Source: Candidatus Rokuibacteriota bacterium (lineage in GTDB: Bacteria; Methylomirabilota; Methylomirabilia; Rokubacteriales; CSP1-6). From it: 57,008 nt of DNA. The position numbers and the translations under genes are program-made. Location: the NCBI GenBank assembly GCA_003220225.1, contig QHRU01000053.1, positions 1 to 57,008 on the forward strand. Reading direction: 5' to 3'. Positions 1 through 57,008 of the stretch are shown here, piece by piece (the stretch's first letter is position 1; every line of letters starts with the position of its first letter). The notes beneath the pieces were generated by a model that saw nothing but the letters and a program-made list of their open reading frames with translations, had not been told where the DNA came from and searched no databases.

Positions 1-888
1 CATGAGGACCTGATCCTGATGCCCGCGCGCGATGAGCGTCAGGATCTGGGTCATGCGGCCGCCGTCGTTGGGCATGTCGAAGTCGGGATTGTAGGGGTAG
101 TACGAATTCTCCAGGCCGAAGAGATCGTACTCGAGCCAGATGCCGGTGGCCGCGAGGTCGAAGAGGTGCCGCTCGTCGGCGATCGTCCGCTCGATGTGGC
201 ACATGACGGTGCGGCGCAGGTCGCCGCCCTGTTTCCGAATCAGCTCGACGATCTGCATGGGCGCTGTCTGGTCGCGCCCCGGGTGAATCATCAGCGGCGC
301 GCCCGTCTGGCGCTGCGCCTCGACCGCGGCCCGGACGACCTTCTTCTCGTTCTCCGTCCACGGCCACGTGTTGCCGATCTCGCCGATGAGCCCGGCCCGC
401 ACACCGGTGTCCCCGACGCCGACGGTGACCTCGCGCACGATCTCGCGCACGATCGAGTCCTCGCTCCGCCTGTCCATGTCGGCGGGGTGCGCTGCCGCCA
501 CGTAGTAGCCGGCGCCCATGACGATGTTGAGGCCGGTGGCTCGCGAGATTCGCGCCAGCGCCAGCGGATCGCGCGAGAGGCTCACGTTGGTCGGGTCGAC
601 CACCGTCTGGCCGCCCGCGCGCCGGAAGAGCATGATCTCGTCCAGCGCCGTCTGCTCGTCGAGGAGGCGGAGGTTGTCGAGGTTCGCGTTGAAGTTCTGC
701 CGCACCCAGCCGACGTTCGACAGGCTCACCGGCTGGTAGGCGAGGCCCTTGTCGCTCGCGGCCGCCGGCTCCTTGAACATCACCGCGAAGTCGATGAGCA
801 GGTGCTCGTGGGGCAGCGTGACGCCCATGGTGTCCGCGTCGACGGCGCCGAGCACGGTCAATGCCTTCCCCGAGAGTGCGCTCGGCAT
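1..888 (-). CDS. Phosphotriesterase-family metal hydrolase (3' end outside window)
   Basis: Amidohydrolase-superfamily enzyme of the phosphotriesterase branch, which hydrolyses esters or lactones with a binuclear metal centre. The 296 visible residues contain the N-terminal HEH motif (H27, H29), a bridging glutamate in GLIGEIG (E170), and metal histidines in IHPGRD (H202) and CHIER (H231). Using Glu instead of a carbamylated Lys as bridging ligand matches the phosphotriesterase-homology (Php) type. The ATG at 886-888 follows a perfect AGGAGG at 4-nt spacing that overlaps the upstream nbaC stop codon. It is the last visible gene of the aconitase X/nbaC cluster. The C-terminal metal aspartate lies outside the window. 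The substrate is unknown; a lactone or ester from ring cleavage would fit the neighbours. Confidence 0.88.
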   Translation of the reverse strand, partial: MPSALSGKALTVLGAVDADTMGVTLPHEHLLIDFAVMFKEPAAASDKGLAYQPVSLSNVGWVRQNFNANLDNLRLLDEQTALDEIMLFRRAGGQTVVDPTNVSLSRDPLALARISRATGLNIVMGAGYYVAAAHPADMDRRSEDSIVREIVREVTVGVGDTGVRAGLIGEIGNTWPWTENEKKVVRAAVEAQRQTGAPLMIHPGRDQTAPMQIVELIRKQGGDLRRTVMCHIERTIADERHLFDLAATGIWLEYDLFGLENSYYPYNPDFDMPNDGGRMTQILTLIARGHQDQVLM

Positions 889-897
889 CGCGTCCTC

Positions 898-1434
898 CTA
901 GTGCGGCGTCTGAGGGACGGGCGGCCTGTCCGGCTGGACGTGGCCGCACCGGCGGCAGGTTCGCAGCTCCTCGCTCCCGTCGAAGCGCTCGATCGCGGTC
1001 TTCAGATCCTTCTCGATATCGCCGACGTGCATGGTGACCTCGTGCAGCCGCGCGTCGCAGCGCTCGCAGAACCAGACGAGGGACTCTGTCTGCGTGAGCT
1101 GGCGCTTGACCTCGACGACGAGACCCCAGGTGTCGGCCGGGCGGTGCGGCGCGTGCGGCGTCAGGGCGGGCACCAGGAGCATGCCGCCCTCGCGGATGAC
1201 CTGCGACTGACGCTGGCCGCCCTGCATGTACTCGAGGACCATGTCGCCCTTGAGCATGTAAAAGATCTCGTCGGAGGGGTCGACGTGGAAGTCGCGGCGC
1301 GCGTTGGGCCCGCGGATGATCATGGCCGTGAACTGCGAATCCTCCCAGATGACCTTGTTGCCCACGGGCGGCTCGAACGCGTGACGGTTCTGCTCGATCC
1401 AGCTCCAGAGGTTGAACGCGGTCAGGGGTTTCAT
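898..1434 (-). CDS. nbaC: 3-hydroxyanthranilate 3,4-dioxygenase
   Basis: Cytosolic cupin dioxygenase that opens 3-hydroxyanthranilate to 2-amino-3-carboxymuconate semialdehyde in the kynurenine and 2-nitrobenzoate pathways. At 178 residues it has the bacterial length. The iron ligands H50, E56 and H94 fall almost exactly where the characterised Cupriavidus enzyme has them. The C-terminal rubredoxin-like metal site is intact (C123xxC126 and C160xxC163). The ATG overlaps the end of the aconitase X small subunit as ATGA, so the two are translationally coupled. No kynureninase or amino-carboxymuconate decarboxylase gene is visible here, so the real substrate could be a related o-aminophenol or catechol acid. 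Confidence 0.93.
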   Translation of the reverse strand: MKPLTAFNLWSWIEQNRHAFEPPVGNKVIWEDSQFTAMIIRGPNARRDFHVDPSDEIFYMLKGDMVLEYMQGGQRQSQVIREGGMLLVPALTPHAPHRPADTWGLVVEVKRQLTQTESLVWFCERCDARLHEVTMHVGDIEKDLKTAIERFDGSEELRTCRRCGHVQPDRPPVPQTPH

Positions 1435-1835
1435 CGCACGACCTCCACCACGCCGCGCGCCGGGGACACGCGCACGCGATCGCCGCTGCGGAGCACCGTG
1501 AACGGGTCGGGCGTCACGCGGTGCATGGCGGAGATGCCCGCGAGCACGAGCCCCTGGATCATGACGGGGTTCGTCCGGCCGAAGATGACGGCGGCCGGCG
1601 CCACGCCCCGGTGGACGAGCGCCAGGAACGCCCAGCCCGCGGCCACGCCGCCCTGCACGGCGGGAAAGTAGACGATCTTCCCGGCGAGCGAGCACCCCTC
1701 GAGCGCGTGGCCGCGGCGCGAGATCACGCCCGTCTCGCGGTCCATGTCATAGCGGATGCTGAACGTGTCGCGCGACAGCAATATTTCCGCCTCGACGTCG
1801 GGGCCGAAGCCTCGCGGACCGGTGAGGACCGTCAT
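1431..1835 (-). CDS. Aconitase X small (swivel) subunit, DUF126, divergent
   Basis: Swivel-domain partner of the large subunit encoded just upstream (1-bp gap). The family signature GVAPAAVIF near residues 77-85, followed by the QGLVLAGI segment, identifies DUF126. In typical members a GRGSSxGS loop carries the serine that acts as base in the dehydratase reaction; here residues 59-66 read AVQGGVAA and contain no serine. The usual LSFWGG segment is also replaced by FSIRYD. The subunit therefore looks folded but chemically altered. It overlaps nbaC by 4 bp. Family assignment is firm; the reaction is unknown. Confidence 0.85.
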   Translation of the reverse strand: MTVLTGPRGFGPDVEAEILLSRDTFSIRYDMDRETGVISRRGHALEGCSLAGKIVYFPAVQGGVAAGWAFLALVHRGVAPAAVIFGRTNPVMIQGLVLAGISAMHRVTPDPFTVLRSGDRVRVSPARGVVEVVR

Positions 1836-1836
1836 A

Positions 1837-3093
1837 TCATGCGAGACACGCGCGGGCAGGCAGGCGGCCGCTCACCGCGGCTTCCACGCAGACGTCGGTG
1901 GTCCGCAAGATCGGGTGCAGGCGATAGCCGCCGATGATGTTGGCGATCTTGGCCGAGTTCGTGAGCACGTTCTTCCAGCCGAACGCTGCCGCCATCTTCG
2001 CCGGCTCCATGATGTACCAGCACACGCCGGACAGGACGCGCCCGCCGGCGTCCTCGATGGCCTTCACGTAGCCCAGGCGCGCGGCCATCTCGCGGTTGGC
2101 GAAGTTGGTGGTGACGAGCAGCGCGGTGTTGGCGTGCACGCGCCGGCCGTCGAGGAGCGCGGCGATCCGCCGCAGCTCCAGCACGGACAGCTGCGGGCCG
2201 GAGAACACGACCACGTCGATCTCAGGCCGATCTTCCGGGTACGTGCGATAGAACGCGGCCAGCGCCGCGTCGTCCACGACGTGCGCGGCCTCGGGCGCGG
2301 CGCCGCGAAACGCCTCCGCCTCGTCGCGCGCCTCCGGAGTCACCCCGATCATGTGGTACATCGCGCACGAGCCATACGAGGCCAGGGCGGCGCCGAAGTG
2401 CTTCAGCTCGTCGCCCGCCGGCGCGTGCCGCACGCCCGCCAGCACGGGGACCTTCCAGTAATCGAGCGTGCGGCGGCCGATGATGCCGCCGAGCGCTCCC
2501 CAGTCGGCGTAGTCGTTCAGCGCGCAGCGCACCTCGAACCGCAGCGTGCCGGCGCGTTGCGCGTCGAGATGATAGCCGTACGCCGGCGTCACCCCGGTGA
2601 GCCCGGCCGCCACCGCCGCCGGCCCCGCCTCGTAGTTCGTGCGCGCGCCGGTCACCGAGTTCGCCCAGATCACGGTGCCCGTGTCGCCCCACGCGAGATG
2701 CTCGCCGAAGCGCGGCTGGTAGACGGTCTGGTAGTTGATGCAGGTGTCGACCTGGAGCGCGCCGAGCTTCTTGAGATGCGCGACGAGCGCCGCCTCGCGG
2801 GCGACGAGCGCCGGGTCCTGGCGCACGGCCGCCGCGTGCTCGAAGTCCACGCAGCGCGCGTTCGTGGTGACGGGCACGGCGAAGGCGGCCCCGTGCTTGA
2901 CGAGCGACTCGACGAAGGCGAACCCGGCGTCGCCCATCACCTCCATGTCGCCCATCATGTGGGCGTTGGTGATGGGCACGAAATGCTCGGCGTCGAAGAA
3001 CTCACCGACGGCGATCTGCTGCTGGAGCGCCAGGCTCGGCGCCTCGCCGGCCTCGCCGGCGAGAATGCGTGCTTCGCGGTCGGTCAGCCGCAT
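1837..3093 (-). CDS. Aconitase X large (catalytic) subunit, DUF521, divergent
   Basis: Large subunit of an aconitase-X-type dehydratase. Known relatives are archaeal mevalonate-5-phosphate dehydratase and bacterial cis-3-hydroxyproline dehydratase. The 418-residue protein begins with the family-typical MRLTDREARILAGEAG and keeps FGEHLAWGD, ANSVTGARTN (residues 145-153) and LTNSAKIANI (378-387). Cluster-ligand candidates C118 and C358 are present, but the usual GCPH motif near residue 299 reads SGPQ, so one conserved Cys-His pair is lost. ATG 3093 is preferred over an in-frame TTG seven codons upstream because it matches the family start; neither has a good ribosome site. First gene of the leftward cluster. 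Confidence 0.85.
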   Translation of the reverse strand: MRLTDREARILAGEAGEAPSLALQQQIAVGEFFDAEHFVPITNAHMMGDMEVMGDAGFAFVESLVKHGAAFAVPVTTNARCVDFEHAAAVRQDPALVAREAALVAHLKKLGALQVDTCINYQTVYQPRFGEHLAWGDTGTVIWANSVTGARTNYEAGPAAVAAGLTGVTPAYGYHLDAQRAGTLRFEVRCALNDYADWGALGGIIGRRTLDYWKVPVLAGVRHAPAGDELKHFGAALASYGSCAMYHMIGVTPEARDEAEAFRGAAPEAAHVVDDAALAAFYRTYPEDRPEIDVVVFSGPQLSVLELRRIAALLDGRRVHANTALLVTTNFANREMAARLGYVKAIEDAGGRVLSGVCWYIMEPAKMAAAFGWKNVLTNSAKIANIIGGYRLHPILRTTDVCVEAAVSGRLPARACLA

Positions 3094-3161
3094 GGGGGCC
3101 AAGAATCCGGGCAAGGGCCCGGCGTGTCAAGCCGCGCGCGAGGGGCCGCGAGGGCGAGAGA

Positions 3162-3187
3162 GAGCCCGGCCCCGGAGGGCCGGGCTC
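3162..3187. repeat. 10-bp inverted repeat in divergent intergenic region
   Basis: Perfect 10-bp arms (3162-3171 and 3178-3187) around a 6-nt loop. It lies between the diverging starts of the aconitase X gene and the DsbA-like gene, so it is not at the 3' end of either. There is no T tract. It may be a regulatory hairpin or a leftover terminator. Confidence 0.5.
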
Positions 3188-3377
3188 GCCAACCGCGCGA
3201 CCAGAGCGGTTATTCGGCGGAGGCGGCACGAGCAAGTGACGGTCGCGGTCGTCGTGCCGAGCAGGAAGGTCCCGCCCGTCCCGGGGCACGTCACCGCGGC
3301 TTCGGGCGCGCCTGCGCCAGGGCCTTTCATGAGAAGATGGCGCCCTGTCGTCCAGTCGCGGGTAGAGGAGGACATCG

Positions 3378-4130
3378 ATGCGAGGTGTGTTCGCGACCGC
3401 CGTCGCGCTGACTGTCGTGCTGGGAGCCGTCCTCGCCGTCTCGCCGCGGGCGCGCGCCGACGAGCCGATGACGAAGACGCAGGGGGACGCCATCCTCGAC
3501 GAGCTGCGCCAGATCAAGAAGCTGCTCGAGCGCATGCCGCCGGCGCCCTCCGCTGCCGCCGCGCCGCGCGCCGACGAGCGCGTCAAAGTCGGCCTGGGCA
3601 CCGCGCCCTCCATTGGACGCAGCGACGCACCGGTGGTCATGGTCGAGTTCACGGACTACCAGTGCCCGTTCTGCCAGCGCTTCCACATGACGGCCTTCAA
3701 CGACCTGAAGCGCGAGTACATCGACACCGGGAAGATCCGGTACGTGAGCCGCGACCTCCCGCTGCCCATGCATCCCCACGCCATGAGCGCGGCGAATGCG
3801 GCGCGCTGCGCGGGCGAGCAGAACAGGGAGAAGTTCTGGGAGATGCGCCATCGGCTGATCGTCAACGCCAACCAGCTCGGCACCGACAAATACACCGCGC
3901 TGGCCGACGAGCTGAAGCTCGACCGCGCGGCGTTCCAGGCCTGCCTCGCCGGGGACAAGTACAAGGCGCAGATCGAGAAGGACGTGACCGACGCCGGGCT
4001 GGCCGGCATCGGGGGGACGCCGAGCTTCATCATCGGACGCGTCAGCGGCGACGGCGTGGACGGCGTGAAGGTTGTCGGCGCTCAACCCTTCGGCGTGTTC
4101 GACGCCAGGCTCAAGGAGCTGCTCAAGTAG
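3378..4130 (+). CDS. Exported DsbA-family thioredoxin-fold protein (CPFC)
   Basis: Periplasmic thiol oxidoreductase of the DsbA family (thioredoxin_4 type). A signal peptide spans residues 1-27. A helical, Pro/Ala-rich linker follows to about residue 70. The thioredoxin fold then begins, with active site C96-P-F-C99 after EFTDYQ and the cis-Pro loop GGTPSFII near residue 213. The start has a strong site (GAGGAGG). At 250 residues it is a normal DsbA/DsbG-like length. It is a Cys-containing paralogue of the candidate selenoprotein at 34676-35314: both share DYQ, PFC and the PLPxHxxAMxAxxAARCAGEQ region. It may be co-transcribed with the TauE/SafE gene 31 nt downstream. Confidence 0.92.
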   Translation: MRGVFATAVALTVVLGAVLAVSPRARADEPMTKTQGDAILDELRQIKKLLERMPPAPSAAAAPRADERVKVGLGTAPSIGRSDAPVVMVEFTDYQCPFCQRFHMTAFNDLKREYIDTGKIRYVSRDLPLPMHPHAMSAANAARCAGEQNREKFWEMRHRLIVNANQLGTDKYTALADELKLDRAAFQACLAGDKYKAQIEKDVTDAGLAGIGGTPSFIIGRVSGDGVDGVKVVGAQPFGVFDARLKELLK

Positions 4131-4161
4131 GCCGCGCTCGTCCAGGCCGATAATCGGGGCC

Positions 4162-4896
4162 ATGGCTCCGCTCTGGACGCTTGTCGCCGTCTTCCTCGCG
4201 GGGACGGTGAAGGGCATCGCCGGCCTCGGCTTCCCGACCCTCGCCACTCCGCTCCTCAGCCTCGCCGTCGACGTGAAGACCGCCGTGGCTCTGCTGATCC
4301 TGCCGAACATCGTCATGGATGGCATCCAGTTCGCGCGGCGCGGCGCGCCGACGGAGACCATCCGCCGTCTGCTGCCACTCCTGGCCGGCGGCGCGATCGG
4401 CACGATCGTCGGCACACGTCTGCTCGTCGTGCTGCCCACGCGCACGGTGCTGCTGCTGCTCGGCGGCTTCGTCGTGGCCTTCGTGGCGCTGAACGCCACG
4501 CGCGTTTCTCCACGGCTGCCCGCGGCGTGGGAGCCCTGGGTAGGACCGGTGGCCGGGTTCGTCGCGGGCGTCGTGGGCGGCGTCACGAACGTGCCGGGCA
4601 CGCCGCTGGCGATCTACTTTTACGCGCTCGGCATGTCGAAGACCGACTTCCTCGCTTCGACGGCCTTCACGTTTCTCGTCTACAAGCTCGTCCAGCTCGC
4701 CGCCGTCGCCTGGTACGGCCTGCTCTCGACTGCCCTCGCCGCGACGTCGGTAGCGCTCACGGGCATCGCGCTCGCCGGCTTCGTCGTCGGCCTCTGGGTC
4801 CAGAACCGCCTCGACCAGCGGGCGTTCAATACCGCCGTGCTCGCGCTTCTCGGCGCGCTCGGTCTCTGGCTCATCGTCCGGAGCCTGCTCGGGTGA
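4162..4896 (+). CDS. TauE/SafE-family (DUF81) anion permease
   Basis: Inner-membrane permease of about eight transmembrane segments, of a family linked to export or uptake of sulfite, sulfoacetate or other organosulfur anions. The two-fold repeat is visible: GIAGLGFPTLATPLLSL near residues 17-33, and the second-half counterpart GVVGGVTNVPGTPLAIY near residues 136-152. At 244 residues it is full length. The start at 4162 follows the DsbA-like gene by 31 nt. Its stop overlaps the macrodomain start as GTGA. The substrate cannot be told from sequence. Confidence 0.9.
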   Translation: MAPLWTLVAVFLAGTVKGIAGLGFPTLATPLLSLAVDVKTAVALLILPNIVMDGIQFARRGAPTETIRRLLPLLAGGAIGTIVGTRLLVVLPTRTVLLLLGGFVVAFVALNATRVSPRLPAAWEPWVGPVAGFVAGVVGGVTNVPGTPLAIYFYALGMSKTDFLASTAFTFLVYKLVQLAAVAWYGLLSTALAATSVALTGIALAGFVVGLWVQNRLDQRAFNTAVLALLGALGLWLIVRSLLG

Positions 4897-5411
4897 GCAA
4901 GACGGCGCGCGTGCGTCTCGTGCGCGGCGACATCACCGCGCTCGACGTCGACGCCCTCGTCAACGCCGCGAACTCGAGCCTGCTCGACGGCGGCGGCGTG
5001 GACGGCGCCATCCATCGCGCAGCCGGCCCGGGCCTGCTCGAGGAGTGCCGCCGGCTCGGCGGCTGTCCGACCGGCGAGGTGCGGCTGACGCGCGGTCACG
5101 CCCTGCCGGCGCGCTGGGTCATCCACGCGGTCGGCCCGATCTGGCGCGGCGGCGGCGAGAACGAAGACACGCTGCTGGCGTCGTGCTATCGCAACGCGCT
5201 GGCGCTCGCGGCCGAGCGCGGATTCGCGAGCCTCGCGTTCCCGGCGATCTCGTGCGGCGTGTACGGCTTTCCGATTCCGCGCGCCTGCCGGATCGCGCTG
5301 CGCGAGATCCACGGGTTTCTCGCGCAGCACGACGTGCCGCGCGAGGTCGCCCTCGCCTGCTTCGACCCGACCGTCCATCTCGAGTACGCGACCCAGTTGA
5401 GTCTCAGCTAA
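4893..5411 (+). CDS. Macrodomain protein (ADP-ribose / O-acetyl-ADP-ribose hydrolase type)
   Basis: 172-residue stand-alone macrodomain similar to YmdB. Such proteins bind ADP-ribose and remove it from O-acetyl-ADP-ribose or from modified proteins and nucleic acids. Key motifs are the NAANSSLLDGGGVDGAIHRA phosphate loop and VNAAN adenine-site segment near residues 24-43, and the second phosphate-binding loop ISCGVYGFP at about residues 120-128. It starts at GTG overlapping the permease stop (GTGA), so it is translationally coupled. It is the last gene of this rightward unit. Coupling to a sulfur-anion permease has no obvious functional reason. Confidence 0.93.
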   Translation: MSKTARVRLVRGDITALDVDALVNAANSSLLDGGGVDGAIHRAAGPGLLEECRRLGGCPTGEVRLTRGHALPARWVIHAVGPIWRGGGENEDTLLASCYRNALALAAERGFASLAFPAISCGVYGFPIPRACRIALREIHGFLAQHDVPREVALACFDPTVHLEYATQLSLS

Positions 5412-5622
5412 ACGTCTCTGCCCCGCCGCCCCACGGCTCCGTACGCCGAGCCGCTCCAACGTTCGTGCGGTCGGGCGGGGCGCGGCCTCGCGAGACCCGT
5501 GTCTTCTGGGTACCGCGTCGGCCCCGGCTGACCATCGTGGCCCAATGACAGGCGTCAACGCACCGTCGATTTGCGTGGTCGACTGAGGCCGCAGCCCGCC
5601 CGACCGCGCGGACGCCGACGGA

Positions 5623-6111
5623 TTACGCGGTGAGCGAGCTGAAGATGCGGCGGGCGAGGGCCTCGTGGTCCTCGAGGTTGTGCGCGAACAAACCGAACTC
5701 CTTCACCTCGATGAGATCGACCATGCGGAACGGCTCGCCCTGGCGCACGGTCTCGAAGGCGAGCGCCTGGAAGCACGAGCGGCCGGCCTCGGGACGCTCG
5801 GTGACGAGGATGAAGTAGAGCGTGGGCCAGTGCCGGCGCATCATGTGGAAGAGCGAGCGATCGCCGCGCTGGTTCTCGACGGAGATGAACTGCTCGGCCG
5901 ACGGCCGGTACTTCACCTCGACGAGGTACTCGTGCTCCTCGCCGCTGTCCCCGCGCTGCGAGATGCGAAAGTCCGGCGAGAAGTCCTCGCGGCCGAAGCG
6001 CAGCGGAGAAGACTGCGGCCGCCGGAACGGCGCCACGTCGTACCGCGCGCGCCGAAAGATCGATTCGACCAGGGCTTCGGCGATGCGGCTTTTGGCCTCC
6101 AGGAGATCCAT
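5623..6111 (-). CDS. Predicted PD-(D/E)XK nuclease-fold protein, stand-alone
   Basis: 162-residue cytosolic protein with no clear relative that I recognise by name. An alpha helix (ESIFRRA) is followed by SPDFRIS and then EYLVEVKYRP, which fits the D...ExK core of the restriction-endonuclease fold. A Gln/Glu-rich helix and a FILVTER strand follow. The start at 6111 is chosen for GGAGGTGGG directly upstream; in-frame codons further up lie in the promoter region. There is no partner methylase or other defence gene nearby. It could equally be a restriction-like protein that has lost catalysis, or a protein-interaction module. Confidence 0.6.
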   Translation of the reverse strand: MDLLEAKSRIAEALVESIFRRARYDVAPFRRPQSSPLRFGREDFSPDFRISQRGDSGEEHEYLVEVKYRPSAEQFISVENQRGDRSLFHMMRRHWPTLYFILVTERPEAGRSCFQALAFETVRQGEPFRMVDLIEVKEFGLFAHNLEDHEALARRIFSSLTA

Positions 6112-6250
6112 CCCACCTCCGTGGCCTCGGAACCTGCGCCAAACGCGCGCTGTCGTCATAGTATCATTCGACCTGCGCGTGTCTCGACCACAAATCCACG
6201 GGTCTTTGCCCGCAAATCCAGGGGGTTGCATGACGGGAGCGGGGGATCGG
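6112..6250. promoter_or_regulatory. Divergent promoter region with ATAGTATCAT element
   Basis: Short AT-rich island between the PD-(D/E)XK-like gene and the dienelactone-hydrolase remnant. The segment around 6157-6167 reads as a -10-like hexamer on both strands (TATCAT rightward, TACTAT leftward). A 9-nt word, CAAATCCAC or CAAATCCAG, occurs twice around 6191-6220. No repressor candidate is adjacent. Confidence 0.35.
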
Positions 6251-6623
6251 ATGAGTCGCCGCCAGTGGCTGGCGGCAGGCGCCGCCCTCGCCGGCTACGC
6301 GCTGGCCGCCGCTCCCAGCCTCGCCAAGGCGGTGCGCACGGATAAGGCAGGCCTGGCGACCGCGCAGGCCGAGATCACGGGCAGCGGCGTCGCGATGCCC
6401 GTCGACGAGGCGCGGCCGGCGGACGCCGCCAAGGCGCCGATCGTCGTCCTCGAAGCGATTCGTCGACGTGGTGCGGGTGGGCAACCCGAACGTGGAGATG
6501 GTCGTTTATCCCAACGCGGGCCACGCGTTCCACGCCGACTACCGCGCGTCGTACCAGCCGGCGGCGGCCGCGGCCGCCTGGGAGAAGTGCCTGCAGTTCT
6601 TCGCGCGCCACCTGCGCGCCTGA
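6251..6623 (+). pseudogene. Dienelactone hydrolase remnant with internal deletion and frameshift
   Basis: The first ~68 codons encode a Tat-like signal (RRQWLAAGAALAGYAL) and the start of a dienelactone hydrolase, ending at PIVVLE. From about 6456, in another frame, the sequence resumes with the enzyme's C-terminus (GHAFHADYRASY) and stops at 6621-6623. Against the intact neighbour at 6637-7470, about 150 codons are missing. The lost part includes the nucleophile Cys and the catalytic Asp. Translation in the first frame runs on to nonsense. The parent was evidently a paralogue of the next gene. An in-frame ATG at 6230 is an alternative start. A chimeric assembly join is the main alternative explanation. 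Confidence 0.8.
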
Positions 6624-6636
6624 GGAGGAAGCCAGC

Positions 6637-7470
6637 ATGCTGACACGTCGCGAAGTCCTCGCCACGGGAACGGCGTTCACCGGCTACGCGCTGAGCGTCG
6701 AGACTGTCCTGGCGCAGGCGATCAAGACCGACACCGACGGCCTCGTGGCCGGCGACGACAAGATTTCCGTCGCCGGCTTCGACGTGCCCGTGTACGAGGC
6801 GCGCCCTGCCGGCGGCAGCCATCACCCGATCGTGCTCGTGATCTCCGAGATCTGGGGCGTGCACGAGTACATCCGCGACTCGACGCGCCGCTTCGCCAAG
6901 GCCGGCTACTACGCGATCGCCCCCGAGCTGTTCGCGCGCGAGGGCGGCGTGGCCCAGATCCCCAACGTCCAGGACGTGCTCAAGATCGTGCTGGCGCAGA
7001 AGCGTGAGCAGACACTGGGGGATCTCAAGGCCGCCGTCGACTGGGCCAAGACGCGGCCGGGCGTCGCGGCCGGCAAGGTCGGCGTCACCGGCTGGTGCTG
7101 GGGCGGCTCGACCGTGTACCAGGAGGCCGCGGCCAATCCCGACATCAAGGCTGCCGTGGCGTGGTACGGCCCGCCCGCGCGGCCGTATCAGGGCGCGAGC
7201 GGGCCGGTGACCGGCTTCGATCTCGCCAAGGACATCAAGGTCCCGTTCCTCGGCCTCTACGGCGCCAGGGACCAGAACCCGAAGCCCGAGGACGCGCAGA
7301 AGTTCGGCGAGATGCTCAAGCAGAACGGCAACAAGAACGTCGAGATCGTGATCTATCCCGAGTCCGGCCACGGCTTCCACGCGGACTACCGCCCGTCCTA
7401 CAACAAGGCGGACGCCGACGACGCCTGGACGCGCTGCACCGGGTGGTTCGCGAAAAATCTGAAAGGTTGA
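6637..7470 (+). CDS. Exported dienelactone hydrolase family protein
   Basis: Alpha/beta-hydrolase of the dienelactone hydrolase family, which opens dienelactones in the chlorocatechol pathway; many relatives have other ester substrates. The 277-residue protein has a Tat-like leader (RREVLATGTAFTGYAL), a feature of the exported subgroup. The Glu of SEIWG (E71), the nucleophile C154 in GWCWGG, D212 in GARDQN and H245 in GHGFH form the expected catalytic set. A GAGGAGGAAG ribosome site begins inside the stop codon of the preceding remnant. It sits directly after a dead copy of the same family, so the pair arose by duplication. Confidence 0.9.
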   Translation: MLTRREVLATGTAFTGYALSVETVLAQAIKTDTDGLVAGDDKISVAGFDVPVYEARPAGGSHHPIVLVISEIWGVHEYIRDSTRRFAKAGYYAIAPELFAREGGVAQIPNVQDVLKIVLAQKREQTLGDLKAAVDWAKTRPGVAAGKVGVTGWCWGGSTVYQEAAANPDIKAAVAWYGPPARPYQGASGPVTGFDLAKDIKVPFLGLYGARDQNPKPEDAQKFGEMLKQNGNKNVEIVIYPESGHGFHADYRPSYNKADADDAWTRCTGWFAKNLKG

Positions 7471-7480
7471 GCGGTCGTCG

Positions 7481-8087
7481 ATGGGTGGCCGGCGGCGGCT
7501 GCCGCTCGCCGTTGCCGTCGCGCTCGTCGTGGTGTCGCTCGCGGCGGGCGCGGGGGCCCGGCCCCACCCATCGGAGGAGTCGGACGGTCCGTGGAAGGCG
7601 CGGGTCGTCGAGGCCAGGACGGGCGCGCCGATTCCGGACGTGGTCGTCGTGGCATGGAACCTTCACGAGCTTGCACGACTTGCGCGAGGTCGTCACGGAC
7701 GCGGACGGCCGCTTCGAGATCGCGGCGAACCCGATCAGGTTGCGTGGCCTCCGTGGGGTGAGCGGCCCCCGCTTCCTGATGTTCAAGGCCGGCCATGGCC
7801 AGTGGCGCTTCAAGGGCGAGGAGCTGTGGAGCCGCACCGACGTCACGATGGAGCCGCGGTGGGTGATGGAACGTCGCGCGTGGGCGGAGCTCACGACGAC
7901 AGGGGCGACCATCGTGATGCCGACCCTCGCCGACTCCAGGCGACTCAGACACCTGGAGTCGTTCATCTACGTCGGTTATCGCATTCCCGCCTCGCGGATT
8001 CCGCGGCTTACCGAGGCGTGGAACCGTGAGCGCGTCGCGCTCGGGATCCCGGACGGCATGCGACCACCCTGGGACCGGCCGGATTAG
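7481..8087 (+). pseudogene. Exported protein with carboxypeptidase-regulatory-like domain, frameshifted
   Basis: A signal peptide (residues 1-26, ending AGARP) and the first strand of a Cna-B/carboxypeptidase regulatory-like domain (RVVEARTGAPIPDVVVVA) are read from the ATG at 7481. The domain then continues one frame over from about 7640-7663 (TFTSLHDLREVVTDADGRFE) and ends at TAG 8085-8087. A single +1 insertion (or 2-nt loss) in that interval restores one ~200-residue protein. The downstream frame stays open for about 140 codons with sensible composition, so the lesion is recent or a sequencing error. Follows the dienelactone hydrolase by 10 nt. Confidence 0.75.
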
Positions 8088-8094
8088 GCATCCC

Positions 8095-9477
8095 CTAGCC
8101 GCCGAGGCGGTCCACCAGCGCGCGCGCCCAGGCCATCTTCGCGGGGTCCATCACCAGCTTCTCGCCGAACGGCTCGCCGAACGGGCGCGTGGCGTCGATG
8201 CCGAGCTTGGCGGTGACGCCGCGCTCGTCGGCGCTCGGGTCGAGCATCGCCCCGAGGCTGCCGGCAATCGTGACGAGATCCCGGTCGGCCTGCATCCGCG
8301 TGGCCACCGCCCACATGACGTCCGACTCGTCGAGCACGTCGATGTCGTCGTCGACCACGATCACGAGCTTCAGGTAATGGTCCACGCCGAGCACGATCGG
8401 GATGACGTGCTTGGCCTCGCCGGGCCGGCCCTGCGTGATCGACACGTAGGCGCTGAACGACGACGTGCCGGACAGCGGCACGTGCACACCGGTGACGTTG
8501 GGGATCACACGCTGCAGCGCGTTCCAGATCTCGGCCTCGCGGACGAGCGCGAGCGTCGTGATGTGGTCGCCGGCGCGGCCGGAGCCGATCGACTGGAACC
8601 AGGGCGCCGCGCGCATCGCGAGCGCTTTGGCCTGGAAGACGTGCTCGGTCGAGCGGCGCGAGAAGTAGCCGGTGAACTCGCCGAACGGCCCTTCGGGCTC
8701 GCGCACGCCGGGCAGGATCTCGCCCTCGATGACGATCTCGGCCGCCGCCGGCACGGCGAGATCGATCGTCGCGCACGCCGCGACCTCCAGCGGCTCGCCG
8801 AAGAGTCCGCCGACCACCTCGAACTTGCCGACGTCGGCGGGTGGGTAGGCGAGCGAGCCCATGGAGACGAGCGGGTGCAGGCCGAGCGCGATCGCGCACG
8901 GCAGCGCCTCGCCGCGCGCCTCGGCACGCCGTTGGTACTCGAACATCCGCCTGCGCGAGTGCAGGCTGACGCCCATGCGGTCGGCGCCCTTGACCTGAAA
9001 GCGGTGGTAGCCCTCCGTCTCGACGCCCGTCTCGGGATCGCGCGCGACGAGCATGCCGGCCGTGAGGTAGCGCCCGGCGTCGCCGGGGAAGTAGGTCGGG
9101 ATCGGCAGGCGGCGCAGGTCGAGATCGCGGCCGGTCAGCACGCGCTCGCGAAAGGGCGCGCGGGCCACGACGTTGGGCTTGATCGTGTCCTTGATGCGGC
9201 GCGCGTACTCCAGCGCCAGCCGCGGCTCCGGCACGCCCAGCGCCCACGCCAGCGCGCGGCGGCTGGCGACGACATTGGCGACGATCGGCATGTCGGCGCC
9301 GGCGACCTTCTCGAACATCAAGATCGGCCAGCGCCGGCGGCGCTCGTACTCCAGCACCAGCGCCATGACGTCGTAGTCGAGCGTCACGGGCTCCGTCACG
9401 CGCACGACCTCGCCGGGGAAGGCGCGCTCGTAGGCGGTTACGAAGTCACGGACGCTCTGTCCTGGCATCGGCGTCAC
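8095..9477 (-). CDS. UbiD-family prenylated-FMN decarboxylase
   Basis: Reversible (de)carboxylase that uses prenylated FMN on aromatic or alpha,beta-unsaturated acids. The 460-residue protein has normal length and the E-R-E catalytic set expected from the Fdc1/UbiD fold: R159 in YHRFQ, then E262 and E267 in PEGPFGEF. It starts with GTG at 9477, overlapping the stop of the upstream glutathionylspermidine-synthase-like gene as GTGA; an ATG three codons later is the alternative. No UbiX (FMN prenyltransferase) gene lies in the window. With nbaC and dienelactone hydrolase nearby, aromatic acid breakdown is the likely theme. Confidence 0.92.
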   Translation of the reverse strand: MTPMPGQSVRDFVTAYERAFPGEVVRVTEPVTLDYDVMALVLEYERRRRWPILMFEKVAGADMPIVANVVASRRALAWALGVPEPRLALEYARRIKDTIKPNVVARAPFRERVLTGRDLDLRRLPIPTYFPGDAGRYLTAGMLVARDPETGVETEGYHRFQVKGADRMGVSLHSRRRMFEYQRRAEARGEALPCAIALGLHPLVSMGSLAYPPADVGKFEVVGGLFGEPLEVAACATIDLAVPAAAEIVIEGEILPGVREPEGPFGEFTGYFSRRSTEHVFQAKALAMRAAPWFQSIGSGRAGDHITTLALVREAEIWNALQRVIPNVTGVHVPLSGTSSFSAYVSITQGRPGEAKHVIPIVLGVDHYLKLVIVVDDDIDVLDESDVMWAVATRMQADRDLVTIAGSLGAMLDPSADERGVTAKLGIDATRPFGEPFGEKLVMDPAKMAWARALVDRLGG

Positions 9478-10598
9478 CGGTCCTCGATGACGTGCGGCAC
9501 GAACGGCGACTCGTTGCGCGTGATGAGCCCCTCGCTCTCGCGGATGCCGACGCCGGCGGACTCCTGGTCCACGACCCAGCTGCCGACGACCGCGCGCCGG
9601 CCATCATACACGGGCAGCGCGAAGTACTGCTGGTAGACGAAGCCCTCGTCGCCGTACTCGCCGGGCTGCTCCTCGCCGCCCGTCGCCGTCCTCACCTCGA
9701 CGTTCTGGCCCTCGCGCCCGAAGCGCGGCTTCTTGACCCATTCGCGCAGGCCCGCGGGCTCGCGGAAGGCGGGCAGCAGATTGGGATGGTTCGGGAACAG
9801 CTCCCAGAGGATGGGCAGGATCGACTTGTTGGAGAGGATCATCCGCCACGGCGGCTCGATCCAGTACGGCAGGCCGGGGCTCAGATGGCTGGCGAACGCC
9901 TCGCGCAGCAGCCATTCCCACGGGTAGAGCTTGAAGAGGTTGAGGATCGGCCGCTCGTCGAGGTCCGTGAAGCCGCGGATGTGGTGCCAGCCGATGTCGC
10001 CCACGTGGAGGCCGATCGTCTGGTAGCCGGCCTGCTCCGCGGTGTCGCGCAGGTAGGTCACCGTCATGAGGTCTTCGACGTTCTCGGTGTGGGCGAAGTG
10101 GATCGGCTCGCGCAGCAGGTCTTGCAGCGACTGCCACTTCGCGATCAGCTTCTCGTGGATGGAGTTGAACTGGTCCGCGGCGGGAAACACCTCCTCCTTC
10201 CACTTCCACTGCACGACGGCCGCCTCGAGCAGCATCGTCGGCGTGTCGGCGTTGAACTCGAAGAGCTTCGGTGGCTCGCCCGTCCGGTAGCCGAGGTCGA
10301 AGCGCCCGTAGATGGACGGATGGTCGTCGTTCCACGAGGTCTCGATCAGCGGCACCGCGGCGTCGGGAATCGCCAGCTCGGCGTAGCGACGCTTGGTGAC
10401 GACGTGCTCGACGGCGTCGAGGCAGCGCGCCCAGAGCTCGTTGGTCGCCGTCTCGATCAGCTCCACGTCGGCCGAGGTCAGGCGGTAGTGCGCGGACTCG
10501 TTCCAGTACACCTCTCCGTGCGTGTGATGGAAGATCATGCCGACGGCTTCGGCCTTGGCCTGCCAGTCGGCGCGCGGGGCGATCGCGCGGCGCTCGAT
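9474..10598 (-). CDS. Glutathionylspermidine-synthase-like ATP-grasp protein (YjfC/YgiC type), AUC start
   Basis: Pre-ATP-grasp/ATP-grasp ligase of the family that includes the synthetase half of Gss, and E. coli YgiC and YjfC; the latter's substrates are unsettled. Family motifs include YGRFDLGY, PPKLFEFNADTPT and GREGQNVE. Homologues begin roughly MERVSITERPDW; the matching stretch here is IERRAIAPRADW, whose first codon is ATC at 10598. A GGGAGG site lies 9 nt before it, just inside the upstream gene's end. The first in-frame ATG (10538) would delete 20 conserved residues, and no ATG, GTG or TTG exists between the upstream stop and the ATC. 374 residues from AUC. Confidence 0.85.
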   Translation of the reverse strand: MERRAIAPRADWQAKAEAVGMIFHHTHGEVYWNESAHYRLTSADVELIETATNELWARCLDAVEHVVTKRRYAELAIPDAAVPLIETSWNDDHPSIYGRFDLGYRTGEPPKLFEFNADTPTMLLEAAVVQWKWKEEVFPAADQFNSIHEKLIAKWQSLQDLLREPIHFAHTENVEDLMTVTYLRDTAEQAGYQTIGLHVGDIGWHHIRGFTDLDERPILNLFKLYPWEWLLREAFASHLSPGLPYWIEPPWRMILSNKSILPILWELFPNHPNLLPAFREPAGLREWVKKPRFGREGQNVEVRTATGGEEQPGEYGDEGFVYQQYFALPVYDGRRAVVGSWVVDQESAGVGIRESEGLITRNESPFVPHVIEDR

Positions 10599-10603
10599 GG
10601 CGG

Positions 10604-10987
10604 CTAGCCTCCCGTGGTCGTGGTGACGCCGTGAACGCTCGTACCGAACCCGCCGCGCGTCGAGGCACCGCCGGGAACGGCGATCGCGTAGCCGCCGCTG
10701 TTGGGACGCGTGACGATGCCGTTGGACGGCGGGATCACACTGCCGCCGGCGGCGCGCTCGCCGAGGCGCGTGCCCTGGCCGCCGTAATACCAGACGTAGC
10801 GGCTGCCGATGGGGGCGCGGCCGGGCGTCGACGGCTGACCCTCGCAGTGAGCGTCGGGCACGACCTCCCAGTCGCGGGTCACGCAGCGCTGCGCCTCGAG
10901 GCGGTGGTCGGAGCCGCAGCCGAGCAGGATGGCGGCGGCGGCCACGCGCACGACGAGCGGAACATCGACGGTGGGACTGCGCCGCAT
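10604..10987 (-). CDS. Lipoprotein of the YjfM/YgiB (DUF1190) type
   Basis: Short lipoprotein (127 residues). The N-terminal signal ends in the lipobox LLGC (C24). The mature part is Gly/Ser/Thr rich and carries RGGFGTS near the C-terminus, the signature end of the DUF1190 family. In E. coli ygiB-ygiC and yjfM-yjfC pair the same two families, which supports the assignment although the protein is only about half the E. coli length. It begins 7 nt after the DUF350 gene and ends 5 nt before the AUC start of the ATP-grasp gene. Function unknown. Confidence 0.75.
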   Translation of the reverse strand: MRRSPTVDVPLVVRVAAAAILLGCGSDHRLEAQRCVTRDWEVVPDAHCEGQPSTPGRAPIGSRYVWYYGGQGTRLGERAAGGSVIPPSNGIVTRPNSGGYAIAVPGGASTRGGFGTSVHGVTTTTGG

Positions 10988-10994
10988 CCACGCG

Positions 10995-11207
10995 CTAGTG
11001 GATCGCGGAGGCGACGATCAGGGCGATGCTCAGCGCCATCGCGCCGACGACGATGGCCAGCGCGACGTTCTTTTCCTCGACGAGCTGGCGCCACAGGTGG
11101 TACGGCGTGAGCGCGTCGACGATCTTGAACGCCACGCCGAACACGACGATGCCCAGCACCGAGTAGACGAGCGCGGCCAGCACCGATCTCAGCGCCAACG
11201 CGTCCAT
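10995..11207 (-). CDS. DUF350 (YjfL-type) small membrane protein
   Basis: 70-residue protein with two transmembrane helices (about residues 8-30 and 46-69) separated by a polar loop, PYHLWRQLVEEKN. This matches a single DUF350 repeat. E. coli YjfL carries two repeats and sits directly before yjfM-yjfC, exactly the order seen here, so the three genes form a conserved module. Role unknown; the E. coli cluster belongs to a PspA-like membrane-stress region. Confidence 0.8.
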   Translation of the reverse strand: MDALALRSVLAALVYSVLGIVVFGVAFKIVDALTPYHLWRQLVEEKNVALAIVVGAMALSIALIVASAIH

Positions 11208-11225
11208 GAGCCCTCCGTCCCGTCG

Positions 11226-12344
11226 TCAGAAATGGAAGTGCGTGCCGAGCCCGAGGTACTCGATCTTCTCCCGGTAGAACTGGCCGTTGGGCGAGCGGCC
11301 CCTGAAGTACTCGATCAGGAGCTGCATGTTCCGCGTGGCCAGCACGCCGTCGAGCTGCACGCCGGCGCGCGCCGAGAAATCGACGGACCACGCGTTCTCC
11401 TCCCGGTGCTGGAGGTCCACGCCGGCGACCGGACGCCAGCGCTTGTCGCGCGCGGGCCACGGACTCGTGTACTCGAGACCGTACTGGATCGACCACGGCT
11501 TCAGATCCTGCGGATCCTGGTCGAAGAGGTAGCCGGTCCCTCCGTAGACCCGCACGAGATCGCCGAAGTCGTAGGAGAGCTTGAGGTCCACCGACTCGTA
11601 CGAGAGGTTGACGCGGTTGGTTTTCGTGCGCAGGAGGAACTCGTCGCCGAGGTGGCTCGACTGGTGGAAGACGCGGAGCATCGCCGAGAAGTCCGCGTAG
11701 CGGTACGAGAGGGGGAAGGCGACCAGATAGTCGGCGTTCACGAGGTCCTTGGAGAAGGCGTCGAGGTCGAAGACCGCGAACACGCCGGCCTGGACGCCGA
11801 CCTCCCACCAGCCGCGGCCCAGCCGGTCGCGATACAGCGCAAAGGTCTCGCCGAAGCTGACGGCGGCCACGTCGACCAGCTGCGGGTCGCTCAGATGGCG
11901 CTGGTAACCCGCGGCAAAGTGCGGCCAGCGCGGATCCGCGATCAGCGGCTTGAACAGCGAGCCGCCGGGCAAGAGCCCGCGCTGCCACTCCGACAGCACG
12001 CGCGCCGGCGGCGTGGCTGTCGGCTGGGACGCGACGGGCGGGGGCGGCGGCGGAGCGGCGCCGGGCTCGAGGATCTCCACGCGCGCCGCGCCGGGGATGG
12101 CCTGGAGCGCGGCGAGCACGCGCGCGCGATCGGCCCCGGCGAGGTCGGAGGCCTGCAGGGTGATCACGCCGTTCTCGACGCGCAGCGAGGGCGCGGTCAG
12201 CTTGAACTCGCGTTCCAGGATGGCCGCCGCATAGCCGGCGACGAAGGCGTCGTCGCGCGCGAGCGCTGCCGCGGGGGTGGGCGAGGCGAGGAGGAGGACG
12301 AGCCCGAAAAGGGCGCAGGCGAGGCGGCGCGCAGGCGGTCTCAT
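11226..12344 (-). CDS. DUF1207 outer-membrane-type protein with N-terminal BON-like domain
   Basis: 372-residue exported protein. A signal peptide (residues 1-26) is followed by a BON-like region (AILEREFKLTAPSLRVENGV), a Pro-rich linker (EPGAAPPPPPPVASQP) and then the DUF1207 body beginning LPGGSLFKPLIADPRWPHF. The body alternates aromatic and polar residues and ends in HFHF, typical of an outer-membrane beta barrel with a C-terminal Phe. The start 12344 gives a standard signal; the longer frame upstream runs into the cyclase gene. It is 8 nt downstream of the cyclase and probably part of the same transcript. Function unknown. Confidence 0.8.
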   Translation of the reverse strand: MRPPARRLACALFGLVLLLASPTPAAALARDDAFVAGYAAAILEREFKLTAPSLRVENGVITLQASDLAGADRARVLAALQAIPGAARVEILEPGAAPPPPPPVASQPTATPPARVLSEWQRGLLPGGSLFKPLIADPRWPHFAAGYQRHLSDPQLVDVAAVSFGETFALYRDRLGRGWWEVGVQAGVFAVFDLDAFSKDLVNADYLVAFPLSYRYADFSAMLRVFHQSSHLGDEFLLRTKTNRVNLSYESVDLKLSYDFGDLVRVYGGTGYLFDQDPQDLKPWSIQYGLEYTSPWPARDKRWRPVAGVDLQHREENAWSVDFSARAGVQLDGVLATRNMQLLIEYFRGRSPNGQFYREKIEYLGLGTHFHF

Positions 12345-12352
12345 GGCCGGCC

Positions 12353-13021
12353 TCAGTCGAGCGTCGCGAAGAAGCGGGCGGGCGCGCCCTCGGTCCCCGC
12401 GATCTTGTAGAAGGGCGCGGCGAAGTCGACGCGGCGCCGTGGCAGCGCGCCGAGATTGGTCAGCCCCTCCATGATCACCACGCCCGCGCCGAGGATCACG
12501 CGATGCATCGGAAAGTCCTCCGACGAGAAGTCGGGCAGCCGCGCGCAGTACTCCTCGAAGAAGTCGAAGCCGATGTTCTTGGCGCCCTTGGCCACCAGCC
12601 ACTCGGCCGACGCCGGCGGGAAGTACGGCGACTGCGTGAAGTAGTCGGGCCACTTGCCGTACATCGTGTCCGTCCAGTCGGTGCGCAGCAGCACGATGTC
12701 GCCCGCCTTCACGCTGTCGGCGCCGCCGCGCTTGAGGTCGTCGATGGTGATCTCGTGGTTGGCGCCGGCGAACGAGAGATCCACCACGAGCGCCTCGCCC
12801 ATCACCTGGTCGAGTGAGATCTCGGCCGTGGTGATGCCGTCCTTGAAGACGTGCAGCGGTGAGTCGATGTGGGCCCCGGTGTGCAGGCTCTGATGGACAG
12901 ACGACACCTGCCAGAAGCCCGGCCCGCGCCGATGCGGCGTGATCTGAAGCCGCATGTTGGTGGACGGCGGGCTCAGCGTCGCATCGTTGACCGTCACCGA
13001 CAGATCGACGTAGCGCTTCAT
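12353..13021 (-). CDS. Cyclase family protein (kynurenine-formamidase-like)
   Basis: Metal-dependent hydrolase of the cyclase/KynB family, whose members hydrolyse N-formylkynurenine, isatin or related amides and lactones. The 222-residue protein has the metal motif HTGAHIDSP (H47, H51, D53), and a later HRVILGAGVVIMEGLTNL segment that closes the active site. The start is set by a strong AGGAGG with 6-nt spacing. It heads the leftward gene run that includes the yjf-like trio and UbiD. With nbaC 11 kb away a kynurenine-type role is conceivable, but the two are not in one operon. Confidence 0.9.
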   Translation of the reverse strand: MKRYVDLSVTVNDATLSPPSTNMRLQITPHRRGPGFWQVSSVHQSLHTGAHIDSPLHVFKDGITTAEISLDQVMGEALVVDLSFAGANHEITIDDLKRGGADSVKAGDIVLLRTDWTDTMYGKWPDYFTQSPYFPPASAEWLVAKGAKNIGFDFFEEYCARLPDFSSEDFPMHRVILGAGVVIMEGLTNLGALPRRRVDFAAPFYKIAGTEGAPARFFATLD

Positions 13022-13081
13022 GCGGGCCTCCTAGCTGCGGGCCAGCCTAGCCGGGTGCGCGCGGAAGCGTCAAGGAAAGTT

Positions 13082-13345
13082 CTAGCCCTTCCTTTTATAT
13101 GGTCGCAGTTCCTCTCGGACAACCCTGCGAAGCGTGTGCTCCAGCGGTTCATGCGTCGTTGTCATGTACTCGCGAAGCGCCGCGTTGATCGCCGCCTGAT
13201 AGCTTCCGCCACCTGCGGCGTTGATTCGCTCGCGGAACCATGCCAGGACGTCGTCGTCCAGGCGGATCGTGATGCGTGTCTTACCCGGCTGGGCGGGAAA
13301 GACTGCGCCCCGGCGTCCTCGACTGAAGTCATACTCCTTCTTCAT
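13082..13345 (-). CDS. brnA: BrnA antitoxin (ribbon-helix-helix)
   Basis: 87-residue antitoxin and autorepressor. The ribbon-helix-helix core is KTRITIRLDDDVLAWFRERI (about residues 22-41), followed by the YQAAINAALREYM helix typical of BrnA. It overlaps brnT by 4 bp (ATGA), toxin first, as in known brnTA loci. It neutralises BrnT and with it should bind the palindrome at 13621-13638. Start and length agree with the family. Confidence 0.92.
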   Translation of the reverse strand: MKKEYDFSRGRRGAVFPAQPGKTRITIRLDDDVLAWFRERINAAGGGSYQAAINAALREYMTTTHEPLEHTLRRVVREELRPYKRKG

Positions 13346-13611
13346 CGATACTCCTCGTATTGTCGCCGTTCCCGTCGAGTCGCCTTCCGCGCGGAGATGA
13401 TCCGTACCGCTTCGCCACGCCAGGTATACACGACGACGATGGCACGCCCGAATGCGTCGACTCCGAGAGTCATGAAGCGCTCCTCGGCGGACGATTTGTC
13501 CGGGATCGTGATCGCGAAGACGTCGTCAAATACGCTCACCGCACCGGCGAACCCGACTCCGTGTTTGCGAAAATTGACCGCTTCCTTGGCGGCGTCCCAC
13601 TCGGCCCGCAC
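13342..13611 (-). CDS. brnT: BrnT toxin (RelE-fold ribonuclease)
   Basis: 89-residue type II toxin that cleaves mRNA and stops translation until antitoxin is restored. Features are WDAAKEAVNFRKHGVGF at residues 5-21, the DDVFAITIPD strand and RIISARKATRRERRQYE near the C-terminus, which holds the basic active-site residues. It starts with GTG at 13611, only 5 nt after a TATAAT -10 box, so the mRNA is probably leaderless. The pair is free-standing on the chromosome, with no plasmid or prophage genes nearby. Confidence 0.92.
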   Translation of the reverse strand: MRAEWDAAKEAVNFRKHGVGFAGAVSVFDDVFAITIPDKSSAEERFMTLGVDAFGRAIVVVYTWRGEAVRIISARKATRRERRQYEEYR

Positions 13612-13616
13612 GGGAT

Positions 13617-13645
13617 ATTATATGCACAAGTGTACATACGATCAA
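13617..13645 (-). promoter_or_regulatory. brnTA sigma-70 promoter
   Basis: On the minus strand TTGATC (13645-13640), a 17-nt spacer and TATAAT (13622-13617) form a near-consensus promoter. Transcription should begin around 13610-13612, i.e. at or within 1-2 nt of the brnT GTG codon. This is the best sigma-70 match in the window. Confidence 0.85.
13621..13638. promoter_or_regulatory. Candidate BrnA operator (18-bp imperfect palindrome)
   Basis: TATGTACACTTGTGCATA is an inverted repeat matching at 14 of 18 positions. It lies across the promoter spacer and touches the -10 box, the right place for the autorepression known for BrnA complexes. Confidence 0.6.
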
Positions 13646-13651
13646 CGAGCG

Positions 13652-14803
13652 TTAGCGGACGGCAAGAGCCCGAGCCATTCGCTCGAGCCCCTCGGTCAGC
13701 AGCGCGCGCGGTGCGCCGAAGTTCAGGCGGACGAAGCCCTCGCCGCCGGGGCCGAAGAGGCGGCCGTCGTTGAGCGCGACCTTCGCGCGCTCGAGGAAGA
13801 AGGTGAACGGGTCGGCGATCCCGGTCCCGCGGCAGTCGAGCCACGCGAGATAGGTCGCCTCGGGCGGCGCCAGGGTGACGCCGGGCAGGCGGCGCGGCAC
13901 GTCGTTGGCGAGAACGGTGCGGTTCGCCTCGAGGTAGCGCAACAGCGCCTCCAGCCACGGGTCACCCTCGCGGTAGGCGGCGACGGCGGCGGCGTGGCCG
14001 AGGACGTTGATCTTCGGCACGAGGTCGGCGACGGCGGCGGCGAGACGCTCGCGGAGCGTGGCGTTCGGGATGATGGCCACCGCGCACTTGAGCCCGGGCA
14101 GGTTGAACGTCTTGCTCGGCGCCATGAAGGTGAGCGTGCGCGCCTCGATCTCCGGCGAGAGCGTGGCGATCGGCACGTGCCGGCGGCCGTCGAGCGGGAG
14201 ATCGCCGTGGATCTCGTCGGCGATGATCCAGACGTCGCGTCGCGCGCAGGCGGCCGCCATGCCCTCGAGCTCCGCCCGCTCGAACACGCGCCCGACGGGG
14301 TTGTGGGGGTTGCAGAGCAGGAATGCGCGGGTGCGCTCACGCAGCGCCCGCGCGAACGTGCCGAGGTCCACCGTGTAGCGGCCGTCGGCGCCGCGCGTGA
14401 GCGCGTGCTCGTCACGCGTGAGACCGTGATTGCCCGCGGCGCGCAGGATGGGCGGGTAGACCGGCGTCTGCACGAGCAGCCCCTCGCCGGGGGAGGTGAG
14501 CGCGCGCAGCGCCAGGTTGAAGCCGGCGATCACGCCCGGCAGCGGCACCACCGCCTCCGGGCTCACGCGCCAGCCGTAGCGCTTGGCCACGCGCTCGGCC
14601 ACGACCTCGTGCAGCTCGGGCTTCTCCATCAGGTAGCCGAAGAAGCCGTGCTCCACGCGGTCGCGCAGCGCCTGCACGACGGCGGGCGGTGAGGCGAAGT
14701 CCATGTCGGCGACCCAGAGCGGCAGGACGTCGGGCGGGTACTTGCGCCACTTGTTGGAGTCAGAGGCGCGGCGATCGATGACGCGGTCGAAGTCGAAGGT
14801 CAT
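13652..14803 (-). CDS. PatB/MalY-type PLP enzyme (cystathionine beta-lyase / aminotransferase)
   Basis: Fold-type I PLP enzyme, 383 residues. The N-terminus FDFDRVIDRR...LPLWVADMDF is diagnostic of the MalY/PatB family. It also has NPHNPVGRVF (residues 165-174), ADEIHGDL (195-202) and the PLP lysine K231 in APSKTFNLPG. It most likely cleaves C-S bonds (cystathionine or similar) to release a thiol, ammonia and a keto acid. Its ATG overlaps the stop of a tiny upstream frame. The gene ends only 6 nt before the brnTA -35 hexamer. Confidence 0.92.
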   Translation of the reverse strand: MTFDFDRVIDRRASDSNKWRKYPPDVLPLWVADMDFASPPAVVQALRDRVEHGFFGYLMEKPELHEVVAERVAKRYGWRVSPEAVVPLPGVIAGFNLALRALTSPGEGLLVQTPVYPPILRAAGNHGLTRDEHALTRGADGRYTVDLGTFARALRERTRAFLLCNPHNPVGRVFERAELEGMAAACARRDVWIIADEIHGDLPLDGRRHVPIATLSPEIEARTLTFMAPSKTFNLPGLKCAVAIIPNATLRERLAAAVADLVPKINVLGHAAAVAAYREGDPWLEALLRYLEANRTVLANDVPRRLPGVTLAPPEATYLAWLDCRGTGIADPFTFFLERAKVALNDGRLFGPGGEGFVRLNFGAPRALLTEGLERMARALAVR

Positions 14804-14898
14804 CGCCCGTCGTCGCGCGGCGCCGTGCGTGGCACGACGTCCATGATCTCTGTGAAGCCGAGGGCGTCGAAGTCGATGAGGCCGGGGATGCCGGTCAT
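14800..14898 (-). CDS. Possible small ORF coupled to the PatB-type gene
   Basis: A 32-codon frame (MTGIPGLIDFDALGFTEIM...) ends with a TGA overlapping the PatB ATG (ATGA). Upstream in-frame GTG codons could add up to 6-9 residues before a TAG at about 14943. Composition is protein-like and less arginine-rich than shadow frames. I do not recognise it; it may be a coupled leader peptide or the C-terminal remnant of a lost gene. Confidence 0.35.
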   Translation of the reverse strand: MTGIPGLIDFDALGFTEIMDVVPRTAPRDDGR

Positions 14899-14970
14899 CG
14901 GTCCGGCCACGCCGGCCACGTCCTCATCGCCATGAGATGTAGGCTAGCCGTCGGACCCACAGAGCGTCAA

Positions 14971-14998
14971 GGAGAGTGCGCGCCGGAGAGTGCGCGCC
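14971..14998. repeat. Two tandem copies of a 14-bp unit
   Basis: GGAGAGTGCGCGCC occurs twice head to tail with no mismatch, 31 bp upstream of the -35 box of the LVIVD-gene promoter. It could be an activator site or simple slippage. Confidence 0.7.
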
Positions 14999-15029
14999 GG
15001 GCGGTGGCGCGCGCCCGACGCAACGCGGC

Positions 15030-15058
15030 TTGACAGTCTCACGAGCCGATCTTAGTCT
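15030..15058 (+). promoter_or_regulatory. Sigma-70-type promoter of the LVIVD gene
   Basis: Perfect TTGACA (15030-15035), 17-nt spacer, TAGTCT (15053-15058). The predicted start near 15065 leaves about 200 nt of untranslated leader, unusual in a window where most first genes have almost none. Confidence 0.65.
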
Positions 15059-15263
15059 CCCCGCGCCTGGACTATTGAACCGGTCGCTCGTCGCTTCGCG
15101 CACGGAAGGGCTGAAGAGTTGCCGCACATTCGTCGTGCCTCACGCGCTCTCGGTCGGCGGCGGCGGCCTCATGACGCTGCTGGGCCGCGCAGCCCTCCGG
15201 CGGCGGGCGTTCTAAGTCCCTTTCCTTCCGAACACCCCCCTCATCTGAGAAGGAGAGATCGGG

Positions 15264-16775
15264 ATGAAGCGCACGCTCCTTGCTGTTCTGGCGATTATCG
15301 TCGCTCTCGGCCTCACGCTCGTCGCTCACCCACGTTTCACCAAAGCCGAGGACGACGCGCCGCAGCTCCACGACCTGAGGCTCGTCGGCACCAACGACCT
15401 GCAGGCCCGCTCGTCCTATCAGCCGACGGTTCACCGGTACTCGAACAACCGCTGGGTCATCTTCGTCGGCCACCACGCGCTGGGGACGAACCCGGTGACC
15501 GGCGATCCGCTGCCGTCGTTCAACCCGCTCACCGGACAGAACGAAGAGAACGGCACGTCGATCGTCGACGTCACGGACCCGAAGAAGCCGAAGTACCTCT
15601 TCCATCTCCCCGTGGCGAACGGTGCGGGGGGTGGTCAGCAGATGGTCCGCGTGTGCGACGGCAGCACGCTGCCGATCCACGATAACAAGGTGTACCTGCT
15701 GCGGAGCTACGCGGACTCCGCGCACGAGATCTGGGACGTGACCAATCCGAGCAACCCGCTGCCGGTCCGCACCGTCGCGGGAGGCAACCCCGTCATCAGC
15801 GGTCTCACCGGGACGCACAAGAGCTGGTGGGAATGCGACTCGGGGACCGCGTGGGTCGTTGGCCGGCGCGCGACCGACACCGCGGCGGGATGGAGGCCGG
15901 GCAACCACATCATGGTCTTCGACATCAGCAACCCAGCGAACCCCGTGTTCCTCCGGGACTGGGCGCTCGACGGGCAGCAGCCGGGCGGCGTGCCGCCACC
16001 CAACTTCACGGCGGTCCCCAGTATCCACGGGCCGATCTCGCTCGGGCCGACCGGTAACCGCGTCTACTTCGCGTACGGCACCAGCTCCAACGGCGTGATG
16101 CAGATCGCGGACCGTCAAAAGATCCTGACGACCCCGGCGAACGACTACAAGACGGCGGAAATCGGCCGCTTCGTGATGCAGCCGGTCTGGGGCGCGCATA
16201 CGAGCTTCCCCGTGCTCGGGGTGACTCTCCCGGACTGGGCGCCCAACGCACCAGCCGGCGGCAACGTGCGCGATTTCGTCGTCGTGACGTCGGAGGCGGG
16301 CGGCGCGTTCTGCCAGCAGTCGATCCGCCACCTGACGTTCGTCGTCGACATCACCGGCGTGGCTCCGAACAACGAGCACAGGCCGCAGGGAGTGGGGACC
16401 TTCGAGGTGCCGGCCTCCAGCGGCGACTTCTGTAACAAGGGTGGCCGCTTCGGTCCCCATGCCACCAACGAGAACTTCGGGCCGCCGTTCTACAAGAAGA
16501 TCGTGTTCGTCTCCTACTTCAACGCCGGAGTGCGAGCCTTCGACATCCGCAACCCGTTCGACCCGAAAGAGGTCGCGTTCTTCATCCCGAAACCCACGGG
16601 CAACACCGACTTTCGGTGCGGCACTCTCAACGGTGTGCCCAACGTCTGCAAGCAGGTGATCCAGACCAACAACGTCGACACCGACGAGCGCGGGTTTATT
16701 TACATCGTGGACCGCGCGAACACGGGCCTGCACATCCTCGAGCTCGAAGGCGACGCCAAGAAGATCCTCCAATAG
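15264..16775 (+). CDS. Exported LVIVD-repeat beta-propeller protein
   Basis: 503-residue secreted protein with a signal peptide (residues 1-28) and repeated strands of the type GTSIVDVTDPKKPKYL, AHEIWDVTNPSNPLPV, IMVFDISNPANPVFL and VRAFDIRNPFDPKEV. These are the LVIVD repeats of a beta propeller. Seven Cys and clustered His and Asp residues could bind metal or form disulfides. The start is fixed by GAAGGAGAG. It appears to be a single-gene transcript: own promoter with a ~200-nt leader, and a strong hairpin after its stop. Ligand and role are unknown; these proteins are usually periplasmic or cell-surface. Confidence 0.85.
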   Translation: MKRTLLAVLAIIVALGLTLVAHPRFTKAEDDAPQLHDLRLVGTNDLQARSSYQPTVHRYSNNRWVIFVGHHALGTNPVTGDPLPSFNPLTGQNEENGTSIVDVTDPKKPKYLFHLPVANGAGGGQQMVRVCDGSTLPIHDNKVYLLRSYADSAHEIWDVTNPSNPLPVRTVAGGNPVISGLTGTHKSWWECDSGTAWVVGRRATDTAAGWRPGNHIMVFDISNPANPVFLRDWALDGQQPGGVPPPNFTAVPSIHGPISLGPTGNRVYFAYGTSSNGVMQIADRQKILTTPANDYKTAEIGRFVMQPVWGAHTSFPVLGVTLPDWAPNAPAGGNVRDFVVVTSEAGGAFCQQSIRHLTFVVDITGVAPNNEHRPQGVGTFEVPASSGDFCNKGGRFGPHATNENFGPPFYKKIVFVSYFNAGVRAFDIRNPFDPKEVAFFIPKPTGNTDFRCGTLNGVPNVCKQVIQTNNVDTDERGFIYIVDRANTGLHILELEGDAKKILQ

Positions 16776-16792
16776 TCACGTCTCGTATGGCG

Positions 16793-16824
16793 GCGGCGGG
16801 GCGCTCGACCGGGCGCCCCGCCGC
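16793..16824 (+). terminator. GC-rich hairpin after the LVIVD gene
   Basis: Perfect 12-bp arms (16793-16804 and 16813-16824) around an 8-nt loop, beginning 17 nt after the stop. No T run follows. Likely a transcription stop or 3'-end stabiliser. Confidence 0.6.
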
Positions 16825-16917
16825 GTCCTGGCGTGAGGCACCGGCGACACTGCGTCGCGTTGCCTTGACCACGTCTCGGACCGGGACTACGATCCGGCAC
16901 ATCGTCGACGCCCCGCC

Positions 16918-17550
16918 ATGATCCACCTCGACCCCGCGCGCACGGCCGTCGTCGCCGTCGACATGCACCGCGGTCACCTCGACCCGGCCGTGGCGAGTCT
17001 GCCGCTCGCCGCCGAGCGCTGCGGCCCCGTGATCAAGCGCGCGGCAGCGCTCTTCGCCGATCTGAGAGGGCGCGGCGTGCCGATCGTGCACGTGGTGACC
17101 GAGTACCGCGATGCTGCGGAGATCGCCGCCAACCCGTTCTGGAAGGCCGCGCACGACGATCCGACGAAGGCGCGCAAAGGGATCCTCCGGCACAACCTCG
17201 CGGGCAGCCCGGGGACCGAGATCATCCCCGAGCTGCACGACGAGCGCGACGTCGTCGTGCGCGGCAAGAAGCGCTACAGCGTGTTCGCGCCGACCGACCT
17301 CGAGTTCGTGCTGCGGCGCCGGCTCGGCGCCGACACCGTGATCCTGGCCGGGATCAACACCACGACGTGCGTGCTGTGCGCCGCCTTCGAGGCCACGAAC
17401 CGCGACTTCCGCGTGGTGGTGGCGACCGACGCCGTCGACTCCATGGACGGGGAAGACATGCACCGCTTCGCGCTGAAACTGATCGCGGCCGCCCTCGGGT
17501 GGCCGCTCACCCACGACGAGATCCTCCAGGCTCTCGCTCCCGCACCCTGA
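16918..17550 (+). CDS. Isochorismatase-family cysteine hydrolase
   Basis: 210-residue cytosolic hydrolase with the D-K-C triad of the family: D15 in VAVDMHRGH, K117/118 in RGKKRYS and C151 in INTTTCVLCAAF. The preceding cis-peptide segment (GIN) is normal. Members cleave amides such as N-carbamoylsarcosine, nicotinamide, ureidoacrylate or isochorismate. It shares a transcript with the binding protein (11-nt gap), so the imported compound may be its amide substrate. Confidence 0.9.
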   Translation: MIHLDPARTAVVAVDMHRGHLDPAVASLPLAAERCGPVIKRAAALFADLRGRGVPIVHVVTEYRDAAEIAANPFWKAAHDDPTKARKGILRHNLAGSPGTEIIPELHDERDVVVRGKKRYSVFAPTDLEFVLRRRLGADTVILAGINTTTCVLCAAFEATNRDFRVVVATDAVDSMDGEDMHRFALKLIAAALGWPLTHDEILQALAPAP

Positions 17551-17561
17551 AGGAGGCCGAC

Positions 17562-18800
17562 ATGCGCAGGCTGCTCGTGATCCTGGCCGTGGCCGTCATC
17601 GTCGCCGGCGTGGCCGCCGGCGCGCCCTCGTGGGCCCAGAAAGGACCCATCAAGGTCGGCATGCTCGTGCCGCAGACGGGACCGCTGGCCGCCAACGGCA
17701 AGGACATGATCAACGGCTTCGAGCTGTTCTTCGAGGAGCACAAGTACCGGCTCGCGGGCCGCGAGATCAAGTTCATCGTCGAGGACGACGAGGGCAAGCC
17801 GGCCACGGGCATCACCAAGGCGCGCGGGCTCGTCGAGGGCCAGGGCGTTCACCTGCTCACGGGGCCGCTGAGCGCCGCCGTCGGCTACGCGGTCTCGCCC
17901 TACATCGAGTCGAAGAGAATCCCCGCGATCTATCCGATCGTGTCGGCCGACGACCTGACGCAGCGCAAGCGCAATCCCTATCTCGTGCGCACGGGGTGGA
18001 CGTCGAGTCAGCCCTCGCACCCGTTCGGCAAGTGGGTCGTCGACAACCTCAAGTACCGGAAGATCGCCATGATCGGCTACGACTTCGCCTTCGGCTGGGA
18101 GGTCGCGGCGGGCTTCCAGCGCTCGTTCGAGGAGTCGGGCGGCCAGGTGGTCCAGAAGCTCTGGCCGCCGCTGGGCACCGCAGACTTCGCGCCGTACCTC
18201 TCGCAGCTGCGCCGCGACGTGGACGCGATCTACGCCGTCTTCTCCGGCGCCGATGCGCTGCGCTTCGGCAAGCAGTTCGCCGAGGCGGGGCTGAAGGAAA
18301 AGCTCCCGCTGATCGGCGGCGGCACCTTCACCGACGAGCACGTGCTGCGTGTGCAGGGCGACGAGGTGCTCGGCGTGGTCACCGCGCTGCACTACTCGGC
18401 CGCGCTGGCCACGCCGGCCAACAAGAAGTTCGCCGCCGCCTACGAGGCCAAGTTCAAGCAGGTGCCGTCGTACTACTCCGAAGGCACGTACGTCGCGGGC
18501 ATCGCGCTCAAGGCCGCCCTGGAGGCCACCGGGGGCGACATCGAGAACGTCGACAAGTTCCTCGGGGCGCTGCGCCGCGTGGACCTCTCGGACGCGCCGC
18601 GGGGCGCGATGAAGTTCGACGACTTCGGCAACCCGATCCAGAACGTGTACGTGCGAAAGGTCGACAGGGTGAACGGCCGGCTCCAGAACACCGTCATCCA
18701 CACGTTCCCGAGCGTCTCGCAGTTCTGGACCTACAAGCCGGACGAGTTTCTCAAGGCGCCGGCCTACTCGCGCGACTACCCGCCCTGTAAGGCCTGCTGA
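17562..18800 (+). CDS. ABC transporter substrate-binding protein (branched-chain type), C-terminal CxxC
   Basis: Periplasmic type-1 binding protein of the amino-acid/amide (LivJ-like) family, 412 residues with a signal peptide ending SWAQ. Conserved segments: IKVGMLVPQTGPLAANGKDM, EDDEGKPATG, and a shared tail with VSQFWTYKPDEFLKAP. The last residues are YPPCKAC, a C-terminal CxxC also found in the paralogue at 25148 but not in the one at 21410. Start set by AGGAGG. No permease or ATPase genes lie beside it, so it may feed the Liv system at 24394-28198. It sits between an isochorismatase and a dehydrogenase. Confidence 0.93.
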   Translation: MRRLLVILAVAVIVAGVAAGAPSWAQKGPIKVGMLVPQTGPLAANGKDMINGFELFFEEHKYRLAGREIKFIVEDDEGKPATGITKARGLVEGQGVHLLTGPLSAAVGYAVSPYIESKRIPAIYPIVSADDLTQRKRNPYLVRTGWTSSQPSHPFGKWVVDNLKYRKIAMIGYDFAFGWEVAAGFQRSFEESGGQVVQKLWPPLGTADFAPYLSQLRRDVDAIYAVFSGADALRFGKQFAEAGLKEKLPLIGGGTFTDEHVLRVQGDEVLGVVTALHYSAALATPANKKFAAAYEAKFKQVPSYYSEGTYVAGIALKAALEATGGDIENVDKFLGALRRVDLSDAPRGAMKFDDFGNPIQNVYVRKVDRVNGRLQNTVIHTFPSVSQFWTYKPDEFLKAPAYSRDYPPCKAC

Positions 18801-18805
18801 GCCGC

Positions 18806-19678
18806 ATGGCGACCGTCGGCCCCGTCGGCATCGTCGGTCTCGGTCTCCTCGGCTCCGCGGTGGCCGGCCGTCTGCGCGCGGCGGGCCGCGACGTCGTCGG
18901 CCACGACGTCGTGCCCGAGCGCAACCGCGCGCTGGTGGCCATCGGCGGCCGCGCCGTGGCCTCGGCGGCCGCCGTGGCGGAAGCCGCCGACCCGGTCTGC
19001 GTGGTGCTGCCCTCGCTGGCGGCGGTTGAGGAGGTCGTGCTCGGCGCGGGCGGCCTGGCGGCCACGGCACGCGGCCGGACGGTGGTGCAGATGAGCACCA
19101 TCTCGCCCGCGCTCACGGAGCGGCTCGCGCGCGAGTGCGCGGCGCGCGGCGTCGCGTTTCTCGACTGTCCGATCAGCGGCACCAGCGGGATGGTCGCGCG
19201 CGGCGACGGCATCATCTTCGCCGGCGGCGAGCGCGCCGTCTACGAGCGCTGGCGGCCGCTGCTGGAGACGATCCTGCCGCGCGCGGTGCACGTCGGCACC
19301 GCGGGCCAGGCCATGGTGCTCAAGCTCGTGGCGAATCTGCTGGTGGCGCTGAACAGCGCGGCGGCGGCGGAGGCCCTGGCGATGGTGGAGCGCGCGGGGC
19401 TCGACGTGCCGCTCGCGCTGGACGTGTTGAGGTCGAGCGCGGCGACCTCACGCATGCTGGAGGTGCGCGGGCCGCTCATCGTCAAGCGCGACTTCCCGCC
19501 GCAGATGAAGCTCGATCTCTTCATGAAGGACCTGCATCTGATCCAGGAGGCCGCCGGCGCCGTCGGCGCGGCGGTGCCGCTCACGGACGTCGCCGAGCGC
19601 CTCTACGCGGCGGCCCAGGCGGCGGGCCACGGCGGCGAGGATCTCGCGGTGGTGGTGACGGCGCTCGCGCGCCGTTAG
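18806..19678 (+). CDS. Beta-hydroxyacid dehydrogenase (3-hydroxyisobutyrate dehydrogenase type)
   Basis: NAD(P)-dependent dehydrogenase of small 3-hydroxy acids, 290 residues. N-terminal Rossmann motif GIVGLGLLGSAV, substrate loop DCPISGTSG (about residues 112-120) and catalytic Lys in GQAMVLKLVANLL (about residue 173) are all present. It is third in the isochorismatase/binding-protein operon, 5 nt after the latter. Its TAG overlaps the TAA of the convergent UspA gene in the shared bases TTAG (19675-19678). Confidence 0.93.
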   Translation: MATVGPVGIVGLGLLGSAVAGRLRAAGRDVVGHDVVPERNRALVAIGGRAVASAAAVAEAADPVCVVLPSLAAVEEVVLGAGGLAATARGRTVVQMSTISPALTERLARECAARGVAFLDCPISGTSGMVARGDGIIFAGGERAVYERWRPLLETILPRAVHVGTAGQAMVLKLVANLLVALNSAAAAEALAMVERAGLDVPLALDVLRSSAATSRMLEVRGPLIVKRDFPPQMKLDLFMKDLHLIQEAAGAVGAAVPLTDVAERLYAAAQAAGHGGEDLAVVVTALARR

Positions 19679-20118
19679 GCCGCCGCCGTCTTGAGGACGA
19701 GCGTCGGAACGGCCGTCTCGCGGGCCACGCGCTCGGCGACGCCGGGCGTCACCAGACGCCGCAGCCGGCCCTGCACGGGCTCGCTCAGCGCGATCACGTC
19801 CGCGCCGAAGGATTCCGCCTCCAGCACGATCTCCTCCGCGGGCTCGCCGAACCGCACGACCGTCTCGACCGGCAAGCCGGCCAGCCGTGCCTCGCCACGC
19901 TCGAGGTCCTCGCGGCCCTCGGCGGTCAGCCGGCTCATCGCCTGATCCACGTACTCGACCGTCCGCCCGTGGGTGCCTTCGCGACGCTCGGGGACCGGAT
20001 AGACACGGAGCAGGCGCACCGTCGCCCCGCCGTCGCGCGCGACCGCGGCCACCAGCGGCACGATCGCCTCACTGCGCTCGTCGCCGTCCAGCGGCACCAG
20101 GATTCGTTTCGTCGTCAT
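19675..20118 (-). CDS. Universal stress protein (UspA family)
   Basis: 147-residue single Usp domain. It starts KRILVPLDGDERSE, the first strand and acidic residue of the nucleotide-binding fold. It ends TPGVAERVARETAVPTLVLK. The usual ATP-binding G-2x-G-9x-G(S/T) motif is degraded (QGRLRRLVTPGVAERVAR), so ATP binding is uncertain. Single gene, convergent with the dehydrogenase. Confidence 0.9.
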   Translation of the reverse strand: MTTKRILVPLDGDERSEAIVPLVAAVARDGGATVRLLRVYPVPERREGTHGRTVEYVDQAMSRLTAEGREDLERGEARLAGLPVETVVRFGEPAEEIVLEAESFGADVIALSEPVQGRLRRLVTPGVAERVARETAVPTLVLKTAAA

Positions 20119-20213
20119 CGTCGTTCTCTCCCTTCGCGATTGAGATGCGGGGGAGAGGCCACGGGATTCTCGCGGCCCGGAATCCCTTCGCTTCCGGCGC
20201 GCGTCCTACCGGC

Positions 20214-20354
20214 ATGCGAGTCCTTTACGCCATCATGCTCACGGCCCTCGTGCTGGCCCTCGGCGTCCTCGAGATCGTGTCATCGCGGGAGGCGGCGCGG
20301 CTCGCCAACTATCCCGACGAGGTGTCGGCCTCGCCGGCGCTGCTCGCCCGCTAG
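20214..20354 (+). CDS. Small single-pass membrane protein
   Basis: A 46-codon frame encodes one hydrophobic helix (LYAIMLTALVLALGVLEIV) followed by a polar tail that reads like an N-in, C-out small membrane protein. No clear ribosome site. It sits in the gap between the divergent UspA promoter and the end of an LLM oxidoreductase gene. Unknown function. Confidence 0.4.
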   Translation: MRVLYAIMLTALVLALGVLEIVSSREAARLANYPDEVSASPALLAR

Positions 20355-20388
20355 CTGCCGTCGCGCGGCCGCGCCGCCGCCTCGACGA

Positions 20389-21408
20389 TCATCGGCCGCG
20401 TCTCAGCGCCGGCAGCACCTCGGCGCCGAAGAGCTCGACGGCGCGGACCGGATCGGCGGCGAGGCTCACCGTGAACATGAGGCGCGTGGCGCCGGCAGCC
20501 AGCGCGGCGCGCGCCTGCTCGACGCAGTCGTCCGGCGTGCCGGCGATCGCCAGGCGCCCTCGGAGGTAATCGAAGAGCCCGAGGCGCTTCACCAGCCCGG
20601 CGTCCATCTCGGCGCGGCGGGTCGTGTAGGTCGCCCGCAGCTCGTGGATCGCGGGCACGAGGTCCGGCGGCACGCCGCGCTCGGCCGGCGCCGCCCCGAG
20701 AATGTAGGCGGCCACGAAGCCGAGGATGTTGCCGAGCGTGTCGAGCGCGGCGTCGCGCGTCGGGGCGCAGTCGAGGCAGGCGATCCACCACGTCTCGACG
20801 TCGTCGGCGGTGCGGCCCGTCTCCGCCGCGCCCGCGCCGATCCGCGCGCGCGCGTGGGCCACGTGGTCGGCCTGCAGGCCGTAGTTCACGAAGGCCCCGT
20901 CGGCCACGGCGCCGGCGGTGCGCAGCGCGCCCGGCCCCGACGCGGCGGCGAAGACCGGCACGCGGCGGCCCGAGGGCGGAAGCTGCGTGGCGGGGCCGCC
21001 GTTCAGCGACGCGCGCTCGCCGGCCAGGAGCGCGCGCGTGAACCGGAGCCCCTCGCGGAACGCGGGGCTCGCCGACGCCGCGGCGCCGAGGTTCGCGACC
21101 CCGCTGTGGCCACGACCGACGCCGAGCAGCACGCGGCCGCCGGAGACGGCGTCCACCGACGCGGCGGCGCCGGCGGTGATGGCGGGGTGACGCGTGGCGA
21201 GGTTCGTCACACAGGCCGCTAGCCCGACGCGCTCGGTGCGCGCGGCGGCGAGCGTGAGCGCGACCCAGACATCCATCGCGTTGCCCGGTGTGTCGGCGAC
21301 GCCGAGGAGGTCCCACCCGTCGCGCTCGGCCAGTCCCGCCAGGCGCGCCGTGTACTCCGGCGACCACGGCCAGAAGAAGAAGCCGAAGCGCGGCTCGGTC
21401 AGCGCCAC
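20389..21408 (-). CDS. LLM-class flavin-dependent oxidoreductase
   Basis: Luciferase-like TIM-barrel monooxygenase or F420/FMN-dependent reductase, 339 residues. Family features are FFFWPWSPEYT at the N-terminus, TNLATRHPA near residues 68-76 and VSGGRVLLGVGRGHSG near 88-103. Starts at GTG, 1 nt after the stop of the second binding protein. It is the last gene of the nine-gene leftward operon. The substrate is presumably the compound imported by the Liv-type transporter. Confidence 0.9.
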   Translation of the reverse strand: MALTEPRFGFFFWPWSPEYTARLAGLAERDGWDLLGVADTPGNAMDVWVALTLAAARTERVGLAACVTNLATRHPAITAGAAASVDAVSGGRVLLGVGRGHSGVANLGAAASASPAFREGLRFTRALLAGERASLNGGPATQLPPSGRRVPVFAAASGPGALRTAGAVADGAFVNYGLQADHVAHARARIGAGAAETGRTADDVETWWIACLDCAPTRDAALDTLGNILGFVAAYILGAAPAERGVPPDLVPAIHELRATYTTRRAEMDAGLVKRLGLFDYLRGRLAIAGTPDDCVEQARAALAAGATRLMFTVSLAADPVRAVELFGAEVLPALRRGR

Positions 21409-21409
21409 C

Positions 21410-22630
21410 TCACGGCTTCACGGGCGGATAGCTGCGGTCGTAGGCCGGCGTCTTGAGGAACTCGTCCGGCCGGTAGGTCCAGAACTGCGACACCATCGGA
21501 TAAGTGTGGATCACGGTGTTCTGGAGCCGTCCGCCGACCTTTTCGACCCGCACGATGTACACGTTCTCCGTGGGGTTGCCGTACTCGTCGAGCTTGATCG
21601 GACCTCGCGGGTCCTGGGTCGTCTCGCTCGCCCGGCGCAGCGCGGCGAGGAGGCGGTCCCGGTCCTCCACGTTGCCGCCGAGGGCCTTCGCGGCCTCGAT
21701 GATCCAGCGCCCCGAGGAATACATGACCGCGTGGAAGTAGGACGGCGTGCGCTTGACCTTGGCCTCCGCAATCTTCGTGAACGCGCGGTTGGCGGTGTTG
21801 TCGAGCGTCGGCGACCAGATCATCGTGCCCACGTGGCCGATCACCTCGTCGCCCATGCCCTGGAGCGACGACTGGTCGGTGTACACGCCGGTGCCGATGA
21901 GCGGCACCTTGCCGTGCAGCGCGCTCTCGCCGTACTGCTTGGAGAAGCGCACGGCCTGGCCGGCGACGAACACCTGCACGACCGCGTCGACCTCGCGCGG
22001 GACCTGGGTGAGGTACGGCGCGAAGTCCATGGTGTTGAGCGGCACCCAGGTCTTCTGCACGAGGCGCCCGCCGCTATCCTCGAACACGCGCTGGAAGCCG
22101 CCGATCCCCTCGTGGCCGAAGTTGTTGTCCATGGCGATGGCGGCCACGCGCTTGTACTTGAGCGTCTTCGCCGCGTAGTCGCCGAGCGCGTGCATCGGCT
22201 GGCTCGCCGCGAAGTTCGAGCGCATCAGGTACTTCGCGATCCGGCGCTTGGTGAGATCGTCCGGCGTGGTCAGGAAGAGCGAGGGCAGGCGGTCGCGCTC
22301 GATGTTCGGCACCAGCGCGTACCCGATGTTGCTCAGCAGCACGCCGTCCAGCACGTGGATGCGGTCCTGCGCGACGAGCTTGCGATACTTGGCCTGCGCG
22401 GTGGCCGGATTCCCCTCGTCGTCCTCCTCGATCAGCTCGATCTTGCGTCCGGCGACCTCGTAGTTGACCTGCTCGAACGCCATCTTCAGCCCGTCGAGCA
22501 TGTCCTTGCCGGCGGCGGCGAAGATGCCGGTCAGCGGGCCGAGGTAGCCGACGCGGATGGACTCGGCGCCGGCGACAGGGCCGGCGAGGAGCAGCGACAG
22601 GAGCGCGATCACCGCGGCGGGACGGATCAT
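21410..22630 (-). CDS. ABC transporter substrate-binding protein (branched-chain type), paralogue without C-terminal Cys
   Basis: 406-residue periplasmic binding protein with signal peptide (residues 1-22). Shares IRVGYLGPLTGIFAAAGKDM, EEDDEGNPATA and VSQFWTYRPDEFLKTP with the other two binding proteins. It ends YPPVKP, without the CxxC of its paralogues. Its frame stays open upstream through the LLM gene, but the signal peptide fixes the start at 22630. Second binding protein in the same operon as LivFGMH, suggesting two substrates share one permease. Confidence 0.93.
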   Translation of the reverse strand: MIRPAAVIALLSLLLAGPVAGAESIRVGYLGPLTGIFAAAGKDMLDGLKMAFEQVNYEVAGRKIELIEEDDEGNPATAQAKYRKLVAQDRIHVLDGVLLSNIGYALVPNIERDRLPSLFLTTPDDLTKRRIAKYLMRSNFAASQPMHALGDYAAKTLKYKRVAAIAMDNNFGHEGIGGFQRVFEDSGGRLVQKTWVPLNTMDFAPYLTQVPREVDAVVQVFVAGQAVRFSKQYGESALHGKVPLIGTGVYTDQSSLQGMGDEVIGHVGTMIWSPTLDNTANRAFTKIAEAKVKRTPSYFHAVMYSSGRWIIEAAKALGGNVEDRDRLLAALRRASETTQDPRGPIKLDEYGNPTENVYIVRVEKVGGRLQNTVIHTYPMVSQFWTYRPDEFLKTPAYDRSYPPVKP

Positions 22631-22644
22631 GGCGTTCTCTCCGG

Positions 22645-23715
22645 CTAGCGAAAGCGTGGCATGACTTCGCGCGCGAACAGCTCCATCGAGCGGCGGATCT
22701 TGTCCTGGGCCAGGCCGCCGAAATTCATCCAGCAGAGGATCTGGCCGACGCCGATCGAGCGCATGTACTCGATGTGGCGCGCGACGGTGTCGGGCGAGCC
22801 GAAGGCCAGCGTCTCCGCCACGAGCCCGTCCCACGTGACCGTGCCGAGCCTCTCCGCCATCGCGCGGAACGCCGGTTGGAGCGTGGGGTGCGCGTCCTCG
22901 ATGCGCTCGGGAATCACGAACCGCCGGAACGAGTCCTGGTACCAGAGCTCGGCCGCCTTCGCCTCCTCGAGGGCCTTCGCGTCGGTGTCGGCGACGTAGA
23001 TCTGGCGCGAGACGCCCCAGCGCGCGAGGAGCGCCGCGATCTCGTCGGGCGTGCGGCCGGCCTTGTCGAGGGTGTTCACGTAGGTGTCGCGGTTGGCGAG
23101 GAGCTGATCCACCGGCCCGAAGAGGACGGAGTTCAGCATCGGCCAGCCGCGCAGCGCGGTGTTCTCGATCCCGTCCTTCGTCACGCACACCTGGTAGAGC
23201 GGCGGGTGGGGCCGCTGAACCGGCTTGGGAATGACGCGCACGTCGTCGAAGGAGAAGAAGCGGCCGTGGTACGAGAAGCGCTCCTCCGTCCAGCCGCGCT
23301 GGATCACGTCGACGGTCTCGTCGAAGCGCTCGCGGCTCTCCTGCTGCGGCACGCGATAGCCGGCGAACTCCGCGGGGCGGTTGCCACGGCCCACGCCGAC
23401 GTCGAGCCGGCCGTCGGAAATGATGTCGACGAGCGCCATCTGCTCGGCGAGACGCAGCGGGTGATGAAACGGCAGGATCGCCGCCGCGAGGCCGATGCGC
23501 ACGCGGCGTGTCCGCGCCGCCGCCGCGGAGGCGAGCGTGGCGGGATCGACCGAGAGCCCGTAGTCGATGAAATGGTGCTCGGTGAACCACACCTCGTCGA
23601 AGCCGAGCTCTTCGGACCACTCCACCTGCGTGAGCTCGTTGCGGATGATGTCCTCGTGACGCTGGCCGGGCGCGGCCTGGAAGAAGAAAAACGTGCCGAA
23701 GCGGAGACGGGTCAT
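22645..23715 (-). CDS. LLM-class flavin-dependent oxidoreductase (luciferase-like)
   Basis: 356-residue bacterial-luciferase-family enzyme. Motifs: FDEVWFTEHHFIDYG (residues 39-53), ILPFHHPLRLAEQMALVD, and DGRLDVGVGRGNRPAEF. Starts with an ATGA overlap on livF. More luciferase-like than the copy at 20389; the two are distant paralogues. Together they suggest oxidation of the transported compound by flavin chemistry. Confidence 0.92.
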   Translation of the reverse strand: MTRLRFGTFFFFQAAPGQRHEDIIRNELTQVEWSEELGFDEVWFTEHHFIDYGLSVDPATLASAAAARTRRVRIGLAAAILPFHHPLRLAEQMALVDIISDGRLDVGVGRGNRPAEFAGYRVPQQESRERFDETVDVIQRGWTEERFSYHGRFFSFDDVRVIPKPVQRPHPPLYQVCVTKDGIENTALRGWPMLNSVLFGPVDQLLANRDTYVNTLDKAGRTPDEIAALLARWGVSRQIYVADTDAKALEEAKAAELWYQDSFRRFVIPERIEDAHPTLQPAFRAMAERLGTVTWDGLVAETLAFGSPDTVARHIEYMRSIGVGQILCWMNFGGLAQDKIRRSMELFAREVMPRFR

Positions 23716-24401
23716 ACCCCAAGATACCGCGATTTCACGTCGTCGTTCGCCATGAGGGCGCCCGGCGCCGAGCTGTGCACGATCTGGCCGCGCGAGAGCA
23801 CGTGCACCGTGTCGGCGACGGAGAGCGCGAGCGGCAGGTTCTGCTCCACGAGCAGGATCGACAGCCCCTCGCGCTTCAATTCGCCGATGATCCGGCCCAC
23901 CTCGCGCACGATCAGAGGCGCCAGCCCTTCCGTCGGCTCGTCCATCAGCAGCAGATCGGGATTCGTCATGAGCGCGCGGCCGATCGCGAGCATCTGCTGC
24001 TCGCCGCCCGAGAGCCGGCCCGCCCGGCTCTTCGCGCGCTCGGCGAGCCGCGGGAACAGCTCGAGCACGCGCGCGAGCGTGAAACGGCCCCCGTCGCGCC
24101 GCGCCACCGCCAGGTTCTCGACCACGCTGAGCGAGGGGAAGACGCGCCGCCCCTGCGGCACCAGGCCCATGCCGCGCTCGACGGCGCGATAGGGCGGCCA
24201 GCGCGTGACCTCGACGCCTTTGAAATGCACGGTGCCGCGCCGCGGCGGCGTGAAGCCGATCACCGAGCGGATGAGCGTGGTCTTGCCGGCGCCGTTGCGG
24301 CCGAGGATCGCGACGACCTCACCCGCGCGTACGCCGAGCGACACGCCCTGCAGCACGTGGCTCTCGCCGTAGTAGGTGTGGACGTCGGCCAGCTCAAGCA
24401 C
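23712..24401 (-). CDS. livF: Branched-chain-type ABC transporter ATPase LivF
   Basis: 229-residue ATPase with Walker A GRNGAGKTT (34-42), Q-loop VPQGRRVFPSLS, signature LSGGEQQ (130-136) and Walker B LLLMDEP (150-156). The VPQGR motif and size mark LivF. Starts with GTG, overlapping livG by 8 nt. Confidence 0.95.
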   Translation of the reverse strand: MLELADVHTYYGESHVLQGVSLGVRAGEVVAILGRNGAGKTTLIRSVIGFTPPRRGTVHFKGVEVTRWPPYRAVERGMGLVPQGRRVFPSLSVVENLAVARRDGGRFTLARVLELFPRLAERAKSRAGRLSGGEQQMLAIGRALMTNPDLLLMDEPTEGLAPLIVREVGRIIGELKREGLSILLVEQNLPLALSVADTVHVLSRGQIVHSSAPGALMANDDVKSRYLGV

Positions 24402-25140
24402 CGAGGTAGATCTCCCGCACGGTGGGATCGGCGCGCACCGCGTCGCGCGTGCCGTCGGCGATCACGCGGCCGTAGTGCAGGACGGTCACGTGGCGCGCGA
24501 CCTCGAGCGCGATGTCCATGTCGTGCTCGATGATGAGCACGGTGATCGCGGGATCGAGGCGGCCGAGCAGCCGCGCCATCGCCGCCGACTCCGCGGGCGA
24601 CAGCCCGGCCGTCGGCTCGTCGAGCAGCAGCAGGCGCGGCCGCCCGGCGAGGGCGAGGCCGATCTCGAGCTGGCGCTGCTCGCCGTGCGAGAGGTTGCGC
24701 ACCGTGGCGGCGGCGCGGTCGGCCAGCCCCACCGCGGCGAGCGTTTCTTCCGCGCGCGCGCGCAGCACGGCGTCGCGGGCGAGCGGGCGGTGCATCGCAA
24801 ATTTCGCCGCCGTGAGCGCCTGGACGGCGAGCCGGCAGTTGTCGAGGACGCTGAGGCTCGCGAACAGGTTCGAGATCTGGAACGTGCGCGTGAGCCCGAG
24901 GGCGGCGCGGCGATGCGACGGCATCCGCGTCACGTCGCGGCCGAACAGCTCGATGCGTCCCGCCGTCACCGGCAGGGCGCCCGCGACCAGGTTGAAGAGC
25001 GTCGTCTTGCCGGCGCCGTTGGGCCCGATCAGCGCGCGGCGCTCGCCGGGGCGCACGGCCAGCTCCACGTCGTCCACCGCGCGCAGCCCGCCGAAGGCCT
25101 TGGAGACGCGCTCGAGGCGCAGCGCGAGCGGCTCGCTCAG
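24394..25140 (-). CDS. livG: Branched-chain-type ABC transporter ATPase LivG, CUG start
   Basis: ATPase with Walker A GPNGAGKTT (39-47), signature LSHGEQ (150-155) and Walker B LLLLDEP. The characteristic LivG N-terminus (SEPLALRLERVSKAFGGLRA) is encoded in frame only if translation begins at CTG 25140. The first GTG (25077) would cut off the FGG segment and the aromatic A-loop that stacks on ATP. No ATG, GTG or TTG lies between the upstream stop and GTG 25077. GAGG sits 6 nt before the CTG, at the stop codon of the preceding gene. 248 residues from CUG, the normal length. Confidence 0.92.
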   Translation of the reverse strand: MSEPLALRLERVSKAFGGLRAVDDVELAVRPGERRALIGPNGAGKTTLFNLVAGALPVTAGRIELFGRDVTRMPSHRRAALGLTRTFQISNLFASLSVLDNCRLAVQALTAAKFAMHRPLARDAVLRARAEETLAAVGLADRAAATVRNLSHGEQRQLEIGLALAGRPRLLLLDEPTAGLSPAESAAMARLLGRLDPAITVLIIEHDMDIALEVARHVTVLHYGRVIADGTRDAVRADPTVREIYLGA

Positions 25141-25147
25141 GTCCGCC

Positions 25148-26395
25148 TCACTGGCAGTACTTGCACGGCGGATAGTCGCGGCCGTAGAGCGGCCGCTTCA
25201 TGTACTCGTCCGGCTTGTACTTCCAGAACTGGCTGACGCCCGGGTAGGTGGCGATCACGGTGTTCTGCAGCTTGCCGCCGACCCGCTCCACCTTGCGGAT
25301 GTAGATGTTCTGGATGGGGTTGCCGAAATCGTCCACCTTCAACGGGCCGCGCGCGGACTCTTTGAGGTCCACCCGGCGCAGCGCGGCCAGCAGCGCGTCC
25401 CGGTCCTCCGCCTTGCCGCCCACGGCCTTGATGGCCTCCACGATCCAGCGCGCGTTGGTGTAGGTGGCTTCCGAGTAGTACGAGGCGATCTTTCCCGCCG
25501 AGGCCTCGAAGGCTCGGCTGAACTTCGCGTTGGCCGGATTGTCGAGGGCCTGCGAGTAGTGGAGCGCGGTGATGAGGCCGAGCGCCTCGTCGCCCATTTG
25601 CGGCAGCACGGTCTCGTCGGTGATCGTCCCGCCGCCGAGGAGCGGCAGCTTGCCCTTGAGGCCGGCCTCCTCGTACTGCTTGACGAACTGGAGCGCCAGC
25701 CGTCCCGTGAAGAGCGCGAGCACGGCGTCGGCGTCGCGCCGGAGCTGCGCGAGGAACGGCGCGAAGTCGTTGGTGTTGAGCGGAGCCCAGATGCGCTGGA
25801 CGATCTGCCCACCGCCCTCCTCGAACACCTGCTGGAAGCCGCCGATGATTTCGTAGCCGAAGGCGTAGTCCATTCCGATGGCGGCGATCTTCCGGTACTT
25901 GGTGTTCTTCAGCACCCAGTCGGCGAACGGGTGCATCGGCTGGCTGGTGGACCAGCCCGTGCGCACGATCCACTTCGCGGGCTTGCGCTGCGTGATGTCG
26001 TCGGCGGCGATGACCGGGTAGGTCGTCGGGATCTTCTGGGCGTCGATGTAGGGCTGCAGCGCGTAACCGACGTTGGCCAGCATGCCGCCGGTGAGGATCG
26101 AGATCTTGTCCTGCTCGACGAGCTTGCGCGACTTGTTGAGCGCGGTCGCCGGATTGCCCTCGTCGTCCTCGACGAGCACCTCGATCTTCCGGCCGGCGAC
26201 CTGGCCGCCGATCTCGGCGAGGTAGAGCTGGTTGCCGTTCACCATGTCCTTGCCGATCTGCGCGAAGGGGCCGGTGAGCGGCGCGAGGAATCCGATCTTG
26301 ATCGGCGCCGACTGCGCGGGTGCGCCGACGGGCGCGGCCAGCGACGTGGCGAGTGCCAGCAGGACGACCGAGGCGACGAGGCGAATGCGCGTCAT
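25148..26395 (-). CDS. ABC transporter substrate-binding protein (branched-chain type), C-terminal CxxC
   Basis: 415-residue periplasmic binding protein, signal peptide ending GAPAQ. Closest in the window to the protein at 17562: shared IKIGFLAPLTGPFAQIGKDM, EDDEGNPATAL, VRTGWSTSQPMHPF and VSQFWKYKPDEYMKRP. It ends YPPCKYCQ. Placed between livM and livG, it is the cognate binding protein of this transporter. Confidence 0.94.
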   Translation of the reverse strand: MTRIRLVASVVLLALATSLAAPVGAPAQSAPIKIGFLAPLTGPFAQIGKDMVNGNQLYLAEIGGQVAGRKIEVLVEDDEGNPATALNKSRKLVEQDKISILTGGMLANVGYALQPYIDAQKIPTTYPVIAADDITQRKPAKWIVRTGWSTSQPMHPFADWVLKNTKYRKIAAIGMDYAFGYEIIGGFQQVFEEGGGQIVQRIWAPLNTNDFAPFLAQLRRDADAVLALFTGRLALQFVKQYEEAGLKGKLPLLGGGTITDETVLPQMGDEALGLITALHYSQALDNPANAKFSRAFEASAGKIASYYSEATYTNARWIVEAIKAVGGKAEDRDALLAALRRVDLKESARGPLKVDDFGNPIQNIYIRKVERVGGKLQNTVIATYPGVSQFWKYKPDEYMKRPLYGRDYPPCKYCQ

Positions 26396-26414
26396 GAGTG
26401 GTCCTCCTTGCGAT

Positions 26415-27341
26415 TTAGCGGCGCGGGGCCCTGAGCGCGCCCAGCACGCCGCGCGGTGCGAACAGGATGACGCCGATGTACACGGCGCCCAGGATGAGCA
26501 GCCAGCGCTTGGTGTACACGCTGACGAAGTTCTTGAGGAACACGATCACGGCCGCGCCGAGGGCCGGCCCCGCCAGGGTGCCGGGGCCGCCGAGGGCGAC
26601 CATGAGGAGCGTCTCCACGGAGGTGACGAGCTGCACGTCCACCGGGCTGACGAAGCCGTTGTACCAGGCCCAGAGCACCCCGGCGAATCCCGCGAACCCG
26701 CCCGAGATGACGAAGGCCAGGTACTTGTGCAGCCAGACGTCGTAGCCGAGGGCCCGCATGCGCGTCTCGCTCTCGCGGATGCCCTGCAGGGTGAGCCCGA
26801 ACGGCGAGCGCGCGAGCGTACCGAGCGCGGCCCACGCCAGCGCCGCCGCCACGAGCGCGAAATAGAAGAAGGGCAGCGGCGCCGCCAGGCTCCACGGCAG
26901 CGCCAGGTCGGGACGCGGCACGCCGGCGATGCCGTTGTCGCCCTTGGTGAGCGAGACCCAGCGGAAGGCGAGACCCCAGACGACCATGCCGAGCGCGAGC
27001 GTGATCATCAGGAAGTAGGTGCCGGTGGCGCGGATCGCCACGAGACCGAACAGCGCCGCCGCCGCCGTGGCCAGCAGCACGCCCGCGACGAGGCACGTGA
27101 GGAAGCCGGCCTGACGCTCGGTGGCGAGGATGCCGACGGCGTAGGCGGCGGTGCCGAAGTACGCGGCGTGGCCGAGCGAGGGCAGGCCCGTGTAGCCCAG
27201 CAGGATGTCGAGGCTCATGGCCAGGATCGCCATGATGGCGACCTGGGTCAGCAGCGTGAGCGGATACGACGGCAGCGTCGGCGCCACGGCGGCCGCGGCG
27301 ACGAGGGCGCCGACGCCGATCACGATCGGCCGGCGCCTCAC
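26415..27341 (-). CDS. livM: Branched-chain-type ABC transporter permease LivM
   Basis: 308-residue inner-membrane permease with 8-10 helices. The family motif is GYTGLPSLGHAAYFGTAAYAVG in the N-terminal half, and GIRESETRMRALGYD is the cytoplasmic coupling segment. Starts at GTG overlapping the livH stop (GTGTGA). The frame is open much further upstream, but that part overlaps livH and is arginine-rich shadow. Confidence 0.95.
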   Translation of the reverse strand: MRRRPIVIGVGALVAAAAVAPTLPSYPLTLLTQVAIMAILAMSLDILLGYTGLPSLGHAAYFGTAAYAVGILATERQAGFLTCLVAGVLLATAAAALFGLVAIRATGTYFLMITLALGMVVWGLAFRWVSLTKGDNGIAGVPRPDLALPWSLAAPLPFFYFALVAAALAWAALGTLARSPFGLTLQGIRESETRMRALGYDVWLHKYLAFVISGGFAGFAGVLWAWYNGFVSPVDVQLVTSVETLLMVALGGPGTLAGPALGAAVIVFLKNFVSVYTKRWLLILGAVYIGVILFAPRGVLGALRAPRR

Positions 27342-28198
27342 ACGCGTCCGAAGAGGCCGGTGGGCTTGAGCGCCAGGATCAGCGCCATCGGCGCGAAGAG
27401 CGTGAAGTAGGACAGCTCGGGGAACAGCGCCTTGCCGAAGTTGTCGAGGAGGCCGACGAGGAGCGAGCCGACCATCGCGCCCGGCAGCGAGCCGAGACCG
27501 CCGACGATCACCACCACGAACGCGTAGGGAAGAATCTCGAAATCGAGCCCGGGATAGACGCCGAGAAAGCCGGCGCCGACCACGCCACCGAACGCGGCGA
27601 GGGCGGCGCCGAGGGCGAAGATGCCGAGGGAGATCCGCGGCACCCGGATGCCGATGCCCTGCGCCATCTCCGGATCGTCCACGGCGGCGCGGATCATCGC
27701 GCCCACGCGCGTGCGGTCGAGCGCCAGCCAGAGAGCGGCGCCGACCACGACGGCGACCACGACGATGAAGATGCGGTAGACGGGAAAGCGCCCCGGGCCC
27801 GCGGTCACCACGCCGGCGAGCATCGACGGCGGCCGGATCGAGTACGGATCGCCGCCCCAGATCAGGAGCGCGAGATCCTGGAAGATCAGCGCGAAGCCGA
27901 CCGTCATCAGCACCTGGCCGAGCGTCTGGCCGGACAGGCGGCGCAGGAAGAGCCGCTCCATCGCGATGCCGACGAGGGCCAGCGCCAGCGCGCCCGCCAC
28001 GAGGGCGAGGACGTACGAGCCGGTGCGCCAGATGACGGACAACCCGACGTAGCCGCCGAGCATGAAGTACGAGCCGTGGGCGAGGTTGACCACGCGCATC
28101 ACGCCGAAGATGAGCGAGAGCCCGCTCGCGAGCAGGAACAGGAGCGCCCCGTACGACAGGCCGTTGAAGGTCTGGGTGACCCAGAATTCTGCAGTCAC
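27338..28198 (-). CDS. livH: Branched-chain-type ABC transporter permease LivH
   Basis: 286-residue permease. LivH hallmarks: GLSLIFGVMRVVNLAHGSYFMLGGY near residues 26-50, RAAVDDPEMAQGIGI as coupling helix and GGLGSLPGAMVGSLLVGL near the C-terminus. It follows the amidohydrolase by 16 nt. Confidence 0.95.
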   Translation of the reverse strand: MTAEFWVTQTFNGLSYGALLFLLASGLSLIFGVMRVVNLAHGSYFMLGGYVGLSVIWRTGSYVLALVAGALALALVGIAMERLFLRRLSGQTLGQVLMTVGFALIFQDLALLIWGGDPYSIRPPSMLAGVVTAGPGRFPVYRIFIVVVAVVVGAALWLALDRTRVGAMIRAAVDDPEMAQGIGIRVPRISLGIFALGAALAAFGGVVGAGFLGVYPGLDFEILPYAFVVVIVGGLGSLPGAMVGSLLVGLLDNFGKALFPELSYFTLFAPMALILALKPTGLFGRV

Positions 28199-28214
28199 AG
28201 GCGCACGGCCACAC

Positions 28215-29213
28215 TCACAGGCGGAGCAGACGCCGCGCGTTCTCCGACAGGATGCGGGCGCGGTCCCGCGCGGACAGCTTCATGCCGCGCACGACGATCT
28301 CGCGCGGCCGCGCCGGGCCCATGTCGAAACAGAAATCGCTGCCGATCATCACCCGGTCGGCCCCGACGAGGCCGACCAGGTACGACAGCGACGCCGGGGC
28401 GTGACTGATCGTGTCGTACGTGAAGCGCCGGAGGTAGGCGTCGAACCGGCGCTTGGCCACGCCCTTCGTCTCGGGCCGCACCCGCTGGCCGTGGGTGAGC
28501 CGGCCGACGAGATACGGCATGGCGCCGCCGGCGTGCGGCAGGCAGACTTCCAGCTTCGGGAAGCGGTCCAGCACGCCGCCGAAGACGAGGTGCGCGGCGG
28601 CGACGGCCGTGTCGAACGGATTGCCGAGGAAGTTGTTGAGATAGAAACGGCCCAGGCGGTTGGCGCCGATCACGCTGAGCGGGTGCAGGAGCACGGGCAG
28701 GCGCTTGGCCTCGCAGGCGGCGAAGATCGGCGTAAAGGCCGGGTCCGACAGCTCGCGGCCGTTGATGTTGGTGCCGAGGTAGACGCCCTTGATGCCCGGC
28801 AGCGCGGCCGCGCGCTCGAGCTCGACGAGGGCGCGCGACGGATCCTGCATCGGAAGCGTCGCGCAGCCGATGAAGCGATCGGGGAAGCCGCGGTGGGCCT
28901 CGCTCATGGCGTCGTTCACGACGGCGGCGAGGCGCTGGCCGAGGTCGCCGTCGGCCCAGTACACCATCGGCGACGTCAGCGAGAGCGCGTGGACGGCCAC
29001 GCCCACCCGGTCCATCGCGCGGCGCCGGCGGTCGAGGTCCCAGTAGGTGGCCTCGAGCGGCAGCGTGCGCGAGGCCTTCATGACGATCGACGGGCCCTTC
29101 GGGTCCGCACGGTCGATGCGCGCCTCGTGGGGCGCGCCCTCGCGCGCGATGAGGTCGAGATAGCGCTCGGGAAAGAAGTGCGCGTGAACGTCGATCGCGT
29201 CGGGCCGAGCCAC
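28215..29213 (-). CDS. ACMSD-type amidohydrolase (decarboxylase/hydratase family)
   Basis: 332-residue metal-dependent TIM barrel of amidohydrolase_2. The N-terminal metal motif is DVHAHFFP, then LLHPLSV, CLPHAGGAMPYLVGRL and the C-terminal metal aspartate in MIGSDFCFD. The family includes 2-amino-3-carboxymuconate-6-semialdehyde decarboxylase, 5-carboxyvanillate decarboxylase and related enzymes. Starts at GTG 29213, 7 nt after a TACAAT box, so leaderless translation is likely. First gene of the nine-gene operon; it probably acts on the imported aromatic-type acid. A longer in-frame extension upstream would cross the promoter. Confidence 0.9.
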   Translation of the reverse strand: MARPDAIDVHAHFFPERYLDLIAREGAPHEARIDRADPKGPSIVMKASRTLPLEATYWDLDRRRRAMDRVGVAVHALSLTSPMVYWADGDLGQRLAAVVNDAMSEAHRGFPDRFIGCATLPMQDPSRALVELERAAALPGIKGVYLGTNINGRELSDPAFTPIFAACEAKRLPVLLHPLSVIGANRLGRFYLNNFLGNPFDTAVAAAHLVFGGVLDRFPKLEVCLPHAGGAMPYLVGRLTHGQRVRPETKGVAKRRFDAYLRRFTYDTISHAPASLSYLVGLVGADRVMIGSDFCFDMGPARPREIVVRGMKLSARDRARILSENARRLLRL

Positions 29214-29220
29214 GGCGGGG

Positions 29221-29230
29221 ATTGTACTAT
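29221..29230 (-). promoter_or_regulatory. -10 element ATAGTACAAT of the Liv operon
   Basis: Minus-strand TACAAT (29226-29221) ends 7 nt before the GTG at 29213. Its 10-bp context is identical to the element at 48690-48699. On the plus strand the same bases give TACTAT, which could serve the deacetylase gene 130 bp away. No good -35 hexamer. Confidence 0.6.
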
Positions 29231-29361
29231 GAGCCCACCGTAGGGCGAGCCGCCGGACGTCGCGGGGCCGTGGTGCGAGCCGCAGCCGCAAGGCGAGGCG
29301 AGCCTGTGACCCAGGCCCTGCCGTCCGAGGCGAGCCTATGAAATGACCGAGGAGGCTGCCG

Positions 29362-30234
29362 GTGAGACTGCCGCACGAGCGTTTCGACTACTCCGCGATC
29401 GTGGACCGCAAGCCGTGGAAGCTGCCGAAGGGCGCGCGCATCGCCGTGTGGACGATCGTCAACGTCGAGGAGTGGGACATCGAGAAGCCGATGGCGCGCC
29501 AGTACCTCACGGCGCCGCAGGGCGTGGCCACCGTGCCCGACGTGCCGAACTGGGCGTGGCACGAGTACGGCATGCGCGTCGGCTTCTGGCGCCTGCACGA
29601 GGCGCTGGTGCGCCGCAAGATCCGCGCGACGACATCGATCAACGCCAACGTCTGCCACTCGTATCCGCGCGTGGCCGAGGCGATGCGCGACGCGGGCTGG
29701 GAGTTCATGGGCCACGGCGTGAAGCAGGGGGCCATGCACGTGCAGCCCGATCAACGCGCGGTCATCCGCGACTCCATCCAGATCATCCAGAAGTTCACCG
29801 GCAAGAAGCCGAAGGGCTGGCTCGGGCCCGGGCTGACCGAGACGTGGGAGACGCTCGATCTCCTGTCGGAGGCGGGCATCGAGTACGTGTCGGACTGGGT
29901 CAACGACGACCAGCCATACGAGATCCGCACCGCGCACCGCCCGCTCGTCTCGGTGCCCTACACGCTCGAGCTGAACGACATCCCGACGATGGTCATCCAG
30001 CACCATCAGTCATCGGCGTGGGTGCAGCGCTGCCGCGACCAGTTCGACCGGCTCCACGCCGAAGGCGCGAAGGGTGCGCGCGTGATGGCCATCGCCGTGC
30101 ATCCCTACATCCACGGCGTTCCGCACCGCATCAAGTACTTCGAGGCGGTGTACGACTACATGCGCCGCCAGAAGGGCGTGTGGATGACGACGGGCGAGGA
30201 GATCTACGAGTGGTGGAAGGCCGGGCGCCGCTAG
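29362..30234 (+). CDS. Polysaccharide-deacetylase-family hydrolase (PuuE/allantoinase-like)
   Basis: 290-residue NodB-fold protein of the subgroup related to cofactor-free allantoinase PuuE and peptidoglycan deacetylase-like amidases. Features: HERFDYSAIVDRKPWKLP at the start, RIAVWTIVNVEEWD, EFMGHGVKQGAMHV and WLGPGLTETWETLDLL. Lacks a signal peptide, so it is cytosolic and probably hydrolyses a small cyclic amide. Starts at GTG with GGAGG 8 nt upstream. Ends in CTAG shared with the convergent gene. Confidence 0.88.
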   Translation: MRLPHERFDYSAIVDRKPWKLPKGARIAVWTIVNVEEWDIEKPMARQYLTAPQGVATVPDVPNWAWHEYGMRVGFWRLHEALVRRKIRATTSINANVCHSYPRVAEAMRDAGWEFMGHGVKQGAMHVQPDQRAVIRDSIQIIQKFTGKKPKGWLGPGLTETWETLDLLSEAGIEYVSDWVNDDQPYEIRTAHRPLVSVPYTLELNDIPTMVIQHHQSSAWVQRCRDQFDRLHAEGAKGARVMAIAVHPYIHGVPHRIKYFEAVYDYMRRQKGVWMTTGEEIYEWWKAGRR

Positions 30235-31007
30235 GCGGTGGCGCCGCGGCGTAGCGCCCACAGCGCGCCGCCCTGGATCGCCAGCATGACGGCGATGGCG
30301 GCCGCGAACGCCGGCGCGATGCCGGCGCGCTCGAGCAGCGTCGCCAGCACGAGAAAGAAGCCGACGAAGCAGTAGAGGCCCAGCAGGAGCCCGCGCAGCA
30401 TGCCGGCGGCGCGCGCCGGCCCCTCGAGCGCGTGCGTGAAGACGACGAGGATCGCGGCGTAGATCGGAAACGGCGTCACCAACCCCGTCAGCCGCGGCCC
30501 GAGATGCGACGCGACGCCCGTCAGCAGGAGCACGAAGCCCGTGCTCACCACCATGCGCGCCGGGATGTCCCACCAGGGCAGCCGCGTGCGGGCAGCCCTC
30601 CGCGCCGGCGCCACGCGGGGCATGAAGCGGCGACAGGCCAGCAACGAGGCGAGGGCGACGACGGCGAGCGGGACCAGCGAGAGCGGCAGCCAGCGGAGCG
30701 CCAGTGTCGAGAGGGCGAAGGCCAGACCGCCGGCGGCGAGGGCCAGCGGCCAGTGCGTGTGCCGCGCCGTGCGCGCGTAGGCCAGGCAGAAGAGCGCCTG
30801 CGACACGGTGCCGGCCATGATGCCGACGGCGGCGGCGGCTGCGAAGGCCAGGCCGTGCTCACGCGCGAGGAAGAAGGCGATCGGCGCCGAGGTGAGCGGC
30901 AGGCCGACGAGCCAGCCGCCGACGGCGGGGCCCCAGCGCCGGCCCGCGAGGCTTGCCGTGCCGATCAGGACCGGGGTGGTGACGAGCTTGAGGACGAGGC
31001 TGTCCAG
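30231..31007 (-). CDS. Multi-pass membrane protein, CUG start
   Basis: 258-residue protein with about eight hydrophobic helices. The N-terminal block (LVLKLVTTPVLIGTASLAGR, then WGPAVGGWLVGLPLTSAPIAFF) is well formed and family-like but is only translated if the CTG at 31007 is used. The first ATG (30818) drops 63 residues and two helices. There is no ATG, GTG or TTG between the in-frame stop and that ATG. CTG lies 7 nt after the stop of the dehydrogenase gene. Function unknown; possibly a transporter for the dehydrogenase's substrate. Confidence 0.75.
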   Translation of the reverse strand: MDSLVLKLVTTPVLIGTASLAGRRWGPAVGGWLVGLPLTSAPIAFFLAREHGLAFAAAAAVGIMAGTVSQALFCLAYARTARHTHWPLALAAGGLAFALSTLALRWLPLSLVPLAVVALASLLACRRFMPRVAPARRAARTRLPWWDIPARMVVSTGFVLLLTGVASHLGPRLTGLVTPFPIYAAILVVFTHALEGPARAAGMLRGLLLGLYCFVGFFLVLATLLERAGIAPAFAAAIAVMLAIQGGALWALRRGATA

Positions 31008-31014
31008 GCGCGGG

Positions 31015-31962
31015 CTACTTCACGGGCGCGACGACGACGTCGGTGGGCGAGCCCTTCAAGAACTGCTCGACGTTGTTCACCGCGCGCAGCAGCCCGTCGC
31101 GGACGACCTCGGCCGTCTGACCCGCGTTGTGGGGCGAGAGCACCACGGTGTCGAAGCCGAGGATCGGATCGCCCGGCTTGAGCGGCTCGTCGTGGAACAC
31201 GTCGAGCCCGGCGCCGGCGATCTTCTTCGTGGCCAGCGCGTCCAGCAGTGCCTCGCGCTCGACCAGGGCGCCGCGGCCGGTATTGACGAGGATCGCCGTC
31301 CTCTTCATCAGGGACAGCTCCTTGCGGCCGAGGAACCCGCGCGTCTCCGGCGTCAGCCGCAGGTGGAGCGTGACGAAGTCGGCGGCGCGCAGGATCTCCT
31401 CTTTGCGGCTCGCGGAGTCCTTGCGCGCGCTCCAGGCGAGCACCTCCATGCCGATGGCCGTGCCCAGCGCGGCCACGCGCGCGCCGATGGTGCCGGTGCC
31501 GAAGACGCCGAGCGTCTTGCCCAGACACTGGATCAGCATCTCGCGCGGCCAGGCGCCGCCGCGCATCTCGCGGTCGATCCGCACGAGCTTGCGCCCGGTC
31601 GCGAGCATGAGGGCGAGCGCGTGCTCGGCGACGGCGAAGGCGTTGGCGCCGGGCGTGTTGCAGACGGTGACGCCGCGCCGGCCCGCCGCGTCGAGGTCGA
31701 TGTTGTCGGTGCCCGTGCCCCAGATCGAGACCATTTTCAAATTCGGGCAGGCGGCGAAGACGCCGTCGCTGAAGCGCGCGTGGGCGCGGATATTGATGGC
31801 GACGCGGGCACGGCCGATGCGCTTGATCAGCTCCGGCTCCTCGTCGGCGCCGCGCGCGGCGTAGACGACGGTCTCGCCGAGCTTGCGAGCGGCCTCGTGG
31901 GCCGCCGATTTCTCGAACACGCTGGGGAAGTCGTCGGGCACGGCGATGAGCGGGTCGGCCAC
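31015..31962 (-). CDS. D-2-hydroxyacid dehydrogenase (NAD-dependent)
   Basis: 315-residue formate/glycerate-dehydrogenase-type enzyme. NAD motif GVFGTGTIGARVA, catalytic Arg in NTGRGALVE, Glu in HDEPL and His in HNAGQT are present. Starts with GTG sharing one base with the aminotransferase stop (TAGTG). Next to a serine-glyoxylate-type aminotransferase it may be a hydroxypyruvate or glyoxylate reductase, the pair seen in serine-cycle and glyoxylate metabolism. Confidence 0.92.
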   Translation of the reverse strand: MADPLIAVPDDFPSVFEKSAAHEAARKLGETVVYAARGADEEPELIKRIGRARVAINIRAHARFSDGVFAACPNLKMVSIWGTGTDNIDLDAAGRRGVTVCNTPGANAFAVAEHALALMLATGRKLVRIDREMRGGAWPREMLIQCLGKTLGVFGTGTIGARVAALGTAIGMEVLAWSARKDSASRKEEILRAADFVTLHLRLTPETRGFLGRKELSLMKRTAILVNTGRGALVEREALLDALATKKIAGAGLDVFHDEPLKPGDPILGFDTVVLSPHNAGQTAEVVRDGLLRAVNNVEQFLKGSPTDVVVAPVK

Positions 31963-33188
31963 TAGGCGCCCTCGGCGAACGCGGCTTGCGCGGCGCCCAC
32001 GCCCGCGCCGGGCTCGCCCTTGTCGCCCAGGTCGCGCAGCGCCATCTCCAGCGCCGACAGCGTCGGCAGCACGTAGTGCGGGCTGGCCGTGATGCCCATG
32101 GTGCCGATCCGCAGCGTGGAGGTGCGGATCTTGTCGAGGCCGGTGCCGATCAGGATCCCGTACTGCTCGCGCATACGCGCGACCACGGCCGCCGGCTCCA
32201 CGCCGTTGGGCGAACGGATGCACGCCACCGTGTTCGACGCGATCGTCGGATCGGGGAACATCTCGAGCCCCATGGCGGCCACGCCCGCGCGCAGGGCGCC
32301 GCCGGCGATGGCGTGACGGCGCGCGCGGTTGGCGATGCCCTCCTCGAGGATCAGGCGCACGGCCACCTGCAGGGCGACCGTGAGGTGCGTGGGGATCGAG
32401 ATCGGCTGCCGGCGCGGCGTGCCGTCGGGAATCTTTCCGCCGCGCGAGACGGGCACCCAGTTGTCGCGCCAGCGCAGCAGGTCGTACGCGTAGGACTGCG
32501 CTTTCTTCTTGCGCTGCTCCATGGCCCGCCAGGCGCGCGGGCTCACGGACACCAGGGCCATGCCGAGCGGCGCCGCCAGGCACTTCTGCGAGCCCGTCAT
32601 GTTGAGGTCCACGCCCCACTCGTCGGTGCGGACGTCGAGGCCCGCGATGGACGACACGGTGTCCAGCATGAAGAGCGCGCCCACCGAGCGCGCGACCCCG
32701 GCCACCTCGGCCGCGGGGTAGGTGGTGCCCGTCGACGTCTCGTTGTGCACCAACGTGATGGCCTTGGGGCGCACGCGCTCGGCCTCGCGGGCCAGCCGGT
32801 CCACGTCCAGGCGCGCGCCCCACTCGATCGGGAACTCGGTGGCGTCGGCGCCCACGCGGTCCATGATCTCGCGCATCAGCAGGCCGAACGCCCCGGCGCC
32901 GACGACGAGCACGCGGTCGCCCGGCTCGATGATCGACAGCGCGCCCGCCTCCAGCGCGGTGCGCCCGGAGCCCGGCATGATGATGACCTCGCTCTTCGTC
33001 TGGAAGACGTCGCGCAGGGCGAGGGTCGTCGGCTCCAGCACGCCCTCGTCGAACGAGCGGTCGTACTGGATCACGGAGGGCTGGTTCATGGCCTGGATGA
33101 CGGGAAACGGCAGCTCCGTCGGGCCGGGGATCATGAGCGTCGGACGCGTCTGCACCTGGGTCCAGTTGATCGTCGACGGCACGGTCAT
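31962..33188 (-). CDS. Class V aminotransferase (serine/alanine-glyoxylate type)
   Basis: 408-residue PLP enzyme. PGPTELPFPVIQAM at the N-terminus, MPGSGRTALEA for phosphate binding, NETSTGTTYP and the PLP lysine in GSQKCLAAPLG define the alanine/serine-glyoxylate aminotransferase family. A GAGGAG site lies upstream of the ATG. A TACAAT -10-like box lies about 45 nt further up (33230-33235). First gene of a three-gene operon with a 2-hydroxyacid dehydrogenase and a membrane protein; likely interconverts glyoxylate, glycine, serine and hydroxypyruvate. Confidence 0.92.
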   Translation of the reverse strand: MTVPSTINWTQVQTRPTLMIPGPTELPFPVIQAMNQPSVIQYDRSFDEGVLEPTTLALRDVFQTKSEVIIMPGSGRTALEAGALSIIEPGDRVLVVGAGAFGLLMREIMDRVGADATEFPIEWGARLDVDRLAREAERVRPKAITLVHNETSTGTTYPAAEVAGVARSVGALFMLDTVSSIAGLDVRTDEWGVDLNMTGSQKCLAAPLGMALVSVSPRAWRAMEQRKKKAQSYAYDLLRWRDNWVPVSRGGKIPDGTPRRQPISIPTHLTVALQVAVRLILEEGIANRARRHAIAGGALRAGVAAMGLEMFPDPTIASNTVACIRSPNGVEPAAVVARMREQYGILIGTGLDKIRTSTLRIGTMGITASPHYVLPTLSALEMALRDLGDKGEPGAGVGAAQAAFAEGA

Positions 33189-33249
33189 CTCCTCGGAGGG
33201 TCAGTCAGAGGCATAGCCAATGATCGACGCCGATTGTATCACCCCGCGA

Positions 33250-33663
33250 TCACCGCGCCGTTTTCGCCGCCGACCCGGCGAGCGGCGCTCCGCACGAGGC
33301 GCAGAAATTGGAGTGCGGTGGGCACGAGTGGCCACAGGTCTCGCACTCGAGGTGCGCGTCGGCGTGGCGATGGTGGATGATCAGATTGCGGATATAGGGG
33401 ATCCAGGTGAAGGCATACGCGAAGATGAACACCGAGTCGCGCTGGCGAAGCGAGTAGATCAACAAGAGGACCGACCCGATCAGGCTCAGCCACCAGAAGG
33501 CGGTCGGCACCACGACGCGTCGCAATTTTTCGGTCGCGTACCACTGCACGAAGAATCGCGAAAAGAACACGAGGTTGCCGAGCCAGCCGACGACCTTCCA
33601 GACGCTCCAATCGATCCCGAGCACCTTGCCGTCGTGCACGAGGAGGCCCGTGGGCCAGTCCAT
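33250..33663 (-). CDS. LAB_N-domain membrane protein with C-terminal zinc ribbon
   Basis: 137-residue protein. Residues 18-100 form a LAB_N (lipid A biosynthesis N-terminal) domain with three helices, marked by GWLGNLVFFSRFFVQWYATEK and YAFTWIPYIRNL. Residues 105-125 add a zinc ribbon, C107xxC110 and C121xxC124, which normal LAB_N proteins lack. ATG 33663 is chosen; a frame start 10 codons upstream would lie inside the terminator hairpin at 33679-33711. Role unknown. Confidence 0.82.
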   Translation of the reverse strand: MDWPTGLLVHDGKVLGIDWSVWKVVGWLGNLVFFSRFFVQWYATEKLRRVVVPTAFWWLSLIGSVLLLIYSLRQRDSVFIFAYAFTWIPYIRNLIIHHRHADAHLECETCGHSCPPHSNFCASCGAPLAGSAAKTAR

Positions 33664-33678
33664 CACTCGGGCAGCGGG

Positions 33679-33711
33679 CGGCAGGGCCGCCAAGCGTCAG
33701 CGGCCCTGCCG
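33679..33711 (-). terminator. Hairpin after the XRE regulator gene
   Basis: Perfect 12-bp arms (33679-33690 and 33700-33711) with a 9-nt loop, starting 7 nt after the regulator's stop and ending 15 nt before the LAB_N start. No T run. Confidence 0.65.
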
Positions 33712-33718
33712 TGGGACC

Positions 33719-34075
33719 TCAAGAAGCCTTGCCGAAGATCGCCTGGAGGACCCGGTAGGCCTTGCGAATGTCCTCGGGCCGCCGCCGGCCGGCGACGAGC
33801 GCGAAGATCTTCTCCGCGTCCTCGCTCGGCACCTCCGACGGCTTGTCGGCGCGCACGTCGGTCAGCTCGCGGAGCGGAATCTCCAGCGCCACCGATACGT
33901 GGTACAGGCTGTCGATGGAGATCGACTTCTCGCCGCGCTCGACCTCGCCGATGAACTTGCCGGACAGGCCGGCGCGATCGCCCAGCCGCTCCTGGCTGAG
34001 TCCGCGCTGCTTGCGGAGCGCCCGCAACCGCTGCCCCAGGAACTTCCGTACGTGTTTCACCGCGCGTTCGCCCAT
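33719..34075 (-). CDS. XRE-family transcriptional regulator
   Basis: 118-residue regulator. Helix-turn-helix at about residues 13-65: LRALRKQRGLSQERLGDRAG, then LSGKFIGEVERGEKSISIDS. The C-terminal tail (about 80-118) is helical and may dimerise. A TAGGGT hexamer lies 8 nt before the ATG, so it may be leaderless. Target unknown. Confidence 0.9.
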   Translation of the reverse strand: MGERAVKHVRKFLGQRLRALRKQRGLSQERLGDRAGLSGKFIGEVERGEKSISIDSLYHVSVALEIPLRELTDVRADKPSEVPSEDAEKIFALVAGRRRPEDIRKAYRVLQAIFGKAS

Positions 34076-34105
34076 GGGTGGTTACCCTAGCACCTTTGAG
34101 GTCGG

Positions 34106-34366
34106 TCAGGAACGGCCCTCGGGAACGGGTTCCGTCCCGCCGCTCATCACGGCGAGGACCAGTGCGCCGCCCGCGCTGCGCACCGAGTGCACGCATCCCG
34201 GCGGCCGCCGGGCGTAATCGCCCGCGGCGCACGTGCCGGTGTCGTCGGAGACGCTGCCCTCGAGGACGAAGATCTGCTCGTCGCCGACGTGCCGGTGGCG
34301 CGGGATCACCGCGCCCGGCTCGTATCGCATGAGGACGGTACGGCGGTCGCCGTCCTCGAAAAGGAT
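34106..34366 (-). CDS. ChrR-like cupin domain protein, possible AUC start
   Basis: Small single-domain cupin with IPRHRHVGDEQIFVLEGSVSD and the second motif PPGCVHSVRS, similar to the metal-binding half of ChrR anti-sigma factors. From the ATG at 34330 it has 74 residues and lacks the first strand. In frame upstream, LFEDGDRRTVL supplies that strand, entered at ATC 34366 with GGAGGTG 7 nt before it, overlapping the Rieske gene's end. No ATG, GTG or TTG is available in that interval. The AUC start is plausible rather than certain. Third gene of the DsbA-Rieske-cupin unit. Confidence 0.7.
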   Translation of the reverse strand: MLFEDGDRRTVLMRYEPGAVIPRHRHVGDEQIFVLEGSVSDDTGTCAAGDYARRPPGCVHSVRSAGGALVLAVMSGGTEPVPEGRS

Positions 34367-34367
34367 C

Positions 34368-34676
34368 TCACGGCACCTCCACCTCGACCATGCCGTTCAC
34401 CACGCGCGTGGCGAAGACGCTGATCGAGAGGTCGTCGGCCACGCGGCACTGCCCGGTGGCCAGGTCGAAGTCGAAGCCGTGCCACGGACACACCACCGCG
34501 TCGCCCTCGATCCAGCCGTCGGCCAGCGGCCCGTCCTCGTGCGGGCAGAGCGCGCTCAGCGCGTAGAAGCGGCCGCCGCCCCCGTTGAACACGGCGAGCG
34601 TGAACGAGCCCGCCTCCACCAGGCAGCCCCGGCCGGCCGGGATGTCGGCACCGCGCGCGACGCGCAGAAAGGCCAT
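34368..34676 (-). CDS. Rieske [2Fe-2S] ferredoxin-like protein
   Basis: 102-residue soluble Rieske protein of the NirD/biphenyl-dioxygenase ferredoxin type. Ligands are in CPHEDG and CPWHGF, with 17 residues between the motif pairs. No signal peptide. ATG overlaps the stop of the DsbA-like gene (ATGA). It carries electrons to an unknown partner oxygenase or reductase, none of which lies beside it. Confidence 0.93.
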   Translation of the reverse strand: MAFLRVARGADIPAGRGCLVEAGSFTLAVFNGGGGRFYALSALCPHEDGPLADGWIEGDAVVCPWHGFDFDLATGQCRVADDLSISVFATRVVNGMVEVEVP

Positions 34677-35314
34677 CAGCGGCGCGCTCGGAGCGCGTCG
34701 TCGATGGCGGCGCGGAAGTTCTCGAGGGGATGCGCGCCCACGAGCGGCTTGCCGTTGATGAGGAAGGTGGGCGTGCTGCGCACGCCGAGCTCGCGCCCCT
34801 CCGCGAAGTCCGCCTCCACGGCGGCGCGGAACGTGTGGTCGTCGAGGCAGCGCTCGAAGCGCTCGCGGTCGAGATCGAGGTTGACGGCGTAGCCGACGAG
34901 GTCGTCGCGCTCGAAGCGCGGCTGCCGCTCGAACAGCACGTCGTGATAGGCCCAGTAGCGGCCCTGCTCGCCGGCGCAGCGCGCGGCCTCGTGGGCGGGC
35001 ATGGCCAGCGCGTGCGAGGGCAGCGGGAAGTCCTTGTAGATCAGACGCACGCGGCCGTCGTACTCCTTGAGCACCTGCTCCAGCGACCGCTGGACGCGCC
35101 GGCAGAACGGTCACTGGTAATCGGAGAACTCCACGATGGTGACGGGTGCCGTCGCCGGGCCTTTGACCATCTGCGTCTGGACGGCGAGGCGGTCGTGCGC
35201 GCCCGGCGCGGGCGCGCGGCAGCCCATTCCGAACGCGGCCACCCCGAGGCTGAGCCCGAGCGCGATGGTGTAGACTCGCCGCGACACAGGGGAGATCGCG
35301 AACCGCAGGCTCAC
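34676..35314 (-). CDS. Candidate selenoprotein: exported DsbA-like oxidoreductase with U-P-F-C active site
   Basis: 212-residue DsbA-type protein read through one in-frame TGA. Residues 1-32 are a signal peptide or weak lipoprotein signal (ending GMGC). The fold opens with APVTIVEFSDYQ, then UGA (35113-35111) at residue 68, then PFC (C71), giving UxxC in place of CxxC. Downstream reading continues cleanly with IYKDFPLPSHALAMP, CAGEQGRYW and the cis-Pro loop RSTPTFLI. The paralogue at 3378 has CAG TGC CCG TTC TGC where this gene has CAG TGA CCG TTC TGC. A hairpin with GGUC loop follows (see 35079-35094). Starts at GTG, 8 nt after TATCCT. Ordinary gene calling splits it in two. A nonsense mutation or sequencing error is the alternative. 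Confidence 0.82.
35079..35094 (-). promoter_or_regulatory. Candidate bacterial SECIS element
   Basis: In the mRNA, UCCAGC-GGUC-GCUGGA forms a 6-bp stem with a GGUC loop, the loop sequence of the E. coli fdhF SECIS. The GG lies 22 nt after the UGA, inside the usual bacterial window. An additional CUGC/GCAG pairing below, across an asymmetric bulge, can lengthen the stem. It is within the coding sequence, as bacterial SECIS elements must be. Confidence 0.7.
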
Positions 35315-35322
35315 GACGGGGG

Positions 35323-35328
35323 AGGATA
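35323..35328 (-). promoter_or_regulatory. -10 box TATCCT of the selenoprotein unit
   Basis: Minus-strand TATCCT lies 8 nt before GTG 35314; the same hexamer precedes GTG 54191. The bases overlap the GGAGG ribosome site of the divergent DoxX gene, whose ATG is only 18 bp from this GTG. Confidence 0.45.
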
Positions 35329-35332
35329 CCAC

Positions 35333-35794
35333 ATGCCAGCCGCCCTGGACGCCGTGCTCGGCACCTATCCCTCCTGGTCGCACCTCGTGGTCCGGCTCGC
35401 GCTCGGCGTGGTGTTCTTCGCGCACGGGTCACAAAAGGTGCTCGGCTGGTTCGGTGGTCACGGCCTCGCCGGCACCGTCAAAATGTTCCAGGGCCTGGGC
35501 GTGCCGCCGGCGGCGGTGGTGCTCGCGGCGTTCATCGAGTTCCTCGGCGGCTGCGCCATGCTCACCGGACTGCTCGCGCGCCCGGCCGCCGTGGGCATCA
35601 TCGTGGTCATGCTCGTGGCCATCGCGAAGGTGCACGGCAAGCACGGGTTCTTCCTCAACCTCGGCGTGCCCGGCAAGGGGCCCGGCTACGAGTTCAACTT
35701 CGTGCTGATCGCCATGGCGCTGTCGATCCTGATCGGCGGCGCCGGCGTGCTGTCGATCGACCGCGCGCTCTGGCTCGCGCTCGCGGGAAAGTAG
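35333..35794 (+). CDS. DoxX-family membrane protein
   Basis: 153-residue inner-membrane protein with four helices. Typical DoxX segments: GVVFFAHGSQKVLGWFGGHG (residues 30-49), then MFQGLGVPPAAVVLAAFIEF and GFFLNLGVPGKGPGYEFNFV. GGAGG lies 7 nt before the ATG. DoxX proteins have been tied to thiosulfate:quinone reduction and to redox-stress membrane complexes, which fits the divergent thiol oxidoreductase. 18 bp separate the two start codons. Confidence 0.92.
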   Translation: MPAALDAVLGTYPSWSHLVVRLALGVVFFAHGSQKVLGWFGGHGLAGTVKMFQGLGVPPAAVVLAAFIEFLGGCAMLTGLLARPAAVGIIVVMLVAIAKVHGKHGFFLNLGVPGKGPGYEFNFVLIAMALSILIGGAGVLSIDRALWLALAGK

Positions 35795-35801
35795 GCGACC
35801 C

Positions 35802-36185
35802 ATGGGCTTCCTGCTCCGCGTGCTGATTAATGCCGCCGCCCTCTGGGTGGCGGCCTCGCTCATCCCGGGCATCGCCCTCGGCGGCCTCGGCCACACGCTG
35901 CTCGCCGCGCTGGTCCTGGGCATCATCAACGCCGTCGTCCGCCCCATCCTGATCTTCCTGACGCTGCCGATCACGCTGGTCACGCTCGGGCTCTTCATCT
36001 TCGTGCTGAACGCGTTCTGCCTGTGGCTGACCTCGCGGCTGGTGCCCGGCTTCGAGGTGCACGGGTTCGGCGCGGCGTTCCTCGGCGCGCTGGTGATCTC
36101 CGCCGTGTCGTGGGTCCTGACGGCGTTCCTGTCGGATGCCGGCCGCGTGCGCCGGATCGAGGTGCGACGTCTGGAGCGGCGCTAG
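35802..36185 (+). CDS. Phage-holin-4-superfamily (YvlD-like) membrane protein
   Basis: 127-residue protein with four helices and the family motif LGIINAVVRPILIFLTLPIT (residues 39-58), followed by TLGLFIFVLNAFCLWLTSRLVPGF. Despite the family name these are chromosomal membrane proteins, not lysis genes. Follows doxX by 7 nt. Confidence 0.92.
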   Translation: MGFLLRVLINAAALWVAASLIPGIALGGLGHTLLAALVLGIINAVVRPILIFLTLPITLVTLGLFIFVLNAFCLWLTSRLVPGFEVHGFGAAFLGALVISAVSWVLTAFLSDAGRVRRIEVRRLERR

Positions 36186-36197
36186 GAGACGCAGCCG

Positions 36198-36725
36198 CTG
36201 ACGATTCGTGGCGTCGTCGCGACCTCGGTGATGCTCGCGGTGCTGAGCGCGTCGTCCGGCCTCCGGGCCGACGACGCGGTCCCCCGGGACTTCAGACTGA
36301 CGGCCGAGTACTACCCCGCGCTCCCGCACCCCGGCGTGGATATCTCCGGTCTCCCGCAATGGAACCGCTGGACGCTGACGGTGACCTCGGACGGCAAGGC
36401 TCTCCAGGAGACTCAGCGAAGCCCCCGCGGGAGCCCGAAGGGGATCACCAGGAGATCCGTGCGGCTGACGCGGGGCGATCTCGAGCGGCTCGTCACGACC
36501 GTGCGGGCGTCCAACTTCTACTTCATGGCCCCGGACTATGCGTTCGAAGTCTCGCACGCCTCCGCGCTCGTCCTCCGGATCTCGCTGGACGCGCGCTACC
36601 ACGAGGTCACGGTGTACGCGCCCGACAAGCTCAAGCACGACCCGGAGGTCGCGGCGTTCTTGCGGATCTGGAACGACCTCGTCACCCTGGTGCCGCCGCC
36701 GAACCCGGGGCAAGGCACCGAATGA
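36198..36725 (+). CDS. Exported protein of unknown function, CUG start
   Basis: 175-residue protein. A complete signal peptide (TIRGVVATSVMLAVLSASSG, cleavage near LRA-DD) appears only when translation begins at CTG 36198, which has GGAG 9 nt upstream. The first GTG (36228) removes the positively charged n-region and leaves MMLAVLSAS. The mature part has RWTLTVTSDGKALQ and LDARYHEVTVYAPDKLKHDP, looks like a small beta-rich domain, and I do not recognise it. Third gene after doxX, 12 nt behind the holin-like gene. Confidence 0.7.
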   Translation: MTIRGVVATSVMLAVLSASSGLRADDAVPRDFRLTAEYYPALPHPGVDISGLPQWNRWTLTVTSDGKALQETQRSPRGSPKGITRRSVRLTRGDLERLVTTVRASNFYFMAPDYAFEVSHASALVLRISLDARYHEVTVYAPDKLKHDPEVAAFLRIWNDLVTLVPPPNPGQGTE

Positions 36726-36737
36726 CGACGGGGTGTG

Positions 36738-36777
36738 CTCGCACCGCGGGGCGGCCGTCGCCGCCCCGCGGTGCGAG
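36738..36777. terminator. Bidirectional 18-bp perfect hairpin
   Basis: Arms 36738-36755 and 36760-36777 are perfectly complementary with a 4-nt loop. It sits between two convergent genes (stops at 36725 and 36784), so it can end transcription from both sides. It is the strongest hairpin in the window. Confidence 0.8.
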
Positions 36778-36783
36778 GCTGTG

Positions 36784-37551
36784 TCAGGCCGCCCGCCCGG
36801 AATCCTCGGACAGCGCGGTGATGATGTAGGTGCCGGACTTCTCGTCGCGCTCCAGCGTCACGATGCGCTGCTTGGCCGCCTCTTCCAGGAGCTTCGAGAA
36901 CGTCGAGTATCCGTAGTACGACTCGTTGAAGGCGGGGTTCTTGCGGATCATCGTCTGCTTGACCATCGACCCCCAGAGCGTCTCCTTGTTCTCGCGCTGG
37001 AGCGCCTGGATCGCGTCGATGAGCTGCGCCATCGCCTCCGCCTTCTTCTCGGGGAGCCCGTGCAGCAGCCGCGTCTTCTTGGTGTCGCGGATGAGGTCCT
37101 CGTAGAAGATGAACTCGTCGCAGTTGCCGACGAGCAGGTCGGACGATGACGATTTGACGCCGAGGCCGATCACGTAGCGGTCGTTTTCGCGGAGCTTGCT
37201 GACGAGCGGCGAGAAGTCCGAGTCGCCCGACACCAGCGCGAACGAGTCGATGTGGGTTTTGCCGTAGGCGAGGTCGAGGGCGTCCACGACCATCCGGATG
37301 TCCGCGGAGTTCTTGCCGCTGTACCGGCTCTGCGGAACGTCGATCAGCTCGATGGCCCACTCGTGGAAGGGACGCTTGTATTCGGTGAACCGGTTCCAGT
37401 CCGCGTACGCGCGCCGCACGATGATCTTGCCCTTTTCCAGCAGCCGCTCCAGCACCAGCTTCAGCTCGAACTGCTTGTACTGCGCTTCCTTGACGCCGCG
37501 GGCGATGTTCTCGAAATCCATGAACATCGCCAGCTTTCGCTCACCGTTCAT
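36784..37551 (-). CDS. NYN-domain (PIN-like) ribonuclease with OST-HTH/LOTUS-type C-terminus
   Basis: 255-residue protein. The NYN domain spans about residues 5-160: AMFMDFENI (D12, N15), DIRMVVDALDLAY and LVSGDSDFSPL supply the acidic metal site of the PIN-like fold. Residues 170-250 (GSMVKQTMIRKNPAFNESYY, then GYSTFSKLLEEAA) match an OST-HTH/LOTUS RNA-binding winged helix. This two-domain layout is widespread in bacteria (LabA/DUF88 group) and points to RNA cleavage or regulation. ATG 37551 is preferred over an in-frame start 21 codons upstream because AAAGGA precedes it and the domain begins here. Confidence 0.88.
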   Translation of the reverse strand: MNGERKLAMFMDFENIARGVKEAQYKQFELKLVLERLLEKGKIIVRRAYADWNRFTEYKRPFHEWAIELIDVPQSRYSGKNSADIRMVVDALDLAYGKTHIDSFALVSGDSDFSPLVSKLRENDRYVIGLGVKSSSSDLLVGNCDEFIFYEDLIRDTKKTRLLHGLPEKKAEAMAQLIDAIQALQRENKETLWGSMVKQTMIRKNPAFNESYYGYSTFSKLLEEAAKQRIVTLERDEKSGTYIITALSEDSGRAA

Positions 37552-37648
37552 CCAGGTTGTCCTTTCATCCGCGCTCCTTTCCCGGGGAGTGGGGTGGGTC
37601 TCGACCGCTTCCATTATATGTCCGTCGTTTGGACCCCCCGGGCAGGTT

Positions 37649-37654
37649 TATGAT
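37649..37654 (+). promoter_or_regulatory. -10 box TATGAT of the molybdoenzyme unit
   Basis: TATGAT ends 7 nt before ATG 37662, with no ribosome site between, so a leaderless mRNA is expected. If ATG 37650 (in frame) were used instead, AGG at 37644-37646 could serve as ribosome site. Confidence 0.5.
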
Positions 37655-37661
37655 TTGCCAC

Positions 37662-38306
37662 ATGAAAAGGCCCGATCCCGCCGTGGCCGACCGGGTGCCG
37701 CCCGGCCAGGTCCTGACCGAGAAGTGGCCCGTCCTGACGTATGGCCGCACGCCCCGCTTCGATCCCAAACGCTGGACCTTCCGCTGCTTCGGCCTGGTGG
37801 AGCGCCCGACGTCGTGGACGTGGGAGGAGTTCCTGCGCCTGCCGCGGATCACCGTGCGCTCCGACGTCCACTGCGTCACGCGCTGGTCGAAGCTCGACAA
37901 CGAGTGGGAGGGCGTCTCCGCGCGCTGGCTCGTCGAGCAGGTGACGCCGCGGGCGGAGGCGGCGTTCGTGCTCCAGCACGCGGATCCCGACTACACGACC
38001 AACACGCCCCTCGCCGATCTGCTGGACGACGACGTGGTGCTGGCGGTGAAGCACAACGGGAAGGACCTCGAGCCCGACCACGGCGGCCCGATGCGCCTGG
38101 TGCTGCCGAAGCTCTACTTCTGGAAGTCGTCGAAGTGGCTGCGCGCCTTCGAGTTCCTCGACGTGAACCCGCCCGGCTTCTGGGAGCAGAACGGCTACCA
38201 CATGCACGCCGACCCGTGGAGGGAGGAGCGCTACTCCGATCAGGAGACGCGCGCGATGCAGCAGATGCGCGCCGAAGCCGCGCGCACGCTGCGAGAGCGC
38301 AGCTGA
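37662..38306 (+). CDS. Molybdopterin-dependent oxidoreductase (sulfite-oxidase/YedY fold)
   Basis: 214-residue cytosolic protein of the sulfite-oxidase-fold molybdenum enzymes. The Mo-coordinating cysteine is C71 in SDVHCVTRWS. Cofactor-binding parts include WEGVSARWLVEQV and GPMRLVLPKLYFWKSSKWLR near residues 140-170. There is no Tat signal, unlike MsrP/YedY, and no heme domain. It overlaps the crotonase gene by one base (TGATG). Substrate unknown. Confidence 0.9.
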   Translation: MKRPDPAVADRVPPGQVLTEKWPVLTYGRTPRFDPKRWTFRCFGLVERPTSWTWEEFLRLPRITVRSDVHCVTRWSKLDNEWEGVSARWLVEQVTPRAEAAFVLQHADPDYTTNTPLADLLDDDVVLAVKHNGKDLEPDHGGPMRLVLPKLYFWKSSKWLRAFEFLDVNPPGFWEQNGYHMHADPWREERYSDQETRAMQQMRAEAARTLRERS

Positions 38307-39067
38307 TGGCCGTTCGCGTCGAGCACGCCGGCGCCGTCACCACGATCGTGCTCGACCGCCCCGAGGCGCGCAACGCGGTGGACCGGGACACCGCGGCGGC
38401 GCTCGCCGACGCGTTCCGCGCGTTCGAGGCGGACGCGGCGGCCCGCGTGGCCGTGCTGTGGGGCGCCAACGGCACCTTCTGTGCGGGCGCCGACCTCAAG
38501 GCGACGGCGAGCGGCCGCGCCCTTCGCCGCGAGCCCGAGGGCGACGGCCCGATGGGGCCCTCGCGCATGCGGCTGTCCAAGCCGACCATCGCCGCCGTCG
38601 CCGGCTACGCGGTGGCGGGCGGGCTCGAGCTGGCGCTCTGGTGCGATCTGCGCGTGCTGGAGGAGGACGCCGTGCTCGGTGTGTTCTGCCGGCGCTGGGG
38701 CGTGCCACTGATCGACGGCGGGACCGTGCGGCTGCCGCGGCTGATCGGCCTCAGCCGCGCGCTCGATCTGATCCTCACGGGTCGCCCCGTAGATGCCCGT
38801 GAAGCAGAGCGAATCGGCCTCGCCAACCGCGTCGTGCCCCGGGGCCAGGCGCGCGCGGCGGCAGAGGCGCTGGCCGCGGAGATCGCCGCGTTCCCGCCGC
38901 GCTGCGTGCTCAGCGACCGCCGCTCGGCCTACGAGAGTGAGGGCGTCACGCTCGAGGCGGCGCTGCGACGAGAGTTCGAGCTCGGCAAGGTGACGATCGA
39001 CTCGGGCGAGAGCCGCGAGGGCGCCGCGCGCTTCGCGGCCGGCGCCGGGCGGCACGGGGCTTTTTGA
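38306..39067 (+). CDS. Enoyl-CoA hydratase/isomerase family protein
   Basis: 253-residue crotonase. Oxyanion-hole segments FCAGADLKA (about residues 57-65) and AGYAVAGGLELALWCDLRV (about 98-116), with the first catalytic Glu in GLELA. The second Glu position region reads RRWGVPLIDGGTVRLPRLIG. This GVPLIDGG version is common among crotonases but does not fix the reaction. Follows the molybdoenzyme in the same transcript and ends before a strong hairpin. Confidence 0.9.
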   Translation: MAVRVEHAGAVTTIVLDRPEARNAVDRDTAAALADAFRAFEADAAARVAVLWGANGTFCAGADLKATASGRALRREPEGDGPMGPSRMRLSKPTIAAVAGYAVAGGLELALWCDLRVLEEDAVLGVFCRRWGVPLIDGGTVRLPRLIGLSRALDLILTGRPVDAREAERIGLANRVVPRGQARAAAEALAAEIAAFPPRCVLSDRRSAYESEGVTLEAALRREFELGKVTIDSGESREGAARFAAGAGRHGAF

Positions 39068-39069
39068 AC

Positions 39070-39094
39070 GTGGGGGCCCCGAAATGGCCCCCAC
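39070..39094 (+). terminator. Hairpin after crotonase gene, copy 1 of a dispersed 23-nt repeat
   Basis: 9-bp arms (39070-39078 and 39086-39094) around CCGAAAT, starting 2 nt after the TGA. Bases 39071-39093 recur exactly at 52867-52889, in the sense orientation of the gene they follow. A second, weaker inverted repeat (arms 39109-39115 and 39129-39135) stands behind it. Confidence 0.75.
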
Positions 39095-39146
39095 ACCCCC
39101 AATGTTCGGAGTGCCCCGGGGAACCCGTGGCACTCCTCTGTCACAC

Positions 39147-39530
39147 TCAGCGCTGGATGCGCTCGAGCCACCAGTGGACGACGCCCGAGCCGGCCAGCAC
39201 GACCATGCCCAGCACCACCCAGTGGATCTCGCCGCTCGGCTCGGTGTTGCGGTAGTGCACGAGGCCCACCACGATCAGGGCGCAGCCGAGCACGGCGGCG
39301 GCGTTGCGCGCGCCGCGCGCGTGCTTCAGCCACGCCGGCTGCGAGCCGCCCACCGAAAGCGCGACGGCGAGGAGGACGATGGCGGCGACACCGACGCCGC
39401 CGGTGAGCAGGCCGAGCGCCCACATCGCGGTCGTCTGGGCGGCGGTCTCGAGGGGCCCCATCCAGAGCAGGTGGGCGACGAGCCAGAAGCCGACGAGGCC
39501 GAGCGCGACGATGCCGAGCGCGCGCGCCAT
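39147..39530 (-). CDS. Four-helix membrane protein of unknown family
   Basis: 127-residue protein with helices at about 4-25, 36-60, 75-95 and 101-120. Loops are short; one carries QPAWLKHARGARN. I do not recognise a family. ATG 39530 lies 7 nt after TAGAAT and has no ribosome site. It is divergent from the CDF transporter with 52 bp between starts. Confidence 0.75.
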   Translation of the reverse strand: MARALGIVALGLVGFWLVAHLLWMGPLETAAQTTAMWALGLLTGGVGVAAIVLLAVALSVGGSQPAWLKHARGARNAAAVLGCALIVVGLVHYRNTEPSGEIHWVVLGMVVLAGSGVVHWWLERIQR

Positions 39531-39537
39531 GGCGCGG

Positions 39538-39575
39538 ATTCTAACACCCGGCCGCGCGCATCGACCTGATACGAT
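39538..39575. promoter_or_regulatory. Back-to-back leaderless promoters
   Basis: Leftward TAGAAT (39543-39538) ends 7 nt before ATG 39530. Rightward TACGAT (39570-39575) ends 7 nt before ATG 39583. Both spacings are identical and neither gene has a Shine-Dalgarno sequence. Confidence 0.6.
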
Positions 39576-39582
39576 CCCGCCG

Positions 39583-40488
39583 ATGATCGTGCACGATCAC
39601 GATCGCAGCACCGCCGCCGCGCGCTCGCGGCCGGTGCTCGTCGTCGCCCTCGCGCTGACCGGCACCATGATGGTCGTCGAGTTCGTCGCCGGCCTGTGGA
39701 CGGGCAGCCTCGCCCTGCTGGCCGACGCGGGCCACATGCTGACCGACACCACCGCGCTCGCGCTGGCCCTGATCGCCGCGTGGCTCGCCGCGCGCCCGCC
39801 GACGCCGGCCAAGACGTACGGCTATTACCGCGCCGAGATCCTCGCCGCGCTGGCCAACGCGCTGCTGTTGTTCGGGGTGGCGGGCTCGATCCTCGTCGAG
39901 GCCTGGCACCGCGTGCGCGTGCCTGCACACGTGCTGGCGGGACCGATGGCGGCGGTGGCCGCGCTCGGCCTGGGCGTCAACCTTCTCTCCGCCTGGCTCT
40001 TGCACCGCGGCGCGCGCGAGAGCCTGACCGTGCGCGCGGCCTACGTGGAGGTGCTGGGCGACGCGCTGTCGTCGGTGGCCGCGCTCGTCGCCGCGGGCGT
40101 CATGGTCACCACGGGCTGGACGGGCGCCGACCCGCTCGCCAGCGCAGCGATCGTGCTCCTCATCGTGCCGCGCACGTGGAGCCTGCTGCGGCAGGCGGTG
40201 AACGTGCTGCTGGAGGGCACGCCGGCGCACCTCTCGCTGGCCGAGATCGAGCAGGCGATCACGCGCGTGGCCGGCGTGCGCCGCGTGCACGACCTGCACG
40301 TGTGGACGCTGACCTCCGGCCGCGAGGCCATGAGCGCGCACGTCGTGGTGGACGACGTCCGCGAGAGCGAGCGGCTGCTGCAGTCGCTGCACGCGGTGCT
40401 GCACGCGCGCTTCGGCATCGACCACACGACGATCCAGCTCGAGACGGCGCCGCCGGAGGTGCTGAAGATCAAGGCGCCGGAGGGGTAG
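39583..40488 (+). CDS. Cation diffusion facilitator (CzcD/ZitB-like)
   Basis: 301-residue metal:proton antiporter with six helices. Metal-site residues of the Zn/Cd/Co type: LLADAGHMLTD in helix 2 and EVLGDALSSVAAL in helix 5 (HxxxD and DxxxD-like pairs). The cytoplasmic C-terminal domain has RVHDLHVWTLTSGREAMSAH. The N-terminus IVHDHDRS is His-poor compared with ZitB. Exports zinc or related divalent metals across the inner membrane. Confidence 0.94.
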   Translation: MIVHDHDRSTAAARSRPVLVVALALTGTMMVVEFVAGLWTGSLALLADAGHMLTDTTALALALIAAWLAARPPTPAKTYGYYRAEILAALANALLLFGVAGSILVEAWHRVRVPAHVLAGPMAAVAALGLGVNLLSAWLLHRGARESLTVRAAYVEVLGDALSSVAALVAAGVMVTTGWTGADPLASAAIVLLIVPRTWSLLRQAVNVLLEGTPAHLSLAEIEQAITRVAGVRRVHDLHVWTLTSGREAMSAHVVVDDVRESERLLQSLHAVLHARFGIDHTTIQLETAPPEVLKIKAPEG

Positions 40489-40498
40489 GGGGTCGGAG

Positions 40499-41443
40499 CT
40501 ACTGAGCGCGGTAGGACGTCACGGTGCTGAAGGCGTGACGCCGCACCATCTTCGTCAGCTGTGGCCGCTCCGCTTCCAGCTTCACCTGGGCCATGTACTC
40601 CGTGACGGTCATCTCCATCTGCTCGGCGAAGACGCTCGCCAGCCGACGCGTCGACAGCCCGACGGTGGCGGCGATGGCCTCCACCGTGGTGCGCCTGAAA
40701 TGCGCGGACACGTGCGCGATCACGCGGGGCACCGGCCCGGCGAAGTGGCGGACGTCGGCGTGGCCGACGCCGAGGGCCTGGATGATCGCGGGCAACAGCG
40801 TCTCGAAGTCCGGGCGCCGCGGGTCGGCCACGACGATCGGCGCCGCCGGCCACTGGCCGCGCACCGCCGTCGCCACGGCGTCCTCGCTCACCACGACGAC
40901 GCTGGGTCGCGTACGGGCCAGCACGGCCAGCGCGGCGCCGGCGTCCTCTACGGCGTCCACCCGGCCCCGCGTGCGCAGCGCCACGGCCAGGCTCGCACGC
41001 AGCCCGAGGTCGGCGCTGACGATCAGCGCGTGCGGCAGCGCGCACGAGGGGCGCGAGGGCGGCTCCACGGCGGGCGCCCCGTGCTCCGTCAGCCGCCGGA
41101 TGGTGCGTTCCAGGTGGCTCAGGTGGAACGGCTTGGTGAGGTAGTCGCAGGCGCCCAGCCGCAGCGCCTCCAGCGCCGTCTCCGAGTCGTTCACGGCGCT
41201 CACCACGATGACGTTGGTCTCGATGCCAAGGTGCCGCAGCGCGTCGAGCACGCCGAGGCCGCTCAGCCCGGGCATGAGCATATCGAGCAGCACGACGTCC
41301 ACCGTGCGCGTCTGTAGGATGTCGAGGGCGGCGCGTCCGTCGGGGGCGGTCAGGACCTCGTAGCGGGCTTCGAGAAGCGCCTGGTAGGCGTCCAGCAACC
41401 TTGGATCGTCGTCCACGGCCAAGACGACTGAGCGGATAGCCAT
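40499..41443 (-). CDS. Response regulator with receiver domain and AraC-type helix-turn-helix
   Basis: 314-residue regulator. Receiver domain residues 1-115: acidic pair D11/D12, phospho-acceptor D54 in VLLDMLMPG, K104 in LTKPF. A middle segment (about 130-215) resembles a degenerate second receiver. The C-terminus has one AraC-type helix-turn-helix (VEAIAATVGLSTRRLASVFA); the usual second helix-turn-helix is reduced to a short basic tail. AGGAGG precedes the ATG. No histidine kinase nearby. Divergent from uxaA. Confidence 0.88.
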   Translation of the reverse strand: MAIRSVVLAVDDDPRLLDAYQALLEARYEVLTAPDGRAALDILQTRTVDVVLLDMLMPGLSGLGVLDALRHLGIETNVIVVSAVNDSETALEALRLGACDYLTKPFHLSHLERTIRRLTEHGAPAVEPPSRPSCALPHALIVSADLGLRASLAVALRTRGRVDAVEDAGAALAVLARTRPSVVVVSEDAVATAVRGQWPAAPIVVADPRRPDFETLLPAIIQALGVGHADVRHFAGPVPRVIAHVSAHFRRTTVEAIAATVGLSTRRLASVFAEQMEMTVTEYMAQVKLEAERPQLTKMVRRHAFSTVTSYRAQ

Positions 41444-41503
41444 CGGCCTCCTGACTATAGCAAGTCTTCGGGGCCCAGCGCACGGGGGTATATTTGATAC
41501 CCC

Positions 41504-43054
41504 ATGGCTACCATCCCCAAGCTCACCGACCGCGCGATCGTGCTCAAGCCCGAAGACGACGTCGCCGTGGCCAAGGCGTCGCTCGAAAAGGGCGCCGTCT
41601 TCGAGGACGGCGCCACGCGCATCGAGGCCCGCCAGGACATCAAGCCCGGCCACAAGATCGCCCGGCGCGCCGTCGGACGCGGCCGGCCGGTGCGGCGCTA
41701 TGGCCAGGTGATCGGCTTCGCCACGCAAGACATCGCCGTCGGCGAGCACGTGCACACCCACAACCTCGACATCGGCGAGCTCTCGGCCGACCGCTACGAG
41801 GTGGGCGTGGACGTGCGGCCGGTGGACTTCTACCCGGCCGACCGGATGCGCTATTTCGACGGCTACGAGCGCGAGGATGGCCGCGTCGGCACGCGCAACT
41901 ACGTCGCCATCATCTCCGGCGTCAACTGCTCGGCCAGCGTCAGCCAGTTCGTGAAGGACAAGTTCCGTGACGTCCAGCGCGATTTTCCCAACATCGACGG
42001 CGTGCTGGCCGTCACCCACAAGTCGGGCTGCGGCACCAAGCTGTTCGGCGAGGACCACCTGGCCCTGCAGCGGGTTCTGGCCGGCTATGCCAAGCACCCC
42101 AACGTCGCCGCCTACATCCTGATCGGCCTCGGCTGCGAGGTGAACCAGGCCGCGGTGATGGTCGAGCGCCAGAAGATGGGCGTGCCCGGCCATCCCGAGC
42201 GCAAGCCGTTCCTCGTCAATATCCAGGAGGCGGGCGGGATCCGAAAGACCGTCGCGCGCGCGGTGGCCGAGGTGGCCAAGCTGCTGCCCATCGCCAACGA
42301 CGTCAAGCGCACGAAGCAGCCGGTCTCCGAGATCTGCCTGGCGACCAACTGCGGCGGCTCGGACGCCAACTCCGGCATGACGGCCAACCCGGCCCTCGGC
42401 TGGGCGGTGGACGAGCTCGTGAGGTACGGCGGCACCGGCGTGCTGGCGGAGACGCCGGAGATCTACGGCGCCGAGCACCTGCTCATCCGCCGCGCGATCA
42501 ACGACGGCGTCGCCAAGAAGCTCATCGATCGCTACAAATGGTGGGAATGGTATTGCCGTGGGATCGAAGCAATGGATAACAATCCCGCTCCTGGAAACAA
42601 GGCCGGAGGGATCACCACCGTCTTCGAAAAGTCGTTGGGCGGCGTCACCAAGGGCGGCACCACGCCCATGATGGACGTCTTCATGTACGGCGAGCCCATC
42701 ACCACGCGCGGCTTCGTCTTCATGGACACGCCCGGTCACGACCCGGTGTCGATCACCGGCCTGGTCGCCGGCGGCTGCAACCTCATCTGCTTCACCACGG
42801 GCCGCGGCTCGGTCTTCGGCTGCAAGCCCGTGCCCTCGATCAAGCTGGCGACCAACTCGCTCATGTATCGCCACATGGAAGAGGACATGGACATCAACTG
42901 CGGGGTGATCCTCGAGGGCACGCCGCTGCCCGCGGTCGGCAGGCAGATCTTCGAGGAGATCGTCGCCGTCGCCTCAGGCAAGAAGTCCAAGAGCGAGCTC
43001 AGCGGCGTCGGCGAGGAAGAGTTCGCGCCCTGGATCATCGGTCCGGTGATGTAG
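41504..43054 (+). CDS. UxaA-family dehydratase (altronate/galactarate dehydratase type)
   Basis: 516-residue iron-dependent sugar-acid dehydratase. An N-terminal SAF domain (about residues 5-110) is followed by the UxaA body: DGYEREDGRVGTRNYVAI, THKSGCGTKLFGEDH, and late Cys segments GGCNLICFTTGRGSVFGC and DINCGVILEG that fit the metal site. TATATT lies 9 nt before the ATG. A stretch around 42528-42600 (RYKWWEWYCRGIEAMDNN) uses AT-rich codons unlike the rest of the gene. Substrate may be altronate, galactarate or another sugar acid. Confidence 0.93.
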   Translation: MATIPKLTDRAIVLKPEDDVAVAKASLEKGAVFEDGATRIEARQDIKPGHKIARRAVGRGRPVRRYGQVIGFATQDIAVGEHVHTHNLDIGELSADRYEVGVDVRPVDFYPADRMRYFDGYEREDGRVGTRNYVAIISGVNCSASVSQFVKDKFRDVQRDFPNIDGVLAVTHKSGCGTKLFGEDHLALQRVLAGYAKHPNVAAYILIGLGCEVNQAAVMVERQKMGVPGHPERKPFLVNIQEAGGIRKTVARAVAEVAKLLPIANDVKRTKQPVSEICLATNCGGSDANSGMTANPALGWAVDELVRYGGTGVLAETPEIYGAEHLLIRRAINDGVAKKLIDRYKWWEWYCRGIEAMDNNPAPGNKAGGITTVFEKSLGGVTKGGTTPMMDVFMYGEPITTRGFVFMDTPGHDPVSITGLVAGGCNLICFTTGRGSVFGCKPVPSIKLATNSLMYRHMEEDMDINCGVILEGTPLPAVGRQIFEEIVAVASGKKSKSELSGVGEEEFAPWIIGPVM

Positions 43055-43175
43055 GGTGAGGCGGCCACGCGGCGACGCTCTTCCGTGACGGCCGGTCGCC
43101 GTTCATCTTGATCGGCGCGCGACGAATCGCCGATAATCGGTGAAACGCCGCTGGCCCGCGCCAGAGGGAGAGCGC

Positions 43176-43967
43176 ATGAGCCACGCCCTGCCGCGCGTCC
43201 TGCTGCTCTTCGCCGCCGCATGCGCCCTCGTCGCCGCCAACCCCGCGCCGGGCCGGCTCGGCACGGTGACGACGCTCGTCGGCGACGCGACGCTCACGCG
43301 GGGCGCGGCCGCGCCGCGGCCGGTCGCGTTCAAGGACGAGGTCAAGCCCGGTGACACCATCCGCACCACGCCCGGCGCGCTCGTGCGCGTGCTCGTCCGC
43401 GGCGCGACGCTCGTCGCGATCGGCGAGTCCTCGACGGTCGCGCTCGCCGCGGACGCCGGGCGCTCCAACGTGCGGCTCGAGTCCGGCACCGTGTCAGTCG
43501 TCGCCAGCGGCGCCAAGCCGGCGCCGCTCGACATCCGCACGCCGCACGCGACGGCGAGCCTGCGCGGCACGTCGGTCATCGCGCAGACGGGCCGCGGCGG
43601 CGCCGCGACGACCTTCTACGTGCTGACGGGCGCTGTGGAGGTGAAGGCGGGCGCCGGCGCCGGCCTCACGGTGAGGGCGCTCGAGTCGACCACCGTGCGC
43701 GGCGGGAGCGTCGGCCCGATCGTCGCGCTCAGCAAGGAGAGCGCCGCCTCGCTGATGAAGGACTTTCGCCTGGTGCCGGCGCATCCGGATGCGGCGCCGG
43801 AGACGGTGAAGGCGATCGGCGAGCGCGGCGCGTCGGAGGCGGAGAAGGAAGCCAGGGCGCTGCGCGAGCAGGGCGTGAAGGGCCTGCCCAGGACCGACGA
43901 TCCGAGCCGGCGCCCGGCGGTGCCGATCCAGCCGAACATCTCGCCGACGACGGGGCCGAAGGGGTGA
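43176..43967 (+). CDS. Exported FecR-domain protein
   Basis: 263-residue protein. Signal peptide to about residue 25, then a FecR domain: GTVTTLVGDATLTRG, VKPGDTIRTTPGALVRVLV and IRTPHATASLRGT. The C-terminal third is charged and helical, ending in a Pro-rich tail. GGGAG lies upstream of the ATG. No sigma factor or TonB receptor adjoins, so it is likely a periplasmic structural or sensory protein rather than classical FecR. Confidence 0.88.
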   Translation: MSHALPRVLLLFAAACALVAANPAPGRLGTVTTLVGDATLTRGAAAPRPVAFKDEVKPGDTIRTTPGALVRVLVRGATLVAIGESSTVALAADAGRSNVRLESGTVSVVASGAKPAPLDIRTPHATASLRGTSVIAQTGRGGAATTFYVLTGAVEVKAGAGAGLTVRALESTTVRGGSVGPIVALSKESAASLMKDFRLVPAHPDAAPETVKAIGERGASEAEKEARALREQGVKGLPRTDDPSRRPAVPIQPNISPTTGPKG

Positions 43968-43980
43968 TGCTGGGCGCGCG

Positions 43981-44274
43981 CTACGACTGGACGACGGTGA
44001 CGACGAGGCCGATCGCGGCCAGGATGTTGCCGACCCGCACGCACTCCTTTTCCGGACCGATTTTCACGACCGCCTTGCCGGTGTTGTGGACCTGCCAGGC
44101 GATCTCCCAGCCCTTGGACTCGCTGCAGGCGATGGCTTTCTGCAGCTGCTTCACGACCTGCTCGAAGGTGTGACAGTCGCAGTTGTGCAGGACGGTCATC
44201 CACGGCGGGGCGACTTCCGTCTCCGTCCCGGTGACTTCCTCGACCTCGGGGGTCGGTAGGGTCCGCTCGGGCAT
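43981..44274 (-). CDS. ClpS-like protein
   Basis: 97-residue protein whose core matches the ClpS adaptor fold: PPWMTVLHNCDCHTFEQVV, then VHNTGKAVVKIGPEKECVRV. ClpS carries N-degron substrates to ClpAP; here the NDD motif is NCD and two extra cysteines occur (HNCDCH). The C-terminus AAIGLVVTVVQ differs from standard ClpS. The ATG lies 6 nt after TAAACT with no ribosome site. ClpA is not in the window, so an adaptor role is inferred from fold only. Confidence 0.75.
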   Translation of the reverse strand: MPERTLPTPEVEEVTGTETEVAPPWMTVLHNCDCHTFEQVVKQLQKAIACSESKGWEIAWQVHNTGKAVVKIGPEKECVRVGNILAAIGLVVTVVQS

Positions 44275-44283
44275 AGCTGAAGT

Positions 44284-44658
44284 TTAAGTCGACAGGCAAG
44301 CCTGCAACAGCAGCCCGGGAACGGGCACGAGCCGCCGGGCGACCGGATCGGCGGCGAGGCGCAGCCCCTGCAATGCGTACGCACCCAGGAGCGCCGGGCT
44401 GGCCGGATCGCCGAACACGACCAGCGTCATCTCGGCTTGTTCTCCGATCCGGATCCAGGTCCGGCCGATGTCCCGTTTGACGCGCCTGCCGTCTGCCAGC
44501 AGAAAGCTGTCACGCGCATGAGGGGTCACACCGAGTGCGTCGAGCCGCGGGTGTGGGAGACTCGTGTACGTGGCGCCGGTATCGACGAGCGCGTCGATGC
44601 GCTCGAAGCGCCCGCCGGTCGGGTCCCCGACCTCGATCTCCACGCGGAACGTTCCCAT
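44284..44658 (-). CDS. Retropepsin-like aspartic protease (clan AA)
   Basis: 124-residue single-domain aspartyl protease-like protein that should act as a homodimer. Catalytic motif ALVDTGATYTSLP (D26). The second conserved strand motif is present as ALLGAYALQGLRLAADP. There is no signal peptide. ATG 44658 gives the family length; the longer open frame upstream is shadow. Bacterial members have unknown substrates. It ends 9 nt before the ClpS-like start codon. Confidence 0.85.
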   Translation of the reverse strand: MGTFRVEIEVGDPTGGRFERIDALVDTGATYTSLPHPRLDALGVTPHARDSFLLADGRRVKRDIGRTWIRIGEQAEMTLVVFGDPASPALLGAYALQGLRLAADPVARRLVPVPGLLLQACLST

Positions 44659-44823
44659 GTGTCTTCTCGGCTCATCAGAGCCTAATGGCTCGGGGCGGTC
44701 AAGTGTCGCGCTTCGAGGACACCTCGCTCTTCGAGCGGCTTGCGAGACGTCAGTCGAGGACGCGATCGGCGCGGAGCAACAGTGACGGGGGGATCGTGAG
44801 CCCGAGCGCGTGAGGAACGTCTG

Positions 44824-44851
44824 GCCCGCCGACACCGACCAGCCGGCGGGC
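44824..44851 (-). terminator. Hairpin after the CoA-transferase gene
   Basis: 8-bp perfect arms (44824-44831 and 44844-44851), 12-nt loop, beginning 8 nt past the CoA-transferase stop on the minus strand. The rest of 44659-44823 shows no gene. Confidence 0.5.
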
Positions 44852-44859
44852 ACGCGTCG

Positions 44860-46068
44860 TCAGTCATTCGGCTCGCCGAGCGCGCCCGATGCGCGCAGGG
44901 CGGCGATGCGGGCCGGATCATACTGCAGCAGCGTGCGGAGGATCTCGTCGGTGTGCTGGCCGAGGGCGGGGGCGGGGCTGAGGTTCGGCGCAGCGCCCTC
45001 GGTCTTCACGGGCGAGCCGACCTCGCGCAGGACGCCGAAGCGCGGGTGCTTGACCTCGACGATCATGTCACGCGCGGCGACCTGCTCGTCGGCGAGCGCC
45101 TCGGCGATCGTGTTCACCGGGGCGCACGGCACCTTGCCGCGCAGGCGCGACAGCCATTCGGACGTCGTGCGCTCGGCGAAACGCGCCTTGAGGATCGGCA
45201 CCAGCACGGACTTGTGGGCGAGCCGATCGGCGAACGTGGCGAAGCGCGGGTCGCGCGCGACCTCCGGCAGGTCCATCGCCTGCACGAGGCTCGTCCAGAA
45301 CTTCTCCTTGTTGCAGAAGATGACGATGAAGCCGTCGCGCGTGGGGAAATTCTGCGCGGGCACGATGGACTGGTGGCCGGAGTCCTCGACTCGCGCGGGC
45401 TGCCAGTCGCGGTTGAGCGCCCAGATCGCGTAGTAGGACAGCATGCTCACCGCGGTGTCGAGCAGCGACAGCTCGATGTCGCGTCCGACGCCCGTGCGCT
45501 GCGCGTCCCAGAGCCCGGCCAGCAGCGCGGCCATCGACGCGTAGCCGCCCGCGAAGTCCACCACCGACACGCCGCACTTGCCGGGCGGGCCGTCGGGCTC
45601 GCCGGACACCGACATCCAGCCCGCGTAGCCCTGGATCAGGTAGTCGAACGCCGGCTCGGCCGCGCGCGGGCCCGTGCGCCCGAAGCCGGAGAGCGAGCAG
45701 CACACGAGGGCGGGGTTCACGTCCCTCAGCGCCGCGTAGGTGACGCCGAGCCGCTCGGGCAGGTCGCCGCGCAGGTTGTTGTAGACGGCGTGGGAGACGC
45801 GGGCGAGGTCGCGCAGCACCGCGCGGCCCTCGGGGTGCTCGAGGTCGAGCGTGATCGACTTCTTGCCGCGGTTGAACGCCTGGAAGTACAGCGAGTCGTC
45901 CTCGCCCGCGTAGGGGCCGACCTCGCGCGCGACGTCGCCGCCGACGCGGGGGTCCTCGATCTTGATGACCTCGGCGCCGAGGTCGGCGAGGAGCTGGGTG
46001 CCGAAGGGGCCGGCGCCGAACTGCGACACGGCGAGGACGCGAAGACCGTCGAGCGGCGCGCGGGTCAT
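44860..46068 (-). CDS. CaiB/BaiF-family (family III) CoA transferase
   Basis: 402-residue family III CoA transferase. N-terminal motif DLGAEVIKIEDP, then FNRGKKSITLDLEHPEGR, SGFGRTGP and RDIELSLLDTAVSML, where D204 is the probable nucleophilic Asp. Starts by ATGA overlap on the MaoC gene. It would activate an organic acid as CoA thioester for the dehydrogenase and hydratase encoded upstream. Confidence 0.94.
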   Translation of the reverse strand: MTRAPLDGLRVLAVSQFGAGPFGTQLLADLGAEVIKIEDPRVGGDVAREVGPYAGEDDSLYFQAFNRGKKSITLDLEHPEGRAVLRDLARVSHAVYNNLRGDLPERLGVTYAALRDVNPALVCCSLSGFGRTGPRAAEPAFDYLIQGYAGWMSVSGEPDGPPGKCGVSVVDFAGGYASMAALLAGLWDAQRTGVGRDIELSLLDTAVSMLSYYAIWALNRDWQPARVEDSGHQSIVPAQNFPTRDGFIVIFCNKEKFWTSLVQAMDLPEVARDPRFATFADRLAHKSVLVPILKARFAERTTSEWLSRLRGKVPCAPVNTIAEALADEQVAARDMIVEVKHPRFGVLREVGSPVKTEGAAPNLSPAPALGQHTDEILRTLLQYDPARIAALRASGALGEPND

Positions 46069-46547
46069 GCGGGGTAGGCGCCCTCGCCCAGGGTCGCGTG
46101 ATTCTTCTTGGGCAGGAGCGCCGTGCGCTTGAACGTCATCACGCGCTCGCCGCGCTGGTTGCTCACGCGCGTCTGCACGGTGACGGTGCCGCGGTCGCCT
46201 TGCTTGGACTCGCGCGTCTCGAGGACCGTCGACTCGGAGTAGAGCGTGTCGCCGATGAACGTCGGCGCCTCGTGGGTGATCTTCTCGATCTCGAGGTTCG
46301 CGATGGCCTTGCCCGACACGTCGGCCACCGTCATGCCGATGCCGATCGAGAACACCAGCGGCCCCAGCACGAGGCGTTGGCCGTGCTGGGTGTGCGTCGC
46401 CGCGTAGTGCGCGTCGCTGTGCACCGGGTGCTGGTTCATCGTCAGCAGCGCGAACCAGGTGCAGTCCGCCTCGTTGATCGTGCGGCCCGGCCAGTGCCTG
46501 AGCACCTCGCCGACGGTGAACTCCTCGAAGTACCGGCCGTAGGCCAT
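46065..46547 (-). CDS. MaoC-like (R)-hydratase
   Basis: 160-residue hot-dog-fold dehydratase. Catalytic segment FALLTMNQHPVHSDAHYA carries the Asp/His pair typical of MaoC enzymes, and LVLGPLVFSIGIGM follows. Overlaps both neighbours by 4 bp (ATGA), so three genes are tightly coupled: dehydrogenase, hydratase, CoA transferase. It hydrates the enoyl-CoA made by the dehydrogenase; mesaconyl-CoA-type substrates are one possibility. Confidence 0.92.
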   Translation of the reverse strand: MAYGRYFEEFTVGEVLRHWPGRTINEADCTWFALLTMNQHPVHSDAHYAATHTQHGQRLVLGPLVFSIGIGMTVADVSGKAIANLEIEKITHEAPTFIGDTLYSESTVLETRESKQGDRGTVTVQTRVSNQRGERVMTFKRTALLPKKNHATLGEGAYPA

Positions 46548-48679
46548 CAGCGCGGCGCGTCCTCGGGCGCGGCCGCGAGCAGCGCGGCGGCGTCGCGGTA
46601 GTAGCGCTCGACGGGAAACTCCGTCGTGTAGCCGTAACCGCCGTGGATCCGCATGGACTCGAGCGTGACCGCCACCGCGGCGTCGACGGCGAACCGGCGC
46701 GCGCGCCGCGCGGCGCCGCCGTCGTCCGCGGCGGCCACCCGCGCCGCCGCGTCGCCCACGAGCAACCGCGCGGCCGTCAGCCGCGTCGCCATGTCGGCGA
46801 GCTTGAGCTGCACGGCCTGGTGCTGGCAGATCGCCTTGCCGAACGTGCTGCGCTGCTGCGAGTAGCGCAGCGCCGCCTCGAACGCCGCCTGGCCGAGGCC
46901 CACGGCGACGGCGCCGAGGCCGAGATCCACCACGGCGAGGAGCCGGGGCGCCGACGACGAGGGGCGGAGCACCGGAAGCCGGACGCCGCGCAGTGACACC
47001 ACCGCCGGCGGCGCGCCCCGCACGCCGAGATCGGGCGCGGCCGCGGCGACCGTCACGCCGGCCAGCGAGGCGGGGACGAGCCACCACGCGGCGCCGTCGG
47101 CGAGCGTGAGCGCGAGGAGACCGGCGCGTGCGGCGTGGGCGATGGGCGCCGTCTCGCCGTCGAGCACGCACGCGGCACCGTCCCGCCGCGCGAGGGCGGC
47201 GGGAATCGGCACGACGGCCGCGAGCGTTTCCGCGCGGCCGAGGGCGGGCAGGTGGCGGGCCGTGTCGCCGCCCGCGATGCCGAGCGCGAAGGCGACGCCC
47301 CCCTGCGCCACGGCCAGCAGCGCGGGCGCCGCCCACACGCGGGCGACCTCCTCGATCACCATCGTCCACGTCGCGGGGTCGAGGCCGAGGCCGCCGTGGG
47401 CCGGCGGCACCAGCGCCGCGAAGACGCCGAGGTCCGCCAGCTCGGCGACGATCTCGTCGGGCACGCGGCCCTCGCGGTCGTGCTCGGCGGCCACCGGCAC
47501 CAGGCTCTTCTCGACGACCTGGCGCACCGCCAGCAGCATGCGCCGCCGCTCCTCGGGCTCGCCGTCGCGCGAGACGAGCCCGCCGCCGCGCTCGCCGTGC
47601 CGCTCGACGAGCTGGCGCGCGATGATCGTGCGCTGGATCTCGTTGGTGCCCTCGCCGATGATCATCAGCGGCGTGTCGCGGTAGCAGCGCTCGATGGCCA
47701 GCGCGGTGGAGGTGCCGCAGAGGCGGACGGCGTCGAGCGCGACCTCGTGCGCGGTCTCGGAGGCGAAGAGCTTGGCCATGCCCGCCTCGAGGTCGCACCG
47801 CTCCGCGCGGTCCTTCATCCCGGCCGCCCAGTATGTCAGCAGCCGCGCGGCGTCGACGCGCGCGGCCATGTCGTCGAGACGTGGCGCGCCGGCGCCGCGC
47901 GCGGCCGCCTCCTCGAACGCCGCCTGGGCCACCCCGACCGCGCGCGCCGCGATGTTGATGCGTCCGGCCTCGAGCCCGCTCATGACCTGGCCGAAGCCGC
48001 GGCCCTCGACGCCGCCGACGAGATTGGCGGCGGGGCAGACGAAGTCCTCGAACAGCAGCTCGGCGGTGTCCACGCCCTTGTAGCCGAGCTTGCCGATCGA
48101 CTTCACCACCGTGAGACCGGCGCCGCCCTTCTCGACGATGAAGCACGACATCCCGCGGTGGCGCGGCTGCGCGCCCGGGTCGGTCACGGCGAGCAGCGCG
48201 AAGGTGTTGCCCTCGCGGCCGTTGGTCACGAACATCTTCGTGCCGCTGATGCGATACTCCTCGCCGACCCGGCGCGCCCGCGTGAGGATCGCCTGCACGT
48301 CGGAGCCCGCGTGCGGCTCGGTGAGGCAGAGGCCGCCGCGCGCCTCGCCGGCGGCGAAGCGGGGCAGCCAGCGCCCGCGCTGCTCCTCGGTGCCGTGGTG
48401 GAGCACGATCAGCGCGGCCATCGTGTGGCTGTTGATCACGCCGGCCAGCGACATCCAGCCGCGGCACAGCTCCTCGATGACGCGCGCATAGGTGGTGACG
48501 TCGAGGTCGAGGCCGCCGTACGCGCGCGGCACGAGCGCGCCGAAGAGGCCGAGCTCGCGCATGCGCGCGACGAGCGCGTGCGGGTAGGCGTCGGCGTGCT
48601 CGAGCGCCGGGGCGACCGGACGCACCTCCTGCTCGACGAAGCGGCGCACGGCGGCGACGACGCTCGGCTCCGGGTTCAT
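46547..48679 (-). CDS. Tandem acyl-CoA dehydrogenase fusion with complementary halves
   Basis: 710-residue protein made of two acyl-CoA dehydrogenase units (about 1-370 and 380-705). Unit 1 has LCLTEPHAGSD (117-127), FVTNG, and the catalytic-base motif GEGTNEIQ (E343), but has lost the RxxFGxPI segment (ARGAGAPRLDD at 260-270). Unit 2 has RSTFGKAICQHQA (610-622) and MRIHGGYGYT but no EGTxEIQ, and its middle FAD/substrate barrel is degenerate. Since the RxxFG loop contacts FAD of the partner subunit in normal enzymes, the two halves probably form one active site as an internal heterodimer. Starts 10 nt after TACTAT. Confidence 0.92.
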   Translation of the reverse strand: MNPEPSVVAAVRRFVEQEVRPVAPALEHADAYPHALVARMRELGLFGALVPRAYGGLDLDVTTYARVIEELCRGWMSLAGVINSHTMAALIVLHHGTEEQRGRWLPRFAAGEARGGLCLTEPHAGSDVQAILTRARRVGEEYRISGTKMFVTNGREGNTFALLAVTDPGAQPRHRGMSCFIVEKGGAGLTVVKSIGKLGYKGVDTAELLFEDFVCPAANLVGGVEGRGFGQVMSGLEAGRINIAARAVGVAQAAFEEAAARGAGAPRLDDMAARVDAARLLTYWAAGMKDRAERCDLEAGMAKLFASETAHEVALDAVRLCGTSTALAIERCYRDTPLMIIGEGTNEIQRTIIARQLVERHGERGGGLVSRDGEPEERRRMLLAVRQVVEKSLVPVAAEHDREGRVPDEIVAELADLGVFAALVPPAHGGLGLDPATWTMVIEEVARVWAAPALLAVAQGGVAFALGIAGGDTARHLPALGRAETLAAVVPIPAALARRDGAACVLDGETAPIAHAARAGLLALTLADGAAWWLVPASLAGVTVAAAAPDLGVRGAPPAVVSLRGVRLPVLRPSSSAPRLLAVVDLGLGAVAVGLGQAAFEAALRYSQQRSTFGKAICQHQAVQLKLADMATRLTAARLLVGDAAARVAAADDGGAARRARRFAVDAAVAVTLESMRIHGGYGYTTEFPVERYYRDAAALLAAAPEDAPR

Positions 48680-48689
48680 CGCGAATGGG

Positions 48690-48699
48690 ATAGTACAAT
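48690..48699. promoter_or_regulatory. Overlapping divergent -10 elements, ATAGTACAAT
   Basis: Only 26 bp separate the two divergent start codons (48679 and 48706). Rightward TACAAT (48694-48699) ends 6 nt before ATG 48706. Leftward TACTAT (48695-48690) ends 10 nt before ATG 48679. The 10-mer is identical to that at 29221-29230. Each -35 region lies inside the opposite gene. Confidence 0.65.
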
Positions 48700-48705
48700 G
48701 CTCCG

Positions 48706-50355
48706 ATGCCTCTCGACGACCTGGTGCTCGGACTCCAGCGTTTCGTCGACCGCCTGATCCGGCGCGCGCGCCGCGGGTGCGCGCCCACGGCCGGCCGCCG
48801 GCGGCTGCTCGTCGTGCAGATCGACGGGCTCTCGCGCGGCGTGCTCGAGCTGGCCCTGACGCAGGGCCGGATGCCGTTCCTGCGGCGGGTGATGGAGCGC
48901 GGGGGCTGGCGCCTGCACCCGATGTTCGTCGGGCTGCCGTCGTCCACGCCCGCGTTCCAGATGGCCGCGATGTACGGTGTACGTCCCGACATCCCCGGCT
49001 TCCACTACCACGAGAAGCGCCGTCGCGAGGACGTGTACTTCCCGCGCGCCGGCGACGCCGCGCGCGTGGAGCGCGCGCAGGCGGCGGGACGGCGCGGCAT
49101 CCTCGAGGGCGGCGCGAGTTACGGCTGCGTCTTCACCGGCGGCGCCGTCGACAACCTCTTCACGTTCGCGATCATGAAGCGGCCGACGGGCAGCGGGCTT
49201 CTGGCCGCGCTCTCCGCCCTCATCGTGCTGGCCTGGGTGGCGCTCAAGAGCACCGTGATCACCGCCGTCGAGCTGACGCGCGCCGTGCTGCGGCTCGTCG
49301 CGGATCCCGTCGGCGAGTGGCGGCGCGGCTGGAAGTGGCTGGCCATCAAGGTCGGCCTCTCGGTGTGGGTGCGCGAGCTGTTCACGCTGGCCGTCGCGCG
49401 CGACATCTACGCGGGCGCGCCCGCCATCTACGTCAACTACCTCGACTACGACGTCCTCTCGCACGCCTACGGGCCACGCCACGGCCGCGCCCTGCGCTCG
49501 CTGCGGCGCGTCGACGCCGCCATCAAGCAGATCTGGCGCGTCTGCCGGCGCGTGCCCGAGCACGGCTACGACCTCTACGTGCTGTCGGACCACGGGCAGG
49601 CGCTCTGCACGCCGTTCGCGCAGGTCGCAGGCGGCCGTCGGTTCGAGCGCGTCATCTTCGAGGACTTCTTCACGCCGCACGGGGCGAGGGCGGTCGGTCC
49701 CGAGCGTCCGGCCGGGCGCCATCACCTCGCCAGCGGCATCAAGGCCCTGCGCATGGGCCGCGCCCCCGGGTTCTTCCAGCGCTTCTTCAACTACATCGAG
49801 GAAGGCTTCCCGTGGGTGCTGGGCGAGGTGAAGGAGGCGCGCGAGCGCGACAACGTGCGCGTCATCTGCGCGGGCCCGAACGCGTTCATCTACTTCGTGG
49901 ACGACGCGGCGCCGCTGGCCATCGACCGGATCGAGAAGCGCTGGCCCGGGCTCGCCGAGGACCTCTCGCGGCATCCCGGGGTCGGCTACGTGTTCGCGCG
50001 CGGCGCCGATGCGCCCGTGTGTTTCTGGCGCGGCAAGCGCTACCGGCTCACCACCGGGGAGCCCGGCCCCTTCGCCGGCCGCGCCGACGCCGCCCTGGTC
50101 GTCTCGAGCATCGGCGACCTCATGGCGATGCCGAGCGCGGGCGACTTCGTCATCTACGGCATCGACGCCGCGCCCGGCCACGTCTCGTACATCGCGGAGG
50201 CGGGCGCCCACGCGGGGCCCTCGCCCGAAGAGCTGCACGCGTTCGTGGTGGCGCCGCCCGCCGCCCGGTTTCCAGAGCCGCTCAACCATCCGGTCCAGCT
50301 CTACCCGCACTTCGTGCGCTATCTCGAGGTCCCCGAGCGCGAGTCCGCGGCGTGA
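48706..50355 (+). CDS. Alkaline-phosphatase-superfamily hydrolase with internal membrane segment
   Basis: 549-residue phosphodiesterase/pyrophosphatase-fold protein. Metal and nucleophile residues: D40 in VQIDGLS, S80-T81 in LPSSTPAF, D247/D249 and H253 in NYLDYDVLSHAYG, D295-H296 in LSDHGQ. An insertion at about 160-230 contains one strong transmembrane helix (LLAALSALIVLAWVAL) and amphipathic helices. This suggests membrane attachment from within the catalytic domain. Probably cleaves phospholipid head groups or a lipid phosphate. It shares GTGA coupling with the EEP hydrolase. Confidence 0.85.
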   Translation: MPLDDLVLGLQRFVDRLIRRARRGCAPTAGRRRLLVVQIDGLSRGVLELALTQGRMPFLRRVMERGGWRLHPMFVGLPSSTPAFQMAAMYGVRPDIPGFHYHEKRRREDVYFPRAGDAARVERAQAAGRRGILEGGASYGCVFTGGAVDNLFTFAIMKRPTGSGLLAALSALIVLAWVALKSTVITAVELTRAVLRLVADPVGEWRRGWKWLAIKVGLSVWVRELFTLAVARDIYAGAPAIYVNYLDYDVLSHAYGPRHGRALRSLRRVDAAIKQIWRVCRRVPEHGYDLYVLSDHGQALCTPFAQVAGGRRFERVIFEDFFTPHGARAVGPERPAGRHHLASGIKALRMGRAPGFFQRFFNYIEEGFPWVLGEVKEARERDNVRVICAGPNAFIYFVDDAAPLAIDRIEKRWPGLAEDLSRHPGVGYVFARGADAPVCFWRGKRYRLTTGEPGPFAGRADAALVVSSIGDLMAMPSAGDFVIYGIDAAPGHVSYIAEAGAHAGPSPEELHAFVVAPPAARFPEPLNHPVQLYPHFVRYLEVPERESAA

Positions 50356-51110
50356 CGCCGATCACCATCGCCTCCTACAACATCCACCGCGGGGTCGGTC
50401 TGGACCGCCGCCGGGACCTCGACCGCATCGGCATCGTCATCGCGGAGATGAATCCCGACGTCGTGGGGCTGCAGGAGGTCATCCGCGAGGACGGCAACGT
50501 CATGTCGACGGCCGACCAGGCCGCGTACCTCGCGAGCAAGCTCGGCATGGAGCTGGTGATGGGCGAGACGCGCCCGCACGGCGCCGGCATCTACGGCAAC
50601 GCCGTGCTCACGCGGCTGCCCGTGGTCGGCTCCGTCCGCCACGACCTGAGCCACGGCCTGCGCGAGCCGCGCGGCTGCCTGCGCGTGGACGTGGCCGTCA
50701 ACGACGTCGTCCTGCACGTCTTCAACTGCCACTTCGGCCTCGCCTTCCGCGAGCGGCGCGCGCAGCTCGAGCTGCTGGCGGGCTTCATCCGCGCGGGCTC
50801 GTGCGCGGGACCGCGGGTGGTGATGGGCGACTTCAACGAGTGGCACCGCGGGCCCGTCACGCGCGGGCTCCGCCTCGAGTTCGCGTCGCCGATGCGGCGC
50901 ATGCGCCGCACGCACCCCGCCGTCTTCCCGCTCTTCCGGCTCGACCGCATCTACTGGGACGTGGAGCTCGAGGGCGAGGCCTTCCACGTCCACCGGAGCC
51001 GCCTCGCGCGCGTCGCCTCCGACCACCTCCCGGTGATGGTGCGGCTGCGCGTCCGCCGACGCGTCGCCACGCCGTACGTCACGGGCGACGCGCTTCCGCC
51101 GGCCGAGTAA
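50352..51110 (+). CDS. Endonuclease/exonuclease/phosphatase (EEP) family hydrolase
   Basis: 252-residue metal-dependent phosphodiesterase. Signature residues: ASYNIHRGVG, GLQEV (E42), MGDFNEWHRGP and SDHLPVMVRL. No signal peptide. Similar cytosolic EEP proteins sit beside phospholipid enzymes and CPBP proteins in many bacteria. Starts at GTG overlapping the AlkP-like gene. Could act on phospholipids, inositol phosphates or nucleic acid; the operon favours a lipid role. Confidence 0.92.
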   Translation: MTPITIASYNIHRGVGLDRRRDLDRIGIVIAEMNPDVVGLQEVIREDGNVMSTADQAAYLASKLGMELVMGETRPHGAGIYGNAVLTRLPVVGSVRHDLSHGLREPRGCLRVDVAVNDVVLHVFNCHFGLAFRERRAQLELLAGFIRAGSCAGPRVVMGDFNEWHRGPVTRGLRLEFASPMRRMRRTHPAVFPLFRLDRIYWDVELEGEAFHVHRSRLARVASDHLPVMVRLRVRRRVATPYVTGDALPPAE

Positions 51111-51113
51111 CGC

Positions 51114-52571
51114 CTGGACGCGCTGCCGCCGCTCCCCGAGGCCTCCGAGGCGATCGTCGCGCCGCCGCGGCCGCGCCGCTGGCCGGGCGCGCTCGTCACC
51201 GGCGCCGCCGCCTGCCTGCTGCTGGCGTTCGTGGCGCTCGCCTTGCGCGTGCACCTCGGCGGCAGCCGGCTCGACAGCATCGACGACCCGGCGCGCGCGC
51301 TGGCGCTGATCGTCGAGCGCACGATGGACCTCCAGGACGCGCTGGAGCGCGCCGCGCCGTGGGAGCGGCGCTTCTACGAGCTGACGGTGAGCGACGGCCG
51401 CAACGAGCTGGAGGAGGCGATCGCGTGGTACGAGGAGGTCGCCGACGCCGTGCCCGGCGAGCCCGGCGTGCAGGTGCGGCTCGCCGTGCTGTACGGCGAG
51501 CGCGGACGCATCGACGAGGTGCTGGAGACGGTCGATCGCTGGCGCGCCCGCGGCGACGTCGCCTGGGCCGACGTGCTGGCGGCGGCGTATCTCGACGCGC
51601 CGCTCGACGGCAAGCTCGCGCGGCTGCGCGCGACCGCCACGCGGATGGTCGAGCCCGGCTGGTTCCGCGATCGGCTCCTGCTGCGTCTCGCCGACCGCGC
51701 CGGCGACTCGGCCGCTCGCGAGGCGATCCTGGCGGCGGCCCGCGCGCGCACGGCGCCGCTCCTGCGCCGCGTACGCGCGCTGACGGCCACCGAGGTGATC
51801 GCCCTCGGCCTCGGTCTCGCCGGCCTCGTCTTCGTCCTGCGCGGCCGGCCGGTGCGTGTGGATTCGGCGCTGGTGCCGCCGCCGTGGCGCGCGCGCGATG
51901 GCCTCGAGGTGCTCGTGCGCGGCGCCGGCGCCGGCGTGCTCGTGTTGATGATCGTCTATGCGCTGGGCCGATGGCGCGGCCCGAGCGATCCGCTGCTCGG
52001 CGCCCTCAGCATGCCGATGATGTACGTGCCGCTGCTCTGGCTCGCCCGGCGGCGCCTGTTCGCGCCGGCAGGGGTCGGGCTCGCGCGCGGCCTGGGCTGG
52101 CTCCCGGCGCCCGGGGGGCGGCGCGCGCTGATCTGGACGACGGCGCTGCTCGTGGGCGCGGGCACCGCGACGGATCTCGCGCTCGGGCTGCTGAGCGAGG
52201 CGACGAACATCTCGGCCCACTGGACCGAATGGTTCGACGAGGAGCTCGCGTGGGGGAGCCCGGTGGTGGCCGGGGTGAGCCTGCTCGGCACGGTCGTCTT
52301 CGCGCCGGTGTTCGAGGAGTTCGTGTTTCGCGGCCTGCTCTACGCCACGCTGCGCCGGCGGCTGGCGTGGCCGATCGCGGCGACGCTGAGCGCGGCCATC
52401 TTCGCGATCGCCCACGGCTACGGCGCCGCCGGCTTCGGCAGCGTGTTCCTGAGCGGGCTCCTGTGGGCGATCGCCTACGAGCGTACGGGCAGCCTGCTGC
52501 CGAACACGGTGGCGCACATCGCCAACAACGTGGCCGCCGCGCTCGGCGTGCTGCTCTTGCTGCGCGGCTGA
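51114..52571 (+). CDS. CPBP-family intramembrane protease with long N-terminal domain, CUG start
   Basis: 485-residue membrane protein. Residues 25-45 are a first transmembrane helix (GALVTGAAACLLLAFVALAL). A soluble, helical, TPR-like region follows to about 225. The last 260 residues form the CPBP (Abi) domain with EEFVFR (401-406), H434 in FAIAHGYG and H468 in VAHIANN. Translation must start at CTG 51114 (4 nt after the EEP stop) to include the Pro-rich N-terminus and whole first helix; the first GTG (51231) falls inside the helix. Related to Rce1-type proteases that act on membrane or lipidated proteins. Confidence 0.87.
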   Translation: MDALPPLPEASEAIVAPPRPRRWPGALVTGAAACLLLAFVALALRVHLGGSRLDSIDDPARALALIVERTMDLQDALERAAPWERRFYELTVSDGRNELEEAIAWYEEVADAVPGEPGVQVRLAVLYGERGRIDEVLETVDRWRARGDVAWADVLAAAYLDAPLDGKLARLRATATRMVEPGWFRDRLLLRLADRAGDSAAREAILAAARARTAPLLRRVRALTATEVIALGLGLAGLVFVLRGRPVRVDSALVPPPWRARDGLEVLVRGAGAGVLVLMIVYALGRWRGPSDPLLGALSMPMMYVPLLWLARRRLFAPAGVGLARGLGWLPAPGGRRALIWTTALLVGAGTATDLALGLLSEATNISAHWTEWFDEELAWGSPVVAGVSLLGTVVFAPVFEEFVFRGLLYATLRRRLAWPIAATLSAAIFAIAHGYGAAGFGSVFLSGLLWAIAYERTGSLLPNTVAHIANNVAAALGVLLLLRG

Positions 52572-52573
52572 CG

Positions 52574-52849
52574 CTACTGGAACTTCGCCTGCACCTTCAG
52601 CCGCGTGGCCTCCGACTTGGCTTCCAGGTCGACGGAGCGCAGCGTGCCGTCGGGCGCCTCCATCAAGAGGTTGTTGTTCGAGAAGCCGATGATCTTGCCC
52701 CACGCCTTTGGGATCGTCACCATGGACCTCGGCTCCTGTGCCTCGGCCGAGGATATCGAGACGCGCTCGATCCACGGGTGGGCGGCCAGGGCCACGAGGG
52801 CCACCGCGATGACCGTCAGCACGACCTTCACGTACGCGTCGATCTTCAT
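52574..52849 (-). CDS. Small exported protein of unknown function
   Basis: 91-residue protein. An N-terminal signal or anchor (YVKVVLTVIAVALVALAAHP) precedes a short beta-rich domain, VTIPKAWGKIIGFSNNNLLM. The AGGAGG site before ATG 52849 is strong. Convergent with the CPBP gene, with 2 nt between stops. Confidence 0.75.
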   Translation of the reverse strand: MKIDAYVKVVLTVIAVALVALAAHPWIERVSISSAEAQEPRSMVTIPKAWGKIIGFSNNNLLMEAPDGTLRSVDLEAKSEATRLKVQAKFQ

Positions 52850-52866
52850 ACGACCTCCTGTCTGTT

Positions 52867-52889
52867 TGGGGGCCATTTCGGGGCCCCCA
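52867..52889 (-). terminator. Hairpin after amidase gene, copy 2 of a dispersed 23-nt repeat
   Basis: Starts 5 nt after the amidase TGA and is identical, base for base in the sense direction, to 39071-39093. Arms GGGGGCC and GGCCCCC enclose CCGAAAT. It also precedes the ribosome site of the small exported protein gene. Confidence 0.75.
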
Positions 52890-52894
52890 ATATG

Positions 52895-54133
52895 TCAGAC
52901 ACGGCCCGCGAGGTCGAGGACGGCGAGGAAGAGCGTGGCGGCGCCGTGCTCGATGTCGTCCATCGGCGTGAACTCTTCCTCGCAGTGGCTGCGGCCGCCG
53001 CGGGACGGCACGAAGATCATGCCCGCGGGGCCGATCGCCGCCATGTACTGCGCGTCGTGGCCGGCGCCGGACAGGATGTGCCGCCAGCGCGCGCCCGCGG
53101 CGTTCGCCGCCCGCTCGATGGCGGCCACGACATCGTGGGCGAACGGCGTGTAGGGCACGCGCCAGTAGTGCTCCAGCTCATAGCGGACGCCCTCGCGCTC
53201 GCACGCCACCTCGACCACGGCGTCGAGGCAGCGACGCGCCACCTCCAGCGTCTCGTCGCGCGGGTCGCGCATGTCGATCGACATCGTGACCTTGCCGGGG
53301 ATCGCGTTGACGATGTTGGGGTGCACGACGAGGTTGCCCACCGTCGTCACGAGATCGCCGCCGAGCTCCGTCGCGATCGTGCGCGCGCCGGTCACGACCT
53401 CCGCCGCCGCCACCAGCGCGTCGTGGCGGATGCGCATCGGCGTCGGCCCCGCGTGGTCCTGCACGCCGTGGATCGTGAGGCGCGCCCACGAGATGGCGAC
53501 GATGCCGTCCACGACGCCGACGGACAGGCCCGCTTCCTCCAGGAGCGGCCCCTGCTCGATGTGCAGCTCGAGGTAGGCGCGGAAGGGGCGGGGAACACAG
53601 GGCTCGGATCCCAGGTAGCCGATGCGCTCCAGCTCGTCCACCAGCCGGATGCCGTCCTTGTCGCGCGCGTTGTAGGCGTCCTCGAGCGCGATCTTGCCGG
53701 CCATCACGCCGCTGGCGATCATCGCGGGCTGGAAGCGCGCGCCCTCCTCGCTGGTGAAGATCGCCAGGGTCACCGGATGGCGCGTGCGGATCTTCTGCGC
53801 GTTCAGCGCGCGGATCGTCTCGAGCCCGCAGAGCACGCCGAGCTGGCCGTCGTACTTGCCCCCGGTCGGCACCGAATCCACGTGCGAGCCCATCATGACC
53901 GGCGGCAGCGCCTGGCTCCCCGCGCGCTCGCCGAAGATGTTGCCCATCTGGTCCACCGTCACGCGCAGGCCCGCCTCGCGCATCCAGCGGACCATGAGGT
54001 CGCGCCCGCGCTTGTCCTCGTCGGTCAGTGCGAGCCGGGTGAGACCGCCCCGCGGCGTCTCGCCGATCCGGCCGAGCTCGTCGATGGATTGCTCGAGGCG
54101 CTTGCGGTCGATGTTCGCCAGGTGTGAGGACAT
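52895..54133 (-). CDS. Zn-dependent amidase (N-carbamoyl-L-amino-acid hydrolase / allantoate amidohydrolase type)
   Basis: 412-residue M20-family amidase. Metal residues in MMGSHVDSV, KYDGQLGVL, FTSEEGARF, ELHIEQGP and the C-terminal MIFVPSRGGRSHCEEE. Dimerisation part contains VQDHAGPTPM. The enzyme removes a carbamoyl or allantoate ureido group. ATG 54133 is chosen, with TATAGA 10 nt upstream; an in-frame start 13 codons earlier would cross that element. It may work with the isochorismatase-family and PuuE-like proteins in amide catabolism, though they are not linked. Confidence 0.93.
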   Translation of the reverse strand: MSSHLANIDRKRLEQSIDELGRIGETPRGGLTRLALTDEDKRGRDLMVRWMREAGLRVTVDQMGNIFGERAGSQALPPVMMGSHVDSVPTGGKYDGQLGVLCGLETIRALNAQKIRTRHPVTLAIFTSEEGARFQPAMIASGVMAGKIALEDAYNARDKDGIRLVDELERIGYLGSEPCVPRPFRAYLELHIEQGPLLEEAGLSVGVVDGIVAISWARLTIHGVQDHAGPTPMRIRHDALVAAAEVVTGARTIATELGGDLVTTVGNLVVHPNIVNAIPGKVTMSIDMRDPRDETLEVARRCLDAVVEVACEREGVRYELEHYWRVPYTPFAHDVVAAIERAANAAGARWRHILSGAGHDAQYMAAIGPAGMIFVPSRGGRSHCEEEFTPMDDIEHGAATLFLAVLDLAGRV

Positions 54134-54178
54134 GGCCCCTAACTCTATAACGTCGTTGACCCAAGCCGCCACGCCACC

Positions 54179-54184
54179 TATCCT
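54179..54184 (+). promoter_or_regulatory. -10 box TATCCT
   Basis: Ends 6 nt before GTG 54191; no ribosome site lies between. Same hexamer as in front of the selenoprotein candidate. The divergent amidase start lies 57 bp away. Confidence 0.45.
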
Positions 54185-54190
54185 CGACGG

Positions 54191-54685
54191 GTGAGTGTGC
54201 GGGAAGCCATTCGTGCGGTGGCCGGCGTCGCCGCCGCCCTGCTCCTGTGCGCTCCCACCTGGGCCTTTGCGCAGAAGCCGCGGGCCGAATTACCCACCTA
54301 TGAGCTCGGCGAGCAGTGGTTCCGCAGCGACGGCGTCTTCGAGCTCACGCGCATCGAGGCCGATCGGTACGTCTTCACGGCGCCCAACAACCGCGAGCTG
54401 CACCTGGCCAAGGATCTCGTGTGGCTCCGGGTCTACGTGAGCGGCTACTGGGTCGAGATCGAGCAGCAAGCGGTGCTGAAATGGCCGCTCGAGGTCGGCA
54501 AGTGGGGCGTGTCGAACGTGAAGTGGCGGTGGCACGGCTTTCCCACCGGTAGTCCCGCGCGCGTGCAGTGGGAGGTGAAGGCGTACGAGGACGTGAGGGT
54601 CGGCGGCAAGACCTACAAGGCCTTCCGCGTCGACTGGGAGGTCCGTCATCAGTTCGGTCCCTGCGCCAACGTCGGCAAGCGGTGA
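54191..54685 (+). CDS. Exported protein of unknown function upstream of adenylate cyclase
   Basis: 164-residue protein with a signal peptide (residues 1-28, ending AFAQK). The mature part is beta-rich: LGEQWFRSDGVFELTRIEAD, RELHLAKDLVWLRVYVSG and EVKAYEDVRVGGKTYKAFRV. One Cys near the C-terminus. I do not recognise the family. GTG start. Its stop overlaps the cyclase start (GGTGA), and periplasmic location makes it a candidate ligand-binding partner for the CHASE2 sensor. Confidence 0.78.
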   Translation: MSVREAIRAVAGVAAALLLCAPTWAFAQKPRAELPTYELGEQWFRSDGVFELTRIEADRYVFTAPNNRELHLAKDLVWLRVYVSGYWVEIEQQAVLKWPLEVGKWGVSNVKWRWHGFPTGSPARVQWEVKAYEDVRVGGKTYKAFRVDWEVRHQFGPCANVGKR

Positions 54686-56538
54686 GCTGGTGGCGCGCGC
54701 GCCGTGCCCGTCTGCTGCAGCTCTGGGCGGTCGGTCTCGTCTCGAGCGTGCTCGTCACCGCCGCCTCCGCCCTCGGCTACCTGGAAGGGTGGCAGGCGCG
54801 CGGCCTCGACCTCCTCCTGCGCCTGCAGGGGCACCGCACGCCGTATGACGTCGTCGTCGTTGCGATCGACGAGGCGGCCTTCGAGGGCCTCGGCCGGCGC
54901 CAGCCGATCCCGCGCGACTACCTCGCGCGGGTGATCCGCGGGCTGCAGCGCAGCGGCGTCGCCGCCGTCGGGCTCGACGTCACGCTGGGCACGCCGACCA
55001 CGCCGGCCGACGATGCCGCGCTGGCGCGCGCGATCCGCGATTTCAGCGAAGACGGCGTGAGCCGCGTCGTCGTGGCGGGACCACTCGGCGCCGTCGGGGG
55101 CCCGCTCGGCGCCCGCGCGCTGGGCCGCGCGGTCGTCACCGGCTCGCCGCAGATGCCGGTCGACGACGACGGGTTCATCCGCCACGTGGCGCCGGTCGTG
55201 CCGGCTCGCGACGGGGTCGTGGCCGCGCTGGGTGTCGCGGTGGCCGCGCGCGTCGGCGGCGCCGATCCGATGACGCTGCTGGCGGCGGTGCGCACGGGCG
55301 GCACGGTGCCGATCCCGAAGACGCGCGCGGGCGGGACGATGGAGGCACCAGCGCCGGTGGCCGTGCGGGCAGGCGACCTGTGGCCGATCAATTACGTCGG
55401 CCCGGCGCGAAGCTTTCTGACCGTCCCCTCGGACGTCGTGGCCGCGCTCGCCGAGCCCGATGCCGAGATCGCCGCCGACAACCCGCTGCGCGGGCGCATC
55501 GCGATGCTGGGCGGCGCCTTTCAGGACAGCCGCGATTTCTACCAGACGCCGCACGGCCTCATGGCCGGCATCGAGGTCCACGCCAACGTCATCCACATGC
55601 TCACCACGCGGCGGTTCATCCAGCCTTCTAGCTGGGTCCTCGGGTTCGGCGTGAGCGCGTTGGTGGTGCTGGGCGCGAGCCTGGTGCTGCTTGCGATGAA
55701 GCCGGTGAGGGGCACGCTCGTGTGCGCGGTCGGCGGCCTCGTCGTCGGCGTGCCTGCGGCGTGGCTGGCCTTCGACCGCGGTGGCTACTGGATCGACTTC
55801 TTGCTGCCCGTGCTCGCCACGTGCGTCATGGGCTTCTTCACCGACTTCTTGGCGCGGCGGCGCATGCGCGACCAGTTCAGCCGATATCTCTCGAAGGACC
55901 TCCTGGCGCGCGTGATCGACGACGCGTCGAGCCTGCGCGGCGAGCGCCGCGTGGTGTCGGTGCTCTTCTCCGACCTGCGCGGTTACACGACGCTGTCGGA
56001 GGCGATGACGCCGGAGGCGATCACGGCGCACCTCAACGAGTACTTCGACGCGATGACGACCGCCATCTTCGCGCATCAGGGGATGATCAACGACTTCATC
56101 GGCGACGCCGTGATGGCCGTGTTCAACGTGCTCATCGCCGATCCGGAGCACGCCCTGCACGCCGTGCAGGCGGCGGCGGCGATGGACCGGGCCCTCACCG
56201 ACCTCAACCAGCGCTGGACGGCGCGCGGGCTGCCGCTGCTCCACATGGGCATCGGCATCCACACGGGCTCCGTCTTCGCCGGCAACGTCGGCGGCCACGA
56301 CAAGATCAGCGGCCGCGACAAGATCAAGTACACGGTGATCGGCGATCCGGTGAACGTCGCCGCGCGGGTGGAGGGATTGAACAAGGAGCTCGGAACGACG
56401 ATTCTGATCACCGCGGAGACGTACGCCGTCGTCGGCGACCGCGTGCGGGCGAAGGACCGCGGGCCGATGCACGTGAAGGGGCGCGTCGAGGAAGTGCGCG
56501 TGTACGAGGTGCTGTCCGTCGAGGGAGGCGTCCGATGA
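54682..56538 (+). CDS. CHASE2-domain class III adenylate/guanylate cyclase
   Basis: 618-residue membrane receptor cyclase. Helix at 11-31, extracytoplasmic CHASE2 domain (about 35-310: FDLLLRLQG-like start, VVVVAIDEAAF, INYVGP, VHANVIHMLTT), then three helices (about 317-389). The cytoplasmic cyclase catalytic domain is about 425-605. Metal aspartates D431 (FSDLRGYTT) and D475 (FIGDAVMAVF), purine-site D555 near TVIGDPVN and transition-state R562 are present, so it should be active. K549 favours ATP. GTG start coupled to the exported protein; ATGA overlap with FecR. Confidence 0.94.
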   Translation: MSWWRARRARLLQLWAVGLVSSVLVTAASALGYLEGWQARGLDLLLRLQGHRTPYDVVVVAIDEAAFEGLGRRQPIPRDYLARVIRGLQRSGVAAVGLDVTLGTPTTPADDAALARAIRDFSEDGVSRVVVAGPLGAVGGPLGARALGRAVVTGSPQMPVDDDGFIRHVAPVVPARDGVVAALGVAVAARVGGADPMTLLAAVRTGGTVPIPKTRAGGTMEAPAPVAVRAGDLWPINYVGPARSFLTVPSDVVAALAEPDAEIAADNPLRGRIAMLGGAFQDSRDFYQTPHGLMAGIEVHANVIHMLTTRRFIQPSSWVLGFGVSALVVLGASLVLLAMKPVRGTLVCAVGGLVVGVPAAWLAFDRGGYWIDFLLPVLATCVMGFFTDFLARRRMRDQFSRYLSKDLLARVIDDASSLRGERRVVSVLFSDLRGYTTLSEAMTPEAITAHLNEYFDAMTTAIFAHQGMINDFIGDAVMAVFNVLIADPEHALHAVQAAAAMDRALTDLNQRWTARGLPLLHMGIGIHTGSVFAGNVGGHDKISGRDKIKYTVIGDPVNVAARVEGLNKELGTTILITAETYAVVGDRVRAKDRGPMHVKGRVEEVRVYEVLSVEGGVR

Positions 56539-57008
56539 AAGGTCGAGTGGGGATCGCGTTCGCGGCGATGGTCGTGCTGCTGCCGCGCCTCGCGTGCGCC
56601 GCGGATCCCGTGGCCGTGCTGACGGAGATCCAGGTGCGGCGCGGTCAGGTCCACGTCCGCTCCGTCGGCGACGGCGACTGGTCGGCGCCCAAGCCGCTGC
56701 AGTCCCTGCGCCCCGGCGACCAGGTGCGCGTCGTCGGCGACGGCCGCGCCGTGCTCGTCTTCACCGGCGGCCGCGGCACCGAGATCGTGACCCAGAGCAA
56801 CTCGCCCTACAGTGTGTCCGCGCAGTCCGAGGTCGGCGCCACCGACCGGGTGAAGGCCGTGATCGGCGGCGTGACGAATTTTCTGCTCGGCCAGCAGAAG
56901 GAGCGCACGTTCCAGTCGCTGTCCGTGCGCAGCGTGCGCTCGCAGCCGCCCGCGATCCTGGGTCCGCGCGACACGCGCGTGCTGCCCGGCAATGTCGTCT
57001 TCGAGTGG
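56535..57008 (+). CDS. Exported FecR-like protein (3' end outside window)
   Basis: 158 codons visible. Signal peptide to about residue 22 (VVLLPRLACA). The next part resembles a FecR domain: VLTEIQVRRGQVHVRSVGDG and SLRPGDQVRVVGDGRAVLVF. It overlaps the cyclase stop (ATGA). CHASE2 cyclases are often followed by FecR genes, which suggests one envelope-sensing module. Confidence 0.85.
   Translation, partial: MKGRVGIAFAAMVVLLPRLACAADPVAVLTEIQVRRGQVHVRSVGDGDWSAPKPLQSLRPGDQVRVVGDGRAVLVFTGGRGTEIVTQSNSPYSVSAQSEVGATDRVKAVIGGVTNFLLGQQKERTFQSLSVRSVRSQPPAILGPRDTRVLPGNVVFEW

Follow-up and report, generated by a model that had tools for sequence, protein, structure and literature searches.

In the bSECIS of E. 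coli fdhF, an apical loop with GGU lies a short distance past the UGA. Published rules for bSECIS hairpins ask for a G in the first two loop positions, a spacing of 16–37 nt and a loop of 3–9 nt (PMC13188914). DsbA-like and DsbG-like selenoproteins with a UxxC site were reported from the Sargasso Sea in 2005 (PMC1088965) and have been catalogued (PMC13188914). The latter review also cites a Methylomirabilota metagenome-assembled genome (MAG) with 63 predicted selenoprotein genes. A DsbA-like selenoprotein in Rokubacteria was not described in the literature searched.

The gene analysed here lies on the minus strand (34676–35314) of the window, that is, the whole stretch of 57,008 nt under study. 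It is almost certainly a real selenoprotein gene. The predicted product is an exported thiol-disulfide oxidoreductase of the DsbA-like kind, with selenocysteine (Sec) as the attacking residue of its U-P-F-C site. The protein resembles the "DsbA-like protein form 1" of the Sargasso Sea (PF01323/COG2761) in having Sec first in UxxC, a bSECIS soon after the UGA (PMC1088965, PMC13188914) and Cys homologues elsewhere. Unlike the Sargasso form, it belongs to one clade that a Rokubacterial family has retained; the CCAGC-GGUC-GCUGG hairpin is fixed in this clade, and the neighbouring genes are those for Rieske, cupin and DoxX. A Thioredoxin_4-type domain and the alternation of U and C at UxxC are shared with Rcas_1661, a DsbG-like selenoprotein (NF041057). 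Assignment to this thioredoxin-like (seleno)lipoprotein family was rejected, since the score of 126.8 bits falls below the curated cut-off of 190, which makes the Rokubacterial protein a relative and not a member. BdbD, C. diphtheriae DsbA/TsdA and alpha-DsbA have the same fold at roughly 20–32% identity, with Cys there and Sec here. Compared with the bSECIS of fdhF, the window hairpin is unrelated in sequence and has a 4-nt loop on a stem of 6–7 bp.

Since UxxC proteins of the DsbA/DsbG-like kind have been known since 2005, the Rokubacterial gene is a lineage-wide addition to a known type, and the novelty is modest. The first-pass annotation, which had called Sec at the attacking position of an exported DsbA-like protein uncommon, was only partly right, as the UxxC form is a catalogued type (PMC1088965, PMC13188914).

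An In-Frame TGA on the Active-Site Cysteine Column

Between the GTG at 35314 and the stop TGA (34678–34676), the sole internal TGA is found at 35113–35111. It is predicted to be read as selenocysteine at position 1 of the U-P-F-C site, within the peptide ...TIVEFSDYQ-U-PFCRRVQRSLEQ... The claim that a TGA falls on the first Cys of CPFC, made with no strand given, is correct for the minus strand. Translation may start at GTG 35314 or, more likely, at GTG 35287 (MSRRVYTIALGL..., signal-peptide-like).

The Pfam Thioredoxin_4 match (130.5 bits, E 8.7e-38, residues 46–206) is unbroken over residue 68, the site of the TGA, and the Pfam DSBA match likewise runs across it, in keeping with the continuous similarity described at first. 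A Cys-containing paralogue (CPFC) on the plus strand at 3378–4130 had been said to hold TGC in the identical codon context, and the alignment confirms it: TAC CAG TGC CCG TTC TGC there versus TAC CAG TGA CCG TTC TGC here. An in-frame TGA where the homologues have Cys, with coding sequence on both sides, is a defining pattern of bacterial selenoproteins, and this is the pattern observed. An Rfam scan of the locus returned chance matches only.

Conservation of the UGA and Loss of Sec in Relatives

An orthologue with TGA at exactly the same codon was found in 44 of 56 same-family genomes, a recurrence that excludes chance and marks the gene as genuine and intact. Three relatives (G004, G045 and G052) carry Cys in place of Sec, so UGA/Cys pairs do occur at the active-site column, where the first-pass annotation had proposed to look for them. 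The tree places 43 Sec rows and three Cys rows together in one clade (SH-aLRT 99). Given the common descent of its members, counts of sequences exceed the independent events behind them. As the Cys rows fall inside the Sec clade, Cys is best read there as secondary and probably arose by two losses. G045 lacks selA and tRNA-Sec; G052 retains both. Most of the remaining same-family genomes hold distant relatives only, the exceptions being G007, G028 and G008. G007 and G028 have another paralogue with a TGA at the same motif. This second Rokubacterial UPFC/UPYC paralogue (L076 in G007, L075 in G028) has an in-frame TGA and a different hairpin, CACG-UCC-GUG, and its place in the tree is far removed from the window family. 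The orthologue of G008 (L074) has lost its N-terminal half, active site included, though selA and tRNA-Sec are present in that genome.

Beyond Rokubacteria, the column of the UPFC site is TGA in two Acidobacteria MAGs (L158 and L164, hairpin GAGRGUCG-GUC-CGACYCUC) and in one Deltaproteobacteria MAG (L173, hairpin GAGUUCA-GUC-UGAACUC), and the other homologues around these are Cys. The tree needs seven changes of state, at least three of them forced by well-supported branches. Four more Sec lineages of the UPFC type, each set apart from the window family by its hairpin, suggest repeated gain or loss of Sec at the site, and the differing hairpins would suit independent Sec origins. A contig labelled Klebsiella pneumoniae (L175, MAG TH-08apr19-175) shares its UPFC site and its hairpin sequence with L173, so the label is probably wrong. 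Viral contigs yielded a single distant Cys relative.

A Conserved and Covarying bSECIS Hairpin

The hairpin GTCCAGC-GGTC-GCTGGAG occupies 35078–35095 on the minus strand, with its loop at 35088–35085. The GGUC loop begins 22 nt past the UGA, as the first reading had it, on a stem of 6–7 bp whose outermost pair is unformed in the window sequence. Loop and spacing fit the published bSECIS model (PMC13188914). Neither strand of the 57-kb window has another perfect stem of 6 bp or more closed by a 4-nt GGTC or AGGT loop. The folding energy is −12.4 kcal/mol (z −1.1); in such GC-rich DNA, a single-sequence folding energy with this z is not discriminating and was set aside as evidence.

Across 41 aligned homologues, 94.8% of the cells are paired, and two-sided changes occur in three of the seven pairs (e.g., GTTCAGC/GCTGAAC, GCCCAGC/GCTGGGC and CTCCAGC/GCTGGAG). 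Neither the pairing nor the covariation score was equalled in any of 500 shuffles, and in slid controls at most 43% of cells paired. Moreover, the three codons of the hairpin, at +8, +9 and +10, are fixed (R CGG in 32/32, S TCG in 25/25 and L CTG in 44/44), and no other column among the 121 tested deviates as much in synonymous usage (G = 63, 46 and 80; median 4.5). The homologues have GGUC, AGGU, GGGC or GGAC as loops. Homologues with UGA keep the hairpin, whereas in those with Cys it has decayed, which answers the check on its conservation that had been called for: G004 has a damaged remnant (CCCAGCAGGTGATGGG), and in G045 and G052 the hairpin no longer forms.

The Genome Encodes the Sec Machinery

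Contig C64, which makes up the window, belongs to the 6.03-Mb genome of a soil bacterium (completeness 97.3%, contamination 1.9%), whose nearest named relatives are Candidatus Rokubacteria/Rokuibacteriota MAGs and whose closest isolate is AR29 (88%). The genes for tRNA-Sec (69.7 bits), selA (584.8) and selB (372) are adjacent on contig C5, and selD itself contains one TGA, in its active site CAG-U-ASK. The complete set required of a bacterium that makes selenoproteins (SelA, SelB, SelD and tRNA-Sec) is therefore encoded in this 97%-complete genome, which supports the Sec reading proposed at first; none of the refuting conditions named there and put to the test went against it. Of 77 relatives searched, 65 yielded a tRNA-Sec and 70 a selA.

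Fold, Export and Possible Redox Partners

The AlphaFold model (pLDDT 94.6) matches DsbA-type structures in the PDB, namely C. diphtheriae DsbA/TsdA, BdbD and alpha-DsbA, with TM-scores of about 0.76–0.79. It shows the features by which a DsbA-like protein is recognized, a thioredoxin fold that contains a helical insert and a [C/U]PxC motif where the first active-site helix starts; U (residue 40 of the model) stands just ahead of this helix (41–56). In alignment A3, T180-P181, the T-P of the predicted cis-Pro loop, is invariant. Two further Cys residues, C112 and C155, are also invariant there and probably form a structural disulfide. An A-x-A-like site ends the signal region in most rows of the alignment, which makes export likely; no lipobox is evident in most rows.

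VKOR is a usual oxidant of DsbA. No DsbB was found in the genome, which has two DsbD_TM proteins and one VKOR, the latter with a TGA and on a 13-kb contig.

A Conserved Rieske/Cupin/DoxX Neighbourhood

Downstream on the minus strand lie a Rieske [2Fe-2S] ferredoxin-like gene (34368–34676, Pfam Rieske 58.9 bits) and a ChrR-type cupin gene (Cupin_7, 34106–34369, start provisional). The Rieske ATG overlaps the stop of the dsbA-like gene (TGATG), so the two are probably translationally coupled. On the plus strand, a divergent gene for a DoxX membrane protein (35333–35794, Pfam DoxX 72 bits) is followed co-directionally by one for a small membrane protein of the Phage_holin_4_2 family (35802–36185). 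Among 37 Rokubacterial loci, some of them cut by contig ends, DoxX is divergent in 26, Rieske downstream in 23 and cupin downstream in 16, and these counts mark the neighbourhood as a real conserved module. The Rieske/cupin operon recognized at first is thus a conserved one. DoxX, suggested in the same annotation as an electron partner, proved to be a conserved neighbour, but that role is unproven: the DoxX proteins have 0–3 Cys, usually 0–2, and no conserved Cys pair. DoxX was not adopted as a disulfide partner for this reason, and a direct disulfide relay between it and the Sec protein is unlikely.

The nucleotide motif GCGAGTCTACACC (35267–35279, minus strand) is conserved upstream of the gene, mostly in loci with divergent doxX, and is a possible promoter or operator. 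Of 36 Rokubacterial loci, 21 have it in the form GCGAGTNTAC(T/A)(A/C)C, 145–178 nt 5′ of the UGA, and DoxX is divergent in 20 of these. It always includes the rare CGA codon, and only 20 copies are found in 349 kb of loci.

Alternative Explanations

The TGA is one base away from TGC or TGG and the genome was assembled from a metagenome, so that a nonsense mutation in a pseudogene, or a TGC/TGG miscalled as TGA, has to be considered; one relative, G008, does have a decayed copy without the active-site half. However, the same codon is TGA in 44 independent assemblies in which the downstream protein is intact and conserved, the hairpin is conserved and covaries, and the Sec machinery is present. 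On this sequence evidence, conservation already refutes an error or a pseudogene, whose probability is negligible. It is just as improbable that two genes are present, a short exported peptide up to the TGA and a second protein from a downstream start. The open reading frames of 104 and 132 aa in the ORF lists would allow such a split, but the TGA lies inside a single Pfam domain, the structure is modelled at very high confidence as one DsbA domain, the invariant UPxC requires both halves and the Cys relatives are single genes. The frame is open whatever residue the TGA encodes, and UGA could thus be read as Trp or another residue, by a genome-wide change of code or by natural suppression. Genes here, the dsbA-like gene included, nevertheless stop at TGA, and the TGA falls on a Cys column in the presence of the hairpin and the full Sec machinery, so that this explanation is very improbable, if marginally less so than the other two.

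A further alternative concerns function alone and is compatible with the selenoprotein reading. The protein may be a Sec-containing reductase or isomerase serving the Rieske/DoxX module, in place of a protein-folding oxidase. The conserved operon with Rieske and cupin and the divergent DoxX are in favour of this role, as are the Thr that precedes the cis-Pro and the weak matches to the NCBIfam DsbG and Rcas_1661 models. On the other side, the best solved structures are DsbA-type oxidoreductases and DoxX is without conserved Cys pairs. This role is a serious contender, judged somewhat less probable than its opposite.

Proposed Mechanism

The preferred reading, an exported Sec-containing DsbA-like protein, is based on computed observations: the frame, the TGA on a Cys column, the Sec machinery, the covarying hairpin, the 44 relatives, the DsbA fold and the operon. 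From these we infer the actual insertion of Sec, the export route, the choice between oxidation and reduction, and the partners. The protein would be made from the conserved operon together with the Rieske ferredoxin-like protein and the cupin. The bSECIS hairpin, 22 nt past the UGA, would recruit SelB with Sec-tRNA(Sec), and the UGA would be read as Sec. Translation would then finish the Thioredoxin_4 domain with its T-P cis-proline loop and two conserved Cys, and the exported protein may swap disulfides (or selenenyl-sulfides) with its substrates via UPFC.

A Candidate Sec-Containing VKOR and Other Frames

The VKOR mentioned above is a candidate selenoprotein of the same genome (G000, contig C107 around 4418–4867; L178:1381–1830), adjoined by a tannase gene. 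Its single in-frame TGA (C107:4799; L178:1762–1764) falls on the second Cys of CXXC, in the peptide ...VDLRQ-CPL-U-IVGHALHAAVAALLGIVWWVV*. Against Pfam, the protein scores 42.7 bits if this position is Cys, 35.9 if it is X and 33.1 if the sequence is cut at the TGA; the column favours Cys and the homology runs on past the TGA. A hairpin with a 6-bp stem (9 bp with one bulge) and a GGUC loop follows 26 nt past the TGA, and such a GGUC hairpin accompanies 7 of 43,541 TGA triplets in about 2.1 Mb. The candidate rests on one genome and one 13-kb contig, which could be contamination, as its FtsK shares only 44% identity with the FtsK of the relative G025. No VKOR was found in about 2.1 Mb read of the 3.6-Mb G025 genome, and the follow-up gave no PDB, plasmid or viral match.

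VKOR is absent from the 2026 selenoprotein catalogue (PMC13188914), and the literature search found no paper on a VKOR selenoprotein; judged from its sequence, the candidate would be an uncatalogued one. A selenium-based oxidative folding relay, in which electrons would pass from Sec-DsbA (U-P-F-C) to Sec-VKOR (C-P-L-U, with the quinone-side Cys replaced by Sec) and on to quinone, is a tentative and rather doubtful proposal.

A scan of G025 with more loop types brought up an OsmC-like frame (UPLYRT; L286:259, plus strand) and an AhpD/CMD-like frame (L203, minus strand, about 6141), both named by eye. With their TGA and GGUC/AGGU hairpins, these are probably further Rokubacterial selenoproteins.

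Significance

What would likely be taken for two "hypothetical" fragments becomes one enzyme, conserved in an entire family of bacteria from soil and groundwater that have not been cultured. Its Sec genes, Cys revertants and decaying hairpins form a clean natural series on the gain and loss of Sec. The VKOR candidate, if confirmed, would mean that Sec also serves in the membrane step of disulfide formation.
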